In this document: positions 1 through 64,000 of the stretch, piece by piece | Layout: the number at the start of each line of letters is the position of its first letter | Numbering within the stretch: position 1 is the first letter of the stretch | From: Oscillospiraceae bacterium | GTDB lineage: Bacteria; Bacillota; Clostridia; Oscillospirales; Ruminococcaceae | Assembly (NCBI GenBank): GCA_017472735.1 | Contig: JAFUOD010000003.1 | Span: 62,001-126,000 of the forward strand | DNA length: 64,000 nt | Direction of reading: 5' to 3' | Translations under genes and position numbers: made by a program | The notes under the pieces: model-generated | The model's database searches: none | The model's input: only the letters and a program-made list of their open reading frames with translations | Told to the model about the DNA's origin: nothing

Positions 1-1050
1 AATGTTGAAGTTAGCCGAGAAGCTATCCTGCAGGGGGGTAAGCTTGTAAAGCTTTTTCATTAAAGCGTCGGGGTCTACGCCTCGCTTTAAGTCTATAGCA
101 ATTTTTAAGCCGTCAAGGTCGGTCTCATCGCGGATGTAGGCAACCTCTTTCATTCCGCCCTTGGCAAGCTCTATTATCTTTTCTATAATAGCCTCGACCG
201 TTGTGGTGGGCGGAATTTCGGTGACTTCGATACAGTTAGCTTCTTTATCATAGCTATACTTTGAACGGATCTTTACAGCTCCCCTGCCCGATGAATAAAT
301 CTGTCTTAGCTTTTCTTCATCGTGAATGAGGAAACCGCCGCCGGGGAAATCGGGGCCTTTTATAGATTGTGAAACATCGTAATCGGGGTCACGAATTAGG
401 GCGATCGTAGCCTCGCAAAGCTCGTTTAAGTTAAAGGGGCAAATAGCACTTGCCATTGAAACACCGATGCCGATGTTTGAATTTAAAAGAATTGACGGGA
501 ACGAAACGGGCAAAAGCTCGGGCTCGAGCATTGTGTTATCATAGTTGGGAACAAAATTAACAGTGTCTTTATCAATGTCACCGAAGAGTTCGGAGCAGAT
601 GGGGTCGAGCTTAGCCTCGGTATAACGTGAAGCGGCATATGCCATGCCCGATGAATAAGCCTTGCCGAAGTTGCCCTTCGAGTCGATATAAGGGTGCAAA
701 AGCGCCTCGTTACCGCGGGTCAAGCGCACCATTGTCTCATAAATTGCCTGGTCGCCGTGAGGGTTGAGCTTCATTGTCTGACCAACGATGTTGGCAGATT
801 TCGTTCTTCCTCCCGACAAAAGGCCCATTTTATACATGGTATATAGAAGCTTGCGGTGAGAGGGTTTAAAGCCGTCGATCTCGGGGAAGGCACGTGAGAC
901 GATTACACTCATGGCATAGGGCATATAGTTCTTTTCAAGTGTTATGGTAATAGGCTCTTCAACCACTGTGCCGGCACCGTTAATGTAAGCATCAGCCTGG
1001 CGCTTAGAAAGCTTTACCGGCTTGTCCTCGGTTTTTTTCTTTTTTGCCAT
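1..1050 (-). CDS. parC: Type IIA DNA topoisomerase A subunit (ParC/GyrA-like), C-terminus cut by window edge
   Basis: DNA breakage-reunion subunit that would pair with the ATPase subunit encoded just upstream. The visible 350 codons start at ATG 1050 behind a GGAGG site, 18 bases after the partner's stop. The winged-helix part shows DGFKPSHRKLLY (59-70), NPHGDQA (96-102) and the catalytic tyrosine in ASRYTEAKL (Tyr143), then a GIGVSMAS motif. The position equal to GyrA Ser83/ParC Ser80 in the quinolone-determining region is Gln101. The basic lysine-rich N-terminus is short. I call it topoisomerase IV-like rather than gyrase because it is divergent and sits in a two-gene unit away from any dnaA/recF context; the missing C-terminal domain would be needed to decide. 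Confidence 0.85.
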   Translation of the reverse strand, partial: MAKKKKTEDKPVKLSKRQADAYINGAGTVVEEPITITLEKNYMPYAMSVIVSRAFPEIDGFKPSHRKLLYTMYKMGLLSGGRTKSANIVGQTMKLNPHGDQAIYETMVRLTRGNEALLHPYIDSKGNFGKAYSSGMAYAASRYTEAKLDPICSELFGDIDKDTVNFVPNYDNTMLEPELLPVSFPSILLNSNIGIGVSMASAICPFNLNELCEATIALIRDPDYDVSQSIKGPDFPGGGFLIHDEEKLRQIYSSGRGAVKIRSKYSYDKEANCIEVTEIPPTTTVEAIIEKIIELAKGGMKEVAYIRDETDLDGLKIAIDLKRGVDPDALMKKLYKLTPLQDSFSANFNI

Positions 1051-1068
1051 TTGTTATCCTCCCTCCCA

Positions 1069-3057
1069 TTAGCTTATATCTGCCATTTCAAGGTAGTCAT
1101 GGCCGTTGATGTTGATAAATTCCTTACGAGCGCTTAAGTTATCACCTAAAAGCATATCGAACATGAACTTTGTGTGCTCGGCTTCATCGGGGGTAACTCT
1201 AATCAAACGTCTTGTATCGGGGTTCATGGTGGTCAAGCTCATCATATCGGGTTCGTTTTCACCAAGACCCTTTGAGCGCTGAATGGTGAACTTTGCATTG
1301 CCTATCTGCTTTAAAATATCAGCGCGCTCACTTTCGTCATATGCAAAATAAGTTCTGTCTTTGGTATTTATTTCGTACAAAGGAGACTCTGCGATAAAGA
1401 CATAGCCCTCCTCGATAAGGGTGGGTGTGAGGGTGTAAAGCATGGTTAGAATAAGCGTTCTTATCTGGAAGCCATCGTAGTCGGCATCTGTACAGATGAC
1501 GATTTTGTTCCAGCGCAGAGCATTGATGTTAAAGCTTGAAAGGTCTTTGTTTTTAGCGGTCTTAACCTCGACACCACAGCCCAAGACTTTCATAAGGTCG
1601 GTAATTATCTCGCTGTCGAAGATTTTAGAATAGCTTGCTTTTAAGCAGTTTAATATCTTACCTCGAACAGGGATAACAGCCTGAAATTCGGCGTTGCGGG
1701 CAAGCTTTACAGAGCCTAAAGCCGAGTCGCCCTCTACGATATAAAGCTCGCGGCGTGTGGTATCTTTGGTTCGGCAATCGACGAACTTTTTAACCATGTT
1801 TGCCATATCAAGCTTTTCGGCATACATCTTTTTGGTGTTGATCCTTGTCTTTTCGGCACTTTCGCGCGAACGCTTATTTACAAGCACCTGATCGCAGATC
1901 TTGCCAGCTTCGTCGGGCTTTTCGATAAAGTAAACCTCTAACTGGTGCTTCAAAAAATCGACTGCGGCATCGTAAATGAATTTGTTGGTGATTGCTTTTT
2001 TAGTCTGGTTTTCATAAGAGGTCTGGGTTGAGAAAGAGCTTGAAACCATGACAAGGCAATCCTCGACATCGACAAACTGAATTTTTGCTTCGTTTTTTAA
2101 ATATTTGTTGTTTGCCTTCATATAGCTGTCAAGATAGGACGTGAAAGCCTGACGGACAGCTTTTTCGGTCGAGCCGCCGTGTTCAAGGAAGCTTGAGTTG
2201 TGGAAATATTCGCAGGTGTGAACATTTTTTGAAAAAGCAAAGGCAAAGTTATATTTAACCTTATATTCAGCCATGTCTTCTCTGTCCTTGCCCTTGCGGT
2301 CGGCTGTCCAGAACTGAGGCGGGGTTAAATAGTTTTCTCCCACTATTTCGTTGACATAGTCGAGTATACCGTTTTCATATAGATAGTTCGACTGGTCGAA
2401 CGAGCCGTCCTCGTTCTGATAACGGAAGACAAATTCGATGCCGGGGTTGACAATGGACTGACGCTTTAATACATCCTCGAAATATTCTTTTTCGATTTCG
2501 ATAGCTGTGAAAACTTCAAGGTCGGGGCGCCAACGGGTTTTGGTACCCGTCTGACGGCGCTTTGTCTCTTCCTTTTTAAGACCGCCGACATTCTCGCCTT
2601 TCTCGAAATGAAGATTGTATTTGTATCCGTCACGGTGAACCTCGACGTCCATATATTCACTGGAATACTGTGTAGCGCATGCGCCCAAGCCGTTTAAGCC
2701 AAGAGAGTATTCATAATTCTCACCCGAGACGTTATCATACTTACCGCCGGCGTAAAGCTCGCAATAAACAAGCTCCCAGTTAAATCTTCCCTCAGCCTTG
2801 TTGTAATCAACAGGGCAACCGCGGGCAAAGTCCTCAACCTCGATGGAGTTGTCGTTATATCTTGTAATTATAATTTTAGAGCCGTAGCCTTCACGGGCTT
2901 CGTCGATAGAGTTGGAGATTATCTCGAAGACCGAGTGCTTGCAACCCTCTAACCCATCAGACCCGAAAATAACCGCAGGGCGCTTTCTTACACGGTCGGC
3001 TCCTTTAAGTGAACGTATCGCTTCGTTTCCGTATTCTTGTTTAGTATTTTTAGCCAT
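1069..3057 (-). CDS. parE: Type IIA DNA topoisomerase B subunit (ParE/GyrB-like ATPase)
   Basis: ATP-driven subunit of a type II topoisomerase, 662 residues, near the usual 630-660 of ParE/GyrB. The GHKL ATPase shows NSIDEA (49-54), EDFARGCPVD (75-84, in place of the usual DNGRGIPVD) and GLNGLGA (120-126). The transducer QTK loop is at 351-353. The Toprim domain carries EGDSALG (442-448), normally EGDSAGG, and the metal-binding DADYDG (524-529), followed by a KGLGE motif. These substitutions make it a divergent member, probably not the main gyrase. It is co-transcribed with the A subunit downstream. Active-site acids (Glu442, Asp524, Asp526, Asp528) look intact, so the enzyme should be functional. 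Confidence 0.92.
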   Translation of the reverse strand: MAKNTKQEYGNEAIRSLKGADRVRKRPAVIFGSDGLEGCKHSVFEIISNSIDEAREGYGSKIIITRYNDNSIEVEDFARGCPVDYNKAEGRFNWELVYCELYAGGKYDNVSGENYEYSLGLNGLGACATQYSSEYMDVEVHRDGYKYNLHFEKGENVGGLKKEETKRRQTGTKTRWRPDLEVFTAIEIEKEYFEDVLKRQSIVNPGIEFVFRYQNEDGSFDQSNYLYENGILDYVNEIVGENYLTPPQFWTADRKGKDREDMAEYKVKYNFAFAFSKNVHTCEYFHNSSFLEHGGSTEKAVRQAFTSYLDSYMKANNKYLKNEAKIQFVDVEDCLVMVSSSFSTQTSYENQTKKAITNKFIYDAAVDFLKHQLEVYFIEKPDEAGKICDQVLVNKRSRESAEKTRINTKKMYAEKLDMANMVKKFVDCRTKDTTRRELYIVEGDSALGSVKLARNAEFQAVIPVRGKILNCLKASYSKIFDSEIITDLMKVLGCGVEVKTAKNKDLSSFNINALRWNKIVICTDADYDGFQIRTLILTMLYTLTPTLIEEGYVFIAESPLYEINTKDRTYFAYDESERADILKQIGNAKFTIQRSKGLGENEPDMMSLTTMNPDTRRLIRVTPDEAEHTKFMFDMLLGDNLSARKEFININGHDYLEMADIS

Positions 3058-3159
3058 ATCTATTTCCTTTCAGAAAAGTTAAATACCATATATAGTTATA
3101 ATAGCATATTAGCTTTTGCTTTGCAAGTGTTTTGTTTGTTGGTAAACAAACTGCTTTTT

Positions 3160-3250
3160 GGGGTGGTTGGCGGCGACGACGTCGCGCGGCGCGCCGTGAA
3201 ACGGCTGTGCTGCGCGGTGGAGGAGCCGTTTGTTTGGCGGCGGACAAAAT
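3160..3250. repeat. GC-rich intergenic insert
   Basis: About 90 bases of strongly GC-rich sequence, containing GACGACGTCGCGCGGCGCGCC and GGTGGAGGAGCC, inside an otherwise AT-rich spacer between divergent genes. It resembles other GC-rich inserts in the window (14945-15060, 37430-37500, 39628-39690, 42050-42135, 43400-43460, 52038-52170). Short ORFs on both strands here are by-products of its composition. Confidence 0.5.
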
Positions 3251-3342
3251 TTTTGAAGCAAAGTTGTACTTTGTTGTGACCAAGCTGAATATAGATGTTA
3301 TAGCAAAATAGTGTTTGTACATTAAAAACTCAGGAGGACACC

Positions 3343-4872
3343 ATGGATTATAAACTTATTCGAGAAAGCTTTTGCGTTAAAGAGACCCTTTTAGATGCAA
3401 GCTATAACCAAGCAGTTGAGCTTGACTGTATTCTGCCCGACTATTACCCCGAGATTTTCAAAATCTTAAATTTAAGAATAAAGCCAAGCGTTGTTAAGCA
3501 CAGTGTTAATCAGACAAAGCTTAATTACGAGCTTTTGGTTCAGATTAAGATGATTTACCTTTCAGAGGACGGCACGGTTTCAGAGCTTTCGCAGGATCTG
3601 ACCTATAACAAATCGGTTGACCTGCCGTATAGTGTAAAATCGCCCTGCATAAGTATTTCGCCATATTCCGAAAGTGAAAGCGTAAGGGTTGTTAACAAGC
3701 GCAGAGTTGACATTAGAGGAATCGTGGGAATCGATGTTTTGGTTACTTCTTCGGAGCAAAGGCAGGCGATTTCTCAGGCTTATAACGGAGGGCTTCAGCT
3801 TAAAAAGTCGCTTATAACTTACCCTTCAAAGCGACTTTGCATTACAAAAAGAATAACGGTTGTTGACGAAGTTGAAATGGGCGCAAAGGACGCAATGAAA
3901 ACTCTTTTGCGTGCTGATGCCTGTGTAACAAGCTGTGACAAAAAGGTTATTTCGGGTAAGCTTTTAACAAAGGGCGAAGCAGAAGTTACTGCTTTATATA
4001 TTGAAGAAAACTCGGGCGAGGCAACAAGCATTAAGTTCAGTCTTCCATTCTCACAAATTTGCGATATTGAAGGGCTTGATGAAAAATATGACGTGTTTGT
4101 AAGTGCCTGCGTTTTGGGCTGTGATGTGAGACCGTTAGCGAAAGCTGATACGTCGAAGCTTGAGTGCGAGCTTGCGATTGCGCTTAACTGCCTTGCAATG
4201 AAGTTTGAAAGCGCACAGCTTGCAATTGACGCTTTTTCTACAGATTATGAGACCTCGGTAAACAAGGAGAAAGCTAAGATTGAATGTACACCTTTGATTT
4301 TAGATGACTCTCATAAAACCAAGGCGACACTTACATATTCTGAAGGCGGAATAAAATCAGTCATAAGTGCAGGTGCCGAGGCGACAAAAGTGAATGTATC
4401 CCACTCCGAAGCTTCGAACGAAGCTATAGTTGCAGGAATTGTTAAGGTTTATGCATTTGCAAAGAACGATTCGGATAAACTGATTTATCTTGAGAACTCT
4501 TTGCCCTTTGAGCACAAGGTTGCGCTTACCTGCGAGGAGTTCGGAGGAGCGCAGGTATGTGCTTGCGTAACCTCGGCAAGTTATAATTTAAGCTCATCTA
4601 ACGCAATGGAGGTTATTTGCGACATCAAACTTTCGGGATATATTTTTGAAGCAAACGAGATCGAATACATTGAAAGCATTGTAATTGATGAATCGAGCCC
4701 GATCGAGGGTGAAAACGACTGTGCTTTGAAGCTTTATTTTGCACAGGCAGGCGAAAGTATGTGGGATATTGCAAAAAGATGTCATGCATCGGTTACGGCC
4801 ATTTCGGACGAGAACGAAATTGACGGCGATATGATAACCTCGGACGGAATGATTTTAATTCCTATCTGCTAA
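3343..4872 (+). CDS. sipL: SipL-like SPOCS (DUF3794) protein with C-terminal LysM domain
   Basis: Probable spore morphogenesis protein. In Clostridioides difficile, SipL binds SpoIVA through its LysM domain and is needed for coat assembly around the forespore. The 509-residue protein starts behind AGGAGG. It has an N-terminal region and repeated DUF3794/SPOCS-type beta-rich segments and ends in a LysM module of about 45 residues (GESMWDIAKRCHAS, then a DGMILIPI ending). It is directly followed, 16 bases later, by spoIVA, which supports the SipL role. It has no signal peptide, as expected for a protein acting in the mother cell. Other SPOCS-LysM proteins exist in Clostridia, so orthology rests partly on this neighbour. 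Transcription is probably under sigma-E, but I could not place a convincing sigma-E promoter. Confidence 0.85.
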   Translation: MDYKLIRESFCVKETLLDASYNQAVELDCILPDYYPEIFKILNLRIKPSVVKHSVNQTKLNYELLVQIKMIYLSEDGTVSELSQDLTYNKSVDLPYSVKSPCISISPYSESESVRVVNKRRVDIRGIVGIDVLVTSSEQRQAISQAYNGGLQLKKSLITYPSKRLCITKRITVVDEVEMGAKDAMKTLLRADACVTSCDKKVISGKLLTKGEAEVTALYIEENSGEATSIKFSLPFSQICDIEGLDEKYDVFVSACVLGCDVRPLAKADTSKLECELAIALNCLAMKFESAQLAIDAFSTDYETSVNKEKAKIECTPLILDDSHKTKATLTYSEGGIKSVISAGAEATKVNVSHSEASNEAIVAGIVKVYAFAKNDSDKLIYLENSLPFEHKVALTCEEFGGAQVCACVTSASYNLSSSNAMEVICDIKLSGYIFEANEIEYIESIVIDESSPIEGENDCALKLYFAQAGESMWDIAKRCHASVTAISDENEIDGDMITSDGMILIPIC

Positions 4873-4888
4873 TTAATGGAGGACTAAT

Positions 4889-6367
4889 ATGAGTAATTCA
4901 AGTATATATAAAAGTATTTCTGAGCGCACGGGCGGCGACATCTATATTGGAGTTGTTGGGCCTGTAAGAAGCGGAAAATCGACGTTTATCAGAAGATTTA
5001 TGGAGGAATTGGTTATTCCGAACATTGCGCAAAGCTATATGCGCGAGCGAACCGTTGACGAGTTGCCTCAGGCCTCGGCAGGAAGAACGATTATGACCAC
5101 CGAACCGAAATTCATTCCCGAGGAAGCAGTTGCGGTTTCGTTAGATGATACGGCTGCCGTAAACATTAGAATGATCGACTGCGTGGGATATATTATACCC
5201 TCGGCTGTGGGATATATTGAAAACGGTGAACCGAGAATGGTGAGAACCCCTTGGTTCGAAAGCGAAGTACCTTTTAACATGGCGGCAGAGATCGGAACGC
5301 AAAAGGTTATTACCGAACACTCGACAGTGGGTGTTGTTGTAACAACCGACGGAACGGTAACAGGCTTGGACAGAGAAGAATATGAAGAATGTGAAGAACG
5401 CGTTATAAGCGAGCTTTTAAGCCTTAACAAGCCGTTTGTTGTTCTTATGAATTCACTTAATCATAACAGTGACGAGGTTAAAGCTCTTTGTAAAGAGCTA
5501 TCGGGAAAATACGGTGTGCCTGTAATTCCCATCAACTGTCTTGAAATGACACACAACGACATTCAAAACATTTTGGCTAACCTTTTGTTCGCCTTCCCTG
5601 TTAAAGAGATCAACATTGCTATGCCGAAGTGGCTTAACTCGCTTGGCAAAAACCATAAGCTTAAAACGGAAATTTTTGATTATATCAAATCCTCGTGCAG
5701 CGAGGTTAAGCTGCTGAGAGATGTCAGCGACTTCTGCGATGGGCTTTTGAAGTGCGAAAAGGTAAGCGAATCTAAGGTGGCACACCTCGACCCGGGAAAC
5801 GGTGTTTGCAAGGTGTCGCTTACCCTTGACCCGACATTGTTCTATAAGATCTTGAGTGAGGAATCGGGGCTTGAAATTAACAGCGAGAATGAGCTTATGC
5901 CGACAATTTTGGAGCTGGTAAGGTTTAAAAAGAAGTTTGCAAAATTCTCGGACGCATTGGAACAGGTGGACGAAACGGGCTATGGAATTGTGATGCCCGA
6001 GCAGGAGGAGCTGACACTTGACGAGCCTGAAATTATCCGTCAGGGCGGAAAATACGGCGTAAGGCTTAAAGCAAACGCACCCTCTATTCATCTGATAAGA
6101 GCTGACATCGGCGCTGAGGTGGCACCCATTGTCGGCTCGGAAAGACAGTCGGAAGAGCTGGTTACATACCTCTTGAATGATTTTGAAGACGACCCTGCAA
6201 GGATTTGGGACACCAACATTTTCGGAAAATCACTTTCGGAACTGGTTTCGGAAGGGCTGCATGCCAAGCTTAACCGTTTGCCCGCGGACGCAAGGGAGAA
6301 GTTAAGAGAAGCAGTTGAGAGAATTATCAACGAAGGCTGCTCGGGATTGATTTGTTTGCTTGTATAA
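4889..6367 (+). CDS. spoIVA: Stage IV sporulation protein A (coat basement ATPase)
   Basis: SpoIVA polymerises on the outer forespore membrane and forms the platform for the spore coat. The 492-residue length matches the family. The N-terminal ATPase domain has the Walker A motif GPVRSGKST (24-32), preceded by the typical GGDIYIGVVG strand, and the family motif MRERTVDELPQA shortly after. The C-terminus ends in hydrophobic GLICLLV, similar to the membrane/SpoVM-contacting end of known SpoIVA. It forms a two-gene unit with the SipL-like gene. A strong terminator follows within 10 bases of the stop. Confidence 0.96.
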   Translation: MSNSSIYKSISERTGGDIYIGVVGPVRSGKSTFIRRFMEELVIPNIAQSYMRERTVDELPQASAGRTIMTTEPKFIPEEAVAVSLDDTAAVNIRMIDCVGYIIPSAVGYIENGEPRMVRTPWFESEVPFNMAAEIGTQKVITEHSTVGVVVTTDGTVTGLDREEYEECEERVISELLSLNKPFVVLMNSLNHNSDEVKALCKELSGKYGVPVIPINCLEMTHNDIQNILANLLFAFPVKEINIAMPKWLNSLGKNHKLKTEIFDYIKSSCSEVKLLRDVSDFCDGLLKCEKVSESKVAHLDPGNGVCKVSLTLDPTLFYKILSEESGLEINSENELMPTILELVRFKKKFAKFSDALEQVDETGYGIVMPEQEELTLDEPEIIRQGGKYGVRLKANAPSIHLIRADIGAEVAPIVGSERQSEELVTYLLNDFEDDPARIWDTNIFGKSLSELVSEGLHAKLNRLPADAREKLREAVERIINEGCSGLICLLV

Positions 6368-6373
6368 TAATCG

Positions 6374-6408
6374 AAAAGCACTTACGGTTTTTGCCGCAAG
6401 TGCTTTTT
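6374..6408. terminator. Bidirectional terminator between spoIVA and the convergent minus-strand operon
   Basis: Hairpin AAGCACTT(A)CGG / CCGCAAGTGCTT with a T run on the plus side and an A run on the other. It lies between the stop codons at 6367 and 6413. Confidence 0.8.
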
Positions 6409-6412
6409 AATG

Positions 6413-7615
6413 TTATTTAAAAACTAAAACATCTTGTTGGTTATAGCCCATTTCGGTGAGGGCGGTTATTAAGCTTTCAGGCTCTGCCGATTCGATTGCA
6501 GGGATAATGACAACGTCTTTATCCTTTAGCGCTTCGTTAACAAGCTTGAAAACGGTTTTTACCTTGTGATAGTCGCTAAGACCTGCAAACGAGACTGCCG
6601 TGCCGTCGCCCCGAACGATTTTATCGCCGAGCTCGGCAGAATTAAAGTAAACATAAACTGTTTTAGAGGTTAACAGCGATGTATCATTAAGCACCTCGGC
6701 GTTTTGTGCAATAATATCTTCAGCGTTGACCATGACAGCAAAGCTTTTTGCCGAGCCAAGAGCTTGGTGCATTGAGTTTGCAAATTCTGCAAGAGCTGTG
6801 TATCTATCTGCAGATTTGACGGAATCACCTATGTAATTAAGGTCTGAATTTCTGAACGGCGGGAAGATGACATCGTTTGCGATAACGCCTGCAAAGCCGG
6901 CATTTGAAATTTCGGTTACAAACGAGCCGATATAATTTTTGGCACTTTGCGAGAAAGCCGATATCCACGGCTTGCCGCCCTTGGCAGCCGAGTTATCTAA
7001 CCATTTGCTTGTGCTATCCTCGAATAAATAGCATATGCTTTTATCGACCCATGAAACAATATGGTCGGTAAGGGCAGAGATTTCGGCATAAGGGATAATG
7101 CCTGCTTGGGCAATTGCAGAATAAATCTCGTTAAGCGACAATGCACCTGCGGCAACTGCCTCGCAGTTGATTGCAAGCTCGTTAGAGGTGGTGAAGTAAA
7201 TAACGCCGCCATTTGCAACAAGCTCGACACTGATTGACTGATAATTATTTTCAAGCGCATAAGCTATTGCATCGTTTAGGGATTTGGAGAAATCGTCACT
7301 ACCCTCGAACGAGAGGCGTAGCATGCCGTTTTTAGGTGCTTCGGGTTCGGGCGGAAGGGTGGTAGTAACCTCTTCTTCGGTTGTAGTGGGGGGTGTTGTT
7401 GCTTCGGTTTCTATGGGGTCGGTAACCTCGGGTTCGGGCGAGGGAGTGACGGCAGGGGTCTTTCCGCCCTCGAACAGGCTTAAAAGCGGTTCGCCTAACA
7501 AAAAACCTATAACAACAAGAGCTATCAGCAAAAGTATCAGCAAAAAGCCTTTTAAAACAGGTCCGGGCTGATTCTTTTTTCTGAACAGGGGTTGGTTCTT
7601 TTTACGTGCGGACAT
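6413..7615 (-). CDS. Membrane-anchored putative glycoside hydrolase (DUF4015-like)
   Basis: A 400-residue protein: basic N-terminus, one transmembrane segment at about 22-45, a linker rich in Pro, Thr and Glu (about 52-95), and an extracellular domain. The domain has the WISAFSQSAKNYIG stretch and the GFAGVIANDVIFPP stretch (about 240-255), resembling the TIM-barrel 'putative glycosyl hydrolase' DUF4015 family where a Gly-Phe-Asp-Gly-Ile...Asp...Phe-Pro pattern is typical. Here an Ala replaces the first Asp, so activity is uncertain. It is the last gene of a minus-strand operon, 16 bases after the RnfA-like gene, an unexpected partner for Rnf-type proteins. Substrate is unknown. Confidence 0.7.
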   Translation of the reverse strand: MSARKKNQPLFRKKNQPGPVLKGFLLILLLIALVVIGFLLGEPLLSLFEGGKTPAVTPSPEPEVTDPIETEATTPPTTTEEEVTTTLPPEPEAPKNGMLRLSFEGSDDFSKSLNDAIAYALENNYQSISVELVANGGVIYFTTSNELAINCEAVAAGALSLNEIYSAIAQAGIIPYAEISALTDHIVSWVDKSICYLFEDSTSKWLDNSAAKGGKPWISAFSQSAKNYIGSFVTEISNAGFAGVIANDVIFPPFRNSDLNYIGDSVKSADRYTALAEFANSMHQALGSAKSFAVMVNAEDIIAQNAEVLNDTSLLTSKTVYVYFNSAELGDKIVRGDGTAVSFAGLSDYHKVKTVFKLVNEALKDKDVVIIPAIESAEPESLITALTEMGYNQQDVLVFK

Positions 7616-7631
7616 TTCAGTCTCCTTAAAA

Positions 7632-8210
7632 TTATATCTTTGAAACGTAAATAATCATGGCAATAATGCCGATGTAAAGTACCGAAACAGGGAAACCGCG
7701 GAAGGCGGCTGGGACCTCATTTGAGGTAAGCTTTTTATAATTGATGGATAAAAGGTAGGTTGCAAGCATAAATCCGATGCCGATGGACAACGCGAAAAGT
7801 ATGCGCTGAACAAGACTGCCCGCGTTTATGCTGTTCATGAACAAACAGCCCAAAGCCGCGCAATTAAAGGCAGAAAGATGGACATATCTCTTTAAAGAAT
7901 TGAACCACTTGCGTGCTGCAAACCAGATCACAAGCAATGTGACGATGTAGACGACCGAAAGCGCCAGAATGCACACGATGGGTAAAACAGTTTCGCCCCA
8001 AGAGGTGTCTTTAATAAAGAGCTCGGCAACATATACGAGAATGCTTGCCACGACTGAGAATTCGGTGATGAAAAAGCCAAAGGAGAAAAGCTGCTTAGGT
8101 TTTTTTGCACATTCAAGCAAAGTGCTTGTGCCGATAGCGTATGTAAAAATAACGTTATCGAGAGTTATTGCGGCAAGTGCCGCCATTAATATCTCAAGAA
8201 AGGCTGTCAT
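7632..8210 (-). CDS. RnfA/NqrE-like integral membrane protein
   Basis: A 192-residue protein with six predicted membrane helices, the size and topology of RnfA. NVIFTYAIGTSTLLECAKK (about 19-37) aligns with the first half-helix of RnfA, where an LGxCPFLG motif normally supplies one cysteine ligand of the intramembrane [2Fe-2S] cluster. Here that position reads Ser. The second motif, FNCAALG (about 113), keeps its Cys. Its start overlaps the end of the RnfE-like gene by 17 bases. Family membership is reasonably clear, but normal redox function is doubtful, so no symbol is assigned. Confidence 0.75.
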   Translation of the reverse strand: MTAFLEILMAALAAITLDNVIFTYAIGTSTLLECAKKPKQLFSFGFFITEFSVVASILVYVAELFIKDTSWGETVLPIVCILALSVVYIVTLLVIWFAARKWFNSLKRYVHLSAFNCAALGCLFMNSINAGSLVQRILFALSIGIGFMLATYLLSINYKKLTSNEVPAAFRGFPVSVLYIGIIAMIIYVSKI

Positions 8211-8823
8211 TTCGAGTCCCCTTTCTTACGGCATAGGAAACAAGGCCTCGATAAAGGGCGCTGACAAGCGCGAGCAGAATGAAGCCGCCGTAAAGTGTTG
8301 TTAGTGACGGGAAGGTCACGGGCAGGATCTTATAACCTAAGAATGTGCCGCTGACAAGAATGTTTCTTATTGTTCCGAAAAGGATGATCGAGCTTGCATA
8401 ACCCAAAACGTAAAATCCTGCAAGAACAAGCATGTAAGAACGTTTGCGGCGGTAGAACTTGGTTTCGGTTTTTGAGGTTATGAGCGAGTTGGTTATTAGA
8501 AGCGGAGCATAGATGCCAAGGCCTAAAAACTCCTCGGGCATTAAATTAAGCATTAACTGTCTAACAAGTACATACACCATCGATGCAACAAGGGTATATA
8601 ATATAATACGCACTGTATATACGAGTTTTGAGGGCACAAACGAGCAGATTGCCACGGTTATATAAGTTACAAGGCAAAAAACGATTGAAAGCGCAAGTGC
8701 CGACATAAAGTCGGTTGCTGCAGCAACAGCCGGTGCTATTATTATACCACTGGATAGGAGGGCGTTTCCTGTCAAAAAACCTTCCTTATGTGCCGAGGAT
8801 AAACGAATTGTTTTGTCACTCAT
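8194..8823 (-). CDS. RnfE/NqrD-like integral membrane protein
   Basis: A 209-residue multi-helix protein. The segment LGIYAPLLITNSLITSKTE aligns with the RnfE signature LGIxIPLIVVNCIILGRAE, but the Asn-Cys pair is Asn-Ser. Near the N-terminus, GIIIAPAVAAATD matches the LGLCPALAVT half-helix with Ala in place of Cys. Both cluster cysteines therefore appear lost. It starts within an ATGA overlap with the RnfD-like stop codon, so the genes are translationally coupled. No RnfG gene lies between D and E, unlike the standard Rnf order. Confidence 0.72.
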   Translation of the reverse strand: MSDKTIRLSSAHKEGFLTGNALLSSGIIIAPAVAAATDFMSALALSIVFCLVTYITVAICSFVPSKLVYTVRIILYTLVASMVYVLVRQLMLNLMPEEFLGLGIYAPLLITNSLITSKTETKFYRRKRSYMLVLAGFYVLGYASSIILFGTIRNILVSGTFLGYKILPVTFPSLTTLYGGFILLALVSALYRGLVSYAVRKGTRNDSLS

Positions 8824-9815
8824 ACCGTGGGCACCTCCTCATTAGCAGGTGAAGGAGCTTCTTCGGCTTTTGCAAAAGTGCGTTCTTCTCGTCTGCGCTT
8901 ATATTCCCGATGCTTATCGGCAAGGGCTTTGTTGGTTTTATCAAGAAGCTTTAACAATCCTTCGCTTAAGCGGTCGAACTCGCCCGAGAAGATGTTTGCA
9001 ATAATAAGCGAGAACACAGCACCGTTTTGAATGGTTGTATATCTGCGGAAAACAAACGCCATTACAGCAATGATAAGTGCATAAAGGAAGCGGGAGAATT
9101 CGTGCTTGGGCAGAATACGGTGGTCGTTTGCCATGAAAACAAGTACGAACATGTAAGACCCCGTAACCAAGGAGTAGCAGACTGCCTGCCAGCCCGAAGC
9201 GTTCTCGGGGAAAAGGACAAAGAGCAGAACGTTTGCAGCAACACCTGTAAACAGAACTGTTTGAGAGAGATCGCCGAAGAAATAAAGAGCTATAGCACAG
9301 ATAACAATTATAAGCACGCTTGAGGTACCCATGGGGCCTGCAAGCTTGCCCCAGAGAATATCGAGCATTGAGAAGGTACCTGCAGCACCGTTATCGAAAT
9401 TATAGGTAAACGACTGAACCAAAGTATCTGTTACATTGGAAGAAAGCGAGACCTCGCCAAAAGGCTGAGGAATTGGGTAGCGCATGATGACATTTGACCA
9501 GCTGAACGAGCAAAAAGCATATGCCACGGCGGCGGGGCTGAAAATGAGATTCTTATTACCGCCGAAAGCGTATTTGCCGACGACTACCATGAAAGCCGAG
9601 GAAATTGCCATGATGGAATAAGGCACAGATGCAGGCATTAAAAGCGCAAGCAAAAGTGCATCCATAACAGGAGATTGGTCGCTCCAGTCGTATTTGCGTT
9701 TCATTAATGATACGCAGATGTAATCGACGATAACCGACGTGACGACAGAAACGGCTGTTAAGACGAATACTCTTATACCGTAATAATAATATGCCATGAA
9801 GTCGAGGGCGAGCAA
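8820..9815 (-). CDS. RnfD/NqrB-like integral membrane protein, start uncertain
   Basis: A 331-residue polytopic protein when counted from TTG 9815. LLALLMPASVPYSIMAISS, GKYAFGGNKNLIFSPAA and the later GPMGTSS correspond to RnfD/NqrB motifs (LLALTLPP, GKQxFGGxGxNxFNPA, GSIGETS). The flavin-carrying SGAT motif is replaced by NGAA, so the covalent FMN threonine is not visible. The C-terminal 50 residues are charged and cytoplasmic. The frame remains open upstream to about 9896 without ATG, GTG or TTG. A Shine-Dalgarno AAAGGA at 9890-9895 precedes an ATA codon (9882-9884), so the true start may be upstream of the listed TTG. Confidence 0.75.
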   Translation of the reverse strand: MLALDFMAYYYYGIRVFVLTAVSVVTSVIVDYICVSLMKRKYDWSDQSPVMDALLLALLMPASVPYSIMAISSAFMVVVGKYAFGGNKNLIFSPAAVAYAFCSFSWSNVIMRYPIPQPFGEVSLSSNVTDTLVQSFTYNFDNGAAGTFSMLDILWGKLAGPMGTSSVLIIVICAIALYFFGDLSQTVLFTGVAANVLLFVLFPENASGWQAVCYSLVTGSYMFVLVFMANDHRILPKHEFSRFLYALIIAVMAFVFRRYTTIQNGAVFSLIIANIFSGEFDRLSEGLLKLLDKTNKALADKHREYKRRREERTFAKAEEAPSPANEEVPTV

Positions 9816-9916
9816 AAACGATGCGACTGTTGCAAACCTTAACTTTTTGGATTTTTCAATAGATTTTGAAGTATTTATAGCTATTACCGTCCTTTAATAT
9901 CTGCATGGGGGTATGT

Positions 9917-10258
9917 ATGGAAAAAGCGTTGCGTGACAAGGTTATAAGGGTATATCCTGCGAGGGTATCGCTGGTGTGCGCCCAGTCGAGGCTTTCAGAT
10001 TCTAAGCGTTTGGCGTGTGCGCTTGCACGAAGCCACAAGGAGAATATACTTTCGAGCAAGCTGATTGAAAACAAAAAGTTTTATTTAAGCCTGCTGGTTA
10101 AAACAACCTCTGCCCAAAGAATGCTTTGTGACATTTGCGAAAACAGCGACAGAGTGTATATCGGATATGACTATGACGCTGTATTCTCGGAACACGGGAA
10201 GGTTATTATTGCACAGAACGCAATTGACGCCTTATGCCAAAAGAGAAGCGATTGCTGA
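9917..10258 (+). CDS. Small protein of unknown function (doubtful)
   Basis: Open frame of 113 codons on the strand opposite its neighbours. An ATG at 9905 is also possible, but 9917 has GGGG six bases before it. The product is a basic, Cys-containing soluble protein with no motif I recognise. It is divergent from the RnfD-like gene and overlaps the 3' end of rpe by 27 bases in convergent orientation. The 416-base gap it occupies would otherwise be empty, which favours a real gene. The overlap and lack of recognisable homology argue against it. Confidence 0.4.
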   Translation: MEKALRDKVIRVYPARVSLVCAQSRLSDSKRLACALARSHKENILSSKLIENKKFYLSLLVKTTSAQRMLCDICENSDRVYIGYDYDAVFSEHGKVIIAQNAIDALCQKRSDC

Positions 10259-10879
10259 GTCGATATCTTTAGCTTTAAAGAGGTATGAACCCGAAACAAG
10301 AACGTTTGCACCTGCGGATTTTACCAATGGCGCTGTGTTCCCGTCGATACCGCCGTCAACCTCGATATCAAGGTCTTTACCGATTTCATCAGCTTTTTTT
10401 CTTATAGACTGAATCTTTTCAAGCATATCAGTCATAAAGCTTTGTCCGCCGAAGCCCGGCTCGACAGTCATTACCAAAACCATGTCTATATCATTAAGAT
10501 AAGGGTACACTGCTTCGGCAGGGGTGGCAGGCTTTAAGGTGAGCCCCGCTTTTACGCCGAGGTCTTTTATTCTTTGAATGGTTGCGGCAATGTCACATTC
10601 AGCCTCGACATGGAAAGTAATTATATCGGCACCCGCATTTGCAAAAGCTTCTATATAATCAAAAGGCTTTGAAATCATAAGATGTACGTCAAAGGGCTTG
10701 TCTGTGCATTTTTTTACCGATTTTAAAACGGGCACGCCGTAGCTGATGTTTGGTACAAAGTGACCGTCCATAACATCGAAATGAATCCAATCACAGCCGT
10801 GCGAAACAGCTTTATTTATTTCATCACCCAGGCAGGCAAAATCTGCGCTGAGGATTGAAGCACTTATCAAGGTTTTCAT
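10232..10879 (-). CDS. rpe: Ribulose-phosphate 3-epimerase
   Basis: Interconverts D-ribulose 5-phosphate and D-xylulose 5-phosphate in the pentose phosphate pathway. The 215-residue TIM barrel shows WIHFDVMDGHFVPN (with the catalytic Asp and metal-binding His), DVHLMISKP, VMTVEPGFGGQSFM and IEVDGGID, all diagnostic. It starts at ATG 10879 behind an AGGAGG-like site and has its own promoter at 10929-10957. The start position and length agree with the family. Confidence 0.97.
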   Translation of the reverse strand: MKTLISASILSADFACLGDEINKAVSHGCDWIHFDVMDGHFVPNISYGVPVLKSVKKCTDKPFDVHLMISKPFDYIEAFANAGADIITFHVEAECDIAATIQRIKDLGVKAGLTLKPATPAEAVYPYLNDIDMVLVMTVEPGFGGQSFMTDMLEKIQSIRKKADEIGKDLDIEVDGGIDGNTAPLVKSAGANVLVSGSYLFKAKDIDSAIASLLA

Positions 10880-10928
10880 GTTAACCTCCTGAAAAAATTA
10901 CGTGAAATAAGCAAACTTATTCAAAATA

Positions 10929-10957
10929 AGTATACTACTATAAAGCGTTAATGTCAA
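10929..10957 (-). promoter_or_regulatory. Sigma-A promoter of rpe
   Basis: Minus-strand TTGACA (10952-10957), 17-base spacer, TATACT (10929-10934), about 45 bases before the rpe start. Confidence 0.75.
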
Positions 10958-11002
10958 ACTGCGTGATTAACAAATAAATATTATTTTTTGCCATAAAAAA
11001 CT

Positions 11003-11043
11003 TAAAAAATGCCAAAACGCCGCCAAAGTATTCTTTGACGGCG
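11003..11043 (-). terminator. Terminator ending a minus-strand non-coding transcript
   Basis: Minus-strand hairpin CGCCGTCAAAG / CTTTGGCGGCG (11018-11043) followed by a T-rich tail. It lies upstream of the rpe promoter and cannot belong to rpe, so it closes an RNA made from further upstream. Confidence 0.75.
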
Positions 11044-11115
11044 GTATATAAAGCGGTTCTCGTCCCGATGATCTCCCCCTGCACCGGGCAGGAGTTTGTA
11101 CCGCTACAATATATT
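11044..11115 (-). ncRNA. Candidate small structured RNA
   Basis: Between the two terminators on the minus strand lies a foldable segment. An outer stem AGCGGT / ACCGCT encloses CTCCTGCCCGG...CCGGG-like inner pairing, directly followed by the terminator hairpin at 11018-11043. A weak -10-like TATATT lies just upstream (about 11108-11113). I do not recognise the family. Confidence 0.3.
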
Positions 11116-11145
11116 ATGTGCATTTCGCATCAGCGGTTACAAACA

Positions 11146-11179
11146 TAAAAGAAAAGGAGCGGCACTTAAGACCGCTCCT
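11146..11179 (-). terminator. Terminator closing the mini-ORF array transcript
   Basis: Hairpin AGGAGCGG / CCGCTCCT (11155-11179) followed on the minus strand by TTTTCTTTTA. It ends the transcript that starts near 11715. Confidence 0.75.
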
Positions 11180-11251
11180 GTATTATAATTTATATCCGAA
11201 TCAATTTTCGGGGAACTGAACTGTTCTTTGGACTCACCCTTTCGTTTTGTC

Positions 11252-11281
11252 TTAAAGAATTTCGATCTTGTATAGTTTCAA
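11252..11281 (-). CDS. Mini-ORF 3 of the array (MKLYKIEIL)
   Basis: TTG at 11281 with GGGG nine bases upstream, nine codons then TAA, followed by GAAAGGGTGAGTCC. Same layout as the neighbouring units. Confidence 0.3.
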   Translation of the reverse strand: MKLYKIEIL

Positions 11282-11400
11282 TGAAACCATCCCCTGTTTA
11301 TTTTAGAAAAACGTCAAGATTGGTTGGCGTTTGTTTATCTATCTAAATGCCCTAAAGGCTGCTTCAGAACTTTTTTGGACTCACACCTTTCAACGTGATT

Positions 11401-11427
11401 TTAAATATCAGGTCTTATTACCTTCAA
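11401..11427 (-). CDS. Mini-ORF 2 of the array (MKVIRPDI)
   Basis: TTG at 11427 with AGGAG nine bases upstream, eight codons then TAA, followed by GAAAGGTGTGAGTCC. Same layout as the neighbouring units. Confidence 0.3.
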   Translation of the reverse strand: MKVIRPDI

Positions 11428-11524
11428 GAGAATCATCTCCTAATGTATATCCGTTTGATGTTTGTCTTAAAATAAATCTTTCTGAATTAAAGCTTACGCA
11501 ATTGCGGGACTCACCTCTTTCGGT

Positions 11525-11563
11525 TTATTTTGAATCTCCTGTTCCGCTGCGTGCAAGTTTCAT
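11525..11563 (-). CDS. Mini-ORF 1 of the array (MKLARSGTGDSK)
   Basis: ATG at 11563 with GGAG ending ten bases before it, twelve codons, then TAA. The block GAAAGAGGTGAGTCC follows within a few bases of the stop. Length and the repeated context suggest either a leader peptide or a structural coincidence in an RNA repeat. Confidence 0.3.
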   Translation of the reverse strand: MKLARSGTGDSK

Positions 11564-11722
11564 GATAACCAGCTCCAATAAAATTAGTTCTTGTTTGCCG
11601 TTTTGAATGAAGCCATTAGTCGTTAAGGTTTTGCCTTATACGCCTTTCAGTTTCTCATCGGAACCCTCTCCTTTAAATTTGGTTTCTTACTTTCTTTTAT
11701 CTTTTCTCTTTTCTGTGATTTA

Positions 11723-11751
11723 AATATATCATATTTTTTGTGCATTGTCAA
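11723..11751 (-). promoter_or_regulatory. Consensus promoter of the mini-ORF array
   Basis: Minus-strand TTGACA (11746-11751), 17-base spacer, TATATT (11723-11728). It is one of the best promoters in the window, yet drives no conventional gene. Confidence 0.8.
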
Positions 11752-11809
11752 CAGTTTTTTTGAACTTTTTTAAAAATATTTATTTAATAATATGTTTACA
11801 CTTTTGTGG

Positions 11810-11838
11810 TTGACTTTATTTTTGAGATATAATATAAT
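11810..11838 (+). promoter_or_regulatory. Promoter of the DUF1292 gene
   Basis: TTGACT (11810-11815), 17-base spacer, TATAAT (11833-11838). It is divergent from the array promoter. Confidence 0.75.
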
Positions 11839-11894
11839 AAAAGTGTTGGCGGCATTGTATGCTTGTCTTTTTTAAATTATAAGGAGAATTAACT

Positions 11895-12239
11895 ATGGAC
11901 GAATATAACTACATTCCCGAGCTTTACACCTTGGTTGATGAAGAAGGCGTTGAGCAGACCTTTGAAATGCTTGACTCGTTGGTTGACGGTGATGAAACCT
12001 ATTATGCAATGGTCCCCTATTATGAAAATCCGGAGGACTTGATCAACGACAGCGGCGAGCTTGTTATTTTGAAATCGGACTATGTTGACGGCGAAGAAAT
12101 GCTTATAACAGTTGACGATGACGACGAGTTTGAGCGTGTGGGCGCTATCTTCTTGCAGCGACTTGAAGAAATGTTTGAAGGTGAAGAAGATGAATGCGAC
12201 TGCGGCGACGACGGATGCGATTGCTGCCATCATTCATAA
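11895..12239 (+). CDS. DUF1292 (YrzB-family) protein
   Basis: Very acidic 114-residue protein of unknown function. The core (about 8-75), with ELYTLVDEEG, YYAMVPY and ELVILKSD, is typical of the YrzB/DUF1292 family, which in Firmicutes commonly sits beside ruvX (yrrK). Here ruvX lies 740 bases further on, on the other strand. The Asp/Cys/His-rich tail (CDCGDDGCDCCHHS) is an addition that could bind metal. The gene starts at ATG 11895 behind AAGGAG. Confidence 0.88.
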   Translation: MDEYNYIPELYTLVDEEGVEQTFEMLDSLVDGDETYYAMVPYYENPEDLINDSGELVILKSDYVDGEEMLITVDDDDEFERVGAIFLQRLEEMFEGEEDECDCGDDGCDCCHHS

Positions 12240-12271
12240 ATCATTAAAAATCGCATAAACTAATTAATAAG

Positions 12272-12466
12272 ATTCTGCCTTGTGCGACCAAGCATGGATT
12301 TATAATCCAACACATATTAAAAGGGATTCGTACTCCGAAGACGGATTGCAGACCTCCCGCTTAAGCGGACGAAGGGAGCGTGAAAGCTTTGGGACGTTTT
12401 ACCCACCCTGCATTCGTGCGGGTTTTATGTTCCATGCGACGGCAAGGCGGAGTTTTTGTTTTTTTA
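12272..12466 (+). ncRNA. ssrS: 6S RNA (RNA polymerase-binding regulator)
   Basis: Two distant segments pair to close a 180-base structure: CTGCCTTG (from 12275) with CAAGGCGGA (about 12443-12451), and GCATGGA (12292-12298) with TCCATGC. The interior folds into a further long imperfect stem, and the 3' end runs into a T-rich tail (GTTTTTGTTTTTTT). Length, long irregular rod shape and position are those of 6S RNA, which binds the housekeeping RNA polymerase in stationary phase. Primary sequence of 6S is poorly conserved, so this is a structural call. Confidence 0.65.
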
Positions 12467-12513
12467 TAAAGATTTGGCCAAGCGGCTTGAGATATTTCGG
12501 TTTTGTGAATGAT

Positions 12514-12562
12514 TTATCCCTCCGCCGTCTACGACGGCACCTCCCTTAAAATAAGGGAGGCT
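12514..12562 (-). repeat. Two-hairpin GGGAGG repeat element, copy 1
   Basis: Read on the minus strand: GCCTCCCTTATTTTAAGGGAGG hairpin, GTGCCGTC/GACGGC hairpin, then GGAGGGAT. Two further copies lie at 26538-26592 (plus) and 26608-26663 (minus). The first hairpin alone could act as a terminator. Confidence 0.7.
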
Positions 12563-12591
12563 GTATGTGTCAAGCATAATATACTATAGAA

Positions 12592-12628
12592 AACAAACCC
12601 GACATTGTTGTGTCAGGTTTGTTTTTTT
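12592..12628. terminator. Terminator between the 6S region and the convergent small membrane protein gene
   Basis: Stem ACAAACC..ACA / TGT..GGTTTGT with T7 on the plus side and A-rich sequence on the minus side. The stop codon of the minus-strand gene lies within it. Confidence 0.7.
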
Positions 12629-12954
12629 GTCATCATATTAACAATTGATCTTGTTAACGAACCAAACGCTATTCCGACAGCGGAAACAACAAGATACCAT
12701 ACTGCATGGACAAAAGCTGAACCGTTATAATAGATAAGTACACTTGGAATAAACAGAATGGCAACAAGTGCCGGATAACAATATTTCTCAACGGAGGAAT
12801 AAATTATTCCCATGATAAGGGAAAGCAAAAAAGTTGCAATGATTATTATAAACACCATGCCCATAGCATCGGTAGGGCCTGCAAACAGCGGAAATATGTA
12901 GAACATTGCCAACTGTACAAGAGAAATTATAATGGCTTTAATAAGTTTTTTCAT
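12613..12954 (-). CDS. Small four-helix membrane protein of unknown function
   Basis: A 113-residue protein with four hydrophobic segments (about 5-25, 30-52, 60-78, 83-102), a basic N-terminus (MKKLIK) and a basic C-terminal tail. It starts behind GGAGG. No family motif recognised. It is followed by a strong terminator and preceded 23 bases upstream by ruvX, so it may be the last gene of the operon glcK, LURP-one, ruvX. Confidence 0.7.
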   Translation of the reverse strand: MKKLIKAIIISLVQLAMFYIFPLFAGPTDAMGMVFIIIIATFLLSLIMGIIYSSVEKYCYPALVAILFIPSVLIYYNGSAFVHAVWYLVVSAVGIAFGSLTRSIVNMMTKKQT

Positions 12955-12977
12955 TTAATCCTCCGATTATTAAGATG

Positions 12978-13403
12978 TCATATCAAACCCTTTTTCTTGC
13001 GGTACTGCATATACGATTCTAAAATGAGGGTTGCGGCAACGGTATCTATAACCTCTTTACGCTTTTTGCCCCTTACATTAGTCTCGTTTAAAATGTTTAT
13101 TGCCTGCATTGTGGTAACTCGCTCGTCCCACAAAACTGTTTCTATGCCTGTTAAGGCAAATAACTTGTCGGCAAATTCACGGCATTTTTGCGCCCTCTCG
13201 CCCTGTGAACCGTCCATATTAACAGGTAAGCCTATAACGATAAGCTCGCTTTCGAGTTCTTTTGCTTTGGCGGCAACTTTTTCAAGGCGCTTATCGGCAT
13301 TCCATTCAAAAATTGTGCCTGTTGGTGAGGCAATAGACTCGTATTTATCGCAATGGGCAAGGCCGGTTCTGGCATCGCCGTAATCAACACAAAGAATTCT
13401 CAT
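12978..13403 (-). CDS. ruvX: Putative Holliday junction resolvase / pre-16S rRNA nuclease (YqgF)
   Basis: RNase H-fold nuclease of 141 residues. The first catalytic Asp is in LCVDYGDARTGLA (Asp6 region), then IVIGLPVNMDGSQGERA, the LWDERVTT motif with its catalytic acid, and the C-terminal DTVAATLILESYM with the last Asp. In E. coli the family member YqgF processes 16S rRNA 5' ends. It starts at ATG 13403 with AGGAG, 12 bases after the LURP-one gene. Confidence 0.95.
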   Translation of the reverse strand: MRILCVDYGDARTGLAHCDKYESIASPTGTIFEWNADKRLEKVAAKAKELESELIVIGLPVNMDGSQGERAQKCREFADKLFALTGIETVLWDERVTTMQAINILNETNVRGKKRKEVIDTVAATLILESYMQYRKKKGLI

Positions 13404-13415
13404 AAAACTCCTTTA

Positions 13416-13892
13416 TCAGCCGTCGTGCGAACAGTTAATCATATCAATGGTTATAACTGTCATTAAAACATCAAGCTCATCTTGGGGGTTGGCGATATCT
13501 ATTTCATATGTATCTCCAAAGGTGAAAAGCACTTTGGAGATCGAAGCAACAGTGGTTTCGCCGCCTCTCACTTCATATTCCCAGCCGAGGAAGTCGCCCT
13601 CGACCTGCCAGCCGTTATAATCAATTGTGAACTTGGGCACAAAGAAAGTGAACTCTTTTTTTATAGTGCCGAGTATTTCTCCGCGAACTGATATTTGAGC
13701 AGTTGGCAGGAATTTAAAAAGCTTTTCACGGATTTCTCCGACTTCCTCACCCGATGCATGGCTGTAAATATGCAAAACGTGACCGAACGAAAAAACCTCT
13801 GCCTTAACAAAATACTTAGGTTCGCCGAATTCATCATATACGTCATAGGTGTCGCTCCATGCGAACACACGCTGTTTAATCAATAATTTCAT
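13416..13892 (-). CDS. LURP-one-related (YxjI-like) protein
   Basis: A 158-residue beta-rich protein. The MKLLIKQRVFAWSDTYDVYD start, the central HASGEEVGEIREKL and the KKEFTFFVPKF repeat-like strands are typical of the LURP-one/Tubby C-like fold (DUF567). These proteins are proposed to bind membranes or phospholipids; in bacteria the function is unknown. Its ATG overlaps the glucokinase stop codon by one base (TAATG), so translation is coupled. Confidence 0.85.
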   Translation of the reverse strand: MKLLIKQRVFAWSDTYDVYDEFGEPKYFVKAEVFSFGHVLHIYSHASGEEVGEIREKLFKFLPTAQISVRGEILGTIKKEFTFFVPKFTIDYNGWQVEGDFLGWEYEVRGGETTVASISKVLFTFGDTYEIDIANPQDELDVLMTVITIDMINCSHDG

Positions 13893-14839
13893 TACTTTTG
13901 CAACCCCAAAAATGCGGCACCGATGATGCCTGCGTCGTTACCCAAAGATGCTATTACAATTTTTGTGTTCTCACCTGCGTGGGCATATATTTCCTTGGAA
14001 ATAAGCTTTTTAAGAGGGACTAAAAGCGCATCGCCTTCGTTGCAAACGCCGCCGCCGATACATAAAACCTCGGGCTGAAAGATGTTAATTGTGTTTGCAA
14101 TGCCTGCCGCCAAGTACTTAATATACTTATCAACAACGCCCTTTGCGGCTTCATCGCCTGCACGCATTGCATTAAATGCCAATCTGCCCGAAACATGATC
14201 TCCGTCCATCATTTCGTGCATTTTAGAATCGGGATTGGCAACGAGCGCTTCTTTGGTCATTCTAATTAAGCCTGTTGCAGAGGAATAAACCTCGAAACAG
14301 CCCTTTCTGCCGCAGGAGCACTGAGGACCGTCAACCTCGATAACAGTGTGGCCGATTTCAGCGCCGGCATAATTAAAGCCTGAGTAAATCTTTCCGCCGA
14401 TGATGATACCTCCGCCGACACCTGTGCCAAGGGTTATACAAACGGCATCCTTAGTCCCCTTTGCCGAGCCTGCCACGAACTCACCGTAAGCTGCCGCATT
14501 AGCGTCGTTTTCGACATAAACGGGAAGGTCGATAACCTCGCGGATATAATCGGCAACGGGTGCATCATGAAAATCGAGATTGTTTGAATAGCTGATAACA
14601 CCTGTATCGGAATTAACAGAGCCTGGGGCACCAACGCCGACAGACTCGATATCGGTTACCTTTAAGCCTGCTTTTTCGATAGCTTCTAAAGCCATTTTAG
14701 CCATATCAAGGCATATTTCTTTTGCCGAACGAGGGCGGTTTGTGGGGGTTTTAGCCTTTGAAACGATTTCGTATTTTTCGTTAACGACACCTGCAACAAT
14801 GTTTGTGCCGCCTAAATCTATACCAACATAATATTTCAT
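13892..14839 (-). CDS. glcK: ROK-family glucokinase
   Basis: ATP-dependent glucose phosphorylation at the entry to glycolysis. Motifs: phosphate-binding DLGGTNIVAGV near the N-terminus, ENDANAAAYGE with the catalytic Asp, LGTGVGGGII, and the zinc-binding ROK signature CSCGRKGCFE. I choose ATG 14839 (315 residues), with AGGAGG seven bases upstream. An upstream in-frame ATG at 14905 would add 22 residues without homologous character and without a ribosome site. It heads an operon with the LURP-one and ruvX genes. Confidence 0.93.
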   Translation of the reverse strand: MKYYVGIDLGGTNIVAGVVNEKYEIVSKAKTPTNRPRSAKEICLDMAKMALEAIEKAGLKVTDIESVGVGAPGSVNSDTGVISYSNNLDFHDAPVADYIREVIDLPVYVENDANAAAYGEFVAGSAKGTKDAVCITLGTGVGGGIIIGGKIYSGFNYAGAEIGHTVIEVDGPQCSCGRKGCFEVYSSATGLIRMTKEALVANPDSKMHEMMDGDHVSGRLAFNAMRAGDEAAKGVVDKYIKYLAAGIANTINIFQPEVLCIGGGVCNEGDALLVPLKKLISKEIYAHAGENTKIVIASLGNDAGIIGAAFLGLQK

Positions 14840-14944
14840 AGCAAGTCCTCCTGAACGAAGAGTATATAAAGATTTTATGTTTAAAATCCTTATATATTCT
14901 ATCATTTGCTTAAATGATTGTCAACGTATAGTTTTTTTGTTAAT

Positions 14945-15060
14945 GAAGGCGAGCCGTGCGGGGCGCCTGCCCACAGGCCCGTTAGGGGCGTGGGCAGAGT
15001 GCCCTTGCGTGGCGAGCCGCGAAAGAAGCCTCCCCTGCGGTGGCAGAGAAGGCTTTAAAA
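14945..15060. repeat. GC-rich intergenic insert with hairpins
   Basis: GC-rich spacer with GCCTGCCCACAGGC- and GTGGGCAGAG-type inverted segments and the words GTGGCGAGCCGCG and GCGGTGGCAG. It lies between the glucokinase and pepF genes, both on the minus strand, and shares words with the other GC-rich inserts. Confidence 0.5.
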
Positions 15061-15064
15061 TGCG

Positions 15065-16867
15065 TTATTCAGCTAAAAGCTCATCCATTTCGTCGATAAG
15101 CTCTCCAAACAGCTTAAGTGCGTTTGCAACGGGCTCGGGTGAATTCATATCTACACCTGCAATTTTTAAAAGCGAGATAGGATCTGTGTGGCTTCCGCCC
15201 GAAAGGAACTTGATGTAATCCTTAACAGCGCTTTCACCCTCGGAAAGAATCCTCTGCGAAAGTGCGATAGCTGCCGAGAAACCGGTAGCATACTGGAAAA
15301 CATAGAAATTATAATAGAAGTGAGGAATTCTCTCCCACTCAAAATCAATTTCTCTGTCAATCACAATATCATCGCCGTAATATTCAACATTAAGCTTGTG
15401 ATAAAGCTCGCACAAGGCATCAGCAGTAAGGCTCTCTCCTCTTTCAGCCATTTCGTTGGTAAGCATTTCAAATTCGGCAAACATTGTCTGACGATAAAGA
15501 GTGGTTCTGAACTGCTCTAAGAAATAGTTGATAAGATAAGCTCTTTGCTTCTTATCGGTTGTTTTGCCAAGGAGGTATTGCATGAGGAGCGCTTCGTTAC
15601 ATGTCGAGGCAACTTCGGCAACAAAAATCACATAATCGCTGTAAACAGCGGGCTGATACTTCTGCGAAAGATAAGAATGAAGTGCGTGACCCATTTCGTG
15701 AGCCAAGGTGAATTCGCTGTCAAGAGTATCTTTATGGTTTAAAAGAACATAAGGGTGAGGTCTTGCGCCTGCAGAATATGCGCCTGAACGCTTGCCGACA
15801 TTTTCGTAAACATCTATCCAGCGATTAGCAAAGCCCTCTTTAAGAATTGACTGATATTCTTCGCCTAAGATCTTAGTAGCTTCTAAGGTGTTTGCCTTAG
15901 CTTCATCATAGGTCACCTTAACGTCAGCCTCGGGTACGATCGAGGTATAAATATCATACATATGAAGCTCGTCAACGCCCATAAGCTTCTTTCTGAGCTT
16001 CATATATTTATGCATATAGTGCATATTTTCGTGAACAGCACTGATAAGATTCTTGTAAACAGATACAGGAACTTCATTGCGGCTGAGTGCAGCCTCTAAA
16101 GTAGAGGGGTACTTTCTCATTTTTGCTGTAAAGATCCTTCCCTTTACTTCTGCATCGTATAAAGCTGCAAGGGTGTTTTTGAACTGCTCAAAAGTGTGAT
16201 AAAGGTTGTTAAACGCAGATTTACGTAGTTCTCTATCCTCGGACTGAACCAAAGGTATATAGCTGCCATTTGTCAAGGGATATTCCTTGCCATCTTTATC
16301 AACGGCATTCGGGAACTTGATGTCGGCATTTTCAAACATTCCGTAGATATTATCGGGCGCATTTTTAAGCTGACCTGCTGCAGCCATAATTGCCTCTTCC
16401 TTTTCGGAGAGAATATGCTCTTTATCACGGCGAACTCTGTCTAAAGAAAGCTTATAAAGCGTAAGCTCAGGCTTTTCTTCATAGAACTTTGCAAGAGTTT
16501 CTTCTTCCATAGCAATAAGCTCTGGGGTGGCATAAGCAAAAAGCGAATTGATGCTAACAAAGAAGCTCATTACCTTGCCTACGAAATCCTGATATTTTGC
16601 AACGGTAGAATCCTGATCGGACTTACGCATTGCATAGTTTGCAAGCTTTGAAAGTCTTAAATCAAGCTCATCCTGCTTTTGCAAATAGCTTAAAAGAGTC
16701 TGTGCACTTTCGCAGAGCTTGCCCTTGTAAGCGGGTGCCAATTCCTCAACAGTTTTCTGCAAAGAAGCTAAATCTTCAAGCCAAGCATCATCTGAAGCGT
16801 ATAAATCCTCAAGCTTCCATGTAAACTCAGCGGGAACTTCGGAGCGTGACCAAATCTTTTCTGACAT
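15065..16867 (-). CDS. pepF: Oligoendopeptidase F (M3B zinc metallopeptidase)
   Basis: Cytoplasmic peptidase cleaving oligopeptides, 600 residues from ATG 16867. The catalytic zinc site HEMGH lies in FTLAHEMGHALHSYLSQ (about residue 385), with the second-glutamate region EVASTCNEALLM after it. N-terminal M3B features such as WKLEDLYASD are present. A TTG at 16885 would add six residues, but GAAAGG is well placed for the ATG. No signal peptide is present. Confidence 0.96.
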   Translation of the reverse strand: MSEKIWSRSEVPAEFTWKLEDLYASDDAWLEDLASLQKTVEELAPAYKGKLCESAQTLLSYLQKQDELDLRLSKLANYAMRKSDQDSTVAKYQDFVGKVMSFFVSINSLFAYATPELIAMEEETLAKFYEEKPELTLYKLSLDRVRRDKEHILSEKEEAIMAAAGQLKNAPDNIYGMFENADIKFPNAVDKDGKEYPLTNGSYIPLVQSEDRELRKSAFNNLYHTFEQFKNTLAALYDAEVKGRIFTAKMRKYPSTLEAALSRNEVPVSVYKNLISAVHENMHYMHKYMKLRKKLMGVDELHMYDIYTSIVPEADVKVTYDEAKANTLEATKILGEEYQSILKEGFANRWIDVYENVGKRSGAYSAGARPHPYVLLNHKDTLDSEFTLAHEMGHALHSYLSQKYQPAVYSDYVIFVAEVASTCNEALLMQYLLGKTTDKKQRAYLINYFLEQFRTTLYRQTMFAEFEMLTNEMAERGESLTADALCELYHKLNVEYYGDDIVIDREIDFEWERIPHFYYNFYVFQYATGFSAAIALSQRILSEGESAVKDYIKFLSGGSHTDPISLLKIAGVDMNSPEPVANALKLFGELIDEMDELLAE

Positions 16868-16989
16868 TGTATCAAATCCTTTCAAATTTTAATATTTGCC
16901 TTATTGTACCACGTTTTTTTGCTCTTGTCAAAGATATTGGCAAATTGCGACAAAATATTTAATTAAACGGCTCTGTTCGGTCTTATATA

Positions 16990-17020
16990 AAAAAGCCTCC
17001 CAAAAAAGGGAGGCTTTAAT
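16990..17020 (-). terminator. Terminator after the large surface protein gene
   Basis: Perfect ten-base stem AAAGCCTCCC / GGGAGGCTTT just past the stop at 17036. Confidence 0.8.
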
Positions 17021-17035
17021 ATTATTGGGTTTAAA

Positions 17036-18742
17036 TTATCTCTTGGTGATAACTACTGCCAAAGCAGCAACGAGCATAGGAACAACTGCAAGAGCAAGAC
17101 CGGTCTTGGGATTCTCTTCAACAGCAGGTTCTTCAGCAGGTTCTTCAACGTCAACAGTTACATCTTCTTCCTCATCGGTAGAAGGTTCAACAGGGTCGGT
17201 AACTTCAACAATGATTTCGTCTTCAGCGGGTTCAACATGGTGACCGCAGTAGAGACAAGTGTTGTTTTCGTCAAACACGTGCTCGGTAGTGATGATGATG
17301 CCCTGACCGATCTGTGCATGGTATTCATCGCCCATGATTACATAAGCACCGAAACGACCGTCCTTCTTGCTGCTGTTAGCAGCAGCTTCTAATTCAGCCT
17401 TCTTAGCTGCATAAGCTTCGTCGTATTCATCCATTGTACCGTAGAATACGCCAATGTGAGTAAGAGTAAGGTTGTTCAAAGCACCACCACCGGGGCCCTT
17501 GAACTGTACGCTGTCAGCACCATCGCCTGTAGCAACGATTTCAACGAGTACATCAAATTCTCTATCAGTAACGGTTGTTATATCAGAGCGAGAAACCCAC
17601 GCACCCTGGCTGATCCAGTAACGGAAGTCGCCATCAGATGTACCGATGAAGTGTAATACGATAGATTCGCCTGTGTTAACAGTACTAATGCTCTTTAACT
17701 GCAAGTCGCCGCTTACGCCGTCAAGAGTACCAACGCTGTTTTCAAGTGCCTTGTAAACATCCTCGTGAGTAACTTCTGTGTCAACAGCAGGAGCAGGCAT
17801 TTCAAACCAAGCCTTGTAGAGTTTGAATTCGTTAGACCAAAGCTGAACAGTAAAGTTGTAAATACCATCAAGAGTTTCATCACCTGTGGCCGATACATAC
17901 TTAGCAACAACGTCATCCAACTTTACAGTTCCAATATACTTGCCATCGGAATCTGTCTGAACACTGAAGGGAACGTCATAGGAACCTTCATCCCAAGCAT
18001 TGAATCTGGCGATAGGACCGTTGTTTCCACTCCAAGTTGCAAAGCCGTTGCAAGTAAATTGAATGGAGAACTTGACACCACCCATTTTAGCGTATTCCTT
18101 GATATCATCGATAGAAGCACCAGGGAACGCATCGTGATCGGAACCCCAGAAAGGACCTTCAGCGAATGAGCCCCAAGGATCGATGTAAGCATCGGTTCCG
18201 CTCATGGTATCGCCAGTTTCACTTTCGAAAACGGTAAGGATAGGATCAAATGCAGGTTCTTCGGGTTCTTCGGGTACTACGGGAGCTACAACGCTGAAAG
18301 TAACTTCAACCTTAGCAGCGTTCATGGGGTTAGAGTCGATGTGGTCAGCGCCGCCGAAATTGGGTGTGAGGTAGGGCTTGATTTCGATCTTGCCTTCAGA
18401 GCCAACGGTGAAATCAAATGTAGCCTTGCCGCCGTCGAAGGTGTAAGCAGTATCGTCGATCTTAAGTTCGGTAATGCTGATTACAGTTCCTTCAGGAATG
18501 CTGGTAGGTTCGTTTTCACCGGCAGTATTCTTAACGATAAGCCAATCGTAGGACTTAGCGCTGCCTTCCCAAGAAAGGGTGTAGGTGCCGGGGCCAGCCA
18601 CAGAAACAGTTTTGTCTGCACCCCAACCGCCGACATACAGGCCGAGCTCAACAGGGGTTGCAAAGGTATTCTCAGCACTTGCTACTACTGCCATTGACAT
18701 GAGCATTGTAACTGCCAAAATAACAGCTAAAAGTTTTTTCAT
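17036..18742 (-). CDS. Multidomain secreted surface protein with C-terminal sorting-type anchor
   Basis: A 568-residue protein starting at ATG 18742 with GGAGG. Signal peptide at 1-24 (MKKLLAVILAVTMLMSMAVV, cut near ASAEN). Domain A, about 25-155, begins VELGLYVGGWGAD and includes ADHIDSNP; the protein encoded at 22124 has the same domain. Domain B, about 170-320, with IDPWGSF and FATWSG, matches the protein at 21184. A third region has a CLYCGHH motif. An acidic linker then leads to NPKTG, a hydrophobic span and TKR. This is a sortase-substrate layout. The beta-sandwich look of A and B suggests carbohydrate binding, but that is inference. Confidence 0.82.
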   Translation of the reverse strand: MKKLLAVILAVTMLMSMAVVASAENTFATPVELGLYVGGWGADKTVSVAGPGTYTLSWEGSAKSYDWLIVKNTAGENEPTSIPEGTVISITELKIDDTAYTFDGGKATFDFTVGSEGKIEIKPYLTPNFGGADHIDSNPMNAAKVEVTFSVVAPVVPEEPEEPAFDPILTVFESETGDTMSGTDAYIDPWGSFAEGPFWGSDHDAFPGASIDDIKEYAKMGGVKFSIQFTCNGFATWSGNNGPIARFNAWDEGSYDVPFSVQTDSDGKYIGTVKLDDVVAKYVSATGDETLDGIYNFTVQLWSNEFKLYKAWFEMPAPAVDTEVTHEDVYKALENSVGTLDGVSGDLQLKSISTVNTGESIVLHFIGTSDGDFRYWISQGAWVSRSDITTVTDREFDVLVEIVATGDGADSVQFKGPGGGALNNLTLTHIGVFYGTMDEYDEAYAAKKAELEAAANSSKKDGRFGAYVIMGDEYHAQIGQGIIITTEHVFDENNTCLYCGHHVEPAEDEIIVEVTDPVEPSTDEEEDVTVDVEEPAEEPAVEENPKTGLALAVVPMLVAALAVVITKR

Positions 18743-18977
18743 ACAATTTCCTCCAAAAATATATAGTGTCGCTTTATTAGCTAAGTATAATATAGCAAAA
18801 TTTATCGAACAAGTAAAGTCTTTCGCGCCATAAAAATATTGCGCGAAGTCGCATTTTTCCGAAAAAGTACATTTTTTTCGTGCAATGTGCAAAACATTTA
18901 TCAAAAAACAACCTCGAAAATAATATTTTTGCAACAAAGCTGAACAAAGCGATACAATTTAAAATAATAACACCATG

Positions 18978-19008
18978 CATAAAGAACCACCTTTCGGGTG
19001 GTTCTTTG
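18978..19008 (-). terminator. Terminator of the rplM-rpsI operon
   Basis: Stem AAAGAACCACC / GGTGGTTCTTT about 30 bases after the rpsI stop, with T-rich flank on the minus strand. Confidence 0.8.
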
Positions 19009-19038
19009 AAATGTGTTTTGCGAATAAGAAATAAGCAA

Positions 19039-19440
19039 TTATCTCTTGGAGAACTGGGGTGCACGACGTGCAGCCTTGAGACCGTATTTCTTTCTTTCCT
19101 TCATTCTGGGGTCTCTGGTAAGGAAGCCTGCAGCCTTAAGAGCGGGACGGAGCTCTGCGTTATACTGCAAGAGAGCTCTGGAAATACCGTGTCTGATAGC
19201 GCCTGCCTGGCCGGAAACACCGCCGCCTGCAACAGTACAAACGATGTCGAAGTTTTCTGCTGCGTTGCAAAGGTTGAGGGGCTGACGAACGATGAGCTTG
19301 AGAGTGTCAAGTCCGAAGTAATCATCAATGTCTCTGCCGTTGATGGTTACCTTGCCGGTGCCCTGGTAAAGACGTACTCTTGCAACAGAGTGCTTCTTTC
19401 TGCCGGTTCCGTAGAAATATGCCTGTTTAGATTCGTACAT
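19039..19440 (-). CDS. rpsI: 30S ribosomal protein S9
   Basis: A 133-residue ribosomal protein. It has [18 protein letters not shown], the [19 protein letters not shown] core and the conserved basic C-terminus ending FSKR, which reaches the P-site tRNA anticodon loop. It follows rplM by 16 bases in the classic rplM-rpsI operon. Confidence 0.98.
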
Positions 19441-19456
19441 TATTCGTTACCTCCCA

Positions 19457-19885
19457 TTAAAGCTCGATAGCCTCAGGCTGCTGTGCAGCATGAGGATGCT
19501 CGCTGCCGCTGTAAGTCTTAAGTCTCTTAGCGGAGTTAGCACCGATGGTGTTGTGAGGAAGCATACCCTCAACAGCAATCTTCATAGCTCTTTCGGGTTC
19601 CTTAACCATCATATCAGAATACTTGTATTCCTTGAGGTGTCCGATCCAGCCGGTGTGCCATCTGAATACCTTCTGGTTGATCTTGTTGCCTGTGAGAACT
19701 GCTTTGTCGCAGTTGATGATGATTACGTGGTCGCCGCAATCAACATGAGGTGTGTAGGTGGGCTTGTTCTTACCGTTAAGGATAGAAGCAGCAGCTGCAG
19801 CTACACGGCCGAGGGGCTTGTTAGCAGCGTCGATAACATACCATTTACGTTCAACGTTCTGCGGGTTAGCCATAAATGTTGACAT
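19457..19885 (-). CDS. rplM: 50S ribosomal protein L13
   Basis: A 142-residue L13. [35 protein letters not shown] and [18 protein letters not shown] are diagnostic. I choose ATG 19885: an earlier in-frame ATG at 19900 is part of the ATGGAGG ribosome binding site itself. A consensus promoter and a probable L13 leader lie upstream. Confidence 0.97.
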
Positions 19886-19960
19886 TTTAGTTACCTCCAT
19901 TATAATAATGAATTGCAGGGCGTTTTACCCATGAGGACAAACTCTGCCCTCGAAACAACG
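19886..19960 (-). ncRNA. Probable L13 ribosomal protein leader
   Basis: The 75-base 5' region of rplM folds GGGCAGAGTTTGTCC with CGCCCTGC-type pairing (GCAGGGCG complements the left arm). Firmicutes rplM genes commonly carry such an autoregulatory leader bound by L13. Confidence 0.6.
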
Positions 19961-19966
19961 TTTTGC

Positions 19967-19995
19967 ATTATATAACCTTTTTTAAGGGTTGTCAA
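19967..19995 (-). promoter_or_regulatory. Perfect consensus promoter of rplM-rpsI
   Basis: TTGACA (19990-19995), 17 bases, TATAAT (19967-19972) on the minus strand. Confidence 0.85.
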
Positions 19996-20218
19996 TAGTT
20001 TTTTTGAACTTTTTTTAAATATATCCCTCTATCTTGCGTTTTCTCTTTAAATCTCGCTTATTTTCTTTAATTCTCGGTTTTCATTTCATTTTTTGTGCTA
20101 TAGAAAAAGTATACAACCGTGCCAATCGGTGGCTCACTCAAACTGGATAATTTGCCGAAAGAGTATTGATTTATCATCTAAAACGATTGATATATTGTAA
20201 CGTAATTTACTTATCTAC

Positions 20219-20247
20219 TTGAAATCAATACCATATACCATTATAAT
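20219..20247 (+). promoter_or_regulatory. Promoter of the first surface-protein gene
   Basis: TTGAAA (20219-20224), 17 bases, TATAAT (20242-20247). The preceding stretch from 20000 is AT-rich with nothing else I can support. Confidence 0.7.
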
Positions 20248-20290
20248 GTGTTTAGGCTTTTGCCATATTCTTTGAAAGGAAATGATAATT

Positions 20291-20974
20291 ATGAAAAAGA
20301 TTTTTGCTTTGGTATTGGCTTTTGCATTGGTACTTGCAATGACAGTTACCGCTTTGGCAGTTAGCTATGACTTCGAAGACGGCACTGTTCCTGCTGAATG
20401 GGAACAGCACTGGGGCGCAAAGCAGTTTGCAGTTGCTGACGGAGCTTTGTTTGTTGAGAGAGTTACTGACAACAACTCTTACTTCTCTGCAGGCTTCAAT
20501 GCCGGTGCATTCAAGGCCGGCGTTGGCTACACTGTAAAGGCTGACATCTGGTTCGACGATGCTGAATACGGTGACACCATTTTGTGGATCGGCCTCGTTG
20601 ACAGCGGCTTTGACGGCACTGTTTATGCAAGCGCTGAACAGTCCATGACTACCGGTGAAGTTGTAACTCTTACCTTTACCTTCACCCCCGAGACAGACCT
20701 CGAAAACGTTTGGTTCTCCTCTAAGCAGAATGTATGGAACGGACAGGGTGTTGACTACTACCTCGACAACGTTTCTATCGTTGAAGGTATCGAAGAAGCT
20801 CCCGTGGATGAAGCTCCTGTTGATGAAGCTCCTGCTGACGAAGCTCCCGTTGACGAAGCTCCTGTTGATGAAGCTCCCGCTGCTGACGAAGCTCCTGCTG
20901 AAACAGGTCTTGCTTTGGCAATCGTTCCTATGATCATTGCTGCAGCTGCAGTTGTTCTTTCTAAGAAGAACTAA
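20291..20974 (+). CDS. Secreted surface protein with CBM4/9-like domain and PAETG anchor
   Basis: A 227-residue protein. Start ATG 20291 is chosen because AAAGGA lies ten bases upstream; the in-frame ATG at 20282 is too close to it. Signal peptide 1-24 (KKIFALVLAFALVLAMTVTA). The single domain (about 25-170) begins YDFEDGTVPAEWEQHWG, has DYYLDNVSIVEG at its end, and looks like a carbohydrate-binding beta-sandwich of the CBM4/9 type. A tandem acidic linker of VDEAP/ADEAP units follows, then PAETG, the hydrophobic span LALAIVPMIIAAAAVVL and SKKN. The last 94 bases are nearly identical to the next gene. Confidence 0.82.
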   Translation: MKKIFALVLAFALVLAMTVTALAVSYDFEDGTVPAEWEQHWGAKQFAVADGALFVERVTDNNSYFSAGFNAGAFKAGVGYTVKADIWFDDAEYGDTILWIGLVDSGFDGTVYASAEQSMTTGEVVTLTFTFTPETDLENVWFSSKQNVWNGQGVDYYLDNVSIVEGIEEAPVDEAPVDEAPADEAPVDEAPVDEAPAADEAPAETGLALAIVPMIIAAAAVVLSKKN

Positions 20975-21006
20975 TTGATAGTTACATAATAACTTTCAGA
21001 CACGAA

Positions 21007-21037
21007 AGCCTCCCCTAACCGGGAGGTTTTTGTTTTT
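21007..21037 (+). terminator. Terminator
   Basis: CCTCCC / GGGAGG stem followed by TTTTTGTTTTT, 30 bases past the stop at 20974. Confidence 0.75.
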
Positions 21038-21108
21038 ATACACAATCACAAGGCTGATTTTGTGCGAAGTAACTACATATTGTGTTTCATTTTTGTAATA
21101 ATAACGAA

Positions 21109-21137
21109 TTTACACTAAACATAAAATCTGGTATAAT
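21109..21137 (+). promoter_or_regulatory. Promoter of the second surface-protein gene
   Basis: TTTACA (21109-21114), 17 bases, TATAAT (21132-21137). Confidence 0.7.
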
Positions 21138-21183
21138 ATATAAAGCTAAAAAGCTAATATTATTCTGTTTGGAGGAAAAAATT

Positions 21184-21924
21184 ATGAAGAAGATTTTTGC
21201 ACTTGTTTTAGCTCTTGTTATGGCACTTTGTGCAATGAGCGTAAGCGTATTTGCTGAAACGATCACCTTGTTCAACAACCCCGACGGTGATACCCTTAAG
21301 GCTGACGGAACTTATACTGATCCTTGGGACGGTTTCGGTATCGGCAGTGTTGCTGTTAACGACAAGGCATATGGCGAACTTTCTATTGATGAAATCAAGA
21401 CTATCACCCTTGAAGGCGGTGCTAAGGTTGTAATGGAATTCGCTTGTGCTTCCTTTGCTACATGGCAGACTGAATCTCCCGAGCTCCAGTTCAACAACTG
21501 GGATAACGAAGAAGCTCTTCAGGTTAACGCTGAACTTACTGATCTCGGCGACGGCAAGTGGATGGCAGTTTGGTCACTCGATGATTGCTACGCTAACCTC
21601 ACCAATGCCGGTTTGACCATTGATGACGTTAGATGTCTCGGCGTTCAGCTTTGGGCTGACCAGTTTGTTCTTTACAGCGTTAAGATCGTTACCGGCGATG
21701 ACGCTAACATTGAAGCTCCTGCTGTTGACGAAGCTCCTGCTGAAGACGTTGAGGCACCCGCTGAAGATGTTGAAGCTCCTGCTGTTGACGAAGCGCCCGC
21801 TGAAGACACCACTGTAGAAGATGCTCCTGCTGCTGACGAAGCTCCTGCTGAAACAGGTCTTGCTTTGGCAATCGTTCCTATGATCATTGCTGCAGCTGCA
21901 GTTGTTCTTTCCAAGAAGAACTAA
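21184..21924 (+). CDS. Secreted surface protein with domain B and PAETG anchor
   Basis: A 246-residue protein from ATG 21184 behind GGAGG. Signal peptide 1-23 (KKIFALVLALVMALCAMSVS). The domain (about 24-165) has TDPWDGF, FATWQTE, LQFNNWD and VQLWADQFVLY and is homologous to domain B of the protein at 17036. A repetitive acidic linker (VDEAPAEDVEAP type units) follows, then the shared C-terminus PAETG, hydrophobic span and SKKN. The upstream in-frame ATG at 21082 overlaps the promoter and is rejected as start. Confidence 0.82.
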   Translation: MKKIFALVLALVMALCAMSVSVFAETITLFNNPDGDTLKADGTYTDPWDGFGIGSVAVNDKAYGELSIDEIKTITLEGGAKVVMEFACASFATWQTESPELQFNNWDNEEALQVNAELTDLGDGKWMAVWSLDDCYANLTNAGLTIDDVRCLGVQLWADQFVLYSVKIVTGDDANIEAPAVDEAPAEDVEAPAEDVEAPAVDEAPAEDTTVEDAPAADEAPAETGLALAIVPMIIAAAAVVLSKKN

Positions 21925-21945
21925 TAATTTATACTTAGGTTCAAG

Positions 21946-21976
21946 AAAAGCTCCCTTTAAACAAGGGAGCTTTTTG
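21946..21976 (+). terminator. Terminator
   Basis: Stem AAAGCTCCCTT / AAGGGAGCTTT followed by TTT, 23 bases past the stop. Confidence 0.8.
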
Positions 21977-22046
21977 TATGTTATTTAAGATTATTGATAT
22001 TTTATGATGTATTTTTGATTTAATCTAATAAATTTCGGCGTGCTTA

Positions 22047-22075
22047 TTGAAATATTGTTGATAAAACGTTATAAT
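22047..22075 (+). promoter_or_regulatory. Promoter of the third surface-protein gene
   Basis: TTGAAA (22047-22052), 17 bases, TATAAT (22070-22075). Confidence 0.7.
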
Positions 22076-22123
22076 ACTTTAAGAGATATTTCTCGAAACA
22101 TTTTTTGAAAGGAAATGATAATT

Positions 22124-22783
22124 ATGAAGAAGATTTTATCTTTAGCTTTGGCAGCTATGCTCGTTTTGGCTCTTGCTGTTAACTGCTTCGCAGCTTACGA
22201 TGCACCTGTTTCCCTCGGTCTTTATGTAGGCGGATGGGGCGCTGATGTTACTGTTGACGTTGACAAGCCCGGTGTTTACACCATTGTTTTTGACGGTGAG
22301 GAACGTAGCTTTGACTGGCTCATCATCAAGACCTCTACCGGCAATCAGGAAAACGAACCTACTTCCATTCCTGAAGGCACCATCATCAGCATTACCGAGC
22401 TTAAGATCGACGGCGTTTCTTACACCTTCGACGGCGGTAACGCTACTTGGGATTACACTGTAGGCGCTGAAGGCAAGATCGAAATGAAGCCTTGGCTTAA
22501 CCCTGCTTTCGGTGGCGCTGACCACATCGACAACAACCCTAAGACCGGTTCTAAGATTGAAGTTACTTTGACTGTTGATGCTGCTAACATCACCGAAGAT
22601 GCTCCCGTTGAGGAAGAAGTCGAGACTCCCGTAGAGGAAGAACCCGTTGAAGAAGCTCCTACTACCGAAGCTCCCGTTGATGAAGCTCCTGCTGATGAAG
22701 CTCCCGCTGAGACCGGCTTGGCACTCGCTGTAGTTCCCATGATCGTGGCTTTGGCTGCTGTTGTTCTTTCCAAGAAGAACTAA
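22124..22783 (+). CDS. Secreted surface protein with domain A and PAETG anchor
   Basis: A 219-residue protein from ATG 22124, with the same GAAAGGAAATGATAATTATG context as the gene at 20291. Signal peptide 1-23. The domain (about 24-150) has VSLGLYVGGWGAD, PTSIPEGTIISITELKIDG and FGGADHIDNNP, closely matching domain A of the protein at 17036. An acidic Pro-Val-Glu linker leads to PAETG, the span LALAVVPMIVALAAVVL and SKKN. It is followed by a terminator. Confidence 0.82.
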   Translation: MKKILSLALAAMLVLALAVNCFAAYDAPVSLGLYVGGWGADVTVDVDKPGVYTIVFDGEERSFDWLIIKTSTGNQENEPTSIPEGTIISITELKIDGVSYTFDGGNATWDYTVGAEGKIEMKPWLNPAFGGADHIDNNPKTGSKIEVTLTVDAANITEDAPVEEEVETPVEEEPVEEAPTTEAPVDEAPADEAPAETGLALAVVPMIVALAAVVLSKKN

Positions 22784-22802
22784 TTTAAGCTTTAGAACAT
22801 TG

Positions 22803-22834
22803 AAAGCTCCCTTATTTTAAGGGAGCTTTTTTTA
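22803..22834 (+). terminator. Terminator
   Basis: Stem AAAGCTCCCTT / AAGGGAGCTTT plus T run. Nearly the same as the one after the gene ending at 21924. Confidence 0.8.
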
Positions 22835-22880
22835 TATACTGCCAAACGATAAAAAATAACATTTAATTATTTATCATATA

Positions 22881-22909
22881 TTGACATTTACATTTATTGG
22901 TGATACAAT
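22881..22909 (+). promoter_or_regulatory. Promoter of the pilin-like / sortase unit
   Basis: TTGACA (22881-22886), 17 bases, TACAAT (22904-22909). Confidence 0.75.
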
Positions 22910-22966
22910 TTATAATATACATTTTACAATTTAAGTAATTTATAACAATTTAGGGATTTGATAGAT

Positions 22967-24088
22967 ATGAAGAGATTTTTTAAAATTATTTTGTGTTTAA
23001 TTGTTTTATGCTTGGCTGTCTCGCTCACCTGCATTGTCATCAGCGCTGAGAATTCGGGTGTGGTTTATGAAGGCGGAGCAGAAAAGTTTGTTTTCGTTGA
23101 CGATGACGATCTTTTCGACAGCTTTAAAGACCTCATGCCCGGAGACACCGTTACACAGACAGTAACGGTAAACAGCAAAAAGATAGGCACAGGTTATGTT
23201 AATATCTACCTTCGCGCTGAGCCTCATGGCGAAAGCAACCCATTGAGCGAAGAAGTTGCCAAGACTGAAACCGTGGACTCGATGCATGAGTTTTTAAGTC
23301 AGCTTTACATGAAGGTTAAATGCGACGGGAATTTGATTTTTAGTGCCAACCCCGGTGAGCTTGACGGTCTCGAAAAAAATGTTTTTATCGGTACATTTGG
23401 CTATGGCGACGAAAAGATTTTGGAAATTGAGCTTGAAGTGCCTGCAACGCTGGACAGCAAGTTCCAGAATTCAATAGGCGAGGTTGACTGGATATTCACC
23501 GCAGAGGAAATTACTAAACAGGATTACGAAAACACTTTGGTTCATATTACCGGTTCAAAGTATTTAAACGACGAAATACCCAAGGATGAAAGCTTTAAAT
23601 TTGTTTTGCTTAACCATCGCGGGGAATATGTTCAGTCTACCACAAGCATGCAGTCAAACATAATCTTCTCGCCAATGACCCTTGATGAAGGAACTCATGT
23701 CTTTACCGTTCACGAGGTTAATGAAGGCAAGGAAGGCATTATTTACGACTCGACAGTTTATAAGGTTTATGTTGTAGTGAACGAAGACGGTACGTGGGAT
23801 TCCACATATGTATCAGGCGGAAACTATTATGAATGGTTTGTGTTTAACAACTATAGGGACGAATCGGTAGAAGTTGATGACCCCGAAGAGCCCAGCACCG
23901 ATAACGAGGACGACACGGCATTTGCAGATGACGAAGACGACGTTGTAAGCAACGACAAGGAAGCTGCAACCCCCGTGACAGGTGATGACACAAGCATTAT
24001 TATGTGGGTAGTTATTTTAATTTTGGGCATTGCGGCAATTGTTACCGTATTCTTGCTTGACAAGAAAAAGAAGAAAACAGAAAACTAA
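22967..24088 (+). CDS. Pilin-like surface protein with Spy0128-type isopeptide domain and sorting signal
   Basis: A 373-residue protein, taken from ATG 22967 (weak AGGG site; a TTG nine bases upstream is less likely). Signal peptide 1-28. The N-terminal part (about 30-195) has LFDSFKDLMPGDTVTQTVTV, a pattern seen in Firmicutes fibre and pilin-associated proteins. The second part (about 198-300) matches the Spy0128/FctA pilin isopeptide domain: GSKYLND, FKFVLLN, FSPMTLDEGTHVFTVHEV, IIYDSTVYKVYVVV and a closing FNNY. Known members form Lys-Asn cross-links. An acidic linker, TPVTGD, a hydrophobic helix and the tail KKKKKTEN form a classic sorting signal. The sortase gene follows 58 bases later. 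Confidence 0.87.
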   Translation: MKRFFKIILCLIVLCLAVSLTCIVISAENSGVVYEGGAEKFVFVDDDDLFDSFKDLMPGDTVTQTVTVNSKKIGTGYVNIYLRAEPHGESNPLSEEVAKTETVDSMHEFLSQLYMKVKCDGNLIFSANPGELDGLEKNVFIGTFGYGDEKILEIELEVPATLDSKFQNSIGEVDWIFTAEEITKQDYENTLVHITGSKYLNDEIPKDESFKFVLLNHRGEYVQSTTSMQSNIIFSPMTLDEGTHVFTVHEVNEGKEGIIYDSTVYKVYVVVNEDGTWDSTYVSGGNYYEWFVFNNYRDESVEVDDPEEPSTDNEDDTAFADDEDDVVSNDKEAATPVTGDDTSIIMWVVILILGIAAIVTVFLLDKKKKKTEN

Positions 24089-24091
24089 ACA

Positions 24092-24119
24092 AAAAGCGCT
24101 TGCGGAATGATTCCGCAGG
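24092..24119 (+). terminator. Hairpin between the pilin-like gene and the sortase gene
   Basis: Stem GCGCTTGCGGAAT / ATTCCGCAGGCGC with only a weak T tail. It may attenuate sortase expression relative to the substrate gene. Confidence 0.5.
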
Positions 24120-24146
24120 CGCATATTAATATATTTGAGGGTTAAA

Positions 24147-24932
24147 ATGAGACGTACTGTTAAGGCGCTTATAGTATTTTTTGGTGTTATAATGGTGTTT
24201 TTATCGGGATATAAGCTGATAGAGATATATTTGGACTATAAAGCAGGCGATGATGTTTATAACGACGTGAGCAAAGAATATGTTGAACACATTGAAGTTG
24301 TGATTGATGAGGGTGCGGGCGGCGATAACCTCGAACAAGAAACAGAACAAGAGGTTAAAGAACGTGTGCCTGTTTCGGTTGATCTCGAGTCGCTTAAGGC
24401 AACTAATGCCGACGTTGCGGCTTGGCTTTATTTAGAGGACTCCAAGATAAATTATCCCGTTTTGCATGCCGACGACAACGATAAATATCTGCACACGATG
24501 ATTGACGGGACATATAACAAGGCAGGCTCGATTTTTATGGACTGCAGAAACAAGGGTGACTTAAGCGACCTTAACATTATAATTTACGGTCACAACATGA
24601 AAAATGATTCGATGTTTGGAACTCTTAGCGAGTATAAAAAGCAAGAATACTTTGAAGATCACCCTGTAATGTGGCTTATAACCTGTGATAAGGCATATAA
24701 GCTTGAGGTGGTAGCTGCACTCGACACAACTGATGACTCGATAGCTTATGATATTCTCTTAAGTGCAGATGAGCTTAAAGAATATCTTGAATGGGCGATA
24801 AAAAAGTCTGACATTGCAACAAACGCTGATGTTTCAGCCATCAGTCAGGTTGTGACGCTTTCGACTTGCTATTCCTCGAACTATGATAACACAAGATATA
24901 TCGTTATTGGAAAGATGACGGAATTTGAATAA
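24147..24932 (+). CDS. Class B-like sortase
   Basis: Membrane transpeptidase joining surface proteins to the cell wall or to each other, 261 residues. Signal-anchor helix at about 5-25, then an extracellular domain. Motifs: INYPVLHADDNDKYL (typical of sortase B), IIYGHNMKN with the catalytic His, TLSTC with catalytic Cys241, and the Arg in NTRYIVIGK. Start ATG 24147 has GAGGG upstream. The adjacent TPVTG protein and the nearby NPKTG/PAETG proteins are its likely substrates. Confidence 0.92.
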   Translation: MRRTVKALIVFFGVIMVFLSGYKLIEIYLDYKAGDDVYNDVSKEYVEHIEVVIDEGAGGDNLEQETEQEVKERVPVSVDLESLKATNADVAAWLYLEDSKINYPVLHADDNDKYLHTMIDGTYNKAGSIFMDCRNKGDLSDLNIIIYGHNMKNDSMFGTLSEYKKQEYFEDHPVMWLITCDKAYKLEVVAALDTTDDSIAYDILLSADELKEYLEWAIKKSDIATNADVSAISQVVTLSTCYSSNYDNTRYIVIGKMTEFE

Positions 24933-25096
24933 AAGCAGTGCCATATAGTGTTTTAGAAATCAGTTTGCTATTGAAACAGGCTATGCATATAGGCAGAACC
25001 CGATATATGAAATGCCCCAAATGCAAATGAAAAAATCTTGGAACGAAAAAGTATTGGGTTAATAAAGCAGATTTCCGTTCTTTGAACAGATTAATA

Positions 25097-25138
25097 ACAA
25101 AAGCCCCACAGAAAGTTCAATCATCTGTGGGGTTTACT
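25097..25138. terminator. Bidirectional terminator between sortase and flavoprotein genes
   Basis: Stem AAGCCCCACAGA / TCTGTGGGGTTT between convergent genes. The 150 bases before it hold no feature I can support. Confidence 0.75.
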
Positions 25139-25156
25139 TATATACGCAGTTGTTTA

Positions 25157-26209
25157 TTATTTCATTTTTATTGCCTGAACACCCGATTTCAAAACAAGCT
25201 TGCGAAGAGCTTTGTTATACATAAACGGGCATTTTAAAAGCTTTAAAGTAAGCTTGATCCTTTGCTTTAAGGTATGGCGTGAATAGCGTTTTAAAATTAA
25301 CTTATTGCAAAATTCTGATGAGTTAAAAGCCTCGGCAAGGGCGCTGGCACTTAATATTGCGTGGCTTATCCCCTCGAGCGAAGAAGGGCTGATGAAGCCT
25401 GCCGCCTCGCCAATTAAATAAACGCCGTCGCCGCCCAAGCAAAAGCTTTTTAAACCCTTTGGGCGCAAAACCAGACAAGCCTCGGTTTTAATGGGTGTGC
25501 CAAAGTGAATATCACATTGAGAAAGCTTTGATTTTTGGCATTCAAATGCCTGCTTGGCGGTCTTTATGGGATATGCTCCGCCGAAGATAAGATAGCCGTC
25601 TTTCGAGACTGTCCACGAGTAGCAATCGGTGTTTTCGCTGTCGAACACACAGGAATAAAACGGTGTGGGCGAAGAATCTTTAAACCACTGCTGTATGCTT
25701 AAATACTCCCTTGTTTTAAGCTTGGGGCAAATAAGCTTTCGCACCGAGGATTTAGCGCCGTCAGCGCCGACGATAAATCTTGCGTGTGACGTTTTTATTA
25801 TATTTCCCGAGGAATAAGTGACAGCAAAACCATCATCCTCTTTTAAAATGCTTGTCACTGTCCCCTGCTCTGTGCAAATATTCGACGGAATGTTATTTAT
25901 AAGCCACTTATCAAACTTTTGGCGGTTGAGATTTATATACATTCGTTGGTAGTGGCGTGTTAGATGAGAGTCAAGGTCGATAGTTTTTACTGAAAATATC
26001 TGAGGGTCGCACAAAACGTCTTTTGGCAGGTTTAAGCCAAATGAAGTGAGCGCCTTTTGTGCATCGGGTGCCAAAAGCCCTCCGCAGGGCTTTGAAAACG
26101 AACTGCTCTCGCCCTTTTTATCTATAGCTAAAACTTTAAAGCGAGGGTCGATCTGCCTTGAAAAAATTGCGCCGGCAGGGCCAAGACCGATAAGGATTAT
26201 GTCGTACAT
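25157..26209 (-). CDS. FAD-dependent oxidoreductase of the geranylgeranyl reductase type
   Basis: A 350-residue flavoprotein. The N-terminal Rossmann motif is IILIGLGPAGAIFSR (about 4-18); the GADGAKSSVRKL motif is near 150; YLIGEAAGFISPSSLEGIS near 270 binds the FAD pyrophosphate/ribityl part. The motif PCGGLL near 42 is typical of the geranylgeranyl-reductase/PHBH superfamily. Substrate is not deducible. It stands alone, with a terminator on one side and the accessory region on the other. ATG 26209 has AGAGGTG upstream. Confidence 0.85.
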   Translation of the reverse strand: MYDIILIGLGPAGAIFSRQIDPRFKVLAIDKKGESSSFSKPCGGLLAPDAQKALTSFGLNLPKDVLCDPQIFSVKTIDLDSHLTRHYQRMYINLNRQKFDKWLINNIPSNICTEQGTVTSILKEDDGFAVTYSSGNIIKTSHARFIVGADGAKSSVRKLICPKLKTREYLSIQQWFKDSSPTPFYSCVFDSENTDCYSWTVSKDGYLIFGGAYPIKTAKQAFECQKSKLSQCDIHFGTPIKTEACLVLRPKGLKSFCLGGDGVYLIGEAAGFISPSSLEGISHAILSASALAEAFNSSEFCNKLILKRYSRHTLKQRIKLTLKLLKCPFMYNKALRKLVLKSGVQAIKMK

Positions 26210-26537
26210 ATAAGCACCTCTTGGAATTTATATGTTAATAGCATATCACAGATTGAAAATGCAGTCAATTGGATTCTGAACCTAATTTTACGCCTACATT
26301 TGATAAATGCGAAAGTGTGATAAGCGCAAAATCGCAGTTTGCTTTCGCAAACCGGAGGTTTAAGTCTCGTGGTCTGTAAGCAAAATAAAAGAACACCCCT
26401 TGGGTGTCCTTCATAAAGCAGGTTTACCTGCCGAAAAACAAAAGGAGTACGAGCATTTGTTCGTACTCCTTTTCACGCGCCTTGCCCTGCGAGGTATAGT
26501 GTGTTACACCTTTTGGTGTACTGCCGGGTGGTAATGA

Positions 26538-26592
26538 GCCTCCCTTGTGTAAAGGGAGGTGGCTCGCGCAAGCGAGACGGAGGGATTGTAAA
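26538..26592 (+). repeat. Two-hairpin GGGAGG repeat element, copy 2
   Basis: GCCTCCCTTGTGTAAAGGGAGG hairpin, then GGCTCGCGCAAGCGAG hairpin, then ACGGAGGGATTGT. Same layout as 12514-12562. Confidence 0.7.
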
Positions 26593-26607
26593 AAATAAAA
26601 AGAAAGA

Positions 26608-26663
26608 ATAACAATCCCTCAGCCGCCTTCGGCGTCAGCTCCCTTTACACAAGGGAGCCTTTG
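26608..26663 (-). repeat. Two-hairpin GGGAGG repeat element, copy 3
   Basis: Inverted relative to copy 2. On the minus strand: GGCTCCCTTGTGTAAAGGGAGC, GACGCCGAAGGCGGC hairpin, TGAGGGATTGT. Copies 2 and 3 together make a large palindrome about 125 bases long. Confidence 0.7.
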
Positions 26664-26754
26664 ATTTGTGCGCCCCGAAAGTCCGTCTACTTTTCCTAAC
26701 AAGCACTGCATTTGTGGACACAAATGCGAAGCCCCGCGCGAGGCGGGCAAAAGA

Positions 26755-27846
26755 TTACGGCTTTTTTGCAATAGCTTTCAAACGGTCAACGAGTGTTTGA
26801 TAGCGAGCATCGGAACGCAAAACAGCAGCCTCATTATCATTTGTCAGCCACTCAAGCATGGTTTGCGAACGATTTCCTTCGGCTTCCATGATCCAACCTC
26901 CGCTTGAATATCCGCGAAGAATGGGCGAGGTATGAGGAGCATCGAAATCATACGTATCCATGTGGGTCGCAAAATCCGCGCCCTTGATGAGCCAATGCCA
27001 CGCTTCTTCGTAATTCTGCGCTCTGAGATATGCGGTACACAAAAAGCTACACGCAACTTCGCCGAGCTGTGCCTTGATCTGATAATCTCCATCGGGGAAA
27101 AGCAATTCAAGCAAGGCTACTTCTGTTTTCCATAAATGGATTCTGTCCTCAAGAGGGTAAATAAATTCTCCGTTATCGTGCCTCTGACCAACTGCAAGCC
27201 CGATCATTTCGGCGGTATGATAAATAAAAAACGATAAATATCCTTGGAATTCTTTTAAATCCGCATCCCCCTTCCAATGATACATCATAAAGTTTTCATA
27301 CGAAAAATGAGCGCGTGGCATTTCCTTGGCTAATTTCAACATTTCCTCTTTTTTGCCTGCGTATCCATAGGCGGTTCCGAGGGTATCTATCGCCTCGTAC
27401 CGTGTGGTGCTGTCGGTACATTCTGCAAGGATCCGATGGCAAAGATCAAACACCTCGTCGTATTCCTTTATGCCGCGTCGCGAGTATTCGCAAACGATCG
27501 AATCGGCAAGGCGTTCCATAATTTTGAAGTCGCGTGGGAATTTTTTGTTTGCCTCGCGTAAAAGCGCGGTACGTTCTGCGCCTTTGCCTTGATAGCCCAA
27601 TTCGGCTGATTCGGTCAAATATTTTTTGATTTCTTCATTGCTTTTTTCAACATCAATGCCAAGCAGAACGTCGGATGAAACGTCAAAGATATGACAGAGC
27701 GCGGGAAACTGCGAGATGTCGGGCGCCGTTCGGTCACACTCCCATTGTGAGATCGCGCGAGATGTGATTCCAAGATATTCAGCAAGCTGCTCCTGCGTGA
27801 TATCTTTTTCACGGCGCAAACGTTTGATAGTTGTTCCAATAGACAT
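26755..27846 (-). CDS. XRE-family regulator with helical (TPR-like) C-terminus
   Basis: A 363-residue protein. The helix-turn-helix at about 4-58 shows IKRLRREKDITQEQLAEYLG then SRAISQWECDRTAPDI. The remaining 300 residues are helical and repeat-like, suggesting a sensor or protein-binding TPR-type module. Start ATG 27846 is chosen: GGAGG lies eight bases upstream, while the in-frame TTG at 27861 overlaps that site. The perfect 14-base palindrome CAAAAGCGCTTTTG at 27870-27883 between promoter and start may be its own operator. GC content is somewhat higher than in the core genes. Confidence 0.85.
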   Translation of the reverse strand: MSIGTTIKRLRREKDITQEQLAEYLGITSRAISQWECDRTAPDISQFPALCHIFDVSSDVLLGIDVEKSNEEIKKYLTESAELGYQGKGAERTALLREANKKFPRDFKIMERLADSIVCEYSRRGIKEYDEVFDLCHRILAECTDSTTRYEAIDTLGTAYGYAGKKEEMLKLAKEMPRAHFSYENFMMYHWKGDADLKEFQGYLSFFIYHTAEMIGLAVGQRHDNGEFIYPLEDRIHLWKTEVALLELLFPDGDYQIKAQLGEVACSFLCTAYLRAQNYEEAWHWLIKGADFATHMDTYDFDAPHTSPILRGYSSGGWIMEAEGNRSQTMLEWLTNDNEAAVLRSDARYQTLVDRLKAIAKKP

Positions 27847-27869
27847 ATAATTGTCCTCCAAAAAGTATT

Positions 27870-27883
27870 CAAAAGCGCTTTTG
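27870..27883. promoter_or_regulatory. Palindromic operator candidate of the XRE gene
   Basis: CAAAAGCGCTTTTG, perfect 14-base palindrome, between a minus-strand TATAAT (about 27893-27898) and the ribosome site. The placement fits autoregulation. Confidence 0.45.
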
Positions 27884-28081
27884 TGATTTTATTATAGCAT
27901 ATTTCAAAAACAATTCCACGAAGTGTTTATTGGGGTGAAGTATAGTTTTACTTTGATTTTCAAAGATACTATATCATAAATTTCATATTTTTGCAATAAA
28001 AAAGACATGCTCAAAATTGAACATGTCTTTTTATATGAACCTGCTTTACCGCAGGTACGCCAAGGGGTGTCCTTTTATTTT

Positions 28082-28095
28082 TGGCTGCGGCTCTA
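28082..28095 (-). pseudogene. tRNA-Gln 3'-end remnant (left)
   Basis: TGGCTGCGGCTCTA equals the CCA end, acceptor strand and start of the T stem of the nearby tRNA-Gln, with the same terminator-side flank GGTGTCCTTTTATTTT. The sequence then diverges, as expected of an old attachment-site scar. Confidence 0.6.
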
Positions 28096-28290
28096 GTGAT
28101 TCCAATAGTCAATCCTCACTTGCTCGGATTGACTATGACAGTTGCTGATTGATGCGCCGCCGATGTTTTATTGGTTTATCAGAAATTCTTGTTCTTACTC
28201 TTTGCTTGTTTTTACGCAACTTACAGGTTAGCCTCCTCACAACCCCAATCAAAAAAATAAAAGAACACCCCTTGGGTGTCCTTTTATTTT

Positions 28291-28366
28291 TGGCTGCGGC
28301 TCTAGGATTCGAACCTAGGGAATGCTGGAGTCAGAGTCCAGTGCCTTACCACTTGGCGAAGCCGCA
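28291..28366 (-). tRNA. tRNA-Gln (anticodon CUG), left copy
   Basis: A 76-base cloverleaf with encoded CCA. Acceptor TGCGGCT / AGCCGCA; anticodon stem CTGGA / TCCAG with loop CTCTGAC giving anticodon CTG; T loop GTTCGAAT. Its terminator-like hairpin ACACCCC/GGGTGT lies at about 28264-28280. Confidence 0.95.
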
Positions 28367-28560
28367 ATATTTTTAAGTGTGTAAGGCTTTGTGATGTGTG
28401 TCCAATTTAGATGCAAAAGCGTTTGTATACGATTTAGATGCACGAAGGTTTTGCAGAGGGCAGACTGACCCCTTGGCGATGATGGGAGTTAAAAGCATCC
28501 GCGGTCTACCGGACTTTTAACACCATGCTTGCAAACGAATCTATGTATCACTCAATTAAA

Positions 28561-29172
28561 TCACAAGCGTTCTTTCATAAATATCCACTGGTTGATATGA
28601 TCATCTATTTCACTTTCATAACAATTGAGATCAAGGTAATTGATAACGTAAATTTGGCAATGCTCTTTTCCGGTATGGAGCGTTATCATATTGCGTTTAC
28701 TATAATTACCTCTATCGTATGGAATCCATTTTGTGTCGCTGCCTGTGGGGTTTTTTACATTGATTCGCAGGATACCGTTATTATTTTCAATTCCTAAAAA
28801 TTCAATAAAGGAATTATCGCCGTTTATCTCAAGATACGCTTTTTCATCCTCTTTTTCGGTAACTCTAATATCACATTCGTTACCTACAAGAAACTCAACA
28901 CGATGAAGCGGTTCGAAAACGAACTTCTTTTCGTTGTCGTAATTCATACTCTCATCCTCCTCTTTACTTTGCCCGAAAAGAACACCAATGTCAACCTCAA
29001 AAAGCTCGGCAATCAGAGGGAATAAAGTGACATCAGGGTATCCTATGCCACATTCCCACTTGGAAATTGATTGCGGAGAAATTCCCAGCTTTTCTGCAAA
29101 TAGCGTTTGTGTCCAACCGCGTTCTTTTCTCAATTCAAAGATGATATTGCAAAATTTATTGAGGTGGTACAT
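28561..29172 (-). CDS. XRE-family regulator with C-terminal beta-rich domain
   Basis: A 203-residue protein. HTH at about 8-62: IIFELRKERGWTQTLFAEKLG, ISPQSISKWECGIGYPD. The C-terminal region (about 85-200) is beta-rich with EFLVGNECDIRVTEKED and YLEINGDNSF and is not recognised with confidence. Similar HTH proteins control neighbouring membrane or mobile functions in Clostridia. ATG 29172 has GAAGGTG upstream, and a good promoter lies at 29198-29226. It lies inside the tRNA-flanked island. Confidence 0.82.
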   Translation of the reverse strand: MYHLNKFCNIIFELRKERGWTQTLFAEKLGISPQSISKWECGIGYPDVTLFPLIAELFEVDIGVLFGQSKEEDESMNYDNEKKFVFEPLHRVEFLVGNECDIRVTEKEDEKAYLEINGDNSFIEFLGIENNNGILRINVKNPTGSDTKWIPYDRGNYSKRNMITLHTGKEHCQIYVINYLDLNCYESEIDDHINQWIFMKERL

Positions 29173-29197
29173 AAGTTCACCTTCTTTCTGTGACTAC

Positions 29198-29226
29198 ATT
29201 ATAACACAGATGCTTTTCATTTTCAA
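29198..29226 (-). promoter_or_regulatory. Promoter of the XRE gene at 28561
   Basis: Minus-strand TTGAAA (29221-29226), 17 bases, TATAAT (29198-29203). Confidence 0.7.
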
Positions 29227-29291
29227 TAACCGCAAAGTTGTAAATATTGCAACCCTTTCGCTAGAAGAATACGGCTACAGACCGAAAAAAT

Positions 29292-29313
29292 GCGCCGTGG
29301 CGAGTCACGGCGC
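29292..29313. repeat. GC-rich hairpin
   Basis: GCGCCGTG / CACGGCGC with a six-base loop, upstream of the palindrome cluster at 29376-29533. Confidence 0.6.
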
Positions 29314-29375
29314 GGAAATGCATCTACAAAATTTCGAAAAACTTTAGAGTCGAAATAGTGAAGTAGCGGCTACGC

Positions 29376-29533
29376 GGCAGTGATGTTATGCCTTTCGTCA
29401 TAGTGATGTTTTGCGCCGTTGGCGCGAAGTGATGTGATGCGTTCCGCTTCCTCACGCGCGAAGCGCACATCACTTGCGAAGCAAGCATCACGCACGAAGT
29501 GTACATCACGTTCCGCGCGAGCGGAACACATCG
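29376..29533. repeat. Nested palindrome cluster built from GTGATG/CATCAC units
   Basis: GTGATG occurs at 29380, 29403 and 29429; its complement CATCAC occurs at 29468, 29486 and 29504, with CATC again at 29529. Between these words sit small hairpins: TTGCGCC/GGCGCGAA, GCGCGAAGCGC, CTTGCGAAGCAAG, CACGAAGTG and GTTCCGCGCGAGCGGAAC. The whole is a large imperfect palindrome whose arms carry their own palindromes. It fills most of the gap between the XRE gene and the recombinase gene. No coding frame is credible. Confidence 0.8.
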
Positions 29534-29617
29534 TTCAGCCAACACAAAAGGACACCGCGATGGCAGCACATAATAAGACAGGTTTATAATGTTTAACCGG
29601 AACAGCGTGGCGTGAAG

Positions 29618-31532
<1,915 letters not shown>

Positions 31533-31717
31533 TTCCACCTTCCTTTTCGCTCGAAAGTTTAAGGGTTTGGGATATGCCCAATGATGAAAAATCTTCGTGT
31601 GTGGCAACACCGGATGTGCTTGCTATTCAGCAAGCCATACGGAATGACAGCACGCGGATTTTTGCAAGTGTACATACACTTGCTGTGCTTGCTATTCTGC
31701 TAATTTCCCCAAACCCA

Positions 31718-31746
31718 TTGACAAAAGGCTCAAAATTGCCTATAAT
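31718..31746 (+). promoter_or_regulatory. Promoter of the island repressor and restriction-modification genes
   Basis: Perfect TTGACA (31718-31723), 17 bases, TATAAT (31741-31746). Downstream lie TAGGTAAGATATGTGCCTA (an inverted repeat with arms TAGG/CCTA) and repeated TAGGCAAA words at about 31808-31830. These are candidate operators for the XRE protein made from this transcript. Confidence 0.75.
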
Positions 31747-31850
31747 ATAGGTAAGATATGTGCCTAATTATATTATAAGCAAGTAAGGTTCCCTTGTCAA
31801 TAGATTTAGGCAAAATAATAGGCAAATTATTTTCCGAGTGAGGTTTTTAT

Positions 31851-32264
31851 ATGAAGTTTGGAGAAAAGGTAAGACTGCTACGAAATGAAAAGAAGCTGTC
31901 CCAGACAGAGCTGGGTAAGATGTGCGGTCTGTCCCTGCGGACGATCCGCAATTATGAAGTGGACGGACGCTATCCGAAGCAGCGCGAGGTTTACACCAAA
32001 CTTGCCGCCGCGCTTGGATGCGAAGTAAACTTCCTGCTCTCCGAAGATGAAGAGTTTGTCCTACAAGCACAGCAGAGCTACGGCTATAAAGGTGCGAGGG
32101 ACGCAGAAGAATTGGTTGCCGGTGTGTCTGCGCTCTTTGCCGGTGGTGAATTGTCCGAGAATGACAAAGATGCCGTAATGCGCGCCTTGCAGGATGCCTA
32201 TTGGATGGCAAAGGAACGGAATATAGCAAAGTACACACCGAAGAAATATCGGAAGAGTGAGTAG
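31851..32264 (+). CDS. XRE-family repressor of the island
   Basis: A 137-residue protein. The N-terminal HTH (3-62) has KVRLLRNEKKLSQTELGKMC, then LSLRTIRNYEVDGRYP. A helical C-terminal part follows. It precedes the methyltransferase gene by under 50 bases on the same strand, the usual position of a controller (C) protein or element repressor. The TAGGCA repeats in its 5' region may be its binding sites. Confidence 0.9.
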   Translation: MKFGEKVRLLRNEKKLSQTELGKMCGLSLRTIRNYEVDGRYPKQREVYTKLAAALGCEVNFLLSEDEEFVLQAQQSYGYKGARDAEELVAGVSALFAGGELSENDKDAVMRALQDAYWMAKERNIAKYTPKKYRKSE

Positions 32265-32312
32265 CCTATGCATACCGAAATTTTTGAAATAACTGCACAT
32301 GGAGAAATAAAA

Positions 32313-33359
32313 ATGGAACTTAACAGTAACGGCTCGAATACCAATCTTTACTTGAAAAGATTGAATTCTTTTACCTCGGATATTCAATACAAATTTACCG
32401 CAATTAGCCTATTCAGTGGTGGCGGTGGTTTGGATTTGGGTGTTAATTTAGCAGGATTCAAATCCTTGTTTGTAAGCGACTTAATCCCGACATATGTGGA
32501 TACGATAAAACAAAATTTGCCTCATGTAAAAACATATACAAAAGATGCCACTGAATTAACTGCCGAGGAAATCTTGCAGCTATCTGGTGCTACGGATGTA
32601 GATTTGATGGTGGCAGGTCCTCCGTGTCAATCGTTTAGTATTCTTGGCCAACGCAAGGCACTTGAGGATCCGCGTGGAAAATTAACAATTAAGTATTTCA
32701 AACTTATCGCCGGGGTTAAACCAAAAGCGTTTATTTTTGAAAATGTTCCCGGAATACTTACTGTGAACAAAGGACAGGATTTCAAAGATCTGTTTGAATT
32801 CGCAAAAGAAACAACAGGGTATACTCTTTTCAAAACGCGTCTTAACGCTATGCAGTTTGGTATTCCTCAATCCAGAGAACGTGTTTTTATCGTAGGCTTT
32901 CACCCAGATCTGAAAATTGACAGTTTCTCGTTCCCCGAGGTTCCAACAGGAGCTTTTAGTGAAGAGCTAACAGCATCAACGCCGAGCAAATATGCATTGG
33001 AAAATGTGAATGGTTTGCCGAATCACGATATTAGAATACATGGCGAACGCGTACGTAGCAGATATGAAAAAATCCTTCCCGGTGAAAGAGATCGCATCGA
33101 TCACACTGATCGAATTGATCCCGAGCGGCCCTCTGGCACTGTGCTTGTCGGCTCCTCTGCCGGTGGAGGCCGCCCACACATTCATCCATACGAACCAAGA
33201 GTAATTACAGTTAGAGAAGCGGCTCGTTTGCAAAGTTTTCCTGATTGGTATAAATTTTCTGGTTCTTCCACAGAGCAGTATAGACAGGTTGGAAATGCCG
33301 TTCCACCTTTAATGGCATATGAACTTGCTATGAAAATCAGAGAAGCATTGGAGGGATAG
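32313..33359 (+). CDS. DNA (cytosine-5) methyltransferase
   Basis: Modification enzyme of a type II restriction-modification system, 348 residues from ATG 32313 (GGAG ten bases upstream; ATG 32268 lacks a good site). All main C5-methyltransferase motifs are visible: I FSGGGGLDLG, IV GPPCQSFS with the catalytic Cys, VI ENVPG, VIII QSRERVFIVG, IX REAARLQSFP and X QVGNAVPP. The target-recognition region between VIII and IX is about 100 residues. Its stop is followed after one base by the next gene's ATG. Confidence 0.96.
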   Translation: MELNSNGSNTNLYLKRLNSFTSDIQYKFTAISLFSGGGGLDLGVNLAGFKSLFVSDLIPTYVDTIKQNLPHVKTYTKDATELTAEEILQLSGATDVDLMVAGPPCQSFSILGQRKALEDPRGKLTIKYFKLIAGVKPKAFIFENVPGILTVNKGQDFKDLFEFAKETTGYTLFKTRLNAMQFGIPQSRERVFIVGFHPDLKIDSFSFPEVPTGAFSEELTASTPSKYALENVNGLPNHDIRIHGERVRSRYEKILPGERDRIDHTDRIDPERPSGTVLVGSSAGGGRPHIHPYEPRVITVREAARLQSFPDWYKFSGSSTEQYRQVGNAVPPLMAYELAMKIREALEG

Positions 33360-33360
33360 T

Positions 33361-34827
33361 ATGTACCCTGAAATTCCGTACGATGGTCTTACTTGGCCGA
33401 TAACACAGCATGCAGGAGTTATCTCAGAGGATGTTCTGAGAGGTTTGCTCGAAGCCTGTTCTTTGTGTGCTGGAAAACGAGTAAATCCTACTGCGATCAA
33501 TGCCTATCTGGTTGATAACGGAATCCTTACAGCGAATTTCCGCGCAGATTCACAGCAGGTGGATGCATGGCGAGATTATCAACAGATATTGAGTGAACTT
33601 GGCTTAATCTTTTCTACGGCAGTTTCCAATGAAGTGCTACTAACACCTGTATCTGTTGCATTTATTGATGGAACGATTTCATTCGAGGAATTGTTGACGC
33701 TCCAGTTATTTAAGTACCAATATCCCAATGGACATAAAACACAAATTAGCCCTTCTTTGAGGAATAGTTTCCCCGAGGGCACTTTTAACTATGAATCTGT
33801 CGCCCATATGCAAGCATTAAACGGCATACAAGTGCGCCCTGCCGTCCTGATTTGGACAGTTTTAATGCAACTTTATCAACAGGGTGCTGATCCAAGCGTT
33901 TCTGTTGATGAAATGCAAAGATATCTTGTTCGAGCAACAAAGAATAGTGATGCAAGAGCCTGTACAGCCGCAATCGTTGCAAGCAGGGCAGGAACTTTTT
34001 CCTATGAGCCGTTAGCAAGAGCGCGACGGAATATGCAGGATTGGATGAAATTATTGGGCGCAACCCCACTATTTAATCTTGCCAACAATAGACTCTGTCT
34101 CTCCACATATTCTGTGGATAATATAGATGAATTGTGGGATATGTGTCAGACACTATCAAATCCCGAAACTTTCTGGATGCCGATTGGAACGACATACAAA
34201 TGGGATTGGTTTGCTTATTACGGGAATATTGATCTCTCGATTTCTCTTATTCCCAATGTTGAGACCATTTCTGATCAAAACACAACTCAAAGGCAACTTG
34301 ATTTGGGCGAAGATGATGCTCAGTTGCCTGCAGGACGAAATGTTAATTTGCAGCCATTTTCAGAAATTCAACACTCCGATGTGTCCGGAAATCGTCGTCG
34401 TATTGTTTCGGAATACGATTACAGAAAATCTCAAAAAGGTCGAAATCTCCATGATAGCATGGTGAATTTAATTGCACAGAGATGTGTTGCAAATGGTGCA
34501 AGCGTATTTTCTGATCCCAGGACAGTGGATTTGTGCGCGAGATATTCGGGATATGAGTATCTTATTGAAGTCAAAAGTATTACCCCCTCTAATTTTATTG
34601 CACGCCTTCGATATGCTATTGGACAAGTCCATCAATACAATTACTTATTACCTCACACTTACTCAGAAAACCGCAGGCTTGTCTTAGCATTTACCGCCGA
34701 AATCCCAGACGACTCATGGAGTATATCTTTTGTCACCGAGTACATGTCGATGGATTTGTTGACTTTGCACGCAAGTAATTTGAAGGTATGTAGCAATCAG
34801 GAACTTTCCCACAGATTGTTTGCCTAA
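33361..34827 (+). CDS. Probable type II restriction endonuclease with PD-(D/E)XK nuclease domain
   Basis: A 488-residue protein immediately after the methyltransferase gene. The C-terminal part (about 360-450) starts HDSMVNLIAQRC and has VDLCARYSGYEYLIEVKS, with the Asp and Glu-x-Lys of a PD-(D/E)XK active site, then IGQVHQYNYLL, similar to the Gln-x-x-x-Tyr motif of RecB-like nucleases. The N-terminal 350 residues, helical and not recognised, may recognise DNA. Base composition is lower in GC than the core genes. Cognate specificity cannot be read by eye. Confidence 0.78.
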   Translation: MYPEIPYDGLTWPITQHAGVISEDVLRGLLEACSLCAGKRVNPTAINAYLVDNGILTANFRADSQQVDAWRDYQQILSELGLIFSTAVSNEVLLTPVSVAFIDGTISFEELLTLQLFKYQYPNGHKTQISPSLRNSFPEGTFNYESVAHMQALNGIQVRPAVLIWTVLMQLYQQGADPSVSVDEMQRYLVRATKNSDARACTAAIVASRAGTFSYEPLARARRNMQDWMKLLGATPLFNLANNRLCLSTYSVDNIDELWDMCQTLSNPETFWMPIGTTYKWDWFAYYGNIDLSISLIPNVETISDQNTTQRQLDLGEDDAQLPAGRNVNLQPFSEIQHSDVSGNRRRIVSEYDYRKSQKGRNLHDSMVNLIAQRCVANGASVFSDPRTVDLCARYSGYEYLIEVKSITPSNFIARLRYAIGQVHQYNYLLPHTYSENRRLVLAFTAEIPDDSWSISFVTEYMSMDLLTLHASNLKVCSNQELSHRLFA

Positions 34828-35190
34828 GTGCGATAATCTTTTAATGGATGCTGTATGAATAGAGGTCGAAAATCGTATGATTCATCCTCTGTAAGCGGCG
34901 CTCTTTGAGTAGGTAATATCATTCCCTATACCATCATATTTTGAGGGCAATGCCACTTTTGGGGCGTTGCCCTCTTGTCTGCCGAGAAGCGAAAAGAACA
35001 CGGCTTGTCAAGGTCGGGCGAAGCCCGTTCATTTCAACCTTGACAAGCCGTGTTCTTTTTGCTATGTGTGTTGAGCAAAACAAAAGGGTATGCACCCGTT
35101 AAAGCACATACCCTTGTTACCAACAACCCTTGCATGGCAACTGCCATAATTCTTGTTTCGTAAAACCTGTTTTATGAACAGCTACCCGAG
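34828..35190. other. Gene-free right end of the island, rich in hairpins
   Basis: It holds a GAGGGCAA/TTGCCCTC terminator-like hairpin (34943-34974), the 23-base inverted repeat at 34992-35059 and a GGGTATG/CATACCC hairpin (about 35087-35115). No coding frame is credible. Confidence 0.7.
34992..35059. repeat. Perfect 23-base inverted repeat
   Basis: Arms 34992-35014 and 35037-35059 are exact reverse complements (AAAAGAACACGGCTTGTCAA and on). A smaller CGGGCGAAGCCCG hairpin lies in the loop. It is either a very strong bidirectional terminator or a mobile-element end. Confidence 0.85.
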
Positions 35191-35206
35191 GGTGTCCTTT
35201 TATTTT

Positions 35207-35220
35207 TGGCTGCGGCTCTA
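35207..35220 (-). pseudogene. tRNA-Gln 3'-end remnant (right)
   Basis: Same 14 bases and flank as 28082-28095. Confidence 0.6.
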
Positions 35221-35383
35221 GTGATTCCAATAGTCAATCCTCACTTTGCTCGGATTGACTATGACAGTTGCTGATTGATGCACCGCCGATGTTTTATTGG
35301 TTTATCAGAAATTCTTATTCTTACTCTTTGCTTGTTTTTACGCAACTTACAGGTTAGCCTCCTCACAACCCCAATCAAAAAAT

Positions 35384-35410
35384 AAAAGAACACCCCAAGG
35401 GGTGTCCTTT
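35384..35410 (-). terminator. Terminator of the tRNA-Gln transcription unit
   Basis: ACACCCC / GGGGTGT stem with AAAAGG/CCTTTT flanks and a T-rich end on the minus strand. Confidence 0.6.
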
Positions 35411-35416
35411 TATTTT

Positions 35417-35492
35417 TGGCTGCGGCTCTAGGATTCGAACCTAGGGAATGCTGGAGTCAGAGTCCAGTGCCTTACCACTTGGCGAAGCCGCA
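35417..35492 (-). tRNA. tRNA-Gln (anticodon CUG), right copy
   Basis: Identical to the copy at 28291-28366, CCA encoded. This copy is still linked to the tRNA promoter through tRNA-Gln(UUG), so it is the one surely transcribed. Confidence 0.95.
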
Positions 35493-35515
35493 ATATTTTT
35501 AAGTGTGTAAGGCTT

Positions 35516-35591
35516 TGGCTGGGATAGGTGGATTCGAACCACCGGAATGACGGAGTCAAAGTCCGCTGCCTTACCGCTTGGCTATATCCCA
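35516..35591 (-). tRNA. tRNA-Gln (anticodon UUG)
   Basis: A 76-base cloverleaf with encoded CCA. Acceptor TGGGATA / TATCCCA; anticodon stem GCGGA / TCCGT with loop CTTTGAC giving anticodon TTG; T loop GTTCGAAT. Confidence 0.95.
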
Positions 35592-35628
35592 ATAACCAAA
35601 TTCAAACAGCGTTTTACACAGCCTCATT

Positions 35629-35657
35629 ATTATAACAGAACGGTTATTAAAATGCAA
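35629..35657 (-). promoter_or_regulatory. Promoter of the tRNA-Gln genes
   Basis: Minus-strand TTGCAT (35652-35657), 17 bases, TATAAT (35629-35634). Confidence 0.65.
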
Positions 35658-35835
35658 GTGTTTTTTTATAAAAATTTATAATTTTTTTATTTTATTTTTA
35701 ATGCACTTTGACTATCGCTTTTGACCTATTGCAAGAAACCTGAATAAAACTTTCATTACTGATTAAAGTATGTTGAAATATTAAATTGAATTAAAGTTTT
35801 TTTGCATTTTTAGAGGAAAAAATATTAAAAATATG

Positions 35836-35864
35836 TTGAAATCTTATTTCATTTAATGTATAAT
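35836..35864 (+). promoter_or_regulatory. Promoter of the isomerase-family gene
   Basis: TTGAAA (35836-35841), 17 bases, TATAAT (35859-35864). The rest of 35658-35835 is AT-rich with no other feature seen. Confidence 0.75.
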
Positions 35865-35898
35865 GTGAATATCAATATTTATTTGGAGGTCAAATAAT

Positions 35899-37377
35899 AT
35901 GGCAAACATTCCTTGTGTTAAGCTTGGTATTATTGCTGTATCAAGAGACTGCTTCCCCATTGCTCTTTCCACTTCGAGAAGAGAAGCTATTGTTAAGGCA
36001 TATGGCGAAGGTCTTTATGAATGCAATATTACCGTTGAAAATGAAAAGGACGCTTTGGCTGCAGTTGCTGACGTTAAGAACGCAGGCTGCAACGCTTTGG
36101 TTGTATTCCTTGGTAACTTCGGTCCCGAAACTCCCGAAACCTTGATCGCACAGAAGTTCGACGGCCCTGTAATGTACATTGCAGCTGCTGAAGGCGACGG
36201 CGACATGATCAACGGCAGAGGCGACGCTTACTGCGGCGTTTTGAACTGCTCTTACAACCTTGGTATGCGTCATTTGAAGGCATACATTCCCGAATATCCT
36301 GTTGGCACTGCTGAAGAATGTGCTGAAATGATCCGCAAGTTTGTTCCTATCGCTCGTGCTATTGTTGGCGTTAAGAACCTTAAGATCATCACCTTCGGTC
36401 CCCGTCCTCAGGACTTCTTTGCTTGCAACGCTCCTATCAAGGGCCTTTACGAGCTTGGTATTGAAATCGAAGAAAACTCTGAGCTTGACTTGCTCGTAGC
36501 TTACAAGGCTCATGCTAACGACTCCAGAATTCCTGCTGTTTGCGAAGATATGGCTAAGGAATTGGGTGCTGACGGCAACAACTGGCCTGAACTCTTGCCC
36601 AGAATGGCACAGTTCGAGCTTACACTTTTGGACTGGGCAGAAGCTCACAAGGGTGCAAGAGAATATGTTGCATTTGCTGACAAGTGCTGGCCTGCATTCC
36701 CCGAACAGTTCGGCTTTGAACCCTGCTATGTAAACTCCAGACTTGCAGCTAAGGGTATTCCCGTTGCATGTGAAGTTGACATTTACGGTGCTCTTTCCGA
36801 ATTCATCGGCGCTTGCATCACCGGCGACGCTGTAACCCTCCTCGACATCAACAACACTGTTCCTCAGTACATATATGATGAAGACATCAAGGGCAAGTAT
36901 AACTACAGCTTGACCGACACCTTCATGGGCTTCCACTGCGGTAACACACCTTCTTGCAAGATGTGCGACGACAGAGCTGTTAAGTATCAGCTCATTCAGC
37001 ACAGATTGCTTGAACCCGTTGATTCTGAACCTGACTTCACCAGAGGTACTTTGGAAGGCGACATCGCTGCAAGCAACATCACCTTCTACAGACTCCAGTG
37101 CGACAGCGAAGGCGTTTTGCGCGCTTACATCGCTGAAGGCGAAGTTCTTCCCGTTGCTACAAGATCCTTCGGTGGTATCGGTATCTTTGCTATCAACGAG
37201 ATGGGCAGATTCTACCGTCACGTTTTGGTACAGAAGAGATATCCTCACCACGGTGCTGTTGCATTTGCACATTGCGGTGAAGCTTTGTATGAAGTATTGA
37301 AGTACTTTGGCGTTTGCGATATCGCTTACAACCAGCCTAAAGGCGTTCTTTACAAGACTGAAAATCCTTTTGCTTAA
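35899..37377 (+). CDS. L-fucose/L-arabinose isomerase-family protein
   Basis: A 492-residue cytosolic protein of the FucI/AraA-like family, which interconverts aldoses and ketoses using a divalent metal. Family-type regions are CNALVVFLGNFGPETP, FGPRPQDFFACNAP, ACEVDIYGALSEF with the likely metal-binding acid, TDTFMGFHCGNTPSC and the late HVLVQKRYPHHGAVAF. The sugar is uncertain. Codon use is strongly biased (GCT, GTT, TTC, AAG, GAA), unlike neighbouring genes and like the surface proteins, suggesting high expression. The strong bias also opens a long antisense frame that is not a gene. Confidence 0.85.
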   Translation: MANIPCVKLGIIAVSRDCFPIALSTSRREAIVKAYGEGLYECNITVENEKDALAAVADVKNAGCNALVVFLGNFGPETPETLIAQKFDGPVMYIAAAEGDGDMINGRGDAYCGVLNCSYNLGMRHLKAYIPEYPVGTAEECAEMIRKFVPIARAIVGVKNLKIITFGPRPQDFFACNAPIKGLYELGIEIEENSELDLLVAYKAHANDSRIPAVCEDMAKELGADGNNWPELLPRMAQFELTLLDWAEAHKGAREYVAFADKCWPAFPEQFGFEPCYVNSRLAAKGIPVACEVDIYGALSEFIGACITGDAVTLLDINNTVPQYIYDEDIKGKYNYSLTDTFMGFHCGNTPSCKMCDDRAVKYQLIQHRLLEPVDSEPDFTRGTLEGDIAASNITFYRLQCDSEGVLRAYIAEGEVLPVATRSFGGIGIFAINEMGRFYRHVLVQKRYPHHGAVAFAHCGEALYEVLKYFGVCDIAYNQPKGVLYKTENPFA

Positions 37378-37393
37378 TTGCTAATACGTTAGA

Positions 37394-37424
37394 TTACCCT
37401 CCCCGAGCGGGAGGGTAATTTTAT
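37394..37424 (+). terminator. Terminator of the isomerase-family gene
   Basis: Perfect stem TTACCCTCCC / GGGAGGGTAA followed by TTTTAT. Confidence 0.85.
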
Positions 37425-37429
37425 TGGGT

Positions 37430-37500
37430 GTTTTGCGAGCGAGGCGTGCCGAGCCGCGCGCGGAGCGCTGTGGCGAGTCGTGCCGAGCGTTGGTTGGGCA
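37430..37500. repeat. GC-rich intergenic insert
   Basis: Shares the exact word GAGCGAGGCG with 42057-42066. It also has GTGCCGAGC twice. Placed between a terminator and the his-operon promoter. Confidence 0.55.
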
Positions 37501-37551
37501 AAGTGACCTATCCCCTATCTTGCGTTGAACAATCTTTATATAGTATTACTA

Positions 37552-37580
37552 TTGACTTTAGCACGATAGAGTGCTAATAT
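37552..37580 (+). promoter_or_regulatory. Promoter of the yerC-his operon with operator
   Basis: TTGACT (37552-37557), 17 bases, TAATAT (37575-37580). The spacer and -10 are covered by the inverted repeat TTAGCAC-GATAGA-GTGCTAA (37558-37577), an ideal position for a repressor. Confidence 0.8.
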
Positions 37581-37622
37581 GTTAATACGAAATGATTATA
37601 TACTCAGGAGGGCATATAATAT

Positions 37623-37919
37623 ATGAGCGAAAAGTTTAATGATAATACAAAAGTGCTTATTAAGGCGATAATGTCGCTTGAAACAGAAGAAGAATGCAGA
37701 AATTTTTTATATGACATTTGCACTATTAAAGAGATTAAAGAGATGTCCTCGAGATTAGAGGTTGCCGTACTTTTATCTAAGGGTGAGGTTTACACGGACA
37801 TCGCCGAGAAAACAGGCAGCTCGACAGCAACCATAAGCCGAGTTAACCGTGCTTTGAACTATGGTGACGGTGGCTATGACCTGGTTATTAAGAGACTTTT
37901 GGAGGGCAAAAGTGAATAA
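37623..37919 (+). CDS. yerC: TrpR-like regulator YerC/YecD, probable his-operon repressor
   Basis: A 98-residue TrpR-superfamily DNA-binding protein. The HTH shows EMSSRLEVAVLLSKGEVYTD then GSSTATISRVNRALNYG. TrpR-like regulators of this type often precede his genes in Clostridia and are predicted to control them. The inverted repeat in the promoter is its likely site. The gene starts at ATG 37623 after GGAGGG; its end overlaps the hisZ start by eight bases. Confidence 0.92.
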   Translation: MSEKFNDNTKVLIKAIMSLETEEECRNFLYDICTIKEIKEMSSRLEVAVLLSKGEVYTDIAEKTGSSTATISRVNRALNYGDGGYDLVIKRLLEGKSE

Positions 37920-39015
37920 TTTAGACAATGTTTTAAAATTCAGCGAAGAAGCGACATTTAAGTTAAGAGCAATTTATGAGAGCCGCGGATATTCGCATTA
38001 TAAAATGAGCAAATTTGAGGAATATGACCTTTATGCCGGAAACAAAGACTTTTTGATGAGCGGCAATGTCATTACCTTTACAGACATGAACGGCAGACTT
38101 ATGGCACTTAAGCCTGATGTTACGATGTCGATAATAAAAAACAGCACCTGCGAAAAGGGTGGTTTAGAAAAAGTATATTATAACGAAAACGTTTACAGAG
38201 TGGGCAAATCTGGGCTGTTTAAAGAGATTATGCAAACAGGTCTTGAATGCCTTGGCGAGATAGATCTTGTAAGCGTGTGTGAAGTTATTTCACTTGCTGC
38301 CCAAAGCCTTGCCGTTTTCTCGGACGAATATGTTTTGGATATATCGCACATGGGTATTCTGACCGGTTTTATTGACGAAACCGCCTTGAATGATGAAGCA
38401 AAGCGTGAATTGATCGGATACATAGGGCAAAAGAGTGTTCACGCTGTTAAGGAAGTTGCGGCAGCTTACGACCTTGCACAAAAGAGCGTTAATAAGCTTG
38501 TGGCGCTTTGCGAGATTGGCGGCGACTTTGTAACCTCGCTTAAAAAGCTTGAGCCCTTGTGCGAAAGTGAGCAGACAATTAAAGCGCTTTATGAGCTTAA
38601 GACTATTTATGAGGTTGTGAGCGCAATGAACGTAAGCTTAGACTTCTCGGTAGTGCAGGACATGAGCTATTATAACGGTATCGTTTTCCAAGGGTTTATT
38701 AAGGGGATTCCCGAGAATATTCTTTCGGGCGGACAGTATGACAAGCTGGTTAAGAGAATGGGCAAAAAGCAGGGCGCTATTGGCTTTGGCATTGAAACTG
38801 ACTTGCTTGAACGCCTGCCGAAAAATAATAAAAAGGAAAACGACGGCATTGCGATTATTTATAAATCGGGCGACGATGCCAAGCTTTTAAATGAATGTGC
38901 AAATAAATTGAGAGCAGATGGCAAAAGGGTTTTGCTGGTTAAAAACCTCCCCGAAAACAGAAGCTTTGAAGCGGTTTATTATTTTGTAAACGGAGGGCTT
39001 GAAGAAATTGAGTGA
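37912..39015 (+). CDS. hisZ: ATP phosphoribosyltransferase regulatory subunit
   Basis: HisS-like subunit that activates the short form of HisG and carries histidine feedback. 367 residues from GTG 37912, with GGAGG seven bases before. Class II aminoacyl-tRNA synthetase-like motifs: LMALKPDVTMSI (motif 2 region), VYRVGKSGLFKEIMQTGLECLG and the late LSGGQYDKLVKRMG. It ends inside the hisG 5' region. An in-frame ATG at 37861 lies within yerC and is rejected. Confidence 0.93.
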   Translation: MNNLDNVLKFSEEATFKLRAIYESRGYSHYKMSKFEEYDLYAGNKDFLMSGNVITFTDMNGRLMALKPDVTMSIIKNSTCEKGGLEKVYYNENVYRVGKSGLFKEIMQTGLECLGEIDLVSVCEVISLAAQSLAVFSDEYVLDISHMGILTGFIDETALNDEAKRELIGYIGQKSVHAVKEVAAAYDLAQKSVNKLVALCEIGGDFVTSLKKLEPLCESEQTIKALYELKTIYEVVSAMNVSLDFSVVQDMSYYNGIVFQGFIKGIPENILSGGQYDKLVKRMGKKQGAIGFGIETDLLERLPKNNKKENDGIAIIYKSGDDAKLLNECANKLRADGKRVLLVKNLPENRSFEAVYYFVNGGLEEIE

Positions 39016-39628
39016 TTTAATAAATATTGCCCTCCCCAAGGGGCGTTTGGGCGAAAAGGTTTATAACATGCTGGCAGCTGCAGGATATGACTGCCCCGAA
39101 ATTAACGACAAGGACACAAGAAAGCTGACCTTTGAAAACCCTGAAAAGGGTGTGAGATATTTTTGGGTAAAGCCGAGCGATGTTGCGATTTATGTTGAGC
39201 GAGGTGCCGCCGATATTGGCATTGCCGGCAAGGACATTATTTTGGAGTATTCTCCTGATGTTTATGAGCTTTGCGATTTGGGAATCGGAAAGTGCAGAAT
39301 GTGCGTAGCAGCGCCCAAGGGATTTAAATATGACAACGAAAAGACACTGACTGTGGCAACAAAGTTCCCTCACATTGCGGCCGGGCATTATGCGTCGAAA
39401 TCTATTGATATTGACATTATTAAGCTGAACGGATCGATAGAGCTTGCTCCGATCTTAAAGCTCTCGGACGTGATTGTTGACATTGTTGAAACTGGAAAGA
39501 CGCTGATTGAAAACGATCTTGAACCGATTGAGACGATTATACCCATTAGTGCAAGGCTTATTGCAAACAAGGCAAGCTATAAGTTTAAGGCTGAGGGTAT
39601 TAAAAAGCTGGCAAACGCGCTGGTTTAG
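39008..39628 (+). CDS. hisG: ATP phosphoribosyltransferase, short form
   Basis: First step of histidine synthesis: ATP + PRPP to phosphoribosyl-ATP. Motifs INIALPKGRLGEKV, VAIYVERGAADIGIAGKD and the PRPP-binding IVDIVETGKTL near residue 155. The length of about 206 lacks the C-terminal regulatory domain, consistent with the HisZ partner. I take TTG 39008, ten bases after GGAGGG; a TTG at 38999 is too near the site. It overlaps hisZ. Followed by a GC-rich 75-base spacer. Confidence 0.94.
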   Translation: MSDLINIALPKGRLGEKVYNMLAAAGYDCPEINDKDTRKLTFENPEKGVRYFWVKPSDVAIYVERGAADIGIAGKDIILEYSPDVYELCDLGIGKCRMCVAAPKGFKYDNEKTLTVATKFPHIAAGHYASKSIDIDIIKLNGSIELAPILKLSDVIVDIVETGKTLIENDLEPIETIIPISARLIANKASYKFKAEGIKKLANALV

Positions 39629-39690
39629 CGGCGACGTGACCGACGCGCGGGGCGAAGCCCCTGTGCGAGGGCGTGGAGCCGCGGTTAGAA
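39629..39690. repeat. GC-rich insert between hisG and hisD
   Basis: GGCGACGTGACCGACGCGCG and GGGGCGAAGCCCC hairpin inside an operon whose other junctions overlap or nearly so. It shares GGCGAAGCCC with 52043-52053. Confidence 0.55.
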
Positions 39691-39703
39691 AGGATGATTT
39701 TTG

Positions 39704-40978
39704 ATGATTAAGATAATGGAATATGGTGCTGTTAAGGATGATGAGATTTTTGCTCGAGGCACTGCCGCAAGGGATGTAAGCGGTGTAGTTGAGGAGATAA
39801 TCAACGACGTTGTAAAGCGTGGAGACGCAGCACTTTTTGAACTGACTGAAAAGTTTGATAAAGCAAAGCTTTCATCTTTAGAGGTGAGCGCTGATGAGAT
39901 TGACGAAGCATTTAAGCTGATGGATGATGATTTTGTAAGAATCATTAAGACAGCGGCTGAAAACATTGAAGCTTTCCACAAGCGCCAGGTAAGGAATTCG
40001 TTTGTTATTGCCGAGAAGGACGGCGTTGTTTGCGGACAGAAGGTTATTCCCATCGAAAAGGTTGGGCTTTATGTACCGGGCGGAACAGCAGCTTATCCTT
40101 CAACAGTTTTAATGGATTCTATACCTGCAAAAATTGCAGGTTGCAAGCAGGTAGTTATGGTTACACCTCCCTCGAAGGACGGCAAAGTAGCCCCTGCGAT
40201 TTTAGCTGCTGCGAAAATTGCAGGTGTTGACAAGATTTATAAAGTTGGCGGCGCACAGGCAATTGCTGCGCTTGCAAACGGTACCGAAAGCGTGCCAAAG
40301 GTTGATAAAATAGTCGGTCCAGGCAACGCTTACGTTGCAGAGGCTAAGAAGCAGGTATTTGGCAAGGTATCTATTGATATGATTGCCGGACCGAGCGAGA
40401 TATTAGTTGTTGCAGACGGCAAGAGCAACCCGAAATTTGTTGCCGCTGACCTTCTTTCTCAGGCTGAGCACGACAGAATGGCAAGCGCCGTTTTGGTAAC
40501 TGAATCGAAAGAGCTGGCTTATGCCGTTGCCGAAGAGGTTGAGATCCAGCTTAAAGCTCTCCCGCGTGAGGAAATTGCAAGGGAATCTATTGACAATAAC
40601 GGTAAAATAATTATTGTTGAGAATATTGACAAGGCAATTGATATTGCAAACGCCATTGCACCCGAGCACTTAGAGCTTGTTTTAGACAATCCGTTTGATG
40701 TTTTGGACAAGGTTAAGCACGCAGGTTCCATCTTTATGGGAAGATATTGCCCCGAAGCTTTGGGCGACTATTACAGCGGTGCGAACCACACCCTGCCAAC
40801 AAGCGGAACTGCAAGATTCTCGTCTCCTTTATCGGTAGATGATTTTGTTAAGAAAACACAGTTTACATATTACACTAAGAATGCACTTGAGAGAGTAGCA
40901 AACGACGTTGCAAGATTTGCTAACGAAGAAGGCTTGCAGGCACACGCAAAGAGTGCAACCGTAAGATTTGAAAAATAA
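39704..40978 (+). CDS. hisD: Histidinol dehydrogenase
   Basis: Oxidises histidinol to histidine through histidinal using two NAD and a zinc ion. 424 residues from ATG 39704 (AAAGGA upstream). Motifs: GLYVPGGTAAYPSTVLM, KVGGAQAIAALA, KIVGPGNAYVAEAK, IDMIAGPSEILVVAD and DLLSQAEHD with the catalytic/zinc His, then GDYYSGANHTLPTSGTAR. Confidence 0.97.
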   Translation: MIKIMEYGAVKDDEIFARGTAARDVSGVVEEIINDVVKRGDAALFELTEKFDKAKLSSLEVSADEIDEAFKLMDDDFVRIIKTAAENIEAFHKRQVRNSFVIAEKDGVVCGQKVIPIEKVGLYVPGGTAAYPSTVLMDSIPAKIAGCKQVVMVTPPSKDGKVAPAILAAAKIAGVDKIYKVGGAQAIAALANGTESVPKVDKIVGPGNAYVAEAKKQVFGKVSIDMIAGPSEILVVADGKSNPKFVAADLLSQAEHDRMASAVLVTESKELAYAVAEEVEIQLKALPREEIARESIDNNGKIIIVENIDKAIDIANAIAPEHLELVLDNPFDVLDKVKHAGSIFMGRYCPEALGDYYSGANHTLPTSGTARFSSPLSVDDFVKKTQFTYYTKNALERVANDVARFANEEGLQAHAKSATVRFEK

Positions 40979-40992
40979 CAGAGGACACAATA

Positions 40993-42045
40993 ATGAGCAG
41001 ATTTTTTGCAGGCAAACTTGCCTCGTTAAAGGAATATACACCGGGTGAGCAGCCTAAAGATCAGGTATACATTAAGCTTAACACGAACGAAAGCCCCTAC
41101 CCTCCCTCGAATGGAGTAATTGAGGCTGTGAATTCTAAAGAGGTTGAGCTTTTGAGACTTTACCCGGACCCCGACTGCACGAAGCTGAAGGAGAAAATCG
41201 CTTCACTTTACGGTGTTGAAAAAGAGAATGTGTTTGTTTCGAACGGATCGGATGACATTTTGAACTTTGCCTTTTTAGCTTTTGGGGAAGGCGGTGCAGC
41301 GTTTGCCGATATAACATATGGATTTTATAAGGTGTTTGCAGCATTGCACGGAGTAAAGTCGCAGATAATGCCTTTGGAAAGTGATTTTTCGATAGACCCT
41401 AAAAAATATTACGGGCTTAACAAGTTTATTGCAATTGCAAACCCCAATGCGCCGACAGGGCTGTTTATTGACCCCTCGGAAATAGAAAAAGTGGCTGTTA
41501 ATAACCCCGACAGCGTTGTTTTGGTTGACGAGGCTTATGTTGACTTTGGCGGCAAAAGCTGTATCCCTTTGACCAAAAAGCTTGATAACCTTTTGGTTGT
41601 TGCTACTTACTCGAAATCGAGGTCTTTGGCAGGTGCAAGGCTTGGATATGCAATCGGCAACAAAGAGCTTATTTCGGACCTTGAGAAGATAAAGTTTTCG
41701 ACCAACCCTTACAGCATCAACCGCCTTACCCTTTTGGCAGGTGAAGCGGCGATTGATGACGATAATTATTACAAGGCTAACTGCCAAAGAATTATTGAGG
41801 CGCGTGAATATGCAAAGAGCGAGCTTGAAAAGCTTGGTTTTTATGTGACCGATTCGAAGGCTAACTTTTTATTTGCAAGATCGCCTGATATTTCGGGCAA
41901 GGAGCTTTATTTAAAGCTTCGCGAAAAAGGTATTTTAGTACGTCACTTTGACGACGAGAAAATTACCGATTTTAACCGCATTACCGTTGGAACAATGGAA
42001 GAGATGCAAACGCTTGTTAAGGCGGTAAAGGAGATTTTGGGATAG
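40993..42045 (+). CDS. hisC: Histidinol-phosphate aminotransferase
   Basis: PLP enzyme converting imidazole-acetol phosphate to histidinol phosphate. 350 residues. KLNTNESPYPPS near the N-terminus, GSDDILNFAF, IANPNAPTGLFID, VLVDEAYVDFGG and the PLP lysine in TYSKSRSLAGARLGY are all present. Starts 14 bases after hisD with GAGGA. Confidence 0.96.
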   Translation: MSRFFAGKLASLKEYTPGEQPKDQVYIKLNTNESPYPPSNGVIEAVNSKEVELLRLYPDPDCTKLKEKIASLYGVEKENVFVSNGSDDILNFAFLAFGEGGAAFADITYGFYKVFAALHGVKSQIMPLESDFSIDPKKYYGLNKFIAIANPNAPTGLFIDPSEIEKVAVNNPDSVVLVDEAYVDFGGKSCIPLTKKLDNLLVVATYSKSRSLAGARLGYAIGNKELISDLEKIKFSTNPYSINRLTLLAGEAAIDDDNYYKANCQRIIEAREYAKSELEKLGFYVTDSKANFLFARSPDISGKELYLKLREKGILVRHFDDEKITDFNRITVGTMEEMQTLVKAVKEILG

Positions 42046-42049
42046 GTGC

Positions 42050-42135
42050 AAAAAATGAGCGAGGCGAAGTCGAAGCGCGCGCCCGAAGGGCTGTGCGCGA
42101 GGTGCGCCGAGCGGTGGCGACGCGCGATTTGGAGG
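42050..42135. repeat. GC-rich insert between hisC and hisB
   Basis: Carries GAGCGAGGCG, CGCGCGCCCGAAGGGCTGTGCGCG and GCGCCGAGCGGTGGCGACGCG. It separates two co-directional his genes by 95 bases, and the hisB ribosome site follows directly. Confidence 0.55.
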
Positions 42136-42140
42136 ATAAT

Positions 42141-42728
42141 ATGAGAGAAGCAAAGATTGTGAGAAAAACGAATGAAACGGATATTTCGCTGTATTTGAAC
42201 TTGGACGGCAAGGGCGAAAGCATGATCGACACAGGCTGTGGATTTTTGGATCACATGCTGACTTTGTTTTCACGCCATGCAAGATTTGATTTAAGCGTTA
42301 AGTGCGTTGGAGACAGTCATGTTGACTGGCACCACACTGTAGAGGATGTTGGCATTTGTTTAGGTCAGGCACTTAAGCAGGCTTTGGGCGACATGAAGGG
42401 CATTACCCGTTATGGATTTATGATTTTGCCGATGGACGAAACTTTGATTTTATCCTCGGTGGATATTTCGGGCAGAGCACAGCTTTGCTATGGGCTTAAC
42501 ATACCCACACAAAAGGTCGGCGAGTTTGACACCGAGCTGACAGAAGAATTTATGCTGGCATTTGTGAGAAACGCAAACCTTACCCTCCACCTAAAACAGC
42601 TTGACGGAAAAAACAGCCACCACATTATTGAGGGAACATTTAAGAGCTTGGCAAGAAGCCTTAAGCAAGCTGTTAAGATTGATAAAGAAGCAGAAAATGA
42701 GATACCCTCGACAAAGGGAGTGCTATAA
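42141..42728 (+). CDS. hisB: Imidazoleglycerol-phosphate dehydratase
   Basis: Dehydrates IGP to imidazole-acetol phosphate using manganese. 195 residues from ATG 42141 with GGAGG. GCGFLDHMLTLFSRH, DSHVDWHHTVEDVGICLG and the C-terminal NSHHIIEGTFKSLARSL are the metal-binding signatures. Single-domain form without fused phosphatase, in agreement with the separate hisK. Confidence 0.97.
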   Translation: MREAKIVRKTNETDISLYLNLDGKGESMIDTGCGFLDHMLTLFSRHARFDLSVKCVGDSHVDWHHTVEDVGICLGQALKQALGDMKGITRYGFMILPMDETLILSSVDISGRAQLCYGLNIPTQKVGEFDTELTEEFMLAFVRNANLTLHLKQLDGKNSHHIIEGTFKSLARSLKQAVKIDKEAENEIPSTKGVL

Positions 42729-42730
42729 AG

Positions 42731-43348
42731 ATGAGTACGATTGCAATTATTGACTATGGCGTGGGAAACCTGTTTTCGCTGGCCTCGAGCCTTAAGGCTG
42801 TTGGTGCAAAGGCGATTGTAACAGGCGACCCCGATGAGATTAAAAAATCTGACAAGCTGATTTTGCCCGGCGTTGGTGCATTTGAGGATGCAGCAAAAAA
42901 GCTTAAAACAACCGGGCTTGATGAGATTATTAAAGAGGAAGCGGCGAGCGGCAAGCCTTTAATGGGAATATGCCTTGGCATGCAGCTTTTGTTTGAAAGA
43001 AGCTATGAGTTTGGTGTTTTTGAGGGACTTGGATTGATAGAGGGAAGTATAGTTCCGATTGCGGATCATGCCCCTGCTGAACTTAAAATACCTCACATTG
43101 GATGGAACAAGCTTGAATTAAAGAAGCAGGACTGCCCTATTTTTAAATATTTAAGCGGCGGCGAATTTGTTTATTTTGTTCACTCGTTCTTTGGCACAGA
43201 CTGCGAGGCTGACACAGCGGCAACAACTGAATATGGCTGTGTTTTAACAGCGGCAGTTGCCAAGAAGAATGTTTACGGCTGTCAGTTCCACCCTGAAAAG
43301 AGCGGAGAAGTTGGCCTTAAGATTTTGAAGGCTTTTAGTGAGATTTGA
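42731..43348 (+). CDS. hisH: Imidazole glycerol phosphate synthase, glutaminase subunit
   Basis: Class I glutamine amidotransferase feeding ammonia to HisF. 205 residues. YGVGNLFSLASSL at the N-terminus, the nucleophile Cys in GICLGMQLLF, and HPEKSG supplying the other catalytic residues. Starts two bases after hisB. Confidence 0.97.
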   Translation: MSTIAIIDYGVGNLFSLASSLKAVGAKAIVTGDPDEIKKSDKLILPGVGAFEDAAKKLKTTGLDEIIKEEAASGKPLMGICLGMQLLFERSYEFGVFEGLGLIEGSIVPIADHAPAELKIPHIGWNKLELKKQDCPIFKYLSGGEFVYFVHSFFGTDCEADTAATTEYGCVLTAAVAKKNVYGCQFHPEKSGEVGLKILKAFSEI

Positions 43349-43394
43349 ATTTAGAGGCAGCAGCCGCACAAGCATTTTGGGGTTAGATTAATGC

Positions 43395-43460
43395 TGTTTT
43401 TAGCGCCGACGTCGGCGGGCGCACTTGCAAGGCAAGCAGTGCCGGCGGTGGAGGCGCTTG
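43395..43460. repeat. GC-rich insert between hisH and hisA
   Basis: GCGCCGACGTCGGCGGGCGC and GCCGGCGGTGGAGGCGC within a 128-base spacer. GGTGGAGG also occurs in the 3160-3250 insert. Confidence 0.55.
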
Positions 43461-43476
43461 TGAGATGGAGGAAGAA

Positions 43477-44187
43477 ATGAAGATATATCCTGCGATTGAT
43501 ATAATCGGCGGTGAAGCGGTTCGCCTTTACAAGGGCGATTACGGACAAAAAACCGTTTATGGTGACCCATGTGAAATTGCAAAAAAATTCAAGGCTGCAG
43601 GTGCTTTGCAAATGCACGTTGTTGACCTTGAAGGTGCAAAAACAGGCGGTACTCCCAACATTGAAACGGTTAAAAAGATTATTGAAACAACTGACATGTT
43701 TATTGAGCTCGGCGGCGGTATACGTTCGATGGAAGTAATTGACGCTTATCTCGATGCAGGGGTTTCGAGAGTGATTTTGGGTACTGCCGCTGTAAAGGAT
43801 AAAACCTTGCTTAAAGAATCAGTAACGAAGTATGGAGAAAAAATTGCAGTTGGCGCTGACATTTTAGACGGAATGGTAAGAATTAACGGCTGGCTTGAAA
43901 ACGCAGGCGTTACGCTTGAAGAATTCTTGTTTGAAATGCAGGAGATAGGCGTTAAGACTGTAATTTGCACTGATATTTCTAAAGACGGTGCAATGCAGGG
44001 CACAAACCGCGAGCTTTACAAAAAGCTGGCAAGCAGTTATAATATTGATATTATTGCATCGGGCGGGGTGTCCTCGATTGAAGATATTAAAGCACTTAAA
44101 GAAATGGGACTTTACGGTGCAATTGTGGGCAAGGCTTATTACACCGGCGCTGTTGACCTTGAAGAAGCTATTGAGGTGGCAAAATGA
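43477..44187 (+). CDS. hisA: Phosphoribosylformimino-5-aminoimidazole carboxamide ribotide isomerase
   Basis: ProFAR isomerase, 236 residues from ATG 43477 (an ATG at 43465 is part of the ATGGAGG ribosome site). YPAIDIIGGEAVRLYKGDY contains the catalytic Asp; VVDLEGAKTGG, ELGGGIRSM and IASGGVSSIEDI are the phosphate-binding motifs of the half-barrel repeats. It overlaps hisF by four bases (ATGA). Confidence 0.97.
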   Translation: MKIYPAIDIIGGEAVRLYKGDYGQKTVYGDPCEIAKKFKAAGALQMHVVDLEGAKTGGTPNIETVKKIIETTDMFIELGGGIRSMEVIDAYLDAGVSRVILGTAAVKDKTLLKESVTKYGEKIAVGADILDGMVRINGWLENAGVTLEEFLFEMQEIGVKTVICTDISKDGAMQGTNRELYKKLASSYNIDIIASGGVSSIEDIKALKEMGLYGAIVGKAYYTGAVDLEEAIEVAK

Positions 44188-44942
44188 TTACAAAGAGAAT
44201 TATCCCCTGCTTAGACGTTAAGAACGGCAGGGTTGTAAAGGGCACAAACTTTATGGGGTTAAACGATGTTAACGACCCTGTGAGCCTGGCTGAGTATTAC
44301 TCCTCGGCAGGTGCTGATGAACTGGTGTTTTATGACATTACGGCTTCGAGTGAAGGCAGAAAGCTTTTTTGCGACGTTTTAGAGCAGGTTGCCTCTAAAA
44401 TATTCATTCCGTTAACTGTTGGCGGCGGAATAAACTCGGTTGATGATTTTGCGAGGGTTTTGGGCTGCGGTGCAGACAAAGTGAGCGTTAACTCGGGTGC
44501 TTTGGCAAACCCTAGAATTATTAACGAGGCCGCACGGCTTTATGGTTCGCAGTGTGTGGTTTTAAGTGTTGACGCTAAGCGTGTTGACGGTAAGTTTAAA
44601 GTTTTTGCAAAAGGCGGCAGAGTGGATACAGGACTTGATATGCTTGAATGGGTTAAACAGGGTGTTGATTCGGGCGCAGGTGAAATAGTTCTTAACTCGA
44701 TTGACACAGACGGCGTTAAGCAAGGCTTCGACCTTGAAATGCTTGAAGCTGTTACAAACATTGTAAGTGTGCCTGTTATTGCATCGGGCGGTGCAGGAAA
44801 GATCGAGGACTTTATTACTTTGTTTAACGCTAACCCAAAGGTCGATGCAGGACTTGCGGCATCTATCTTCCACTTTGGCGAGGTTAAGATAAACGATCTT
44901 AAGCGTGAGCTTGTTAAAAACGGAATTAATGCAAGAATTTAA
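44184..44942 (+). CDS. hisF: Imidazole glycerol phosphate synthase, cyclase subunit
   Basis: Forms IGP and AICAR with ammonia from HisH. 252 residues. RIIPCLDVKNGRVVKG with catalytic Asp11, VGGGINSVDDF, VNSGALANP, NSIDTDGVKQGFD with the second catalytic Asp, and IASGGAGKIEDF. Confidence 0.98.
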   Translation: MITKRIIPCLDVKNGRVVKGTNFMGLNDVNDPVSLAEYYSSAGADELVFYDITASSEGRKLFCDVLEQVASKIFIPLTVGGGINSVDDFARVLGCGADKVSVNSGALANPRIINEAARLYGSQCVVLSVDAKRVDGKFKVFAKGGRVDTGLDMLEWVKQGVDSGAGEIVLNSIDTDGVKQGFDLEMLEAVTNIVSVPVIASGGAGKIEDFITLFNANPKVDAGLAASIFHFGEVKINDLKRELVKNGINARI

Positions 44943-44958
44943 AATATAGGTGATAAGA

Positions 44959-45615
44959 ATGATTAACATTAGTGAACTTAAATTCGACGACAAGGGGCTT
45001 ATTCCTGCAATTGTTGTGGACGCAAAGACAAAGGAAGTTTTAACACTGGCTTATATGAACGAAGAAAGCCTTAAAATTTCTTTGGAGAAGAAGCTTACCT
45101 GCTTCTGGTCAAGATCTCGAAATGAGCTTTGGTTAAAGGGCGAAACAAGCGGCAACTATCAGCATATTGTAAGTATAACAGCAGACTGCGACAAGGACGC
45201 TTTGGTTGTTGAAGTAATTAAGGACGGTCCTGCCTGCCACACGGGCGAGGAAACCTGTTTCTATAATGCAATTTTAGAAAATGAGACACCCGAATTTACA
45301 TATGAAGGCTTATATGAGCTGATTAAGGGCAGAAAATTAGATAAAAAGGAAGGCTCTTACACCACATACCTCTTTGAAAAGGGACTTGACAAGATTTTAA
45401 AAAAGGTTGGTGAGGAATGCACCGAGGTTATTATTGGTGCGAAGGCACAGGACAGGGCTGAAACGGTTTATGAAATTGCAGACCTTATATATCACTTAAC
45501 TGTTTTGATGGTTGAGGCTGAGATTTCGATTGATGACATAACGACCGAGCTTGCTTCGCGTCATGTAATCGACAAGAAGGTTAAGCAGGAAAAAATGGGC
45601 GGCGAGGTAAGATGA
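44959..45615 (+). CDS. hisI: Bifunctional phosphoribosyl-AMP cyclohydrolase / phosphoribosyl-ATP pyrophosphatase
   Basis: HisIE fusion, 218 residues from ATG 44959. Cyclohydrolase part (1-110): [43 protein letters not shown] and [11 protein letters not shown] with zinc cysteines. Pyrophosphatase part (about 118-218): [25 protein letters not shown] and [13 protein letters not shown]. It overlaps hisK by four bases. Confidence 0.96.
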
Positions 45616-46427
45616 TTAAGCAGAACCTGCACACTCATTCCATATTCAGCGACGGCGAAAACACTTTGGAAGAAATGGCTCTTGCGGCAATAAGCAAGGG
45701 CTTTTCGTCTTTGGGATTCTCGGACCACAGTGCAATTAAAGGCTGTGAGGACTGGTGCATGCCGAGAGAAAAATATGCCGAATATTTTTTAGAGTGCGAA
45801 AGAATTAAAGAAAAATTTGAGGGCAAGCTTGAAATATTTATCGGGCTTGAGATGGATGTTTTAAGCGAAAAATGCGAGTATCCTTTAGACTATGCGATCG
45901 GATCATGCCACCACGTTGTTAAAAACAAAAAAAGAGTATGTATCGATAATACCCCGGAAGAGCTGATTGAGGGTGCGAAAGACCTATTTAACGGTGATAT
46001 GCTGTTGCTTTGCGAGGAATATTATGACGAAGTGGGTAGAATTGCCGAGCGCGATGATTTGCAGATAGTCGGGCATTTTGACATTATTACAAAGCACATA
46101 GAAGTGTGCAAAGGGATTGTTGATGTGACCTCGGAAAGGTTTATTGAGGCTGAAAACAAAGCGCTTGACAAACTGATTAAAGCGGGCAAGATATTTGAAA
46201 TTAACACAGGGGCAATGGCAAGAGGGAAAAGGACACTTCCCTACCCCTCGGAGCGAGTGCTTAAACAAATTGCCAAAGCAGGCGGAAGGATTACGATATC
46301 GTCGGATTGCCACGACGCTGACTTTTTGGACTGCGGCTTTGACGAGTGCTTAACACTTGCAAAAAAGTGTGGATTTGGTGAGATATATTATCTTGAGTGT
46401 GACGGATTTAAGGCACATAAGTTTTAA
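45612..46427 (+). CDS. hisK: PHP-type histidinol-phosphatase
   Basis: Dephosphorylates histidinol phosphate, completing the pathway. 271 residues with PHP metal motifs: [47 protein letters not shown] and SSDCHDADF. The fused dehydratase/phosphatase of proteobacteria is absent, so this gene fills the gap. Last gene of the operon. Confidence 0.92.
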
Positions 46428-46433
46428 CTTTTC

Positions 46434-46462
46434 TTGACAAGAGTGGCACAAAGCTGTATTAT
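46434..46462 (+). promoter_or_regulatory. Promoter of glmS
   Basis: TTGACA (46434-46439), 17 bases, TATTAT (46457-46462). The transcript leader is only about 45 bases, too short for a glmS ribozyme. Confidence 0.75.
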
Positions 46463-46513
46463 ATAATAAGATGTCAAACTAAAACTCTATTAAAAAGAAA
46501 CGGAGGATTATTT

Positions 46514-48340
46514 ATGTGTGGCATTATTGGTTACAGCGGAAGTTATGATGCAAAAGAACGTGTAATTCACGGACTTATGGCACTTGAATACAGAGGATAT
46601 GATTCGGCAGGAATTGCCGCATTTACCGATAACGGCGTTGATGTTATTAAGACAATGGGAAGAGTTCAGGCGTTGGCAGATAAGATTGACGCTTTGGGCG
46701 GAATAGCATCGGGTTGTGCAATTGGACATACGAGATGGGCAACACACGGTGCGCCGAGCGACACGAACTCGCACCCTCACCGAATCGGCAAGGTAACTTT
46801 GGTTCATAACGGAATTATTGAAAACTATAAAGAGCTTAAAGAAAAGCTTACTGAAAAAGACGTTGTTTTCGTAACTCAGACAGACACCGAGGTTGGCGCA
46901 GGAATCATCAATCAGTATTATGCTTTGACCCGTGACCCTGTTGCGGCAATAAGATGTGCGATGGATGAGATTACAGGCTCGTATGCATTTGGGATTTTGT
47001 TTGACGACGTGCCCGGAAAAATTTATGCCGCAAAAAAAGACAGTCCGCTTATTATAGGTTTAGCGCAGGACGGCGGATTTATCGCTTCGGATATTTCGGC
47101 AATTTTGAAGTATACAAAAAACTATATGACATTATCTGACGGCGAGGTTGCTGTTATTGACGGAAACAGTGTTACTGTTTTTGATAAGAACGGCGACAAG
47201 ACCGAAAAGGACGTTTTAACGGCTACATGGGATGCGGCAACTGCTGAAAAATCCGGTTATGCACACTTTATGCTTAAGGAGATTCACGAAGAGCCTGAAG
47301 CAATAAGAAAGACCCTGAGCCCGAGATATAAGGACGGAATTATAAGCTTTGAGTCGGATGGGATTTATGATGAGGACTTTAAGGCTATCAAGTCGTTAAG
47401 AATTGTTGCCTGCGGAACTGCAATGCACGCAGGACTTTATGCTAAGTATTTGATCGAAAAGCTGGCAAGAGTGCCTGTTACTGTTGAAACAGCCTCGGAA
47501 TATAGATATGAAGACCCGATAGTTGGCGAAGGTGATACAGTTTTGATCATCTCGCAATCGGGCGAGACAGCCGATTCGAGAGAGGCATTAAGAATGTCGA
47601 AGGAGCGCGGAGCTAAGACTTTGGCGTTAGTAAACGTTATCTCCTCGACAATTGCAAGAGAAGCTGACAGAGTTATTTATACATATGCCGGGCCCGAGAT
47701 TTCGGTTTGCTCAACAAAGGCATATACGGTGCAGGTCGCAACGCTTTGTGCATTTGCTTTCCAGCTTGCTTATCACGCTGGCAAAATTACAAAAACTGAG
47801 CTTGAAGAATATTCGCACATTTTGATGTCGAAGCTTGGCGAGGTTATTAACGAAGTCATCTCGGATGAACCGAAGCTTGCAGACATTGCCAACGAGCTTT
47901 ATAAGCATGATGATATTTTCTTTATTGGCAGAGGAATTGACAGTTTTATTGTTACTGAAGCCTCGCTTAAGCTGAAAGAGATTTCGTATATACACTCGGA
48001 AGCGTATGCCGCAGGCGAGTTGAAGCACGGCACTATCTCGCTTATTACAGAGGATACACCCGTGGCGGCACTTGCAACCGTTAACGAGCTTTATGAAAAG
48101 ACAAGAAGCAACATTTGCGAGGTTGCAACACGAGGCGGCAAGGTATTTTTGGTTTGCGGACCCGATTATCCTGCTGATTCGAGCATTATGTATGAATACC
48201 GATTGCCCGAAATAAACAGACTGTTTATGGGAATTGCAGCGGCAACTGCTTATCAGTTGTTTGCTTACCATGTGGCTGTTTTGCGTGGCTGCGATATTGA
48301 TAAGCCGAGAAATTTGGCGAAATCGGTTACTGTTGAATAA
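46514..48340 (+). CDS. glmS: Glutamine-fructose-6-phosphate aminotransferase (isomerizing)
   Basis: Makes glucosamine 6-phosphate for cell wall synthesis. 608 residues. N-terminal Cys2 nucleophile in MCGIIGY, the glutaminase loop GHTRWATHGAPSD, then two SIS domains with SQSGETADSREAL and CGTAMHAGLYAKY. The C-terminal motif DKPRNLAKSVTVE is the family end. Confidence 0.98.
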   Translation: MCGIIGYSGSYDAKERVIHGLMALEYRGYDSAGIAAFTDNGVDVIKTMGRVQALADKIDALGGIASGCAIGHTRWATHGAPSDTNSHPHRIGKVTLVHNGIIENYKELKEKLTEKDVVFVTQTDTEVGAGIINQYYALTRDPVAAIRCAMDEITGSYAFGILFDDVPGKIYAAKKDSPLIIGLAQDGGFIASDISAILKYTKNYMTLSDGEVAVIDGNSVTVFDKNGDKTEKDVLTATWDAATAEKSGYAHFMLKEIHEEPEAIRKTLSPRYKDGIISFESDGIYDEDFKAIKSLRIVACGTAMHAGLYAKYLIEKLARVPVTVETASEYRYEDPIVGEGDTVLIISQSGETADSREALRMSKERGAKTLALVNVISSTIAREADRVIYTYAGPEISVCSTKAYTVQVATLCAFAFQLAYHAGKITKTELEEYSHILMSKLGEVINEVISDEPKLADIANELYKHDDIFFIGRGIDSFIVTEASLKLKEISYIHSEAYAAGELKHGTISLITEDTPVAALATVNELYEKTRSNICEVATRGGKVFLVCGPDYPADSSIMYEYRLPEINRLFMGIAAATAYQLFAYHVAVLRGCDIDKPRNLAKSVTVE

Positions 48341-48367
48341 TTAAAACAAAGAAGAAGGTAGTTTAAA

Positions 48368-49087
48368 ATGAGCAAGAGTAAAGTTTACAAAAAGAAGAAC
48401 AAGATAAATTCTAACATATTTGTGATTTTGGCAATTGTTTTGGTTGCATTGATTGCTGTTACGATCATCTTTACAGCGGTGGATAATTCAAAGTATAACG
48501 GTCTTATGAACGACTATATTGAACACGAATATGGTGAAAAGCAGAACGTTAAGCTTAAAAGAGGTCAGGATGCCACCACCGGTATAGTATCATATGCTAA
48601 CGAAGAATATGCTTACTATGTTGACGATAACATTATTTATGACCTTAACAAAAATGAATCCTTAGCACAGGGATTCTATGATAAAGCATCGGAGCTTGGC
48701 GCTGATTTGGGCGAGATCTCATCAATTTTGTATCAGACATATACCGACGGTTCTGATTTTTCGAAGAAGTATGATTATGTTGAGCTTGTTGCTACATTTG
48801 ACGGAGTTTTAGGGAGCAAGGAAGCTGCTGCTGAAAAGCTGTGGAGTCTTGTAAGTGCATTAAACGAAGAATATAACATCTGCGGTTTGTATGTTAATTA
48901 CAGCGATGATGAAGCTCTTTACTACTCAGCAGTCAGCATCATGGATAAGGAATCTGTAACCTTGGAGAAGCTTACGGAGAGCATGGCAGAGATCAAGCTT
49001 TCTGCTGATGCTGTTGAAGTTGAAGACCCGGAAGCTGAGAATTCTGAAAATGCTGAAAGTGAAGCAGAGACTGAGACCGAAGAATAA
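48368..49087 (+). CDS. Membrane-anchored protein of unknown function
   Basis: A 239-residue protein with a very basic N-terminus (KKKNK), one transmembrane helix at about 17-38, a mixed extracellular domain, and a highly acidic Glu/Ala/Ser tail of about 30 residues. No recognised domain. It starts 27 bases after glmS and may be co-transcribed with it. Confidence 0.75.
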   Translation: MSKSKVYKKKNKINSNIFVILAIVLVALIAVTIIFTAVDNSKYNGLMNDYIEHEYGEKQNVKLKRGQDATTGIVSYANEEYAYYVDDNIIYDLNKNESLAQGFYDKASELGADLGEISSILYQTYTDGSDFSKKYDYVELVATFDGVLGSKEAAAEKLWSLVSALNEEYNICGLYVNYSDDEALYYSAVSIMDKESVTLEKLTESMAEIKLSADAVEVEDPEAENSENAESEAETETEE

Positions 49088-49104
49088 AAAGTTTTAGCAC
49101 TGTA

Positions 49105-49133
49105 TTGACATAAAGCATTAAAATTAGTATAAT
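49105..49133 (+). promoter_or_regulatory. Promoter of asnA
   Basis: Perfect TTGACA (49105-49110), 17 bases, TATAAT (49128-49133). Confidence 0.85.
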
Positions 49134-49138
49134 CTTTA

Positions 49139-49178
49139 AGTAAGCATCGTAATATACTTACGGTGCTTATTTTATTTG
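49139..49178 (+). terminator. Hairpin in the asnA 5' leader
   Basis: TAAGCATCGTAA / TTACGGTGCTTA followed by TTTTATTT, lying just downstream of the promoter's start point. It can end transcription from upstream, or attenuate asnA itself. Confidence 0.6.
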
Positions 49179-49206
49179 TAAAACCCATTAGAAAGGACTG
49201 ACTGAA

Positions 49207-50214
49207 ATGAGCAAGCTTATTGTGCCACAGGGCTATACCAGCAGCCTTACGGCATATGAAACACAAACGGCAATCGGACTTATTAAGAGGAGCTTTGAGC
49301 TGAATTTGTGTCAGTCGCTCAATTTAAAACGTGCGTCTGCTCCCCTCTTTGTTGACGGAACAAGAGGTTTGAACGACGACCTTAACGGTTATGAAAGACC
49401 GGTAGCTTTTGACCTTTTGGAGACAGGCGGAAATGTAGAGGTCGTTCATTCACTTGCAAAGTGGAAAAGAATGGCACTAAAGGAATACGGTTTCCACGTT
49501 GGTGAAGGGCTTTATACCGACATGAACGCTATTAGACGTGATGAGGAAATGGATAACCTTCATTCGGTTTATGTTGACCAGTGGGACTGGGAAAGAATTA
49601 TTACCGCAGAGGATAGAAATTTAGATTTTTTGAAGGATATAGTTAAAAAGATCGTTAACGCTATTTGTGACACTCAGGAGCTTGTTTTAAAAGTTTACCC
49701 GAATGTAAGATGCAAGCTATCGCGCGAGGTAAAGTTTGTTACCACGCAGGAGCTTGAGGATATGTATCCCGATATGACCTCGAAGGAAAGAGAAAACGCA
49801 ATTGTTAAGGAACATAAGACCGTTTTTATTATGCAGATTGGCGATAAGCTGAAATCGGGAAACAAGCACGACGGCAGAGCTCCCGACTATGACGACTGGA
49901 GCTTGAACGGCGATATTATGTTTTGGAATGAAACCTTGGACAGTGCGCTTGAGATCTCCTCGATGGGAATAAGAGTTGACGCCGAGTCTTTGAGATCTCA
50001 GCTTAAAAAGGCTGAGTGCGAATGGCGCTCGGGGCTTGAATTCCACAAAAAGCTGATTAACGGCGAGTTGCCTTTGACTATAGGCGGAGGTATCGGACAA
50101 TCGAGACTTTGTATGTTGCTTTTGGGCAAGGCTCACATTGGCGAGGTACAGGTTTCGGTTTGGGACAAGGAAACAATTGAAGGCTGCCGTAATGCCGGAA
50201 TAAAACTTTTATAA
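49207..50214 (+). CDS. asnA: Aspartate-ammonia ligase
   Basis: Ammonia-dependent asparagine synthetase, 335 residues, related to class II aminoacyl-tRNA synthetases. [43 protein letters not shown] and VDQWDWE in the first half, and [18 protein letters not shown] at the end, are diagnostic. It is a single-gene unit with its own promoter. Confidence 0.97.
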
Positions 50215-50231
50215 AAAATACAAAAATATTG

Positions 50232-50260
50232 TTGAAAAGATTTCCCTATGGTGATATACT
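50232..50260 (+). promoter_or_regulatory. Promoter of the MutS-related gene, overlapped by an inverted repeat
   Basis: TTGAAA (50232-50237), 17 bases, TATACT (50255-50260). TTCCCTATG (50242-50250) and CATAGGGAA (50266-50274) are exact inverted arms around the -10, followed by TATTTTT. It is either an operator or the asnA terminator placed over this promoter. Confidence 0.65.
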
Positions 50261-50310
50261 GTTATCATAGGGAATATTTTTACCTTTGAAAGGCTTGGTG
50301 AACACTAATT

Positions 50311-51996
50311 ATGGCAGAAATGACTGCAAACACTCAGACACAGGAAGAGATCCATTTGGTCGACATGCTTTATCCCTCGGAGGAAAAGAAGCGTTTGTGC
50401 TTGGACAGAGCTCAGGAAATCTCGAAGCTCCCTCAGGATTATGTAACAAACTTAGAGCTTGAAATGCTCTCTCGTTTGATTTGCCCTGAGAACTCGTTAA
50501 ACGCACTTAGAATCTTTACTCAGATGACAACCGATAAGGATGTTTTGAACTACCGTTTGGACATTTTAGAGGACTTTTTGAATGTACCCGCACTTGAAGC
50601 TGTTTTGTATGAAAATGTGCATAAGCTTTATGTTAACGAGCACGTTAATATTCAGAAGCTTGGTTTGGCTGACAGCTTTTATGCTTTGAACACAAGACTT
50701 AATTCGTTAAAAACATTTATTGAATGTATTACAAAGTGCCACGAATTCTGCCAGAAGTTTCAGGATAAATTTAAATCGGAAGCACTTAAGAATTTGGTTA
50801 AATACTTTGCTTCGGTTTATAATTCGGAATATTTTGATGAAGTTAAGCGTGAAACTGATGAATGCCTGAGAATTTTAGCTAAGGGCGTTAAGAGCGTTAC
50901 TGTTGGCATTAACTTTGACGATATGATGAGACCCTATGAAGCTATGCTTTTGTCGGTATCGACTGACCTGATTAAGAAAAAGGGCAGATTTGACTGGATT
51001 TTTAAGCACATTGATACAAGCACAACAAGGGCTATCGGCAGAACACACTCGCTTTATAACGAAAACGGCGGTACTAATGACCTTGAAGCTCCCCTCTTTA
51101 GAGAATTAAAAGAAATCAACTCGGAGTATATTTCTCACCTTGATACAGCTATCAGAGCTTACTTTAAGAAATCGACTGAGGATATTTTGACCTTTGAAAG
51201 CCAGATGAGTTTCTATATTGGTGCAAAGCGCTTGGTTGAGGCTGTAAGAAGCAGAGGATTAGATATGTGCAGGCCTGAATATTTGCCTATGGAAGACAGA
51301 TTTATGGACACCACCGAAGTGTTTGACCTTTCGTTCTACATTCAGATGGTTGGTAGCGACCCGATGGCAAGCTTAAAGGGCAAGATCATTACTAACGATT
51401 GCACATTTAACGATGACGGAAGATTTTATGTTTTGACCGGTGCTAACAACGGCGGTAAGACTACATATACCAGAGCTATCGGTATTATTCAGGTGTTGGC
51501 ACAGGCAGGTATTTATGTTCCTGCCGCCTCGTGCAAGATAAGCCCTGTTGACTTTATTTACACTCACTTCCCCAAAGAAGAGGAAGTAGGCTTGAATACC
51601 TCACGCTTTACACAGGAATGTAAGCAGTTTAAGGAAACTGTTGACACTGCAACAAGACACAGTATGCTTTTGTTGAACGAGTCTATTCAGTCGACAACGC
51701 CTACTGAATGTGTTTACATTGCAACTGAGCTTACAAAGATTTTCAGATGCGTTGGTGTAAGAGGCGTTTACGCTACTCACCTTTTGGAATTGGCAAGAAG
51801 CCTTGACCACTTGAACGAAACCGTTGAGGGCGACACCAAGCTTGTCAGCCTGATTACAACAGTTGACACAACTGACGATAACAGACGTTTGTACCGTATT
51901 GAGAGACAGGCTCCTCAGGAATTTGGTTATGCCAGAACAATTTATGAAAAGTTCGGCGTATCGTTCGAGGAAGTTAAGAGACGTCAGGGAAAATAA
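50311..51996 (+). CDS. MutS-related ATPase lacking the mismatch-recognition domain
   Basis: A 561-residue protein with the MutS core and ATPase only. Helical lever/core region at about 40-340; ATPase: LTGANNGGKTTYTRAIG (Walker A, about 372-388), TSRFTQECKQF, MLLLNESIQSTTPTE (Walker B region with Asn in place of the usual Asp, the Glu kept), then ATHLLELARSLD. No N-terminal mismatch-binding domain and no Smr nuclease, so it is neither MutS1 nor MutS2. Function unknown; roles in recombination or ribosome rescue are known for other MutS relatives. Start ATG 50311 has only a weak ribosome site. Confidence 0.8.
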   Translation: MAEMTANTQTQEEIHLVDMLYPSEEKKRLCLDRAQEISKLPQDYVTNLELEMLSRLICPENSLNALRIFTQMTTDKDVLNYRLDILEDFLNVPALEAVLYENVHKLYVNEHVNIQKLGLADSFYALNTRLNSLKTFIECITKCHEFCQKFQDKFKSEALKNLVKYFASVYNSEYFDEVKRETDECLRILAKGVKSVTVGINFDDMMRPYEAMLLSVSTDLIKKKGRFDWIFKHIDTSTTRAIGRTHSLYNENGGTNDLEAPLFRELKEINSEYISHLDTAIRAYFKKSTEDILTFESQMSFYIGAKRLVEAVRSRGLDMCRPEYLPMEDRFMDTTEVFDLSFYIQMVGSDPMASLKGKIITNDCTFNDDGRFYVLTGANNGGKTTYTRAIGIIQVLAQAGIYVPAASCKISPVDFIYTHFPKEEEVGLNTSRFTQECKQFKETVDTATRHSMLLLNESIQSTTPTECVYIATELTKIFRCVGVRGVYATHLLELARSLDHLNETVEGDTKLVSLITTVDTTDDNRRLYRIERQAPQEFGYARTIYEKFGVSFEEVKRRQGK

Positions 51997-52003
51997 GATA
52001 ACA

Positions 52004-52041
52004 AAAGAGCTCCCCTTCCGGTTGGTTGGGGAGCATTTTTT
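52004..52041 (+). terminator. Terminator of the MutS-related gene
   Basis: GCTCCCC / GGGGAGC stem followed by ATTTTTTT. Confidence 0.85.
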
Positions 52042-52250
52042 GTGCGGGGCGAAGCCCAAGCCGTGCCGCCGCTTGGCGGCGCGGCAGCCCACGGCGACAG
52101 CCGTGGGCAAGCCCCCCGACGAAGTCGGGGGGCGGGCTTCGCCTGCACTTTGCTGCAAAAAGCCACGTCTGCAAAAGCTATCAATATTTCGGTTTTGCGA
52201 CAGCAAAATGCGGTTTGACAAAACCGCAAGAAATATTTGTGTCGGCGGTG
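52038..52250. repeat. GC-rich hairpin series
   Basis: Successive stem-loops: GGGGCGAAGCCC, GCCGCCGCTTGGCGGC, GCCCACGGCGACAGCCGTGG, CCCCCCGACGAAGTCGGGG, GCGGGCTTCGCCTGC, then GCGGTTTGACAAAACCGC. It occupies the space between convergent genes and looks like an expanded form of the GC-rich inserts. Confidence 0.7.
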
Positions 52251-52290
52251 TTGGCAGTGAAGCTGTGAGCAAACTGTTGACCGCCTATTT

Positions 52291-52962
52291 TTATTGGCGT
52301 TTAGCCCAATTTATTGGCGGAATACCGTTTTCCATGAGGAAAATGTTGACACGTGAGAAAACCCTTGAACCAAAAAAGCCATTAAATGCCGAAAGCGGAC
52401 TTGGGTGAGCCGATTCAAAAATGCCGTGAACAGGATTTGTTATAAGGCTTTTTTTGCTTCGGGCGTTTGCGCCCCACAAAATAAAGGCTATGGGCTCGCT
52501 TTTCTCATTAAGTTTCTTTATCACCTCATCGGTGAATATCTCCCAGCCTTTGCCCTTGTGTGAGTTAGCTTGGTGACATCTGACCGTGAGAGCAGTATTC
52601 ATTAAAAGAACGCCCTGCTTAGCCCAGCCTGTAAGCTCGCCGCAATTAACCGGTGGTATTCCAAGGTCACTTTGAAGCTCTTTATAAATGTTTTGTAAAG
52701 AGGGCGGCAGACGTGTCCCCTCCTTAACCGAGAAGGCAAGGCCATGGGCTTGTCCCGGCTCGTGATATGGGTCTTGCCCAAGGATGACAGCTTTGACATT
52801 TGAATAAGGCGTATATTTGAGCGCATTAAAAATATCGTACATATTAGGGAAAACTGTCTGAGTGCGGTATTCCTCTTTTAAAAATTCACGAAGCTTAAGG
52901 TAATACTCTTTTTCAAACTCGCCTTTTAAAACTTCATCCCAATCATTACCAAGGTTAACCAT
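52291..52962 (-). CDS. ung: Uracil-DNA glycosylase (family 1)
   Basis: Removes uracil from DNA. 223 residues. The catalytic Asp and uracil pocket are in [20 protein letters not shown]; the late [14 protein letters not shown] supplies the catalytic His. Its ATG overlaps the stop codon of the upstream 32-residue gene (TAATG), implying coupled translation. Confidence 0.97.
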
Positions 52963-53060
52963 TAGTGTAATACTCCGTAAAGGGATGAAACAACAACTGT
53001 TAACACCATTAACACAGCCAACGAGACAACAATTATTCTTGTGAGCAAATTCTTTTTCAT
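52962..53060 (-). CDS. 32-residue membrane miniprotein coupled to ung
   Basis: ATG 53060 behind GAGGTG, 32 codons, TAA overlapping the ung start. The product has a basic N-terminus (MKKNLLTR) and one hydrophobic helix ([20 protein letters not shown]). In shape it resembles the Prli42-type/DUF4044-like one-helix miniproteins of Firmicutes, but homology at this length cannot be judged by eye. Overlap with ung and a good ribosome site support a real gene. Confidence 0.7.
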
Positions 53061-53086
53061 TTTTTACACCTCGAAAATGTTATAAA

Positions 53087-53125
53087 GAAAAATGCCGTCT
53101 GAGAAATTCAGACGGCAAGATTTTT
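53087..53125 (-). terminator. Terminator of secG
   Basis: Perfect ten-base stem TGCCGTCTGA / TCAGACGGCA with T-rich flank on the minus strand. Confidence 0.85.
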
Positions 53126-53130
53126 GATGA

Positions 53131-53385
53131 TTAGCCAAAGAAAGCGATAAGAATGTTTACAAGAAGAGTGATAACAAAGAAGATGCCTACGCAAATCTTT
53201 GTAATCAAGTCAAGCTTTGCTTCTCTGGTGTTTGCGCCGTTCTTTCCAAAGAAAGTGTCGCTGTTGCCGCCCGAAATTGCGGAATTGATGCCGCTGTGAC
53301 GTGTATCGGTGCGAAGAACCACGAAAACGATTGCAATGCTGGCAAGAACTAAAAGAATGCCGCTGATAAAGTTTACTACTTCCAT
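53131..53385 (-). CDS. secG: Protein translocase subunit SecG
   Basis: An 84-residue protein with two membrane helices (about 7-24 and 62-82) and a Gly/Ser/Asn-rich connecting loop containing GGNSDTFFGKNG, the usual SecG pattern (normally GGG...FG). Part of the SecYEG channel. Starts behind GGAGG. Confidence 0.93.
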   Translation of the reverse strand: MEVVNFISGILLVLASIAIVFVVLRTDTRHSGINSAISGGNSDTFFGKNGANTREAKLDLITKICVGIFFVITLLVNILIAFFG

Positions 53386-53476
53386 TTATAATGTCCTCCA
53401 AATTGATAAATTAACATTCCTATGGATTATACCACGAATGAACGAAAATTGCAATAGTTTATGCAAAACTTTTTAA

Positions 53477-55870
53477 TTAAAGATGCCAGATATCGCGCGC
53501 ATAGTCTTCAACAGCTCTGTCGGCAGAGAATATGCCTGCATTTGCAATATTCATTAACGACATTGACTGCCACTTCAGCAAATCGTTATAGGTCTTAGAG
53601 GCATATGCCTGTGCTTCTCTGTAAGAATCGAAGTCTGCCAAAACCATGTATGGGTCGTGATATTTAAGAGATTCGACAATATCGTTGAACTTGCTTCCGT
53701 TGATGCCTGCTTCGATTCTGTCGATTGCCGCCTTGATAACAGGGTTAGAGCTGTAAAGATAACCGGGTGTATAGCAGGATTTTCTTAAATTAACTTCTTC
53801 GGCAGTCATGCCAAAGTTGATAATATTGTCCTGACCTACGGCATCACCGATTTCGATGTTTGCTCCGTCGCGGGTACCAAGGGTTACAGCACCGTTAAGC
53901 ATAAGCTTCATGTTGCCGGTACCTGATGCCTCGGTGCCTGCAAGAGAAATCTGCTCGGAGATTTCGGAAGCGGGCATCAAAAGCTCGGACAAGGAAACGT
54001 TATAGTTTTCGAGGAATACTACGCCGAGTTTATCCTTGATCTTGGGATTGCGTCTTATCTCCTCACCCAAGGACCAAATTAGCTTGATGATCTGCTTTGC
54101 AAGATAATAGCCGGGAGCAGCCTTTGCCGCAAAGATATATGTCTTGGGGGTGTAATCGGCGTTGGGATTTTCGAGAAGGTAGTTATAGTCAGCCATGATA
54201 TTTAAAACATTAAGGTGCTGACGCTTATACTCGTGCAGGCGCTTTACCTGAACGTCGAAAATGGTGTTGGGATTTAAAACAATGCCGCTTTGTGTTTTTA
54301 CATATTTAGCGAAGGCGGTCTTGTTTTTAAGCTTGATGTCTGCAAGCTTTCTTAAAACATCTTCATCGTTCTTATAAGCTTCAAACTTCTTAAGCTCGCT
54401 TGCGTTCTGCATATATCCCTTGCCGATGGTAGAATCTAAAAGCTTGCAAAGGCCCGGGTTAGACTGCAAGAGCCAGCGGCGGTAAGCAATGCCGTTGGTT
54501 ACATTTGTGAACTTTTCGGGGGTGTTTTCATATTCAAGCTTGAAAACATCGGTCTTGATGATTTCGGAGTGGATCTTGGAAACGCCGTTTACACTGTGAG
54601 AAGCCGCAACACAAAGGCGTGCCATGTGAACGGTGTTGTTGCTTATGATAGACATAGAGCTGACTCTGCTATCATCGTGATACTTTTCCCAAAGCTCTTT
54701 GCAGTAACGCTCGTTGATTTCGACAATGATCGAGTAAATTCTGGGCACAACCGACTGAAGAAGCTGAGAGCTCCATTTTTCCAATGCCTCAGCCATAACG
54801 GTATGGTTAGTGTAAGCAAATGTCTTGGTAACGATATCCCATGCGTGATCCCAGCTGTAACCGCAGTCGTCTAAAAGAACACGCATAAGCTCGGGAATTG
54901 CAAGTGTGGGGTGAGTATCGTTAATCTGGATAGCAACCTTGTCTGCAAGGTTATCAAGTGTGCCGTAAGTTGCCATGTGGTGGTTTACAATATCTCCAAC
55001 AGATGCGGCACACATGAAATATTGCTGACGAAGGCGCAAGCTTTTACCCTCGAGATGGTTATCGTTAGGATATAAAACCTTTGAGATAGCCTGAGCTACA
55101 ATGTTCTGTCCCAAAGCTTTTTCATAGTTGCCCGAGTTAAACATATTCATATCGAACGATGGGCAAACTGCCTTCCAAAGTCTGAGCTTGGAAACAGCCT
55201 CGGAGCCGTAGCCCGAAACGAACATATCGTAGGGCACAGCGTTAACTGTGGTGTAGTTTTCGTGGGTTACATGGTGGTGGTGCTTATCCCAGTATTCGCG
55301 AATGTTACCGTCGAAATGGATCTCGATCTGGTGTTCGGGGCGTGCAACGAGCCAACAGCTGCCGCCGGGGAGCCAGTTATCGGGAAGCTCGACCTGCCAG
55401 CCTTCTTCGATCTTTTGGCAGAAGATACCGTATTCATAAAGAATTGAGTAGCCGGTTGCAGGGTAACCGTCGGTAGCAAGACCGTCTAAATAACAAGCTG
55501 CAAGTCTGCCCAAACCGCCGTTGCCAAGACCTGCATCAGGTTCCTGCTCGTAAAGTGATTTAAGGCTTACGCCCATATCCTTAAGAGCAGCTTCGGCAAT
55601 GCTTGTAAGCTCTAAATTATAAAGATTTGTCTTTAATGAACGGCCCATCAAGAATTCCATGGACATATAATAGACCTGCTTCTGTCCCTGAGAGTGAACT
55701 TTGTTAATGAAGCGACGGCGCTTGGCACGAAGTTCATCGACAACAATGGAGGACAAAGCCTCGTATAGCTGTCTGTCTGAGGCGGAATCTGCTAAGACAT
55801 TATGTTTTTCCTGAAGAATTCTTGAAAGCTCAGCCTTCAAGGTTTCTTTGGTATACTTCTTGTTTGGCAT
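53477..55870 (-). CDS. glgP: Glycogen/starch/alpha-glucan phosphorylase
   Basis: Releases glucose 1-phosphate from alpha-1,4-glucans using PLP. 797 residues from ATG 55870; a GTG at 55882 overlaps the AGGAG site. Family motifs: PDAGLGNGGLGRLAACYLDG near 115, QVKRLHEYKRQHLN near 555, and the PLP lysine in EASGTGNMKLMLNGA near 645. It has glucan-type length without N-terminal extension, a normal bacterial form, and is a single-gene unit. Confidence 0.97.
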   Translation of the reverse strand: MPNKKYTKETLKAELSRILQEKHNVLADSASDRQLYEALSSIVVDELRAKRRRFINKVHSQGQKQVYYMSMEFLMGRSLKTNLYNLELTSIAEAALKDMGVSLKSLYEQEPDAGLGNGGLGRLAACYLDGLATDGYPATGYSILYEYGIFCQKIEEGWQVELPDNWLPGGSCWLVARPEHQIEIHFDGNIREYWDKHHHHVTHENYTTVNAVPYDMFVSGYGSEAVSKLRLWKAVCPSFDMNMFNSGNYEKALGQNIVAQAISKVLYPNDNHLEGKSLRLRQQYFMCAASVGDIVNHHMATYGTLDNLADKVAIQINDTHPTLAIPELMRVLLDDCGYSWDHAWDIVTKTFAYTNHTVMAEALEKWSSQLLQSVVPRIYSIIVEINERYCKELWEKYHDDSRVSSMSIISNNTVHMARLCVAASHSVNGVSKIHSEIIKTDVFKLEYENTPEKFTNVTNGIAYRRWLLQSNPGLCKLLDSTIGKGYMQNASELKKFEAYKNDEDVLRKLADIKLKNKTAFAKYVKTQSGIVLNPNTIFDVQVKRLHEYKRQHLNVLNIMADYNYLLENPNADYTPKTYIFAAKAAPGYYLAKQIIKLIWSLGEEIRRNPKIKDKLGVVFLENYNVSLSELLMPASEISEQISLAGTEASGTGNMKLMLNGAVTLGTRDGANIEIGDAVGQDNIINFGMTAEEVNLRKSCYTPGYLYSSNPVIKAAIDRIEAGINGSKFNDIVESLKYHDPYMVLADFDSYREAQAYASKTYNDLLKWQSMSLMNIANAGIFSADRAVEDYARDIWHL

Positions 55871-55960
55871 AATATATAACACTCCTATATTATTTGGATG
55901 TAGACTCTAACATTCCTATTATAGTATTTTGCAATAAGTGTGTCAATAACCACATTATAC

Positions 55961-55996
55961 AAAAAAATCCCCGCAAAGCGGAGATACTTTGCGGGT
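55961..55996 (-). terminator. Terminator of the MFS transporter gene
   Basis: CCCGCAAAG / CTTTGCGGG stem with a seven-base T run on the minus strand. Confidence 0.85.
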
Positions 55997-56020
55997 TTTG
56001 AAAGCGATTATGCAAAAATA

Positions 56021-57346
56021 TTAATCATCGACATCAAAGTTTTCAAGAACGGATTTTTTCGCCTGTGGCTTTGAGTCTCCGTGACAGACAAATATCATTG
56101 TTAAAATTGCAAGTGCCGAGAACACAACAGCATAAGGGAACAAAGCGTCGTAACCAAGGCCCAAGCCTATGTTTAAACCAAAAACGTTGGTTTTGCTGAT
56201 GACAAGTGCCGAGAGGAAGGGTGTGACGATTTGAGCAGACATGGAAAATGCGTAATAGTAGCCTGTGAACTTTCCGACATCTGAGCCTGTGCACATTTCG
56301 ACAACCATTGGGAAGGAGTTGACATTGATCGCTGCCCAGCCGATTCCTACAAGGCCGAAAATGATATACATTAAAACACTGACCTCGGTAAGGAAGAACA
56401 TGACGGCATAGCAGACTGTCATTAACACAACGCCGAAGATAATGGTTTTCTTTCTTCCCAGCTTGCTTGAAACCGTGCCCAAAGGAATGAATGAAATGAT
56501 TGCAACAATTGTTGCAACAGTTAAGTAAAGCGAGGAGTCACCTGCATCGACATGGAATTTATTTTCGAAATAGCGGGAGAACGAGGTTGTAACGCCGTTA
56601 TAAGCAGTAAACCAAAGGAATACTGACAAAAGAATGAAGATAAGACTCTTTTTAACCTCTTTAGGGAGCTTTTGCACAGAAGCGGCAGATACGGTCTCCT
56701 CCTCGACCATTTCGTGGGCGGTTTCGGCAACTACCTTGTTTTCATTAACAGTGAACACCATTATGAGGACAGCTATAAGCATGAATGCGGCAACCACAGT
56801 GAAAATGGGAATGAAGCTGCCGTAAACAAGCTTGCCGTCATCCCCTTCGGTGCTGGTGACAATGAACATCATGATGATGGTGGAGAAGATCCCTCCTACA
56901 TAACCGACAAGATTTATAATGGCGTTACCCTTTGAACGCAGGGGCTTTGGGGTGACATCGGGCATATAGGCTGCTGTTGGCGAGCGGTAAATGCTCATGG
57001 TAACAAGCAGAAGCATTAAACAGATAAAGAAGCCCGCAAAATTGTTTGCCTCGGTTAAAAAGCACATAACAAGCATTAAAGCAACAGCAGCAACTGTGCC
57101 AAAGAGTATGTAAGGTGTGCGCTTGCCAAGGCGTGATTGTGTTTTATCCGAGATCATGCCGAAGAGCGGCAACATGAATACTGCTAAAATATTGTCGATT
57201 GACATGATGGCGTTTGTAATCATGGTTGACCGACCGAAATGGTTTTCGAGGATGACGGGAATCATCTGATCGTAAAACTGCCAAAAAGCCAAAACAGACA
57301 TGAATGCAAGACCAATGAGAACGGTGCGTTTTGTGTTTAGTTTCAT
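56021..57346 (-). CDS. MFS sugar transporter (GPH/SLC45-like)
   Basis: A 441-residue, twelve-helix major facilitator. The loop 2-3 motif GMISDKTQSRLGKRTPYILFG is typical of glycoside-pentoside-hexuronide and SLC45-type cation-sugar symporters. A second, weaker repeat of it, GTVSSKLGRKKTIIFG, follows helix 8. A charged loop of about 30 residues lies between helices 6 and 7. Substrate is unknown; adjacent glycogen phosphorylase may be coincidental. Its own promoter, TTGACA at 57404-57409 with a poor -10, is upstream. Confidence 0.88.
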   Translation of the reverse strand: MKLNTKRTVLIGLAFMSVLAFWQFYDQMIPVILENHFGRSTMITNAIMSIDNILAVFMLPLFGMISDKTQSRLGKRTPYILFGTVAAVALMLVMCFLTEANNFAGFFICLMLLLVTMSIYRSPTAAYMPDVTPKPLRSKGNAIINLVGYVGGIFSTIIMMFIVTSTEGDDGKLVYGSFIPIFTVVAAFMLIAVLIMVFTVNENKVVAETAHEMVEEETVSAASVQKLPKEVKKSLIFILLSVFLWFTAYNGVTTSFSRYFENKFHVDAGDSSLYLTVATIVAIISFIPLGTVSSKLGRKKTIIFGVVLMTVCYAVMFFLTEVSVLMYIIFGLVGIGWAAINVNSFPMVVEMCTGSDVGKFTGYYYAFSMSAQIVTPFLSALVISKTNVFGLNIGLGLGYDALFPYAVVFSALAILTMIFVCHGDSKPQAKKSVLENFDVDD

Positions 57347-57410
57347 ATTAGCCTCCTGAAAGGGGGAATTTATGTAATTATTTTAGCATGAGATGGCGAT
57401 TGTTGTCAAT

Positions 57411-57455
57411 AAATAAACAAAAAGGGCGGCGGGGAGGGTGGGTGGGAGCCGCCCG
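57411..57455 (-). terminator. Terminator of the HAD phosphatase gene
   Basis: GGGCGGC / GCCGCCC stem followed on the minus strand by TTTTTGTTTATTT. Confidence 0.75.
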
Positions 57456-57464
57456 TCGGTTTTA

Positions 57465-58106
57465 TCACATAATAAGTTTTGCAGCAAGGTCGGGCAGCTC
57501 GCTTAGTGACGCGATCTTTGGGGTGCCTGCAGGAACCTCACCGAAGCCATAGCTTGCGTGGACGAACTTTACGCCTGCTTCGTTTGCCGAGTTATAATCG
57601 CCCAAGGTGTCACCGACATATACAACATGGGTAAGTTTATTTCTTTTTGCTGTTAAGGCAATGTTATAAGCCTTAAGCTTTAAAGTGTTGCCCCAACATT
57701 CAATATCGTCGAAATATTCGCCTAAGCCGGAAAATTGCAAGAATGCCTCGATATAACCGGACTGACAGTTTGAAACACAGGCGATAAACCAACCCTCTTG
57801 CTTAAGCTGTTTTAGCGTTTCTTCAAGCCCTGCATAAAGAGGACCGCCGAATTTGGCAATGTACTCCCCTTCTATTTTGGTGCAATAGCGCATTATGTCT
57901 TCGGCCTTGTCGGGGTCGATACAGTCGAAAAAGATATGCGCAATTTCATCCATAACCTTGCCCATTACGGATTGCAGATCATTTGCAGTAAGCTTAAGGT
58001 CATAGCCTAACTGCTCTAAAGCTATATTGAAGGACCGTGCAACACCTTCGGAGGAATTCCATAGTGTACCGTCAAGGTCGAAAAGTATTCCTTTTTTATT
58101 AAACAT
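57465..58106 (-). CDS. HAD-superfamily phosphatase (phosphoglycolate phosphatase-like)
   Basis: A 213-residue protein from ATG 58106 (AGGAG eight bases upstream; an earlier in-frame start at 58211 would overlap the divergent promoter). HAD motif I FDLDGTLWNSS, motif II CVSNCQSG, motif III with Lys in NTLKLKAYN and motif IV VYVGDTLGDYNSA are intact. Helical cap between motifs I and II. Substrate not deducible. Confidence 0.9.
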   Translation of the reverse strand: MFNKKGILFDLDGTLWNSSEGVARSFNIALEQLGYDLKLTANDLQSVMGKVMDEIAHIFFDCIDPDKAEDIMRYCTKIEGEYIAKFGGPLYAGLEETLKQLKQEGWFIACVSNCQSGYIEAFLQFSGLGEYFDDIECWGNTLKLKAYNIALTAKRNKLTHVVYVGDTLGDYNSANEAGVKFVHASYGFGEVPAGTPKIASLSELPDLAAKLIM

Positions 58107-58201
58107 ATGTAAATCTCCTTGAAAGTTTATATCTACAAAGATTATACGACAAGGCAAAAAAGATTTCAATATAAATTTTATTATTTTAAACCTTATAACT
58201 A

Positions 58202-58230
58202 TTGACAGCATATAGAAAAAGTTATATAAT
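58202..58230 (+). promoter_or_regulatory. Perfect consensus promoter of the ABC transporter gene
   Basis: TTGACA (58202-58207), 17 bases, TATAAT (58225-58230). The 12-base palindrome TTAACGCGTTAA (58231-58242) sits directly at the expected start point and may be an operator. Confidence 0.85.
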
Positions 58231-58264
58231 TAACGCGTTAACTAATTTGAAAGAAGTGATGTTT

Positions 58265-60250
58265 ATGCCGCCAAGAATGAGGCCGCACGAAGTAAACAAG
58301 CAGTATCAGATTCCTAAGCCGACAAGCATTAAGGAAGTCCCCTCTTACATAATTAAGCTTATTAAAACTTTCTTTGTAAGACTGTTTTATATTTATAAGC
58401 TTGTGTGGGAAGCAAGACCCTCGCTTTTGTTTGTGATGACATTTATGTCGGTATTCAACGGTGTTTCGCCTGTTTTCGGCGCATACATCGGAGCTGAGGT
58501 TTTGAACACATTAGCACTTGCTTTTACCGGAGAATTATCGAGCTTCGACCCTATAATCAAGCTTTTGGTAATAAACTTTGTTTATCTGTTCTTGATTAAC
58601 ATTGTAAACCGTGTTTATAACATGGTTACCAGAATTTCGGGCGAAGTGGTATCGAACCACATTAAAATGAAGATTGTTAACAAGGCTAAGGATGTTGACC
58701 TCGCGAGCTTTGACTCTCCCGAGTTTTACGCAAAGCTTGAAAATGCAAACCGAGAGGCCGGTTCGAGACCTGTTAATATTTTAAGCTCAACATTTTCGAT
58801 GATAAGCTCTATTATAAGCTTGGTAAGCTTTGTTGTAATTCTGTTTGCAATAAGCCCATGGGCACCGTTTATTATTGTTTTAATGTCGATTCCGATTACA
58901 ATTGTAAACTTTGTTTTCAGAAACAAAAACGTTCAGTATATGTGGTGGAGATCGAAAGACCGCAGACAGATGAACTATTACTCGGATATTGTTGTTAACA
59001 AGGACCTTGTTAAAGAAGTGAAGCTGTTCGGACTTTCGGATACATTTATTGAAAGATATAAGCAGGTATTCAAAAATTACTTTGCCGGCATTAAAAAGCT
59101 GATCGTTGACGAAGGACTTTGGAGCATTGGCGCTACTGTTGTTTCGACTGCTGTTAACTGCGGACTTTTCATTTATATTGCAAAAATGGTATTTGAGGGC
59201 ATTTTGCAGGTGGGCGACTATTCGCTTTACACAGGTGCGCTTAATTCGATCAGCGGCGGCGTAACCTCGATTATAACAACGACAGCAACCATTTATGAGG
59301 GCACACTGTTTATTAACAACATGATATCTTACATGAACGAGCAACCTCATGTTGTATCTACCCTGCCCGAGCCCAGAAAGGTTGAACGACACGTTGGTCA
59401 TACAATTGTTTTTGACCACGTATACTTTAAATATCCCGGTACCGAAAAGTATGTTTTAGAGGACGTTAACTTAACCATTAATGCCGGCGACACGGTTGTT
59501 ATTGTTGGCTTGAACGGTGCAGGCAAAACAACACTTATTAAGCTTTTGACAAGACTTTATGACCCGAGCGAGGGCACGATTTATCTTGACGGGCATGATA
59601 TTAAGGAATATAACGTTGAAGAGCTTTATAAGATGTACGGAATCATCTTCCAGGACTTTGGTAAGTATGCGATGAACGTTAAAGAGAATATTCAGTTTGG
59701 CCAGATTGACGCAAAACACACAATGGAAGCTGTTTCGAACGCTGCCGAGGCTGCGAATGCGACCGACTTTATTAACCGTCTGCCCGATGGGTTTGAAACA
59801 CCGCTTATGCGCTGGTTTGAAGAAAACGGTATTGAGCTTTCTATCGGTCAGTGGCAGAAGCTTGCGATTGCAAGAGCTTTCTACAGCGACTCGGATATTC
59901 TGATTCTTGATGAGCCTACAGCCTCGCTTGACCCGATGGCAGAGCAGGAAATCTTCAACCAGTTTGATAACCTGCGTAAGGATAAGACAACATTCTTTGT
60001 TTCGCACAGACTTTCGAGTGCGACACAGGCAAATAAAATTGTTGTTTTAGAGCATGGCAAGATTATTGAAGTTGGCAACCACTCGCAGCTTATGAACCTT
60101 AAGGGAAAATATTACGAGCTGTTCTCAACTCAGGCACAGAGATACATTACCCCTGTTGATGAGACTGACACGGTTGATAACCCGCATTTCGGTTCAGTAC
60201 CGCATATGCCTCCTCACCCCGACATGGCGGGACAGTTGCCGCATAAATAA
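58265..60250 (+). CDS. ABC transporter half-molecule, fused permease and ATPase
   Basis: About 661 residues (ATG 58265; ATG 58259 also possible). N-terminal exporter-type membrane domain with six helices (about 45-330), then a nucleotide-binding domain. Walker A GLNGAGKTTLIKLL, signature LSIGQWQKLAIARA (Ile in the second Gly position of LSGGQ), Walker B ILILDEPTASLD and switch VSHRLSS. A short Pro/His-rich C-terminal tail follows. It probably works as a homodimer exporting a lipid, peptide or drug. Divergent from the HAD gene. Confidence 0.9.
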   Translation: MPPRMRPHEVNKQYQIPKPTSIKEVPSYIIKLIKTFFVRLFYIYKLVWEARPSLLFVMTFMSVFNGVSPVFGAYIGAEVLNTLALAFTGELSSFDPIIKLLVINFVYLFLINIVNRVYNMVTRISGEVVSNHIKMKIVNKAKDVDLASFDSPEFYAKLENANREAGSRPVNILSSTFSMISSIISLVSFVVILFAISPWAPFIIVLMSIPITIVNFVFRNKNVQYMWWRSKDRRQMNYYSDIVVNKDLVKEVKLFGLSDTFIERYKQVFKNYFAGIKKLIVDEGLWSIGATVVSTAVNCGLFIYIAKMVFEGILQVGDYSLYTGALNSISGGVTSIITTTATIYEGTLFINNMISYMNEQPHVVSTLPEPRKVERHVGHTIVFDHVYFKYPGTEKYVLEDVNLTINAGDTVVIVGLNGAGKTTLIKLLTRLYDPSEGTIYLDGHDIKEYNVEELYKMYGIIFQDFGKYAMNVKENIQFGQIDAKHTMEAVSNAAEAANATDFINRLPDGFETPLMRWFEENGIELSIGQWQKLAIARAFYSDSDILILDEPTASLDPMAEQEIFNQFDNLRKDKTTFFVSHRLSSATQANKIVVLEHGKIIEVGNHSQLMNLKGKYYELFSTQAQRYITPVDETDTVDNPHFGSVPHMPPHPDMAGQLPHK

Positions 60251-60266
60251 AGATGTCGAATAATGC

Positions 60267-60295
60267 TTGATTTTTTAAAGTAAGCATGATATAAT
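60267..60295 (+). promoter_or_regulatory. Promoter of the small membrane protein gene
   Basis: TTGATT (60267-60272), 17 bases, TATAAT (60290-60295). Confidence 0.75.
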
Positions 60296-60350
60296 GTTAT
60301 TAAGAGAATTTTTTCTCAAATTTCTTACATAAGATTGGAGACTTTATAAC

Positions 60351-60596
60351 ATGAACGTTAACATTACCGGTATGTACGAAGACCTTCCTAAGCTCGTCAA
60401 GATCATTCTTCAGATTTTTCTTGGCGGTTTGATTGCTGGCGTTTACAGAATTATTCGCTTTGCTGAAACCAAGAATGTTGTTACCCTTGTTGTTGGTATC
60501 TTGGTACTTGTAACAGGTGTTGGCAATATGATTGCTTGGATCGTTGACCTTGTAACAGAAATTCTTTATAACAAGATTACAGTATTTGCCGCTTAA
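60351..60596 (+). CDS. Small two-helix membrane protein of unknown function
   Basis: An 81-residue protein with helices at about 15-33 and 43-68, the second rich in Val and Gly (VVGILVLVTGVGNMIAWIVD). Its own promoter and terminator and a favourable codon pattern suggest a real, well-expressed gene. No family recognised. Confidence 0.78.
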   Translation: MNVNITGMYEDLPKLVKIILQIFLGGLIAGVYRIIRFAETKNVVTLVVGILVLVTGVGNMIAWIVDLVTEILYNKITVFAA

Positions 60597-60607
60597 TCAA
60601 AAAGCTT

Positions 60608-60645
60608 CAGCGCACTCTTTTAACAAGGAGTGCGCTGTTTTTTTA
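60608..60645 (+). terminator. Terminator
   Basis: CAGCGCACTC / GAGTGCGCTG perfect stem followed by TTTTTTT. Confidence 0.9.
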
Positions 60646-60657
60646 TGCTTATACATC

Positions 60658-60686
60658 TTGAAATAACGGTAAAGTAGGCGTATAAT
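60658..60686 (+). promoter_or_regulatory. Promoter of uxaC
   Basis: TTGAAA (60658-60663), 17 bases, TATAAT (60681-60686). Confidence 0.75.
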
Positions 60687-60719
60687 TAAACCAAGTATTA
60701 AATACGGGAGGATTTACTG

Positions 60720-62117
60720 ATGGAATTTATGAACGACAATTTTTTGCTTAGTAACGAAACTGCTATAAAGCTGTATCATAATTACGCTAAGCAGTGCCCT
60801 ATTATTGACTATCACTGCCACATTAACCCCATGGAGATTGCCCTTGACAAGAAGTTTGAAAACATAACCGAAATTTGGCTGGGCGGCGACCACTATAAGT
60901 GGAGAATGATAAGATCGAACGGTGTGCCCGAAAATGAAATTACGGGCGATGCTGATGATTATGTTAAGTTCAGACGTTTTGCCGAGGCTTTGCCCAGAGC
61001 TATCGGCAACCCGATGTATCACTGGACACACCTTGAGCTTAAGCGTTATTTTGGCTTTGACAAGCCCTTAAGTGCTGACACTGCTGACGAAGCATGGGAA
61101 GTTTGCAACGCACGTCTTAAAGAAGACGGAATGAGTGCTAAAAACATCATTAAAAGCTCGAATGTTAAGATGATAGGCACAACAGACGACCCGATAGACT
61201 CGCTTGAATGGCACAAAAAGATTGCCGCTGACGGCGACTGTGCGGCAAAGGTTTTGCCCTCGTTTAGACCTGACAAGGCAGTTAACATTGAAAAAGCAGG
61301 CTTTAAGGAATATATTGAAAAGCTTGGTGAGGTTTCGGGCATAAAGATTAAAACCGCAGAGGACGTTAAGAAGGCTTTGACTTTAAGACTTGATTACTTC
61401 TGTGAAAACGGCTGTAAGGTAACAGACCACGGTTTAGACTATATGTGCTTCTCTCCTGCTGACAGCGGCGAGGTAGAAGCTGTTTTCGCAAAAGCAATGG
61501 CTGACGAGGCTGTAAGCCTTGCCGATGCTGAAAAGTATAAGACTGCGATACTCCTCCACTTGGGAAGAGAATACGCAAAAAGAAACATTGTAATGCAGAT
61601 TCATTATAACGTGCAAAGAAACCAAAACACCGCAAAATTTAATGCTATCGGACCCGACACGGGCTTTGACTGCATTGCTACTGTTGAATGCGGTGCGGCT
61701 GTTACGGGATTTTTGAACGCCTTGGATAAGGACGGCTTGTTGCCAAAGACTATCCTTTATTCGTTAAACCCGCACGATAACGAGCTTTTGGACACCGTTA
61801 TCGGCTGCTTCCAAGGGGCAGAGGCAAGAGGAAAGATCCAGCATGGCTCGGCATGGTGGTTCTCGGACACCAAATCGGGAATGGAAGCACAGCTTAAGTC
61901 ACTTGCTAATCTTTCAATCTTGGGCAATTTTGTCGGCATGCTTACCGACTCGAGAAGCTTCCTTTCTTACACAAGGCACGAATACTTTAGAAGAATTTTG
62001 TGTAACCTTATTGGCACATGGGTTGAAAACGGTGAATACCCCGACGATGAAAAGATGCTTGGCGCACTTGTTGAGGACATTTGCTATAACAACGCAAAAG
62101 AATATTTTGGGCTTTAA
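60720..62117 (+). CDS. uxaC: Glucuronate isomerase
   Basis: Converts D-glucuronate to D-fructuronate and D-galacturonate to D-tagaturonate. 465 residues. IIDYHCHINPMEIA supplies the metal histidines; KSSNVKMIGTTDDPIDSLEWH, QIHYNVQRNQN, SAWWFSDTKSGMEAQL and the late GMLTDSRSFLSYTRHEYFRR are family signatures. It stands alone rather than in a hexuronate operon; other pathway genes may lie elsewhere. Confidence 0.97.
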   Translation: MEFMNDNFLLSNETAIKLYHNYAKQCPIIDYHCHINPMEIALDKKFENITEIWLGGDHYKWRMIRSNGVPENEITGDADDYVKFRRFAEALPRAIGNPMYHWTHLELKRYFGFDKPLSADTADEAWEVCNARLKEDGMSAKNIIKSSNVKMIGTTDDPIDSLEWHKKIAADGDCAAKVLPSFRPDKAVNIEKAGFKEYIEKLGEVSGIKIKTAEDVKKALTLRLDYFCENGCKVTDHGLDYMCFSPADSGEVEAVFAKAMADEAVSLADAEKYKTAILLHLGREYAKRNIVMQIHYNVQRNQNTAKFNAIGPDTGFDCIATVECGAAVTGFLNALDKDGLLPKTILYSLNPHDNELLDTVIGCFQGAEARGKIQHGSAWWFSDTKSGMEAQLKSLANLSILGNFVGMLTDSRSFLSYTRHEYFRRILCNLIGTWVENGEYPDDEKMLGALVEDICYNNAKEYFGL

Positions 62118-62125
62118 TTAACATA

Positions 62126-62155
62126 AAAAGCATCTCTTAGTGAGATGCTTTTTCG
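62126..62155. terminator. Bidirectional terminator between uxaC and radC-like genes
   Basis: AAAAGCATCTC / GAGATGCTTTT stem between convergent stop codons. Confidence 0.85.
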
Positions 62156-62163
62156 TTTATGGA

Positions 62164-62835
62164 TCATATTTTTCCGCCGGCTTTTAATGACCATACACCG
62201 TCGTTGCCGACGATAATGTGATCAAAAAGCTCGACTTTAACAGTGTTAAGCAATGCGGTTATTCCCTTTGTTATTGCAATATCCTCCTGCGAGGGCTCGC
62301 ATTTGCCCTGCGGATGATTATGCCCCATAATACAGCCAACACAGTCACTGCTTATTACCTGTGAGATCAGCTGACGGGCATTTATCATAACCGATGATGC
62401 CTCGCCGCCTGCAACAGTGCAAACGTTGAGTATTTGAAGCTTTTTATCTAAACAGACAATCTTTACGACTTCACGGTCTAATCCGTAAAACTGAGCATTG
62501 AAAAAGTCGCGTATCTGGCTCATTTGCATTAAAGCGCCATTCTCGGTGCAGGATTTTGTGTATTGTACGCACATTGATGGTATGAGCTTGATAAAGGCTG
62601 CGGCTTTTTCAGTCATTTTGTGAACTTCAAGCAACGAATCGAACGATGCGGTTAAAATACCGTTTATTGAACCGAAACGTTCAAGCAAAGCATCGGCACA
62701 TTCTAAAGCAGTGGCTGAGGGCATTGAATAAAATAAAACAAGCTCGAGGATCTCACGGGGAGAAAGCGATTTAAGCCCAAATTCTTTATACTTGTTTTTT
62801 AGCTGAGATTTATATTTACTTTCTGAATTTGCCAT
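62164..62835 (-). CDS. RadC-family JAB/MPN metalloprotein
   Basis: A 223-residue protein from ATG 62835. N-terminal helix-hairpin-helix-like region (LSPREILELVLFYS, RFGSINGILTAS), then the JAB domain with the complete metal motif GHNHPQGKCEPSQED (His-x-His-Pro...Ser...Asp). Despite the old name RadC, the biochemical role of the family is unsettled. It is transcribed divergently from a second RadC relative with a shared, symmetric promoter region. Confidence 0.88.
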   Translation of the reverse strand: MANSESKYKSQLKNKYKEFGLKSLSPREILELVLFYSMPSATALECADALLERFGSINGILTASFDSLLEVHKMTEKAAAFIKLIPSMCVQYTKSCTENGALMQMSQIRDFFNAQFYGLDREVVKIVCLDKKLQILNVCTVAGGEASSVMINARQLISQVISSDCVGCIMGHNHPQGKCEPSQEDIAITKGITALLNTVKVELFDHIIVGNDGVWSLKAGGKI

Positions 62836-62868
62836 GCCCATCACCTCTTTTAGAATTATCTAATATTG

Positions 62869-62897
62869 ATTATCGCAGAGTAATACACAGTTGTCAA
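62869..62897 (-). promoter_or_regulatory. Promoter of the minus-strand RadC gene
   Basis: Minus-strand TTGACA (62892-62897), 17 bases, GATAAT (62869-62874). Same elements as the plus-strand promoter. Confidence 0.75.
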
Positions 62898-62915
62898 GTG
62901 GCAGCTTTGCCATAC

Positions 62916-62944
62916 TTGACAAAACCGTTATGCTTTGAGATAAT
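62916..62944 (+). promoter_or_regulatory. Promoter of the plus-strand RadC-like gene
   Basis: TTGACA (62916-62921), 17 bases, GATAAT (62939-62944). Between the two -35 boxes lies TTGTCAAG...CTTGACAA with inner TGGCA...TGCCA. Confidence 0.8.
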
Positions 62945-62968
62945 ATATCTGAAGATGGGGGTGAAAGC

Positions 62969-63655
62969 ATGGCTGACGGTAATGTTCACGCAGGGCACAG
63001 AAAGCGTTTGAGAGACAGATTTTTAGAAAACGGACTTGATACTTTTTTGCCTCACCAAATGCTTGAGCTTTTACTGTTTTATTCTTTTGCAAGAGAAGAC
63101 ACCAACATATATGCTCACAGGCTTTTGAACCGATTCGGTAGTCTTTCGGGTGTGTTTAATGCAAGCGTTGACGAGCTTTGCGAGGTGCAGGGAATCGGCG
63201 AAAACACCGCACTGTTGATTAAGCTGATACCTCAGTTTTATGAAATGATTGATGAATTTAAAACAAGCAGAACGACCCTTAACACAAGACAGACTATTTG
63301 CAATTATTTTAACAACCTGTTTAAAGATGAAGACAGCGAAAAGATTTATATTGCGTGTTTGGATGACACGCTTTGCCTTATAAAACTGGTTTCGATTGAT
63401 TTTGACAAAAATAAATTTGGCAAAGACGTTATAAGAACCATGACAAAAGAGATTCTTGGTACCAACTGCACACAGTGCATTATCGCGGTCAATCATATAA
63501 AAGGTTATGCAACACCTAATAAAGATGAAATTGCTTTTGCCAAGAGCATTTCGGAATATCTTGAGGCAATAAGAACAAGGCTTGCTGAATTTGTTATTTA
63601 TGGAACAGACGGAACAAGACTTATTTTGGAAGCTATTAACGCAGGAATATTATAA
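62969..63655 (+). CDS. RadC-family paralogue with degenerate JAB metal site
   Basis: A 228-residue protein aligned end to end with its divergent neighbour: MLELLLFYSFARED, RFGSLSGVFNAS, then a JAB-like domain. The metal motif reads AVNHIKGYATPNKDE where the neighbour has GHNHPQGKCEPSQED. The first His, the Pro and the Ser are lost; one His and the Asp remain. It likely lacks metallo-hydrolase activity and may act as a partner or regulator. ATG 62969 has GGGGGTG upstream. Confidence 0.85.
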   Translation: MADGNVHAGHRKRLRDRFLENGLDTFLPHQMLELLLFYSFAREDTNIYAHRLLNRFGSLSGVFNASVDELCEVQGIGENTALLIKLIPQFYEMIDEFKTSRTTLNTRQTICNYFNNLFKDEDSEKIYIACLDDTLCLIKLVSIDFDKNKFGKDVIRTMTKEILGTNCTQCIIAVNHIKGYATPNKDEIAFAKSISEYLEAIRTRLAEFVIYGTDGTRLILEAINAGIL

Positions 63656-63660
63656 AAGCA

Positions 63661-63690
63661 AAACGCCGATGCTAAGCATCGGCGTTTTTT
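63661..63690. terminator. Bidirectional terminator
   Basis: AAACGCCGATGC / GCATCGGCGTTT with T run, between convergent genes. Confidence 0.88.
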
Positions 63691-63695
63691 ACTGT

Positions 63696-64000
63696 TTAAT
63701 TGAGCTCGAAGGATTTCAGATGTCCTCCGCCTGTGCCCTTGAAGTGGATAAAGAATGCATATACACCATCGGGCAGGTCGATGGGAGCAGTATACTTAGT
63801 CCAGATATTTGTACCCTGAACACGGATAGTAGCCAAAGGCTCGGCATCGAGTGCTGTTTTGATTTCAAACTCGCCGTGAATGTAGGCACGGGTAGTAATG
63901 CTTACTTCTTTAATGCCCTCGCACTTGAAGTATTTGAAGCCTGCAACCATACCGCGGTTAACATTGCCAATGTAGCCGGTCTCTTCATCGCCGTCACGTC
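63696..64000 (-). CDS. C-terminal CBM6-like end of a probable glycoside hydrolase, 5' part outside window
   Basis: The last 101 codons are open to the window edge. GYIGNVNRGMVAGFKYFK, HGEFEIKTALD, the Trp-containing IWTKYTAPIDLPDGVYAFFI and the ending GGGHLKSFELN match the carbohydrate-binding module family 6 pattern found at the C-terminus of GH43-type arabinofuranosidases and xylosidases. The catalytic part is not in this window, so the enzyme type is inference. Confidence 0.75.
   Translation of the reverse strand, partial: RDGDEETGYIGNVNRGMVAGFKYFKCEGIKEVSITTRAYIHGEFEIKTALDAEPLATIRVQGTNIWTKYTAPIDLPDGVYAFFIHFKGTGGGHLKSFELN

Follow-up and report, generated by a model that had tools for sequence, protein, structure and literature searches.

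The window (the whole stretch of DNA that was analysed, 64,000 nucleotides) carries on its minus strand, between positions 11791 and 11147, an A-rich stretch, a TTGACA-17-TATATT promoter, about 540 bases and a strong terminator (Table 1). No gene of a normal kind lies between promoter and terminator on that strand; the opposite strand has one mechanical 91-codon TTG frame (11331-11606). The original prediction had placed a promoter and a terminator around 540 bases free of normal genes; both elements are found, at 11751-11723 and 11179-11147, and the absence of a normal gene is true of the minus strand. It had also described four units made up of GG(A/G)G, nine bases and a start codon followed by a Lys or Arg codon, and all four are present: GGAG, GGAG, GGAG and GGGG stand exactly nine bases ahead of ATG-AGA, ATG-AAA, TTG-AAG and TTG-AAA, respectively, and the units encode 3, 12, 8 and 9 residues. 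The 64 kb window holds nine occurrences of GGRG-N9-DTG-ARR (shuffle mean 2.16, largest 5), four of them at the array.

Table 1. Coordinates of the features read at the array locus and beside it.
Feature	Positions	Strand	Basis
Promoter: TTGACA 11746-11751, TATATT 11723-11728, A-rich region 11752-11791	11723..11791	-	11/12 consensus, own-genome promoter matches
Mini-ORF 1: GGAGAGGGTTCCG + ATG AGA AAC TGA (MRN, stop)	11647..11671	-	MKR, MKN or MKM and stop in 18 other genus loci
Mini-ORF 2: GGAGCTGGTTATC + MKLARSGTGDSK, stop	11525..11576	-	MKLARSWI and stop, or MKVLxxARxGx, in many relatives
Block B1 GAAAGAGGTGAGTCC, GTG-start mini-ORF MSPAIA, stop (11494-11514)	11494..11521	-	GTG frame, 6-8 residues, 27/27 genus loci
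Mini-ORF 3: GGAGATGATTCTC + TTG start, MKVIRPDI, stop	11401..11440	-	MNVNKHKIL and stop, with close variants, in 11 relatives
Block B2 GAAAGGTGTGAGTCC, GTG-start mini-ORF MSPKKF, stop (11364-11384)	11364..11391	-	Read from sequence
Mini-ORF 4: GGGGATGGTTTCA + TTG start, MKLYKIEIL, stop	11252..11294	-	Read from sequence
Block B3 GAAAGGGTGAGTCC, GTG-start frame MSPKNSSVPRKLIRI, stop (11190-11237)	11190..11243	-	Read from sequence
Intrinsic terminator AGGAGCGGTCTTAAGTGCCGCTCCT-TTTCTTTT	11147..11179	-	Read from sequence
Divergent neighbour, DUF1292 gene (PF06949)	11895..12239	+	Pfam; also beside units in genera of two families
6S RNA (RF00013) behind DUF1292	12269..12457	+	Rfam

A second block, GAAAG..GTGAGTCC, is present three times in the array. 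With one mismatch allowed, the only two matches to GAAAGNNGTGAGTCC in the window lie at the array (shuffle mean 0.04), and the third copy of the block, GAAAGGGTGAGTCC (11243-11230), is one base shorter than GAAAGNNGTGAGTCC. The clustering of units and blocks thus exceeds chance. The original prediction had taken this element for a conserved block following the units; the three copies stand, but the block is best read as a mini-ORF in its own right, started by GTG and closed by a stop (MSPAIA, MSPKKF and MSPKNSSVPRKLIRI), and on this reading the array consists of seven tandem mini-ORFs. The fixed nine-base spacing that had been described is exact in the window, but distant relatives share TCC-N-ATG and GTGA-N-TCC instead.

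A Pfam scan of six neighbours in the window returned DUF1292, RuvX, an epimerase and MecA, with two having no Pfam match. At 11015-11045, in the interval that separates the array from the epimerase gene, a further hairpin that ends in a T-rich tail is probably another terminator. A divergent DUF1292 gene stands beside units in at least ten genera belonging to two families (f1 and f24), and in 15 of the 20 array-bearing loci given to Rfam a 6S RNA adjoins DUF1292, as it does in the window; Rfam found no 6S RNA beside DUF1292 in the other five (L011, L013, L070, L078 and L079). No DUF1292 gene was found within the few kb fetched around six arrays (L194, L195 and L197-L200), L200 being cut there by a contig end. 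Among array-bearing loci, mini-ORF array, DUF1292 and 6S RNA form a conserved neighbourhood.

Within the genus the locus is widely kept. Matches by blastn were obtained in 22 of 60 genomes, the window's own included, all of them in the genus and none among the 29 genomes outside it. A pattern scan of 396 genomes of the family, allowing at most two mismatches, gave 26 matches in 22 genomes (5 matches for the reversed control) and adds five genus members, which places the locus in 27 of the 31 genus genomes; the other four (G007, G012, G013 and G015) gave no match by blastn or pattern scan. The unit-1 frame is ATG AAG AGG and a stop in 15 of the 19 loci matched by the unit-1 pattern (14 TAA, 1 TAG), the remaining four reading MRN (the window), MKN twice and MKM. 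Ten orthologues found by blastn show no change in the unit-1 site or in either GTGAGTCC block. The original prediction was staked on homologous loci keeping both kinds of block, and in the genus they do: block 2 is present in 27 of 27 loci, and the unit-1 site is kept in the 19 loci found by its pattern. Contigs were scanned as well, and 19 stretches matched, from assemblies of Clostridia, Oscillospiraceae or Ruminococcaceae and mostly, judged by their titles, from animal gut samples; these overlap the genome set, several contigs occurring in both.

Beyond the genus, there are 28 occurrences of the exact pattern AAAGNNGTGADTCCNATG in the order, spread over 24 of 197 genomes (reversed control, 0), and 22 of the 28 stand before frames of at most 30 codons. 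From 51 units collected, four were dropped, and 36 of the remaining 47, two of the window's three blocks among them, were used to build a sequence profile of the unit (model R1). Run over the window and 400 kb of its own genome, the model gives three matches, all at the array locus, and on the whole genome one more, a leader mini-ORF on another contig. At an E value of 0.1 it matches 119 of 295 order genomes, about 30 being expected by chance from the E value. By eye, among the matches listed, at least 18 order genomes have two or more matches within about 1 kb, and these clusters fall in five families (f1, f13, f17, f20 and f24). Twenty regions of the order that we inspected are mostly arrays, of 2 to about 10 units. 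One locus (L188) has a 201-base repeat carrying ATG GAT AGA TGA, GTG AGT CCG GCA TTT ACA TAA, ATG AAC TGA and GTG AGT CCC ACA ATT ACT TAA; two others (L186 and L190) have a single leader unit ahead of a gene. At L180 an entire one-unit gene is duplicated in tandem, both copies having a promoter-like sequence of their own, and a gene that we take to be rubrerythrin-like is adjacent; at L177 a THF riboswitch (RF01831, 1041-1141) lies downstream of an array and before what is presumably a folate-transporter-like gene. Single units encoding MFN, MGS, MG, MVHL, MSPLGQ and MGQEIEQ, each closed by a stop, are leader mini-ORFs at L186 (G000:C4), L098, L102, L103, L058 and L110, and the genes behind them look, by their sequence, secreted or membrane-bound. 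In family f13, L088-L095 carry leader frames of 16-18 residues (MVTEETSYRFAGLAATL, MVSEIEQEFRTARLAGAH) behind an array-type site, and conserved sequence past these frames could represent a structured leader; no Rfam family matched L089, L091 or L095.

A sample of the phylum (299 genomes) has 15 occurrences of the motif, in 14 genomes (control, 1), and 14 of these 15 stand before frames of more than 30 codons, whereas in the order 22 of 28 precede shorter ones. In a sample of the class, 24 of 291 genomes match the model at an E value of 0.01, six of them in the order. Among seven loci outside the order, L243 can be read as an array that ends in a terminator, L242 and L248 stand ahead of long open frames, and L245 and L246 show one unit; the genome of L244 has two model matches 361 bases apart, and another array may thus lie there. 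A phage origin was considered and rejected: the strict block-2 pattern was found in none of the viral contigs, and a looser pattern in ten, as single units only, five of them before frames of 2-11 codons. On four of the viral contigs (L217, L221, L223 and L225) the site stands ahead of 2-codon frames (MG, MV or MH and a stop).

Several lines of evidence bear on whether the frames are real. For 29 loci picked by hand, and with limits set by eye, 88 matches were reduced to 72 distinct ATG/GTG units and 38 block-B matches to 37. In 41 of the 72 units a stop lies no more than two codons past the start, as against 4 and 10 when the frame is shifted; for a limit of one codon the counts are 24 in frame and 3 and 6 out of frame, and for three codons the in-frame count is 41, for a shuffle mean of 18.6 and a largest shuffled value of 29. 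Among the 37 block-B units the GTG frame is closed within five codons past GTGANTCC-N in 29 and the other frames in 18 and 4, a contrast with the +1 frame that is weaker than for the ATG/GTG units, and closure within three codons (16; shuffle mean 10.3, largest 17) is not above shuffles. In block B of the genus, the GTG frame is closed within six codons past GTGANTCC-N in 27 of 27 loci, against 8 and 0; its peptide is MSPA(I/Y/F).. in all but one locus, which has MIPAYSFV, and loci that have lost the usual stop (L025, L065 and L066) regain one in frame after one or two further codons.

Substitutions point the same way for two of three peptides. We took the shorter of two in-frame starts. The comparison omits the lengthened NKHKIL frame of L017 and the unrelated frames that occupy its position in L009, L029 and L030; it also omits ARSG-type frames (L009, L028 and L029) and four MKVL copies that show no difference across the 12 codons used. 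For MKLARSWI, seen in 13 genus sequences of which 6 are distinct, all seven distinct changes are synonymous and at third positions (24% expected; p 4e-5), and for MxVNKHKIL 7 of 12 changes among 11 sequences are synonymous (22% expected; p 0.007), p values that are optimistic because the genus sequences are related; MKVLxxARxGx, with 3 of 10, has no excess over chance. The comparison of codon-type with base-pair-type conservation that the original prediction proposed gives only synonymous change in MKLARSWI and, in ten close orthologues, a fold nearly without covariation. We therefore consider it very probable, judging from closure and substitutions, that the locus is a real, translated array of mini-ORFs, although the GTG of block B lies too near GAAAG for a normal start and may need coupling. 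A Pro-Pro pair, encoded by differing codons, recurs in one mini-ORF of each of six loci (L041, L045, L057, L175, L181 and L243), in frames such as MNEVPPESYPK, MKDTPPESNLK, MIEVPPESNLK, MKNETPPAHFIK and MKMENNPPE (contexts EVPPES, DTPPES, ETPPAH, DTPPAV and NNPPE). Pro-Pro is a known ribosome pausing motif, and these frames would therefore fit a slowing of the ribosome.

Since the window's own assembly contains no 16S gene, the 16S 3' end was taken from six other genomes of the family; in these, which belong to genera other than the window's, it reads GGATCACCTCCTTTCT. GGTGA and TCC of the unit pair with GGAUCACC of the 16S rRNA, where N alone bulges out, and CUUUC is the partner of GAAAG. Among the 47 collected units N is G in 38, A in 5 and T in 4, and the upstream sequence is mostly AAAG-(A/G)-(G/C)-G; the collecting patterns demand TCC or TGA-N-TCC with N other than C, and the invariance of the core is thus built in and is not evidence. 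Two counts do not depend on the collecting patterns: the 28 occurrences of the exact pattern in the order against none for its reversed control, and TCC-N-ATG, which precedes only 1 of 327 ordinary genes of the window's genome. Ranked by the energy of the duplex with the 16S tail among the sites of these 327 genes, units 1-4 fall at the strongest 5, 39, 8 and 44% and B1-B3 at the strongest 2, 6 and 9%. By calculated pairing, five of the seven window sites are strong, lying in the strongest tenth, but not exceptional, and units 2 and 4, which lack TCC, are average. In six of six genomes read (L112-L123), which are of genera other than the window's, the anti-Shine-Dalgarno is able to form a pairing (CUCC...GGAG) with the 16S trailer. 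We note that some sites may be hairpin-gated, since in 24 of 58 block-B type elements, many from one genus, GTGAGTC can pair with a downstream GA(C/T)T(C/T)(A/G) (shuffle mean 4.3, largest 11); comparable pairing is found in 3 of 36 ATG-type units (shuffle mean 2.7).

The promoter resembles those of ribosomal genes. In the window it matches 11 of 12 consensus bases with a 17-base spacer and has a TG before the -10 element. Promoters and terminators were counted in 28 hand-oriented loci of the 29 (L188, cut on its 5' side, was excluded): 20 have a promoter with at least 11 of 12 consensus bases and a 17-base spacer (shuffle means 8.1-9.1), and the remaining eight score 8-10, close to shuffles. 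A terminator-like hairpin lies within 250 bases past the last unit in 21 of the 28, a count made without a shuffle control; the window's real terminator is the 11179-11147 hairpin, whichever the count picked. An A/T tract lies upstream of 22 of 22 array promoters and 18 of 18 promoters before 16S genes of the family, as against 16 of 31 background TTGACA-17-TANNNT sites. When the locus and its promoter were compared with the window's own genome, the two best other matches both fell on the promoter region. One is the promoter of the operon for ribosomal proteins L13-S9; the other is an rrn-like promoter whose leader, CTTGAAAATTGAACAAT, is as in rrn leaders of the family and runs into a contig end, and it apparently starts an rRNA operon.

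Taken together, these features are best explained by a standalone RNA gene whose transcript would be a string of ribosome-engaging mini-ORFs; we infer, from sequence, that the array is transcribed and that a ribosome, once it has terminated, initiates anew where it is. A ribosome can translate a frame of 2-8 codons many times over before it departs, and for mccA (7 codons) an estimated 71 rounds were obtained against a ribosome-sequestering competitor mRNA, falling to 30 at 11 and 6 at 15 residues (PMC6495379). With this precedent, the very short frames, the 16S-fitted sites and the rRNA-like promoter make a ribosome-holding RNA the simplest reading, and holding or buffering of ribosomes is, tentatively, the function that we favour. 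A promoter of the ribosome-biogenesis type would make the RNA, the amount of which should thus follow ribosome synthesis. In a typical unit the extended Shine-Dalgarno sequence AAAG..GGTGA-N-TCC would pair with the 16S 3' end, the start codon following right after the site and the stop usually coming 2-12 codons on, so that a ribosome ending near its docking site may remain tethered and restart. Each unit would then hold one ribosome, initiating and terminating again and again, and the array would keep occupied a number of initiating ribosomes that depends on growth rate. Against holding, some frames have 12-20 codons, lengths at which tethered restart is known to weaken, and two peptides are constrained at the amino-acid level, beyond what a pure sponge needs.

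Because two peptides are constrained, the main rival is a polycistronic micropeptide gene, in which peptides of 3-15 residues would be the product and would act on their own ribosome or elsewhere. The synonymous changes in MKLARSWI and MxVNKHKIL and the Pro-Pro motif that recurs with differing codons argue for it, but the peptides are unlike between genera, many frames have only 2-3 codons and MKVLxxARxGx changes at chance level, so that we regard this rival as rather unlikely. The residues could, however, slow or tether the ribosome, in which case holding and a peptide function would both be true. The original prediction had offered a micropeptide locus and a ribosome-sponge RNA as separate options; both gain from frames that are very short, under selection and placed behind 16S-complementary sites and a promoter of the ribosome-gene type, and the two may be faces of one thing. 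The mini-ORFs might instead tie up particular tRNAs, as do the minigenes of the bacteriophage λ bar loci, which likewise have frames of a start and 2-6 codons. Such a tRNA or peptidyl-tRNA sink would suit the ATG AAG AGG stop kept in 15 of the 19 unit-1 frames found in the genus, and the recipe of Haloarcula hispanica CreT is a strong site and a 4-codon frame (PMC8501985); but codons vary across genera (TAC, GGC, AAA, GAC, AAC, GCA) with no common doubled rare codon seen, and an antitoxin-like gene is absent among the six Pfam-scanned neighbours, which makes a sink improbable.

We give as little credence to a non-coding regulatory RNA in which the GGTGAGTCC elements would bind a protein or a trans RNA. 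The hairpins open to 24 of 58 block-B elements would suit it, but the frames are closed in phase, the RNA of the window folds no better than shuffles (z -1.25), and no covarying conserved structure was found in ten close orthologues (covariation term 0.1, 2 of 114 pairs compensatory). Rfam returned only sub-threshold matches for the array and none above a gathering score; in the other loci given to it, it found only tRNA, 6S RNA and a THF riboswitch, all outside the units. An antisense partner was sought and rejected: on both strands of the assembly GGTGAGTCC or its complement occurs at four places, two of them array units, one a leader mini-ORF and one inside a 238-codon open frame, which is no enrichment over the reversed control (5), and no trans RNA was found. 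In-phase closure, solely synonymous change in MKLARSWI and nearly absent covariation likewise speak against the suggestion that the conserved bases merely mimic ribosome sites. That the array is a leader or attenuator of a downstream gene seems to us very improbable: single array-type units do precede genes elsewhere (L186, L098, L102 and L103), but here the array ends in a terminator, the gene that comes next, for ribulose-phosphate epimerase, has its own TTGACA-17-TATACT, and the downstream gene is of another kind in L010 and L017 and of a third kind in L016. It is also conceivable, though we think it quite improbable, that the RNA serves to try out new 30S subunits. The core pairs with GGAUCACC, at and just before a CCUCC that could be locked in the CUCC...GGAG trailer hairpin; a bound core might serve as a toehold that opens this hairpin in unprocessed 16S rRNA, the tiny frame would give the young subunit a trial initiation and termination, and the rrn-type promoter and the place beside 6S RNA would supply the RNA in step with ribosome synthesis.

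If the ribosome-holding reading is true, the array would be a new means by which a cell sets the number of ribosomes free to initiate, and the buffering of ribosome capacity against growth rate would become directly testable. It also represents a class of gene that tends to be missed by gene finders and RNA-structure screens alike, since such genes are too short for an ORF and too unstructured for a non-coding RNA.

Our search of the literature, in which subscription journals were thinly covered, returned no account of such arrays. The insect tarsal-less/polished-rice RNA, like the array, carries several tiny frames on one polycistronic micropeptide RNA, but it is eukaryotic, acts in developmental signalling and has a peptide motif in common among its frames. 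A leader-peptide attenuator has its regulated gene in the same transcript, whereas here there is a terminator and the downstream genes differ. With mccA of microcin C (PMC6495379) the array shares a very short frame and a strong site and would share the restarting of ribosomes on one mRNA, and frames of about 2-8 codons behind strong sites are indeed found (41 of 72 units; five of seven window sites in the strongest tenth); mccA, however, is one frame feeding the MccB antibiotic pathway, the array has 2 to about 10 tandem frames, and Pfam found no mccB-like modifying enzyme gene among the six window neighbours. CreT is likewise a small RNA with a frame of a start and 2-6 codons, in one case behind a strong site, but it needs doubled rare codons and an antitoxin linked to CRISPR (PMC8501985), whereas the array repeats its unit with varying codons and, judged by codon identity, shows no CreT-type pair of rare codons after the start, the codons differing between units and genera. 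STAB-SD (PMC3997798) shares a strong Shine-Dalgarno site that can act without a start codon, but it is a single site that stabilises a gene, whereas the arrays have frames and no gene. Each of the nearest kinds, mccA, CreT, STAB-SD and leader peptides, thus shares one feature with the array and misses another.
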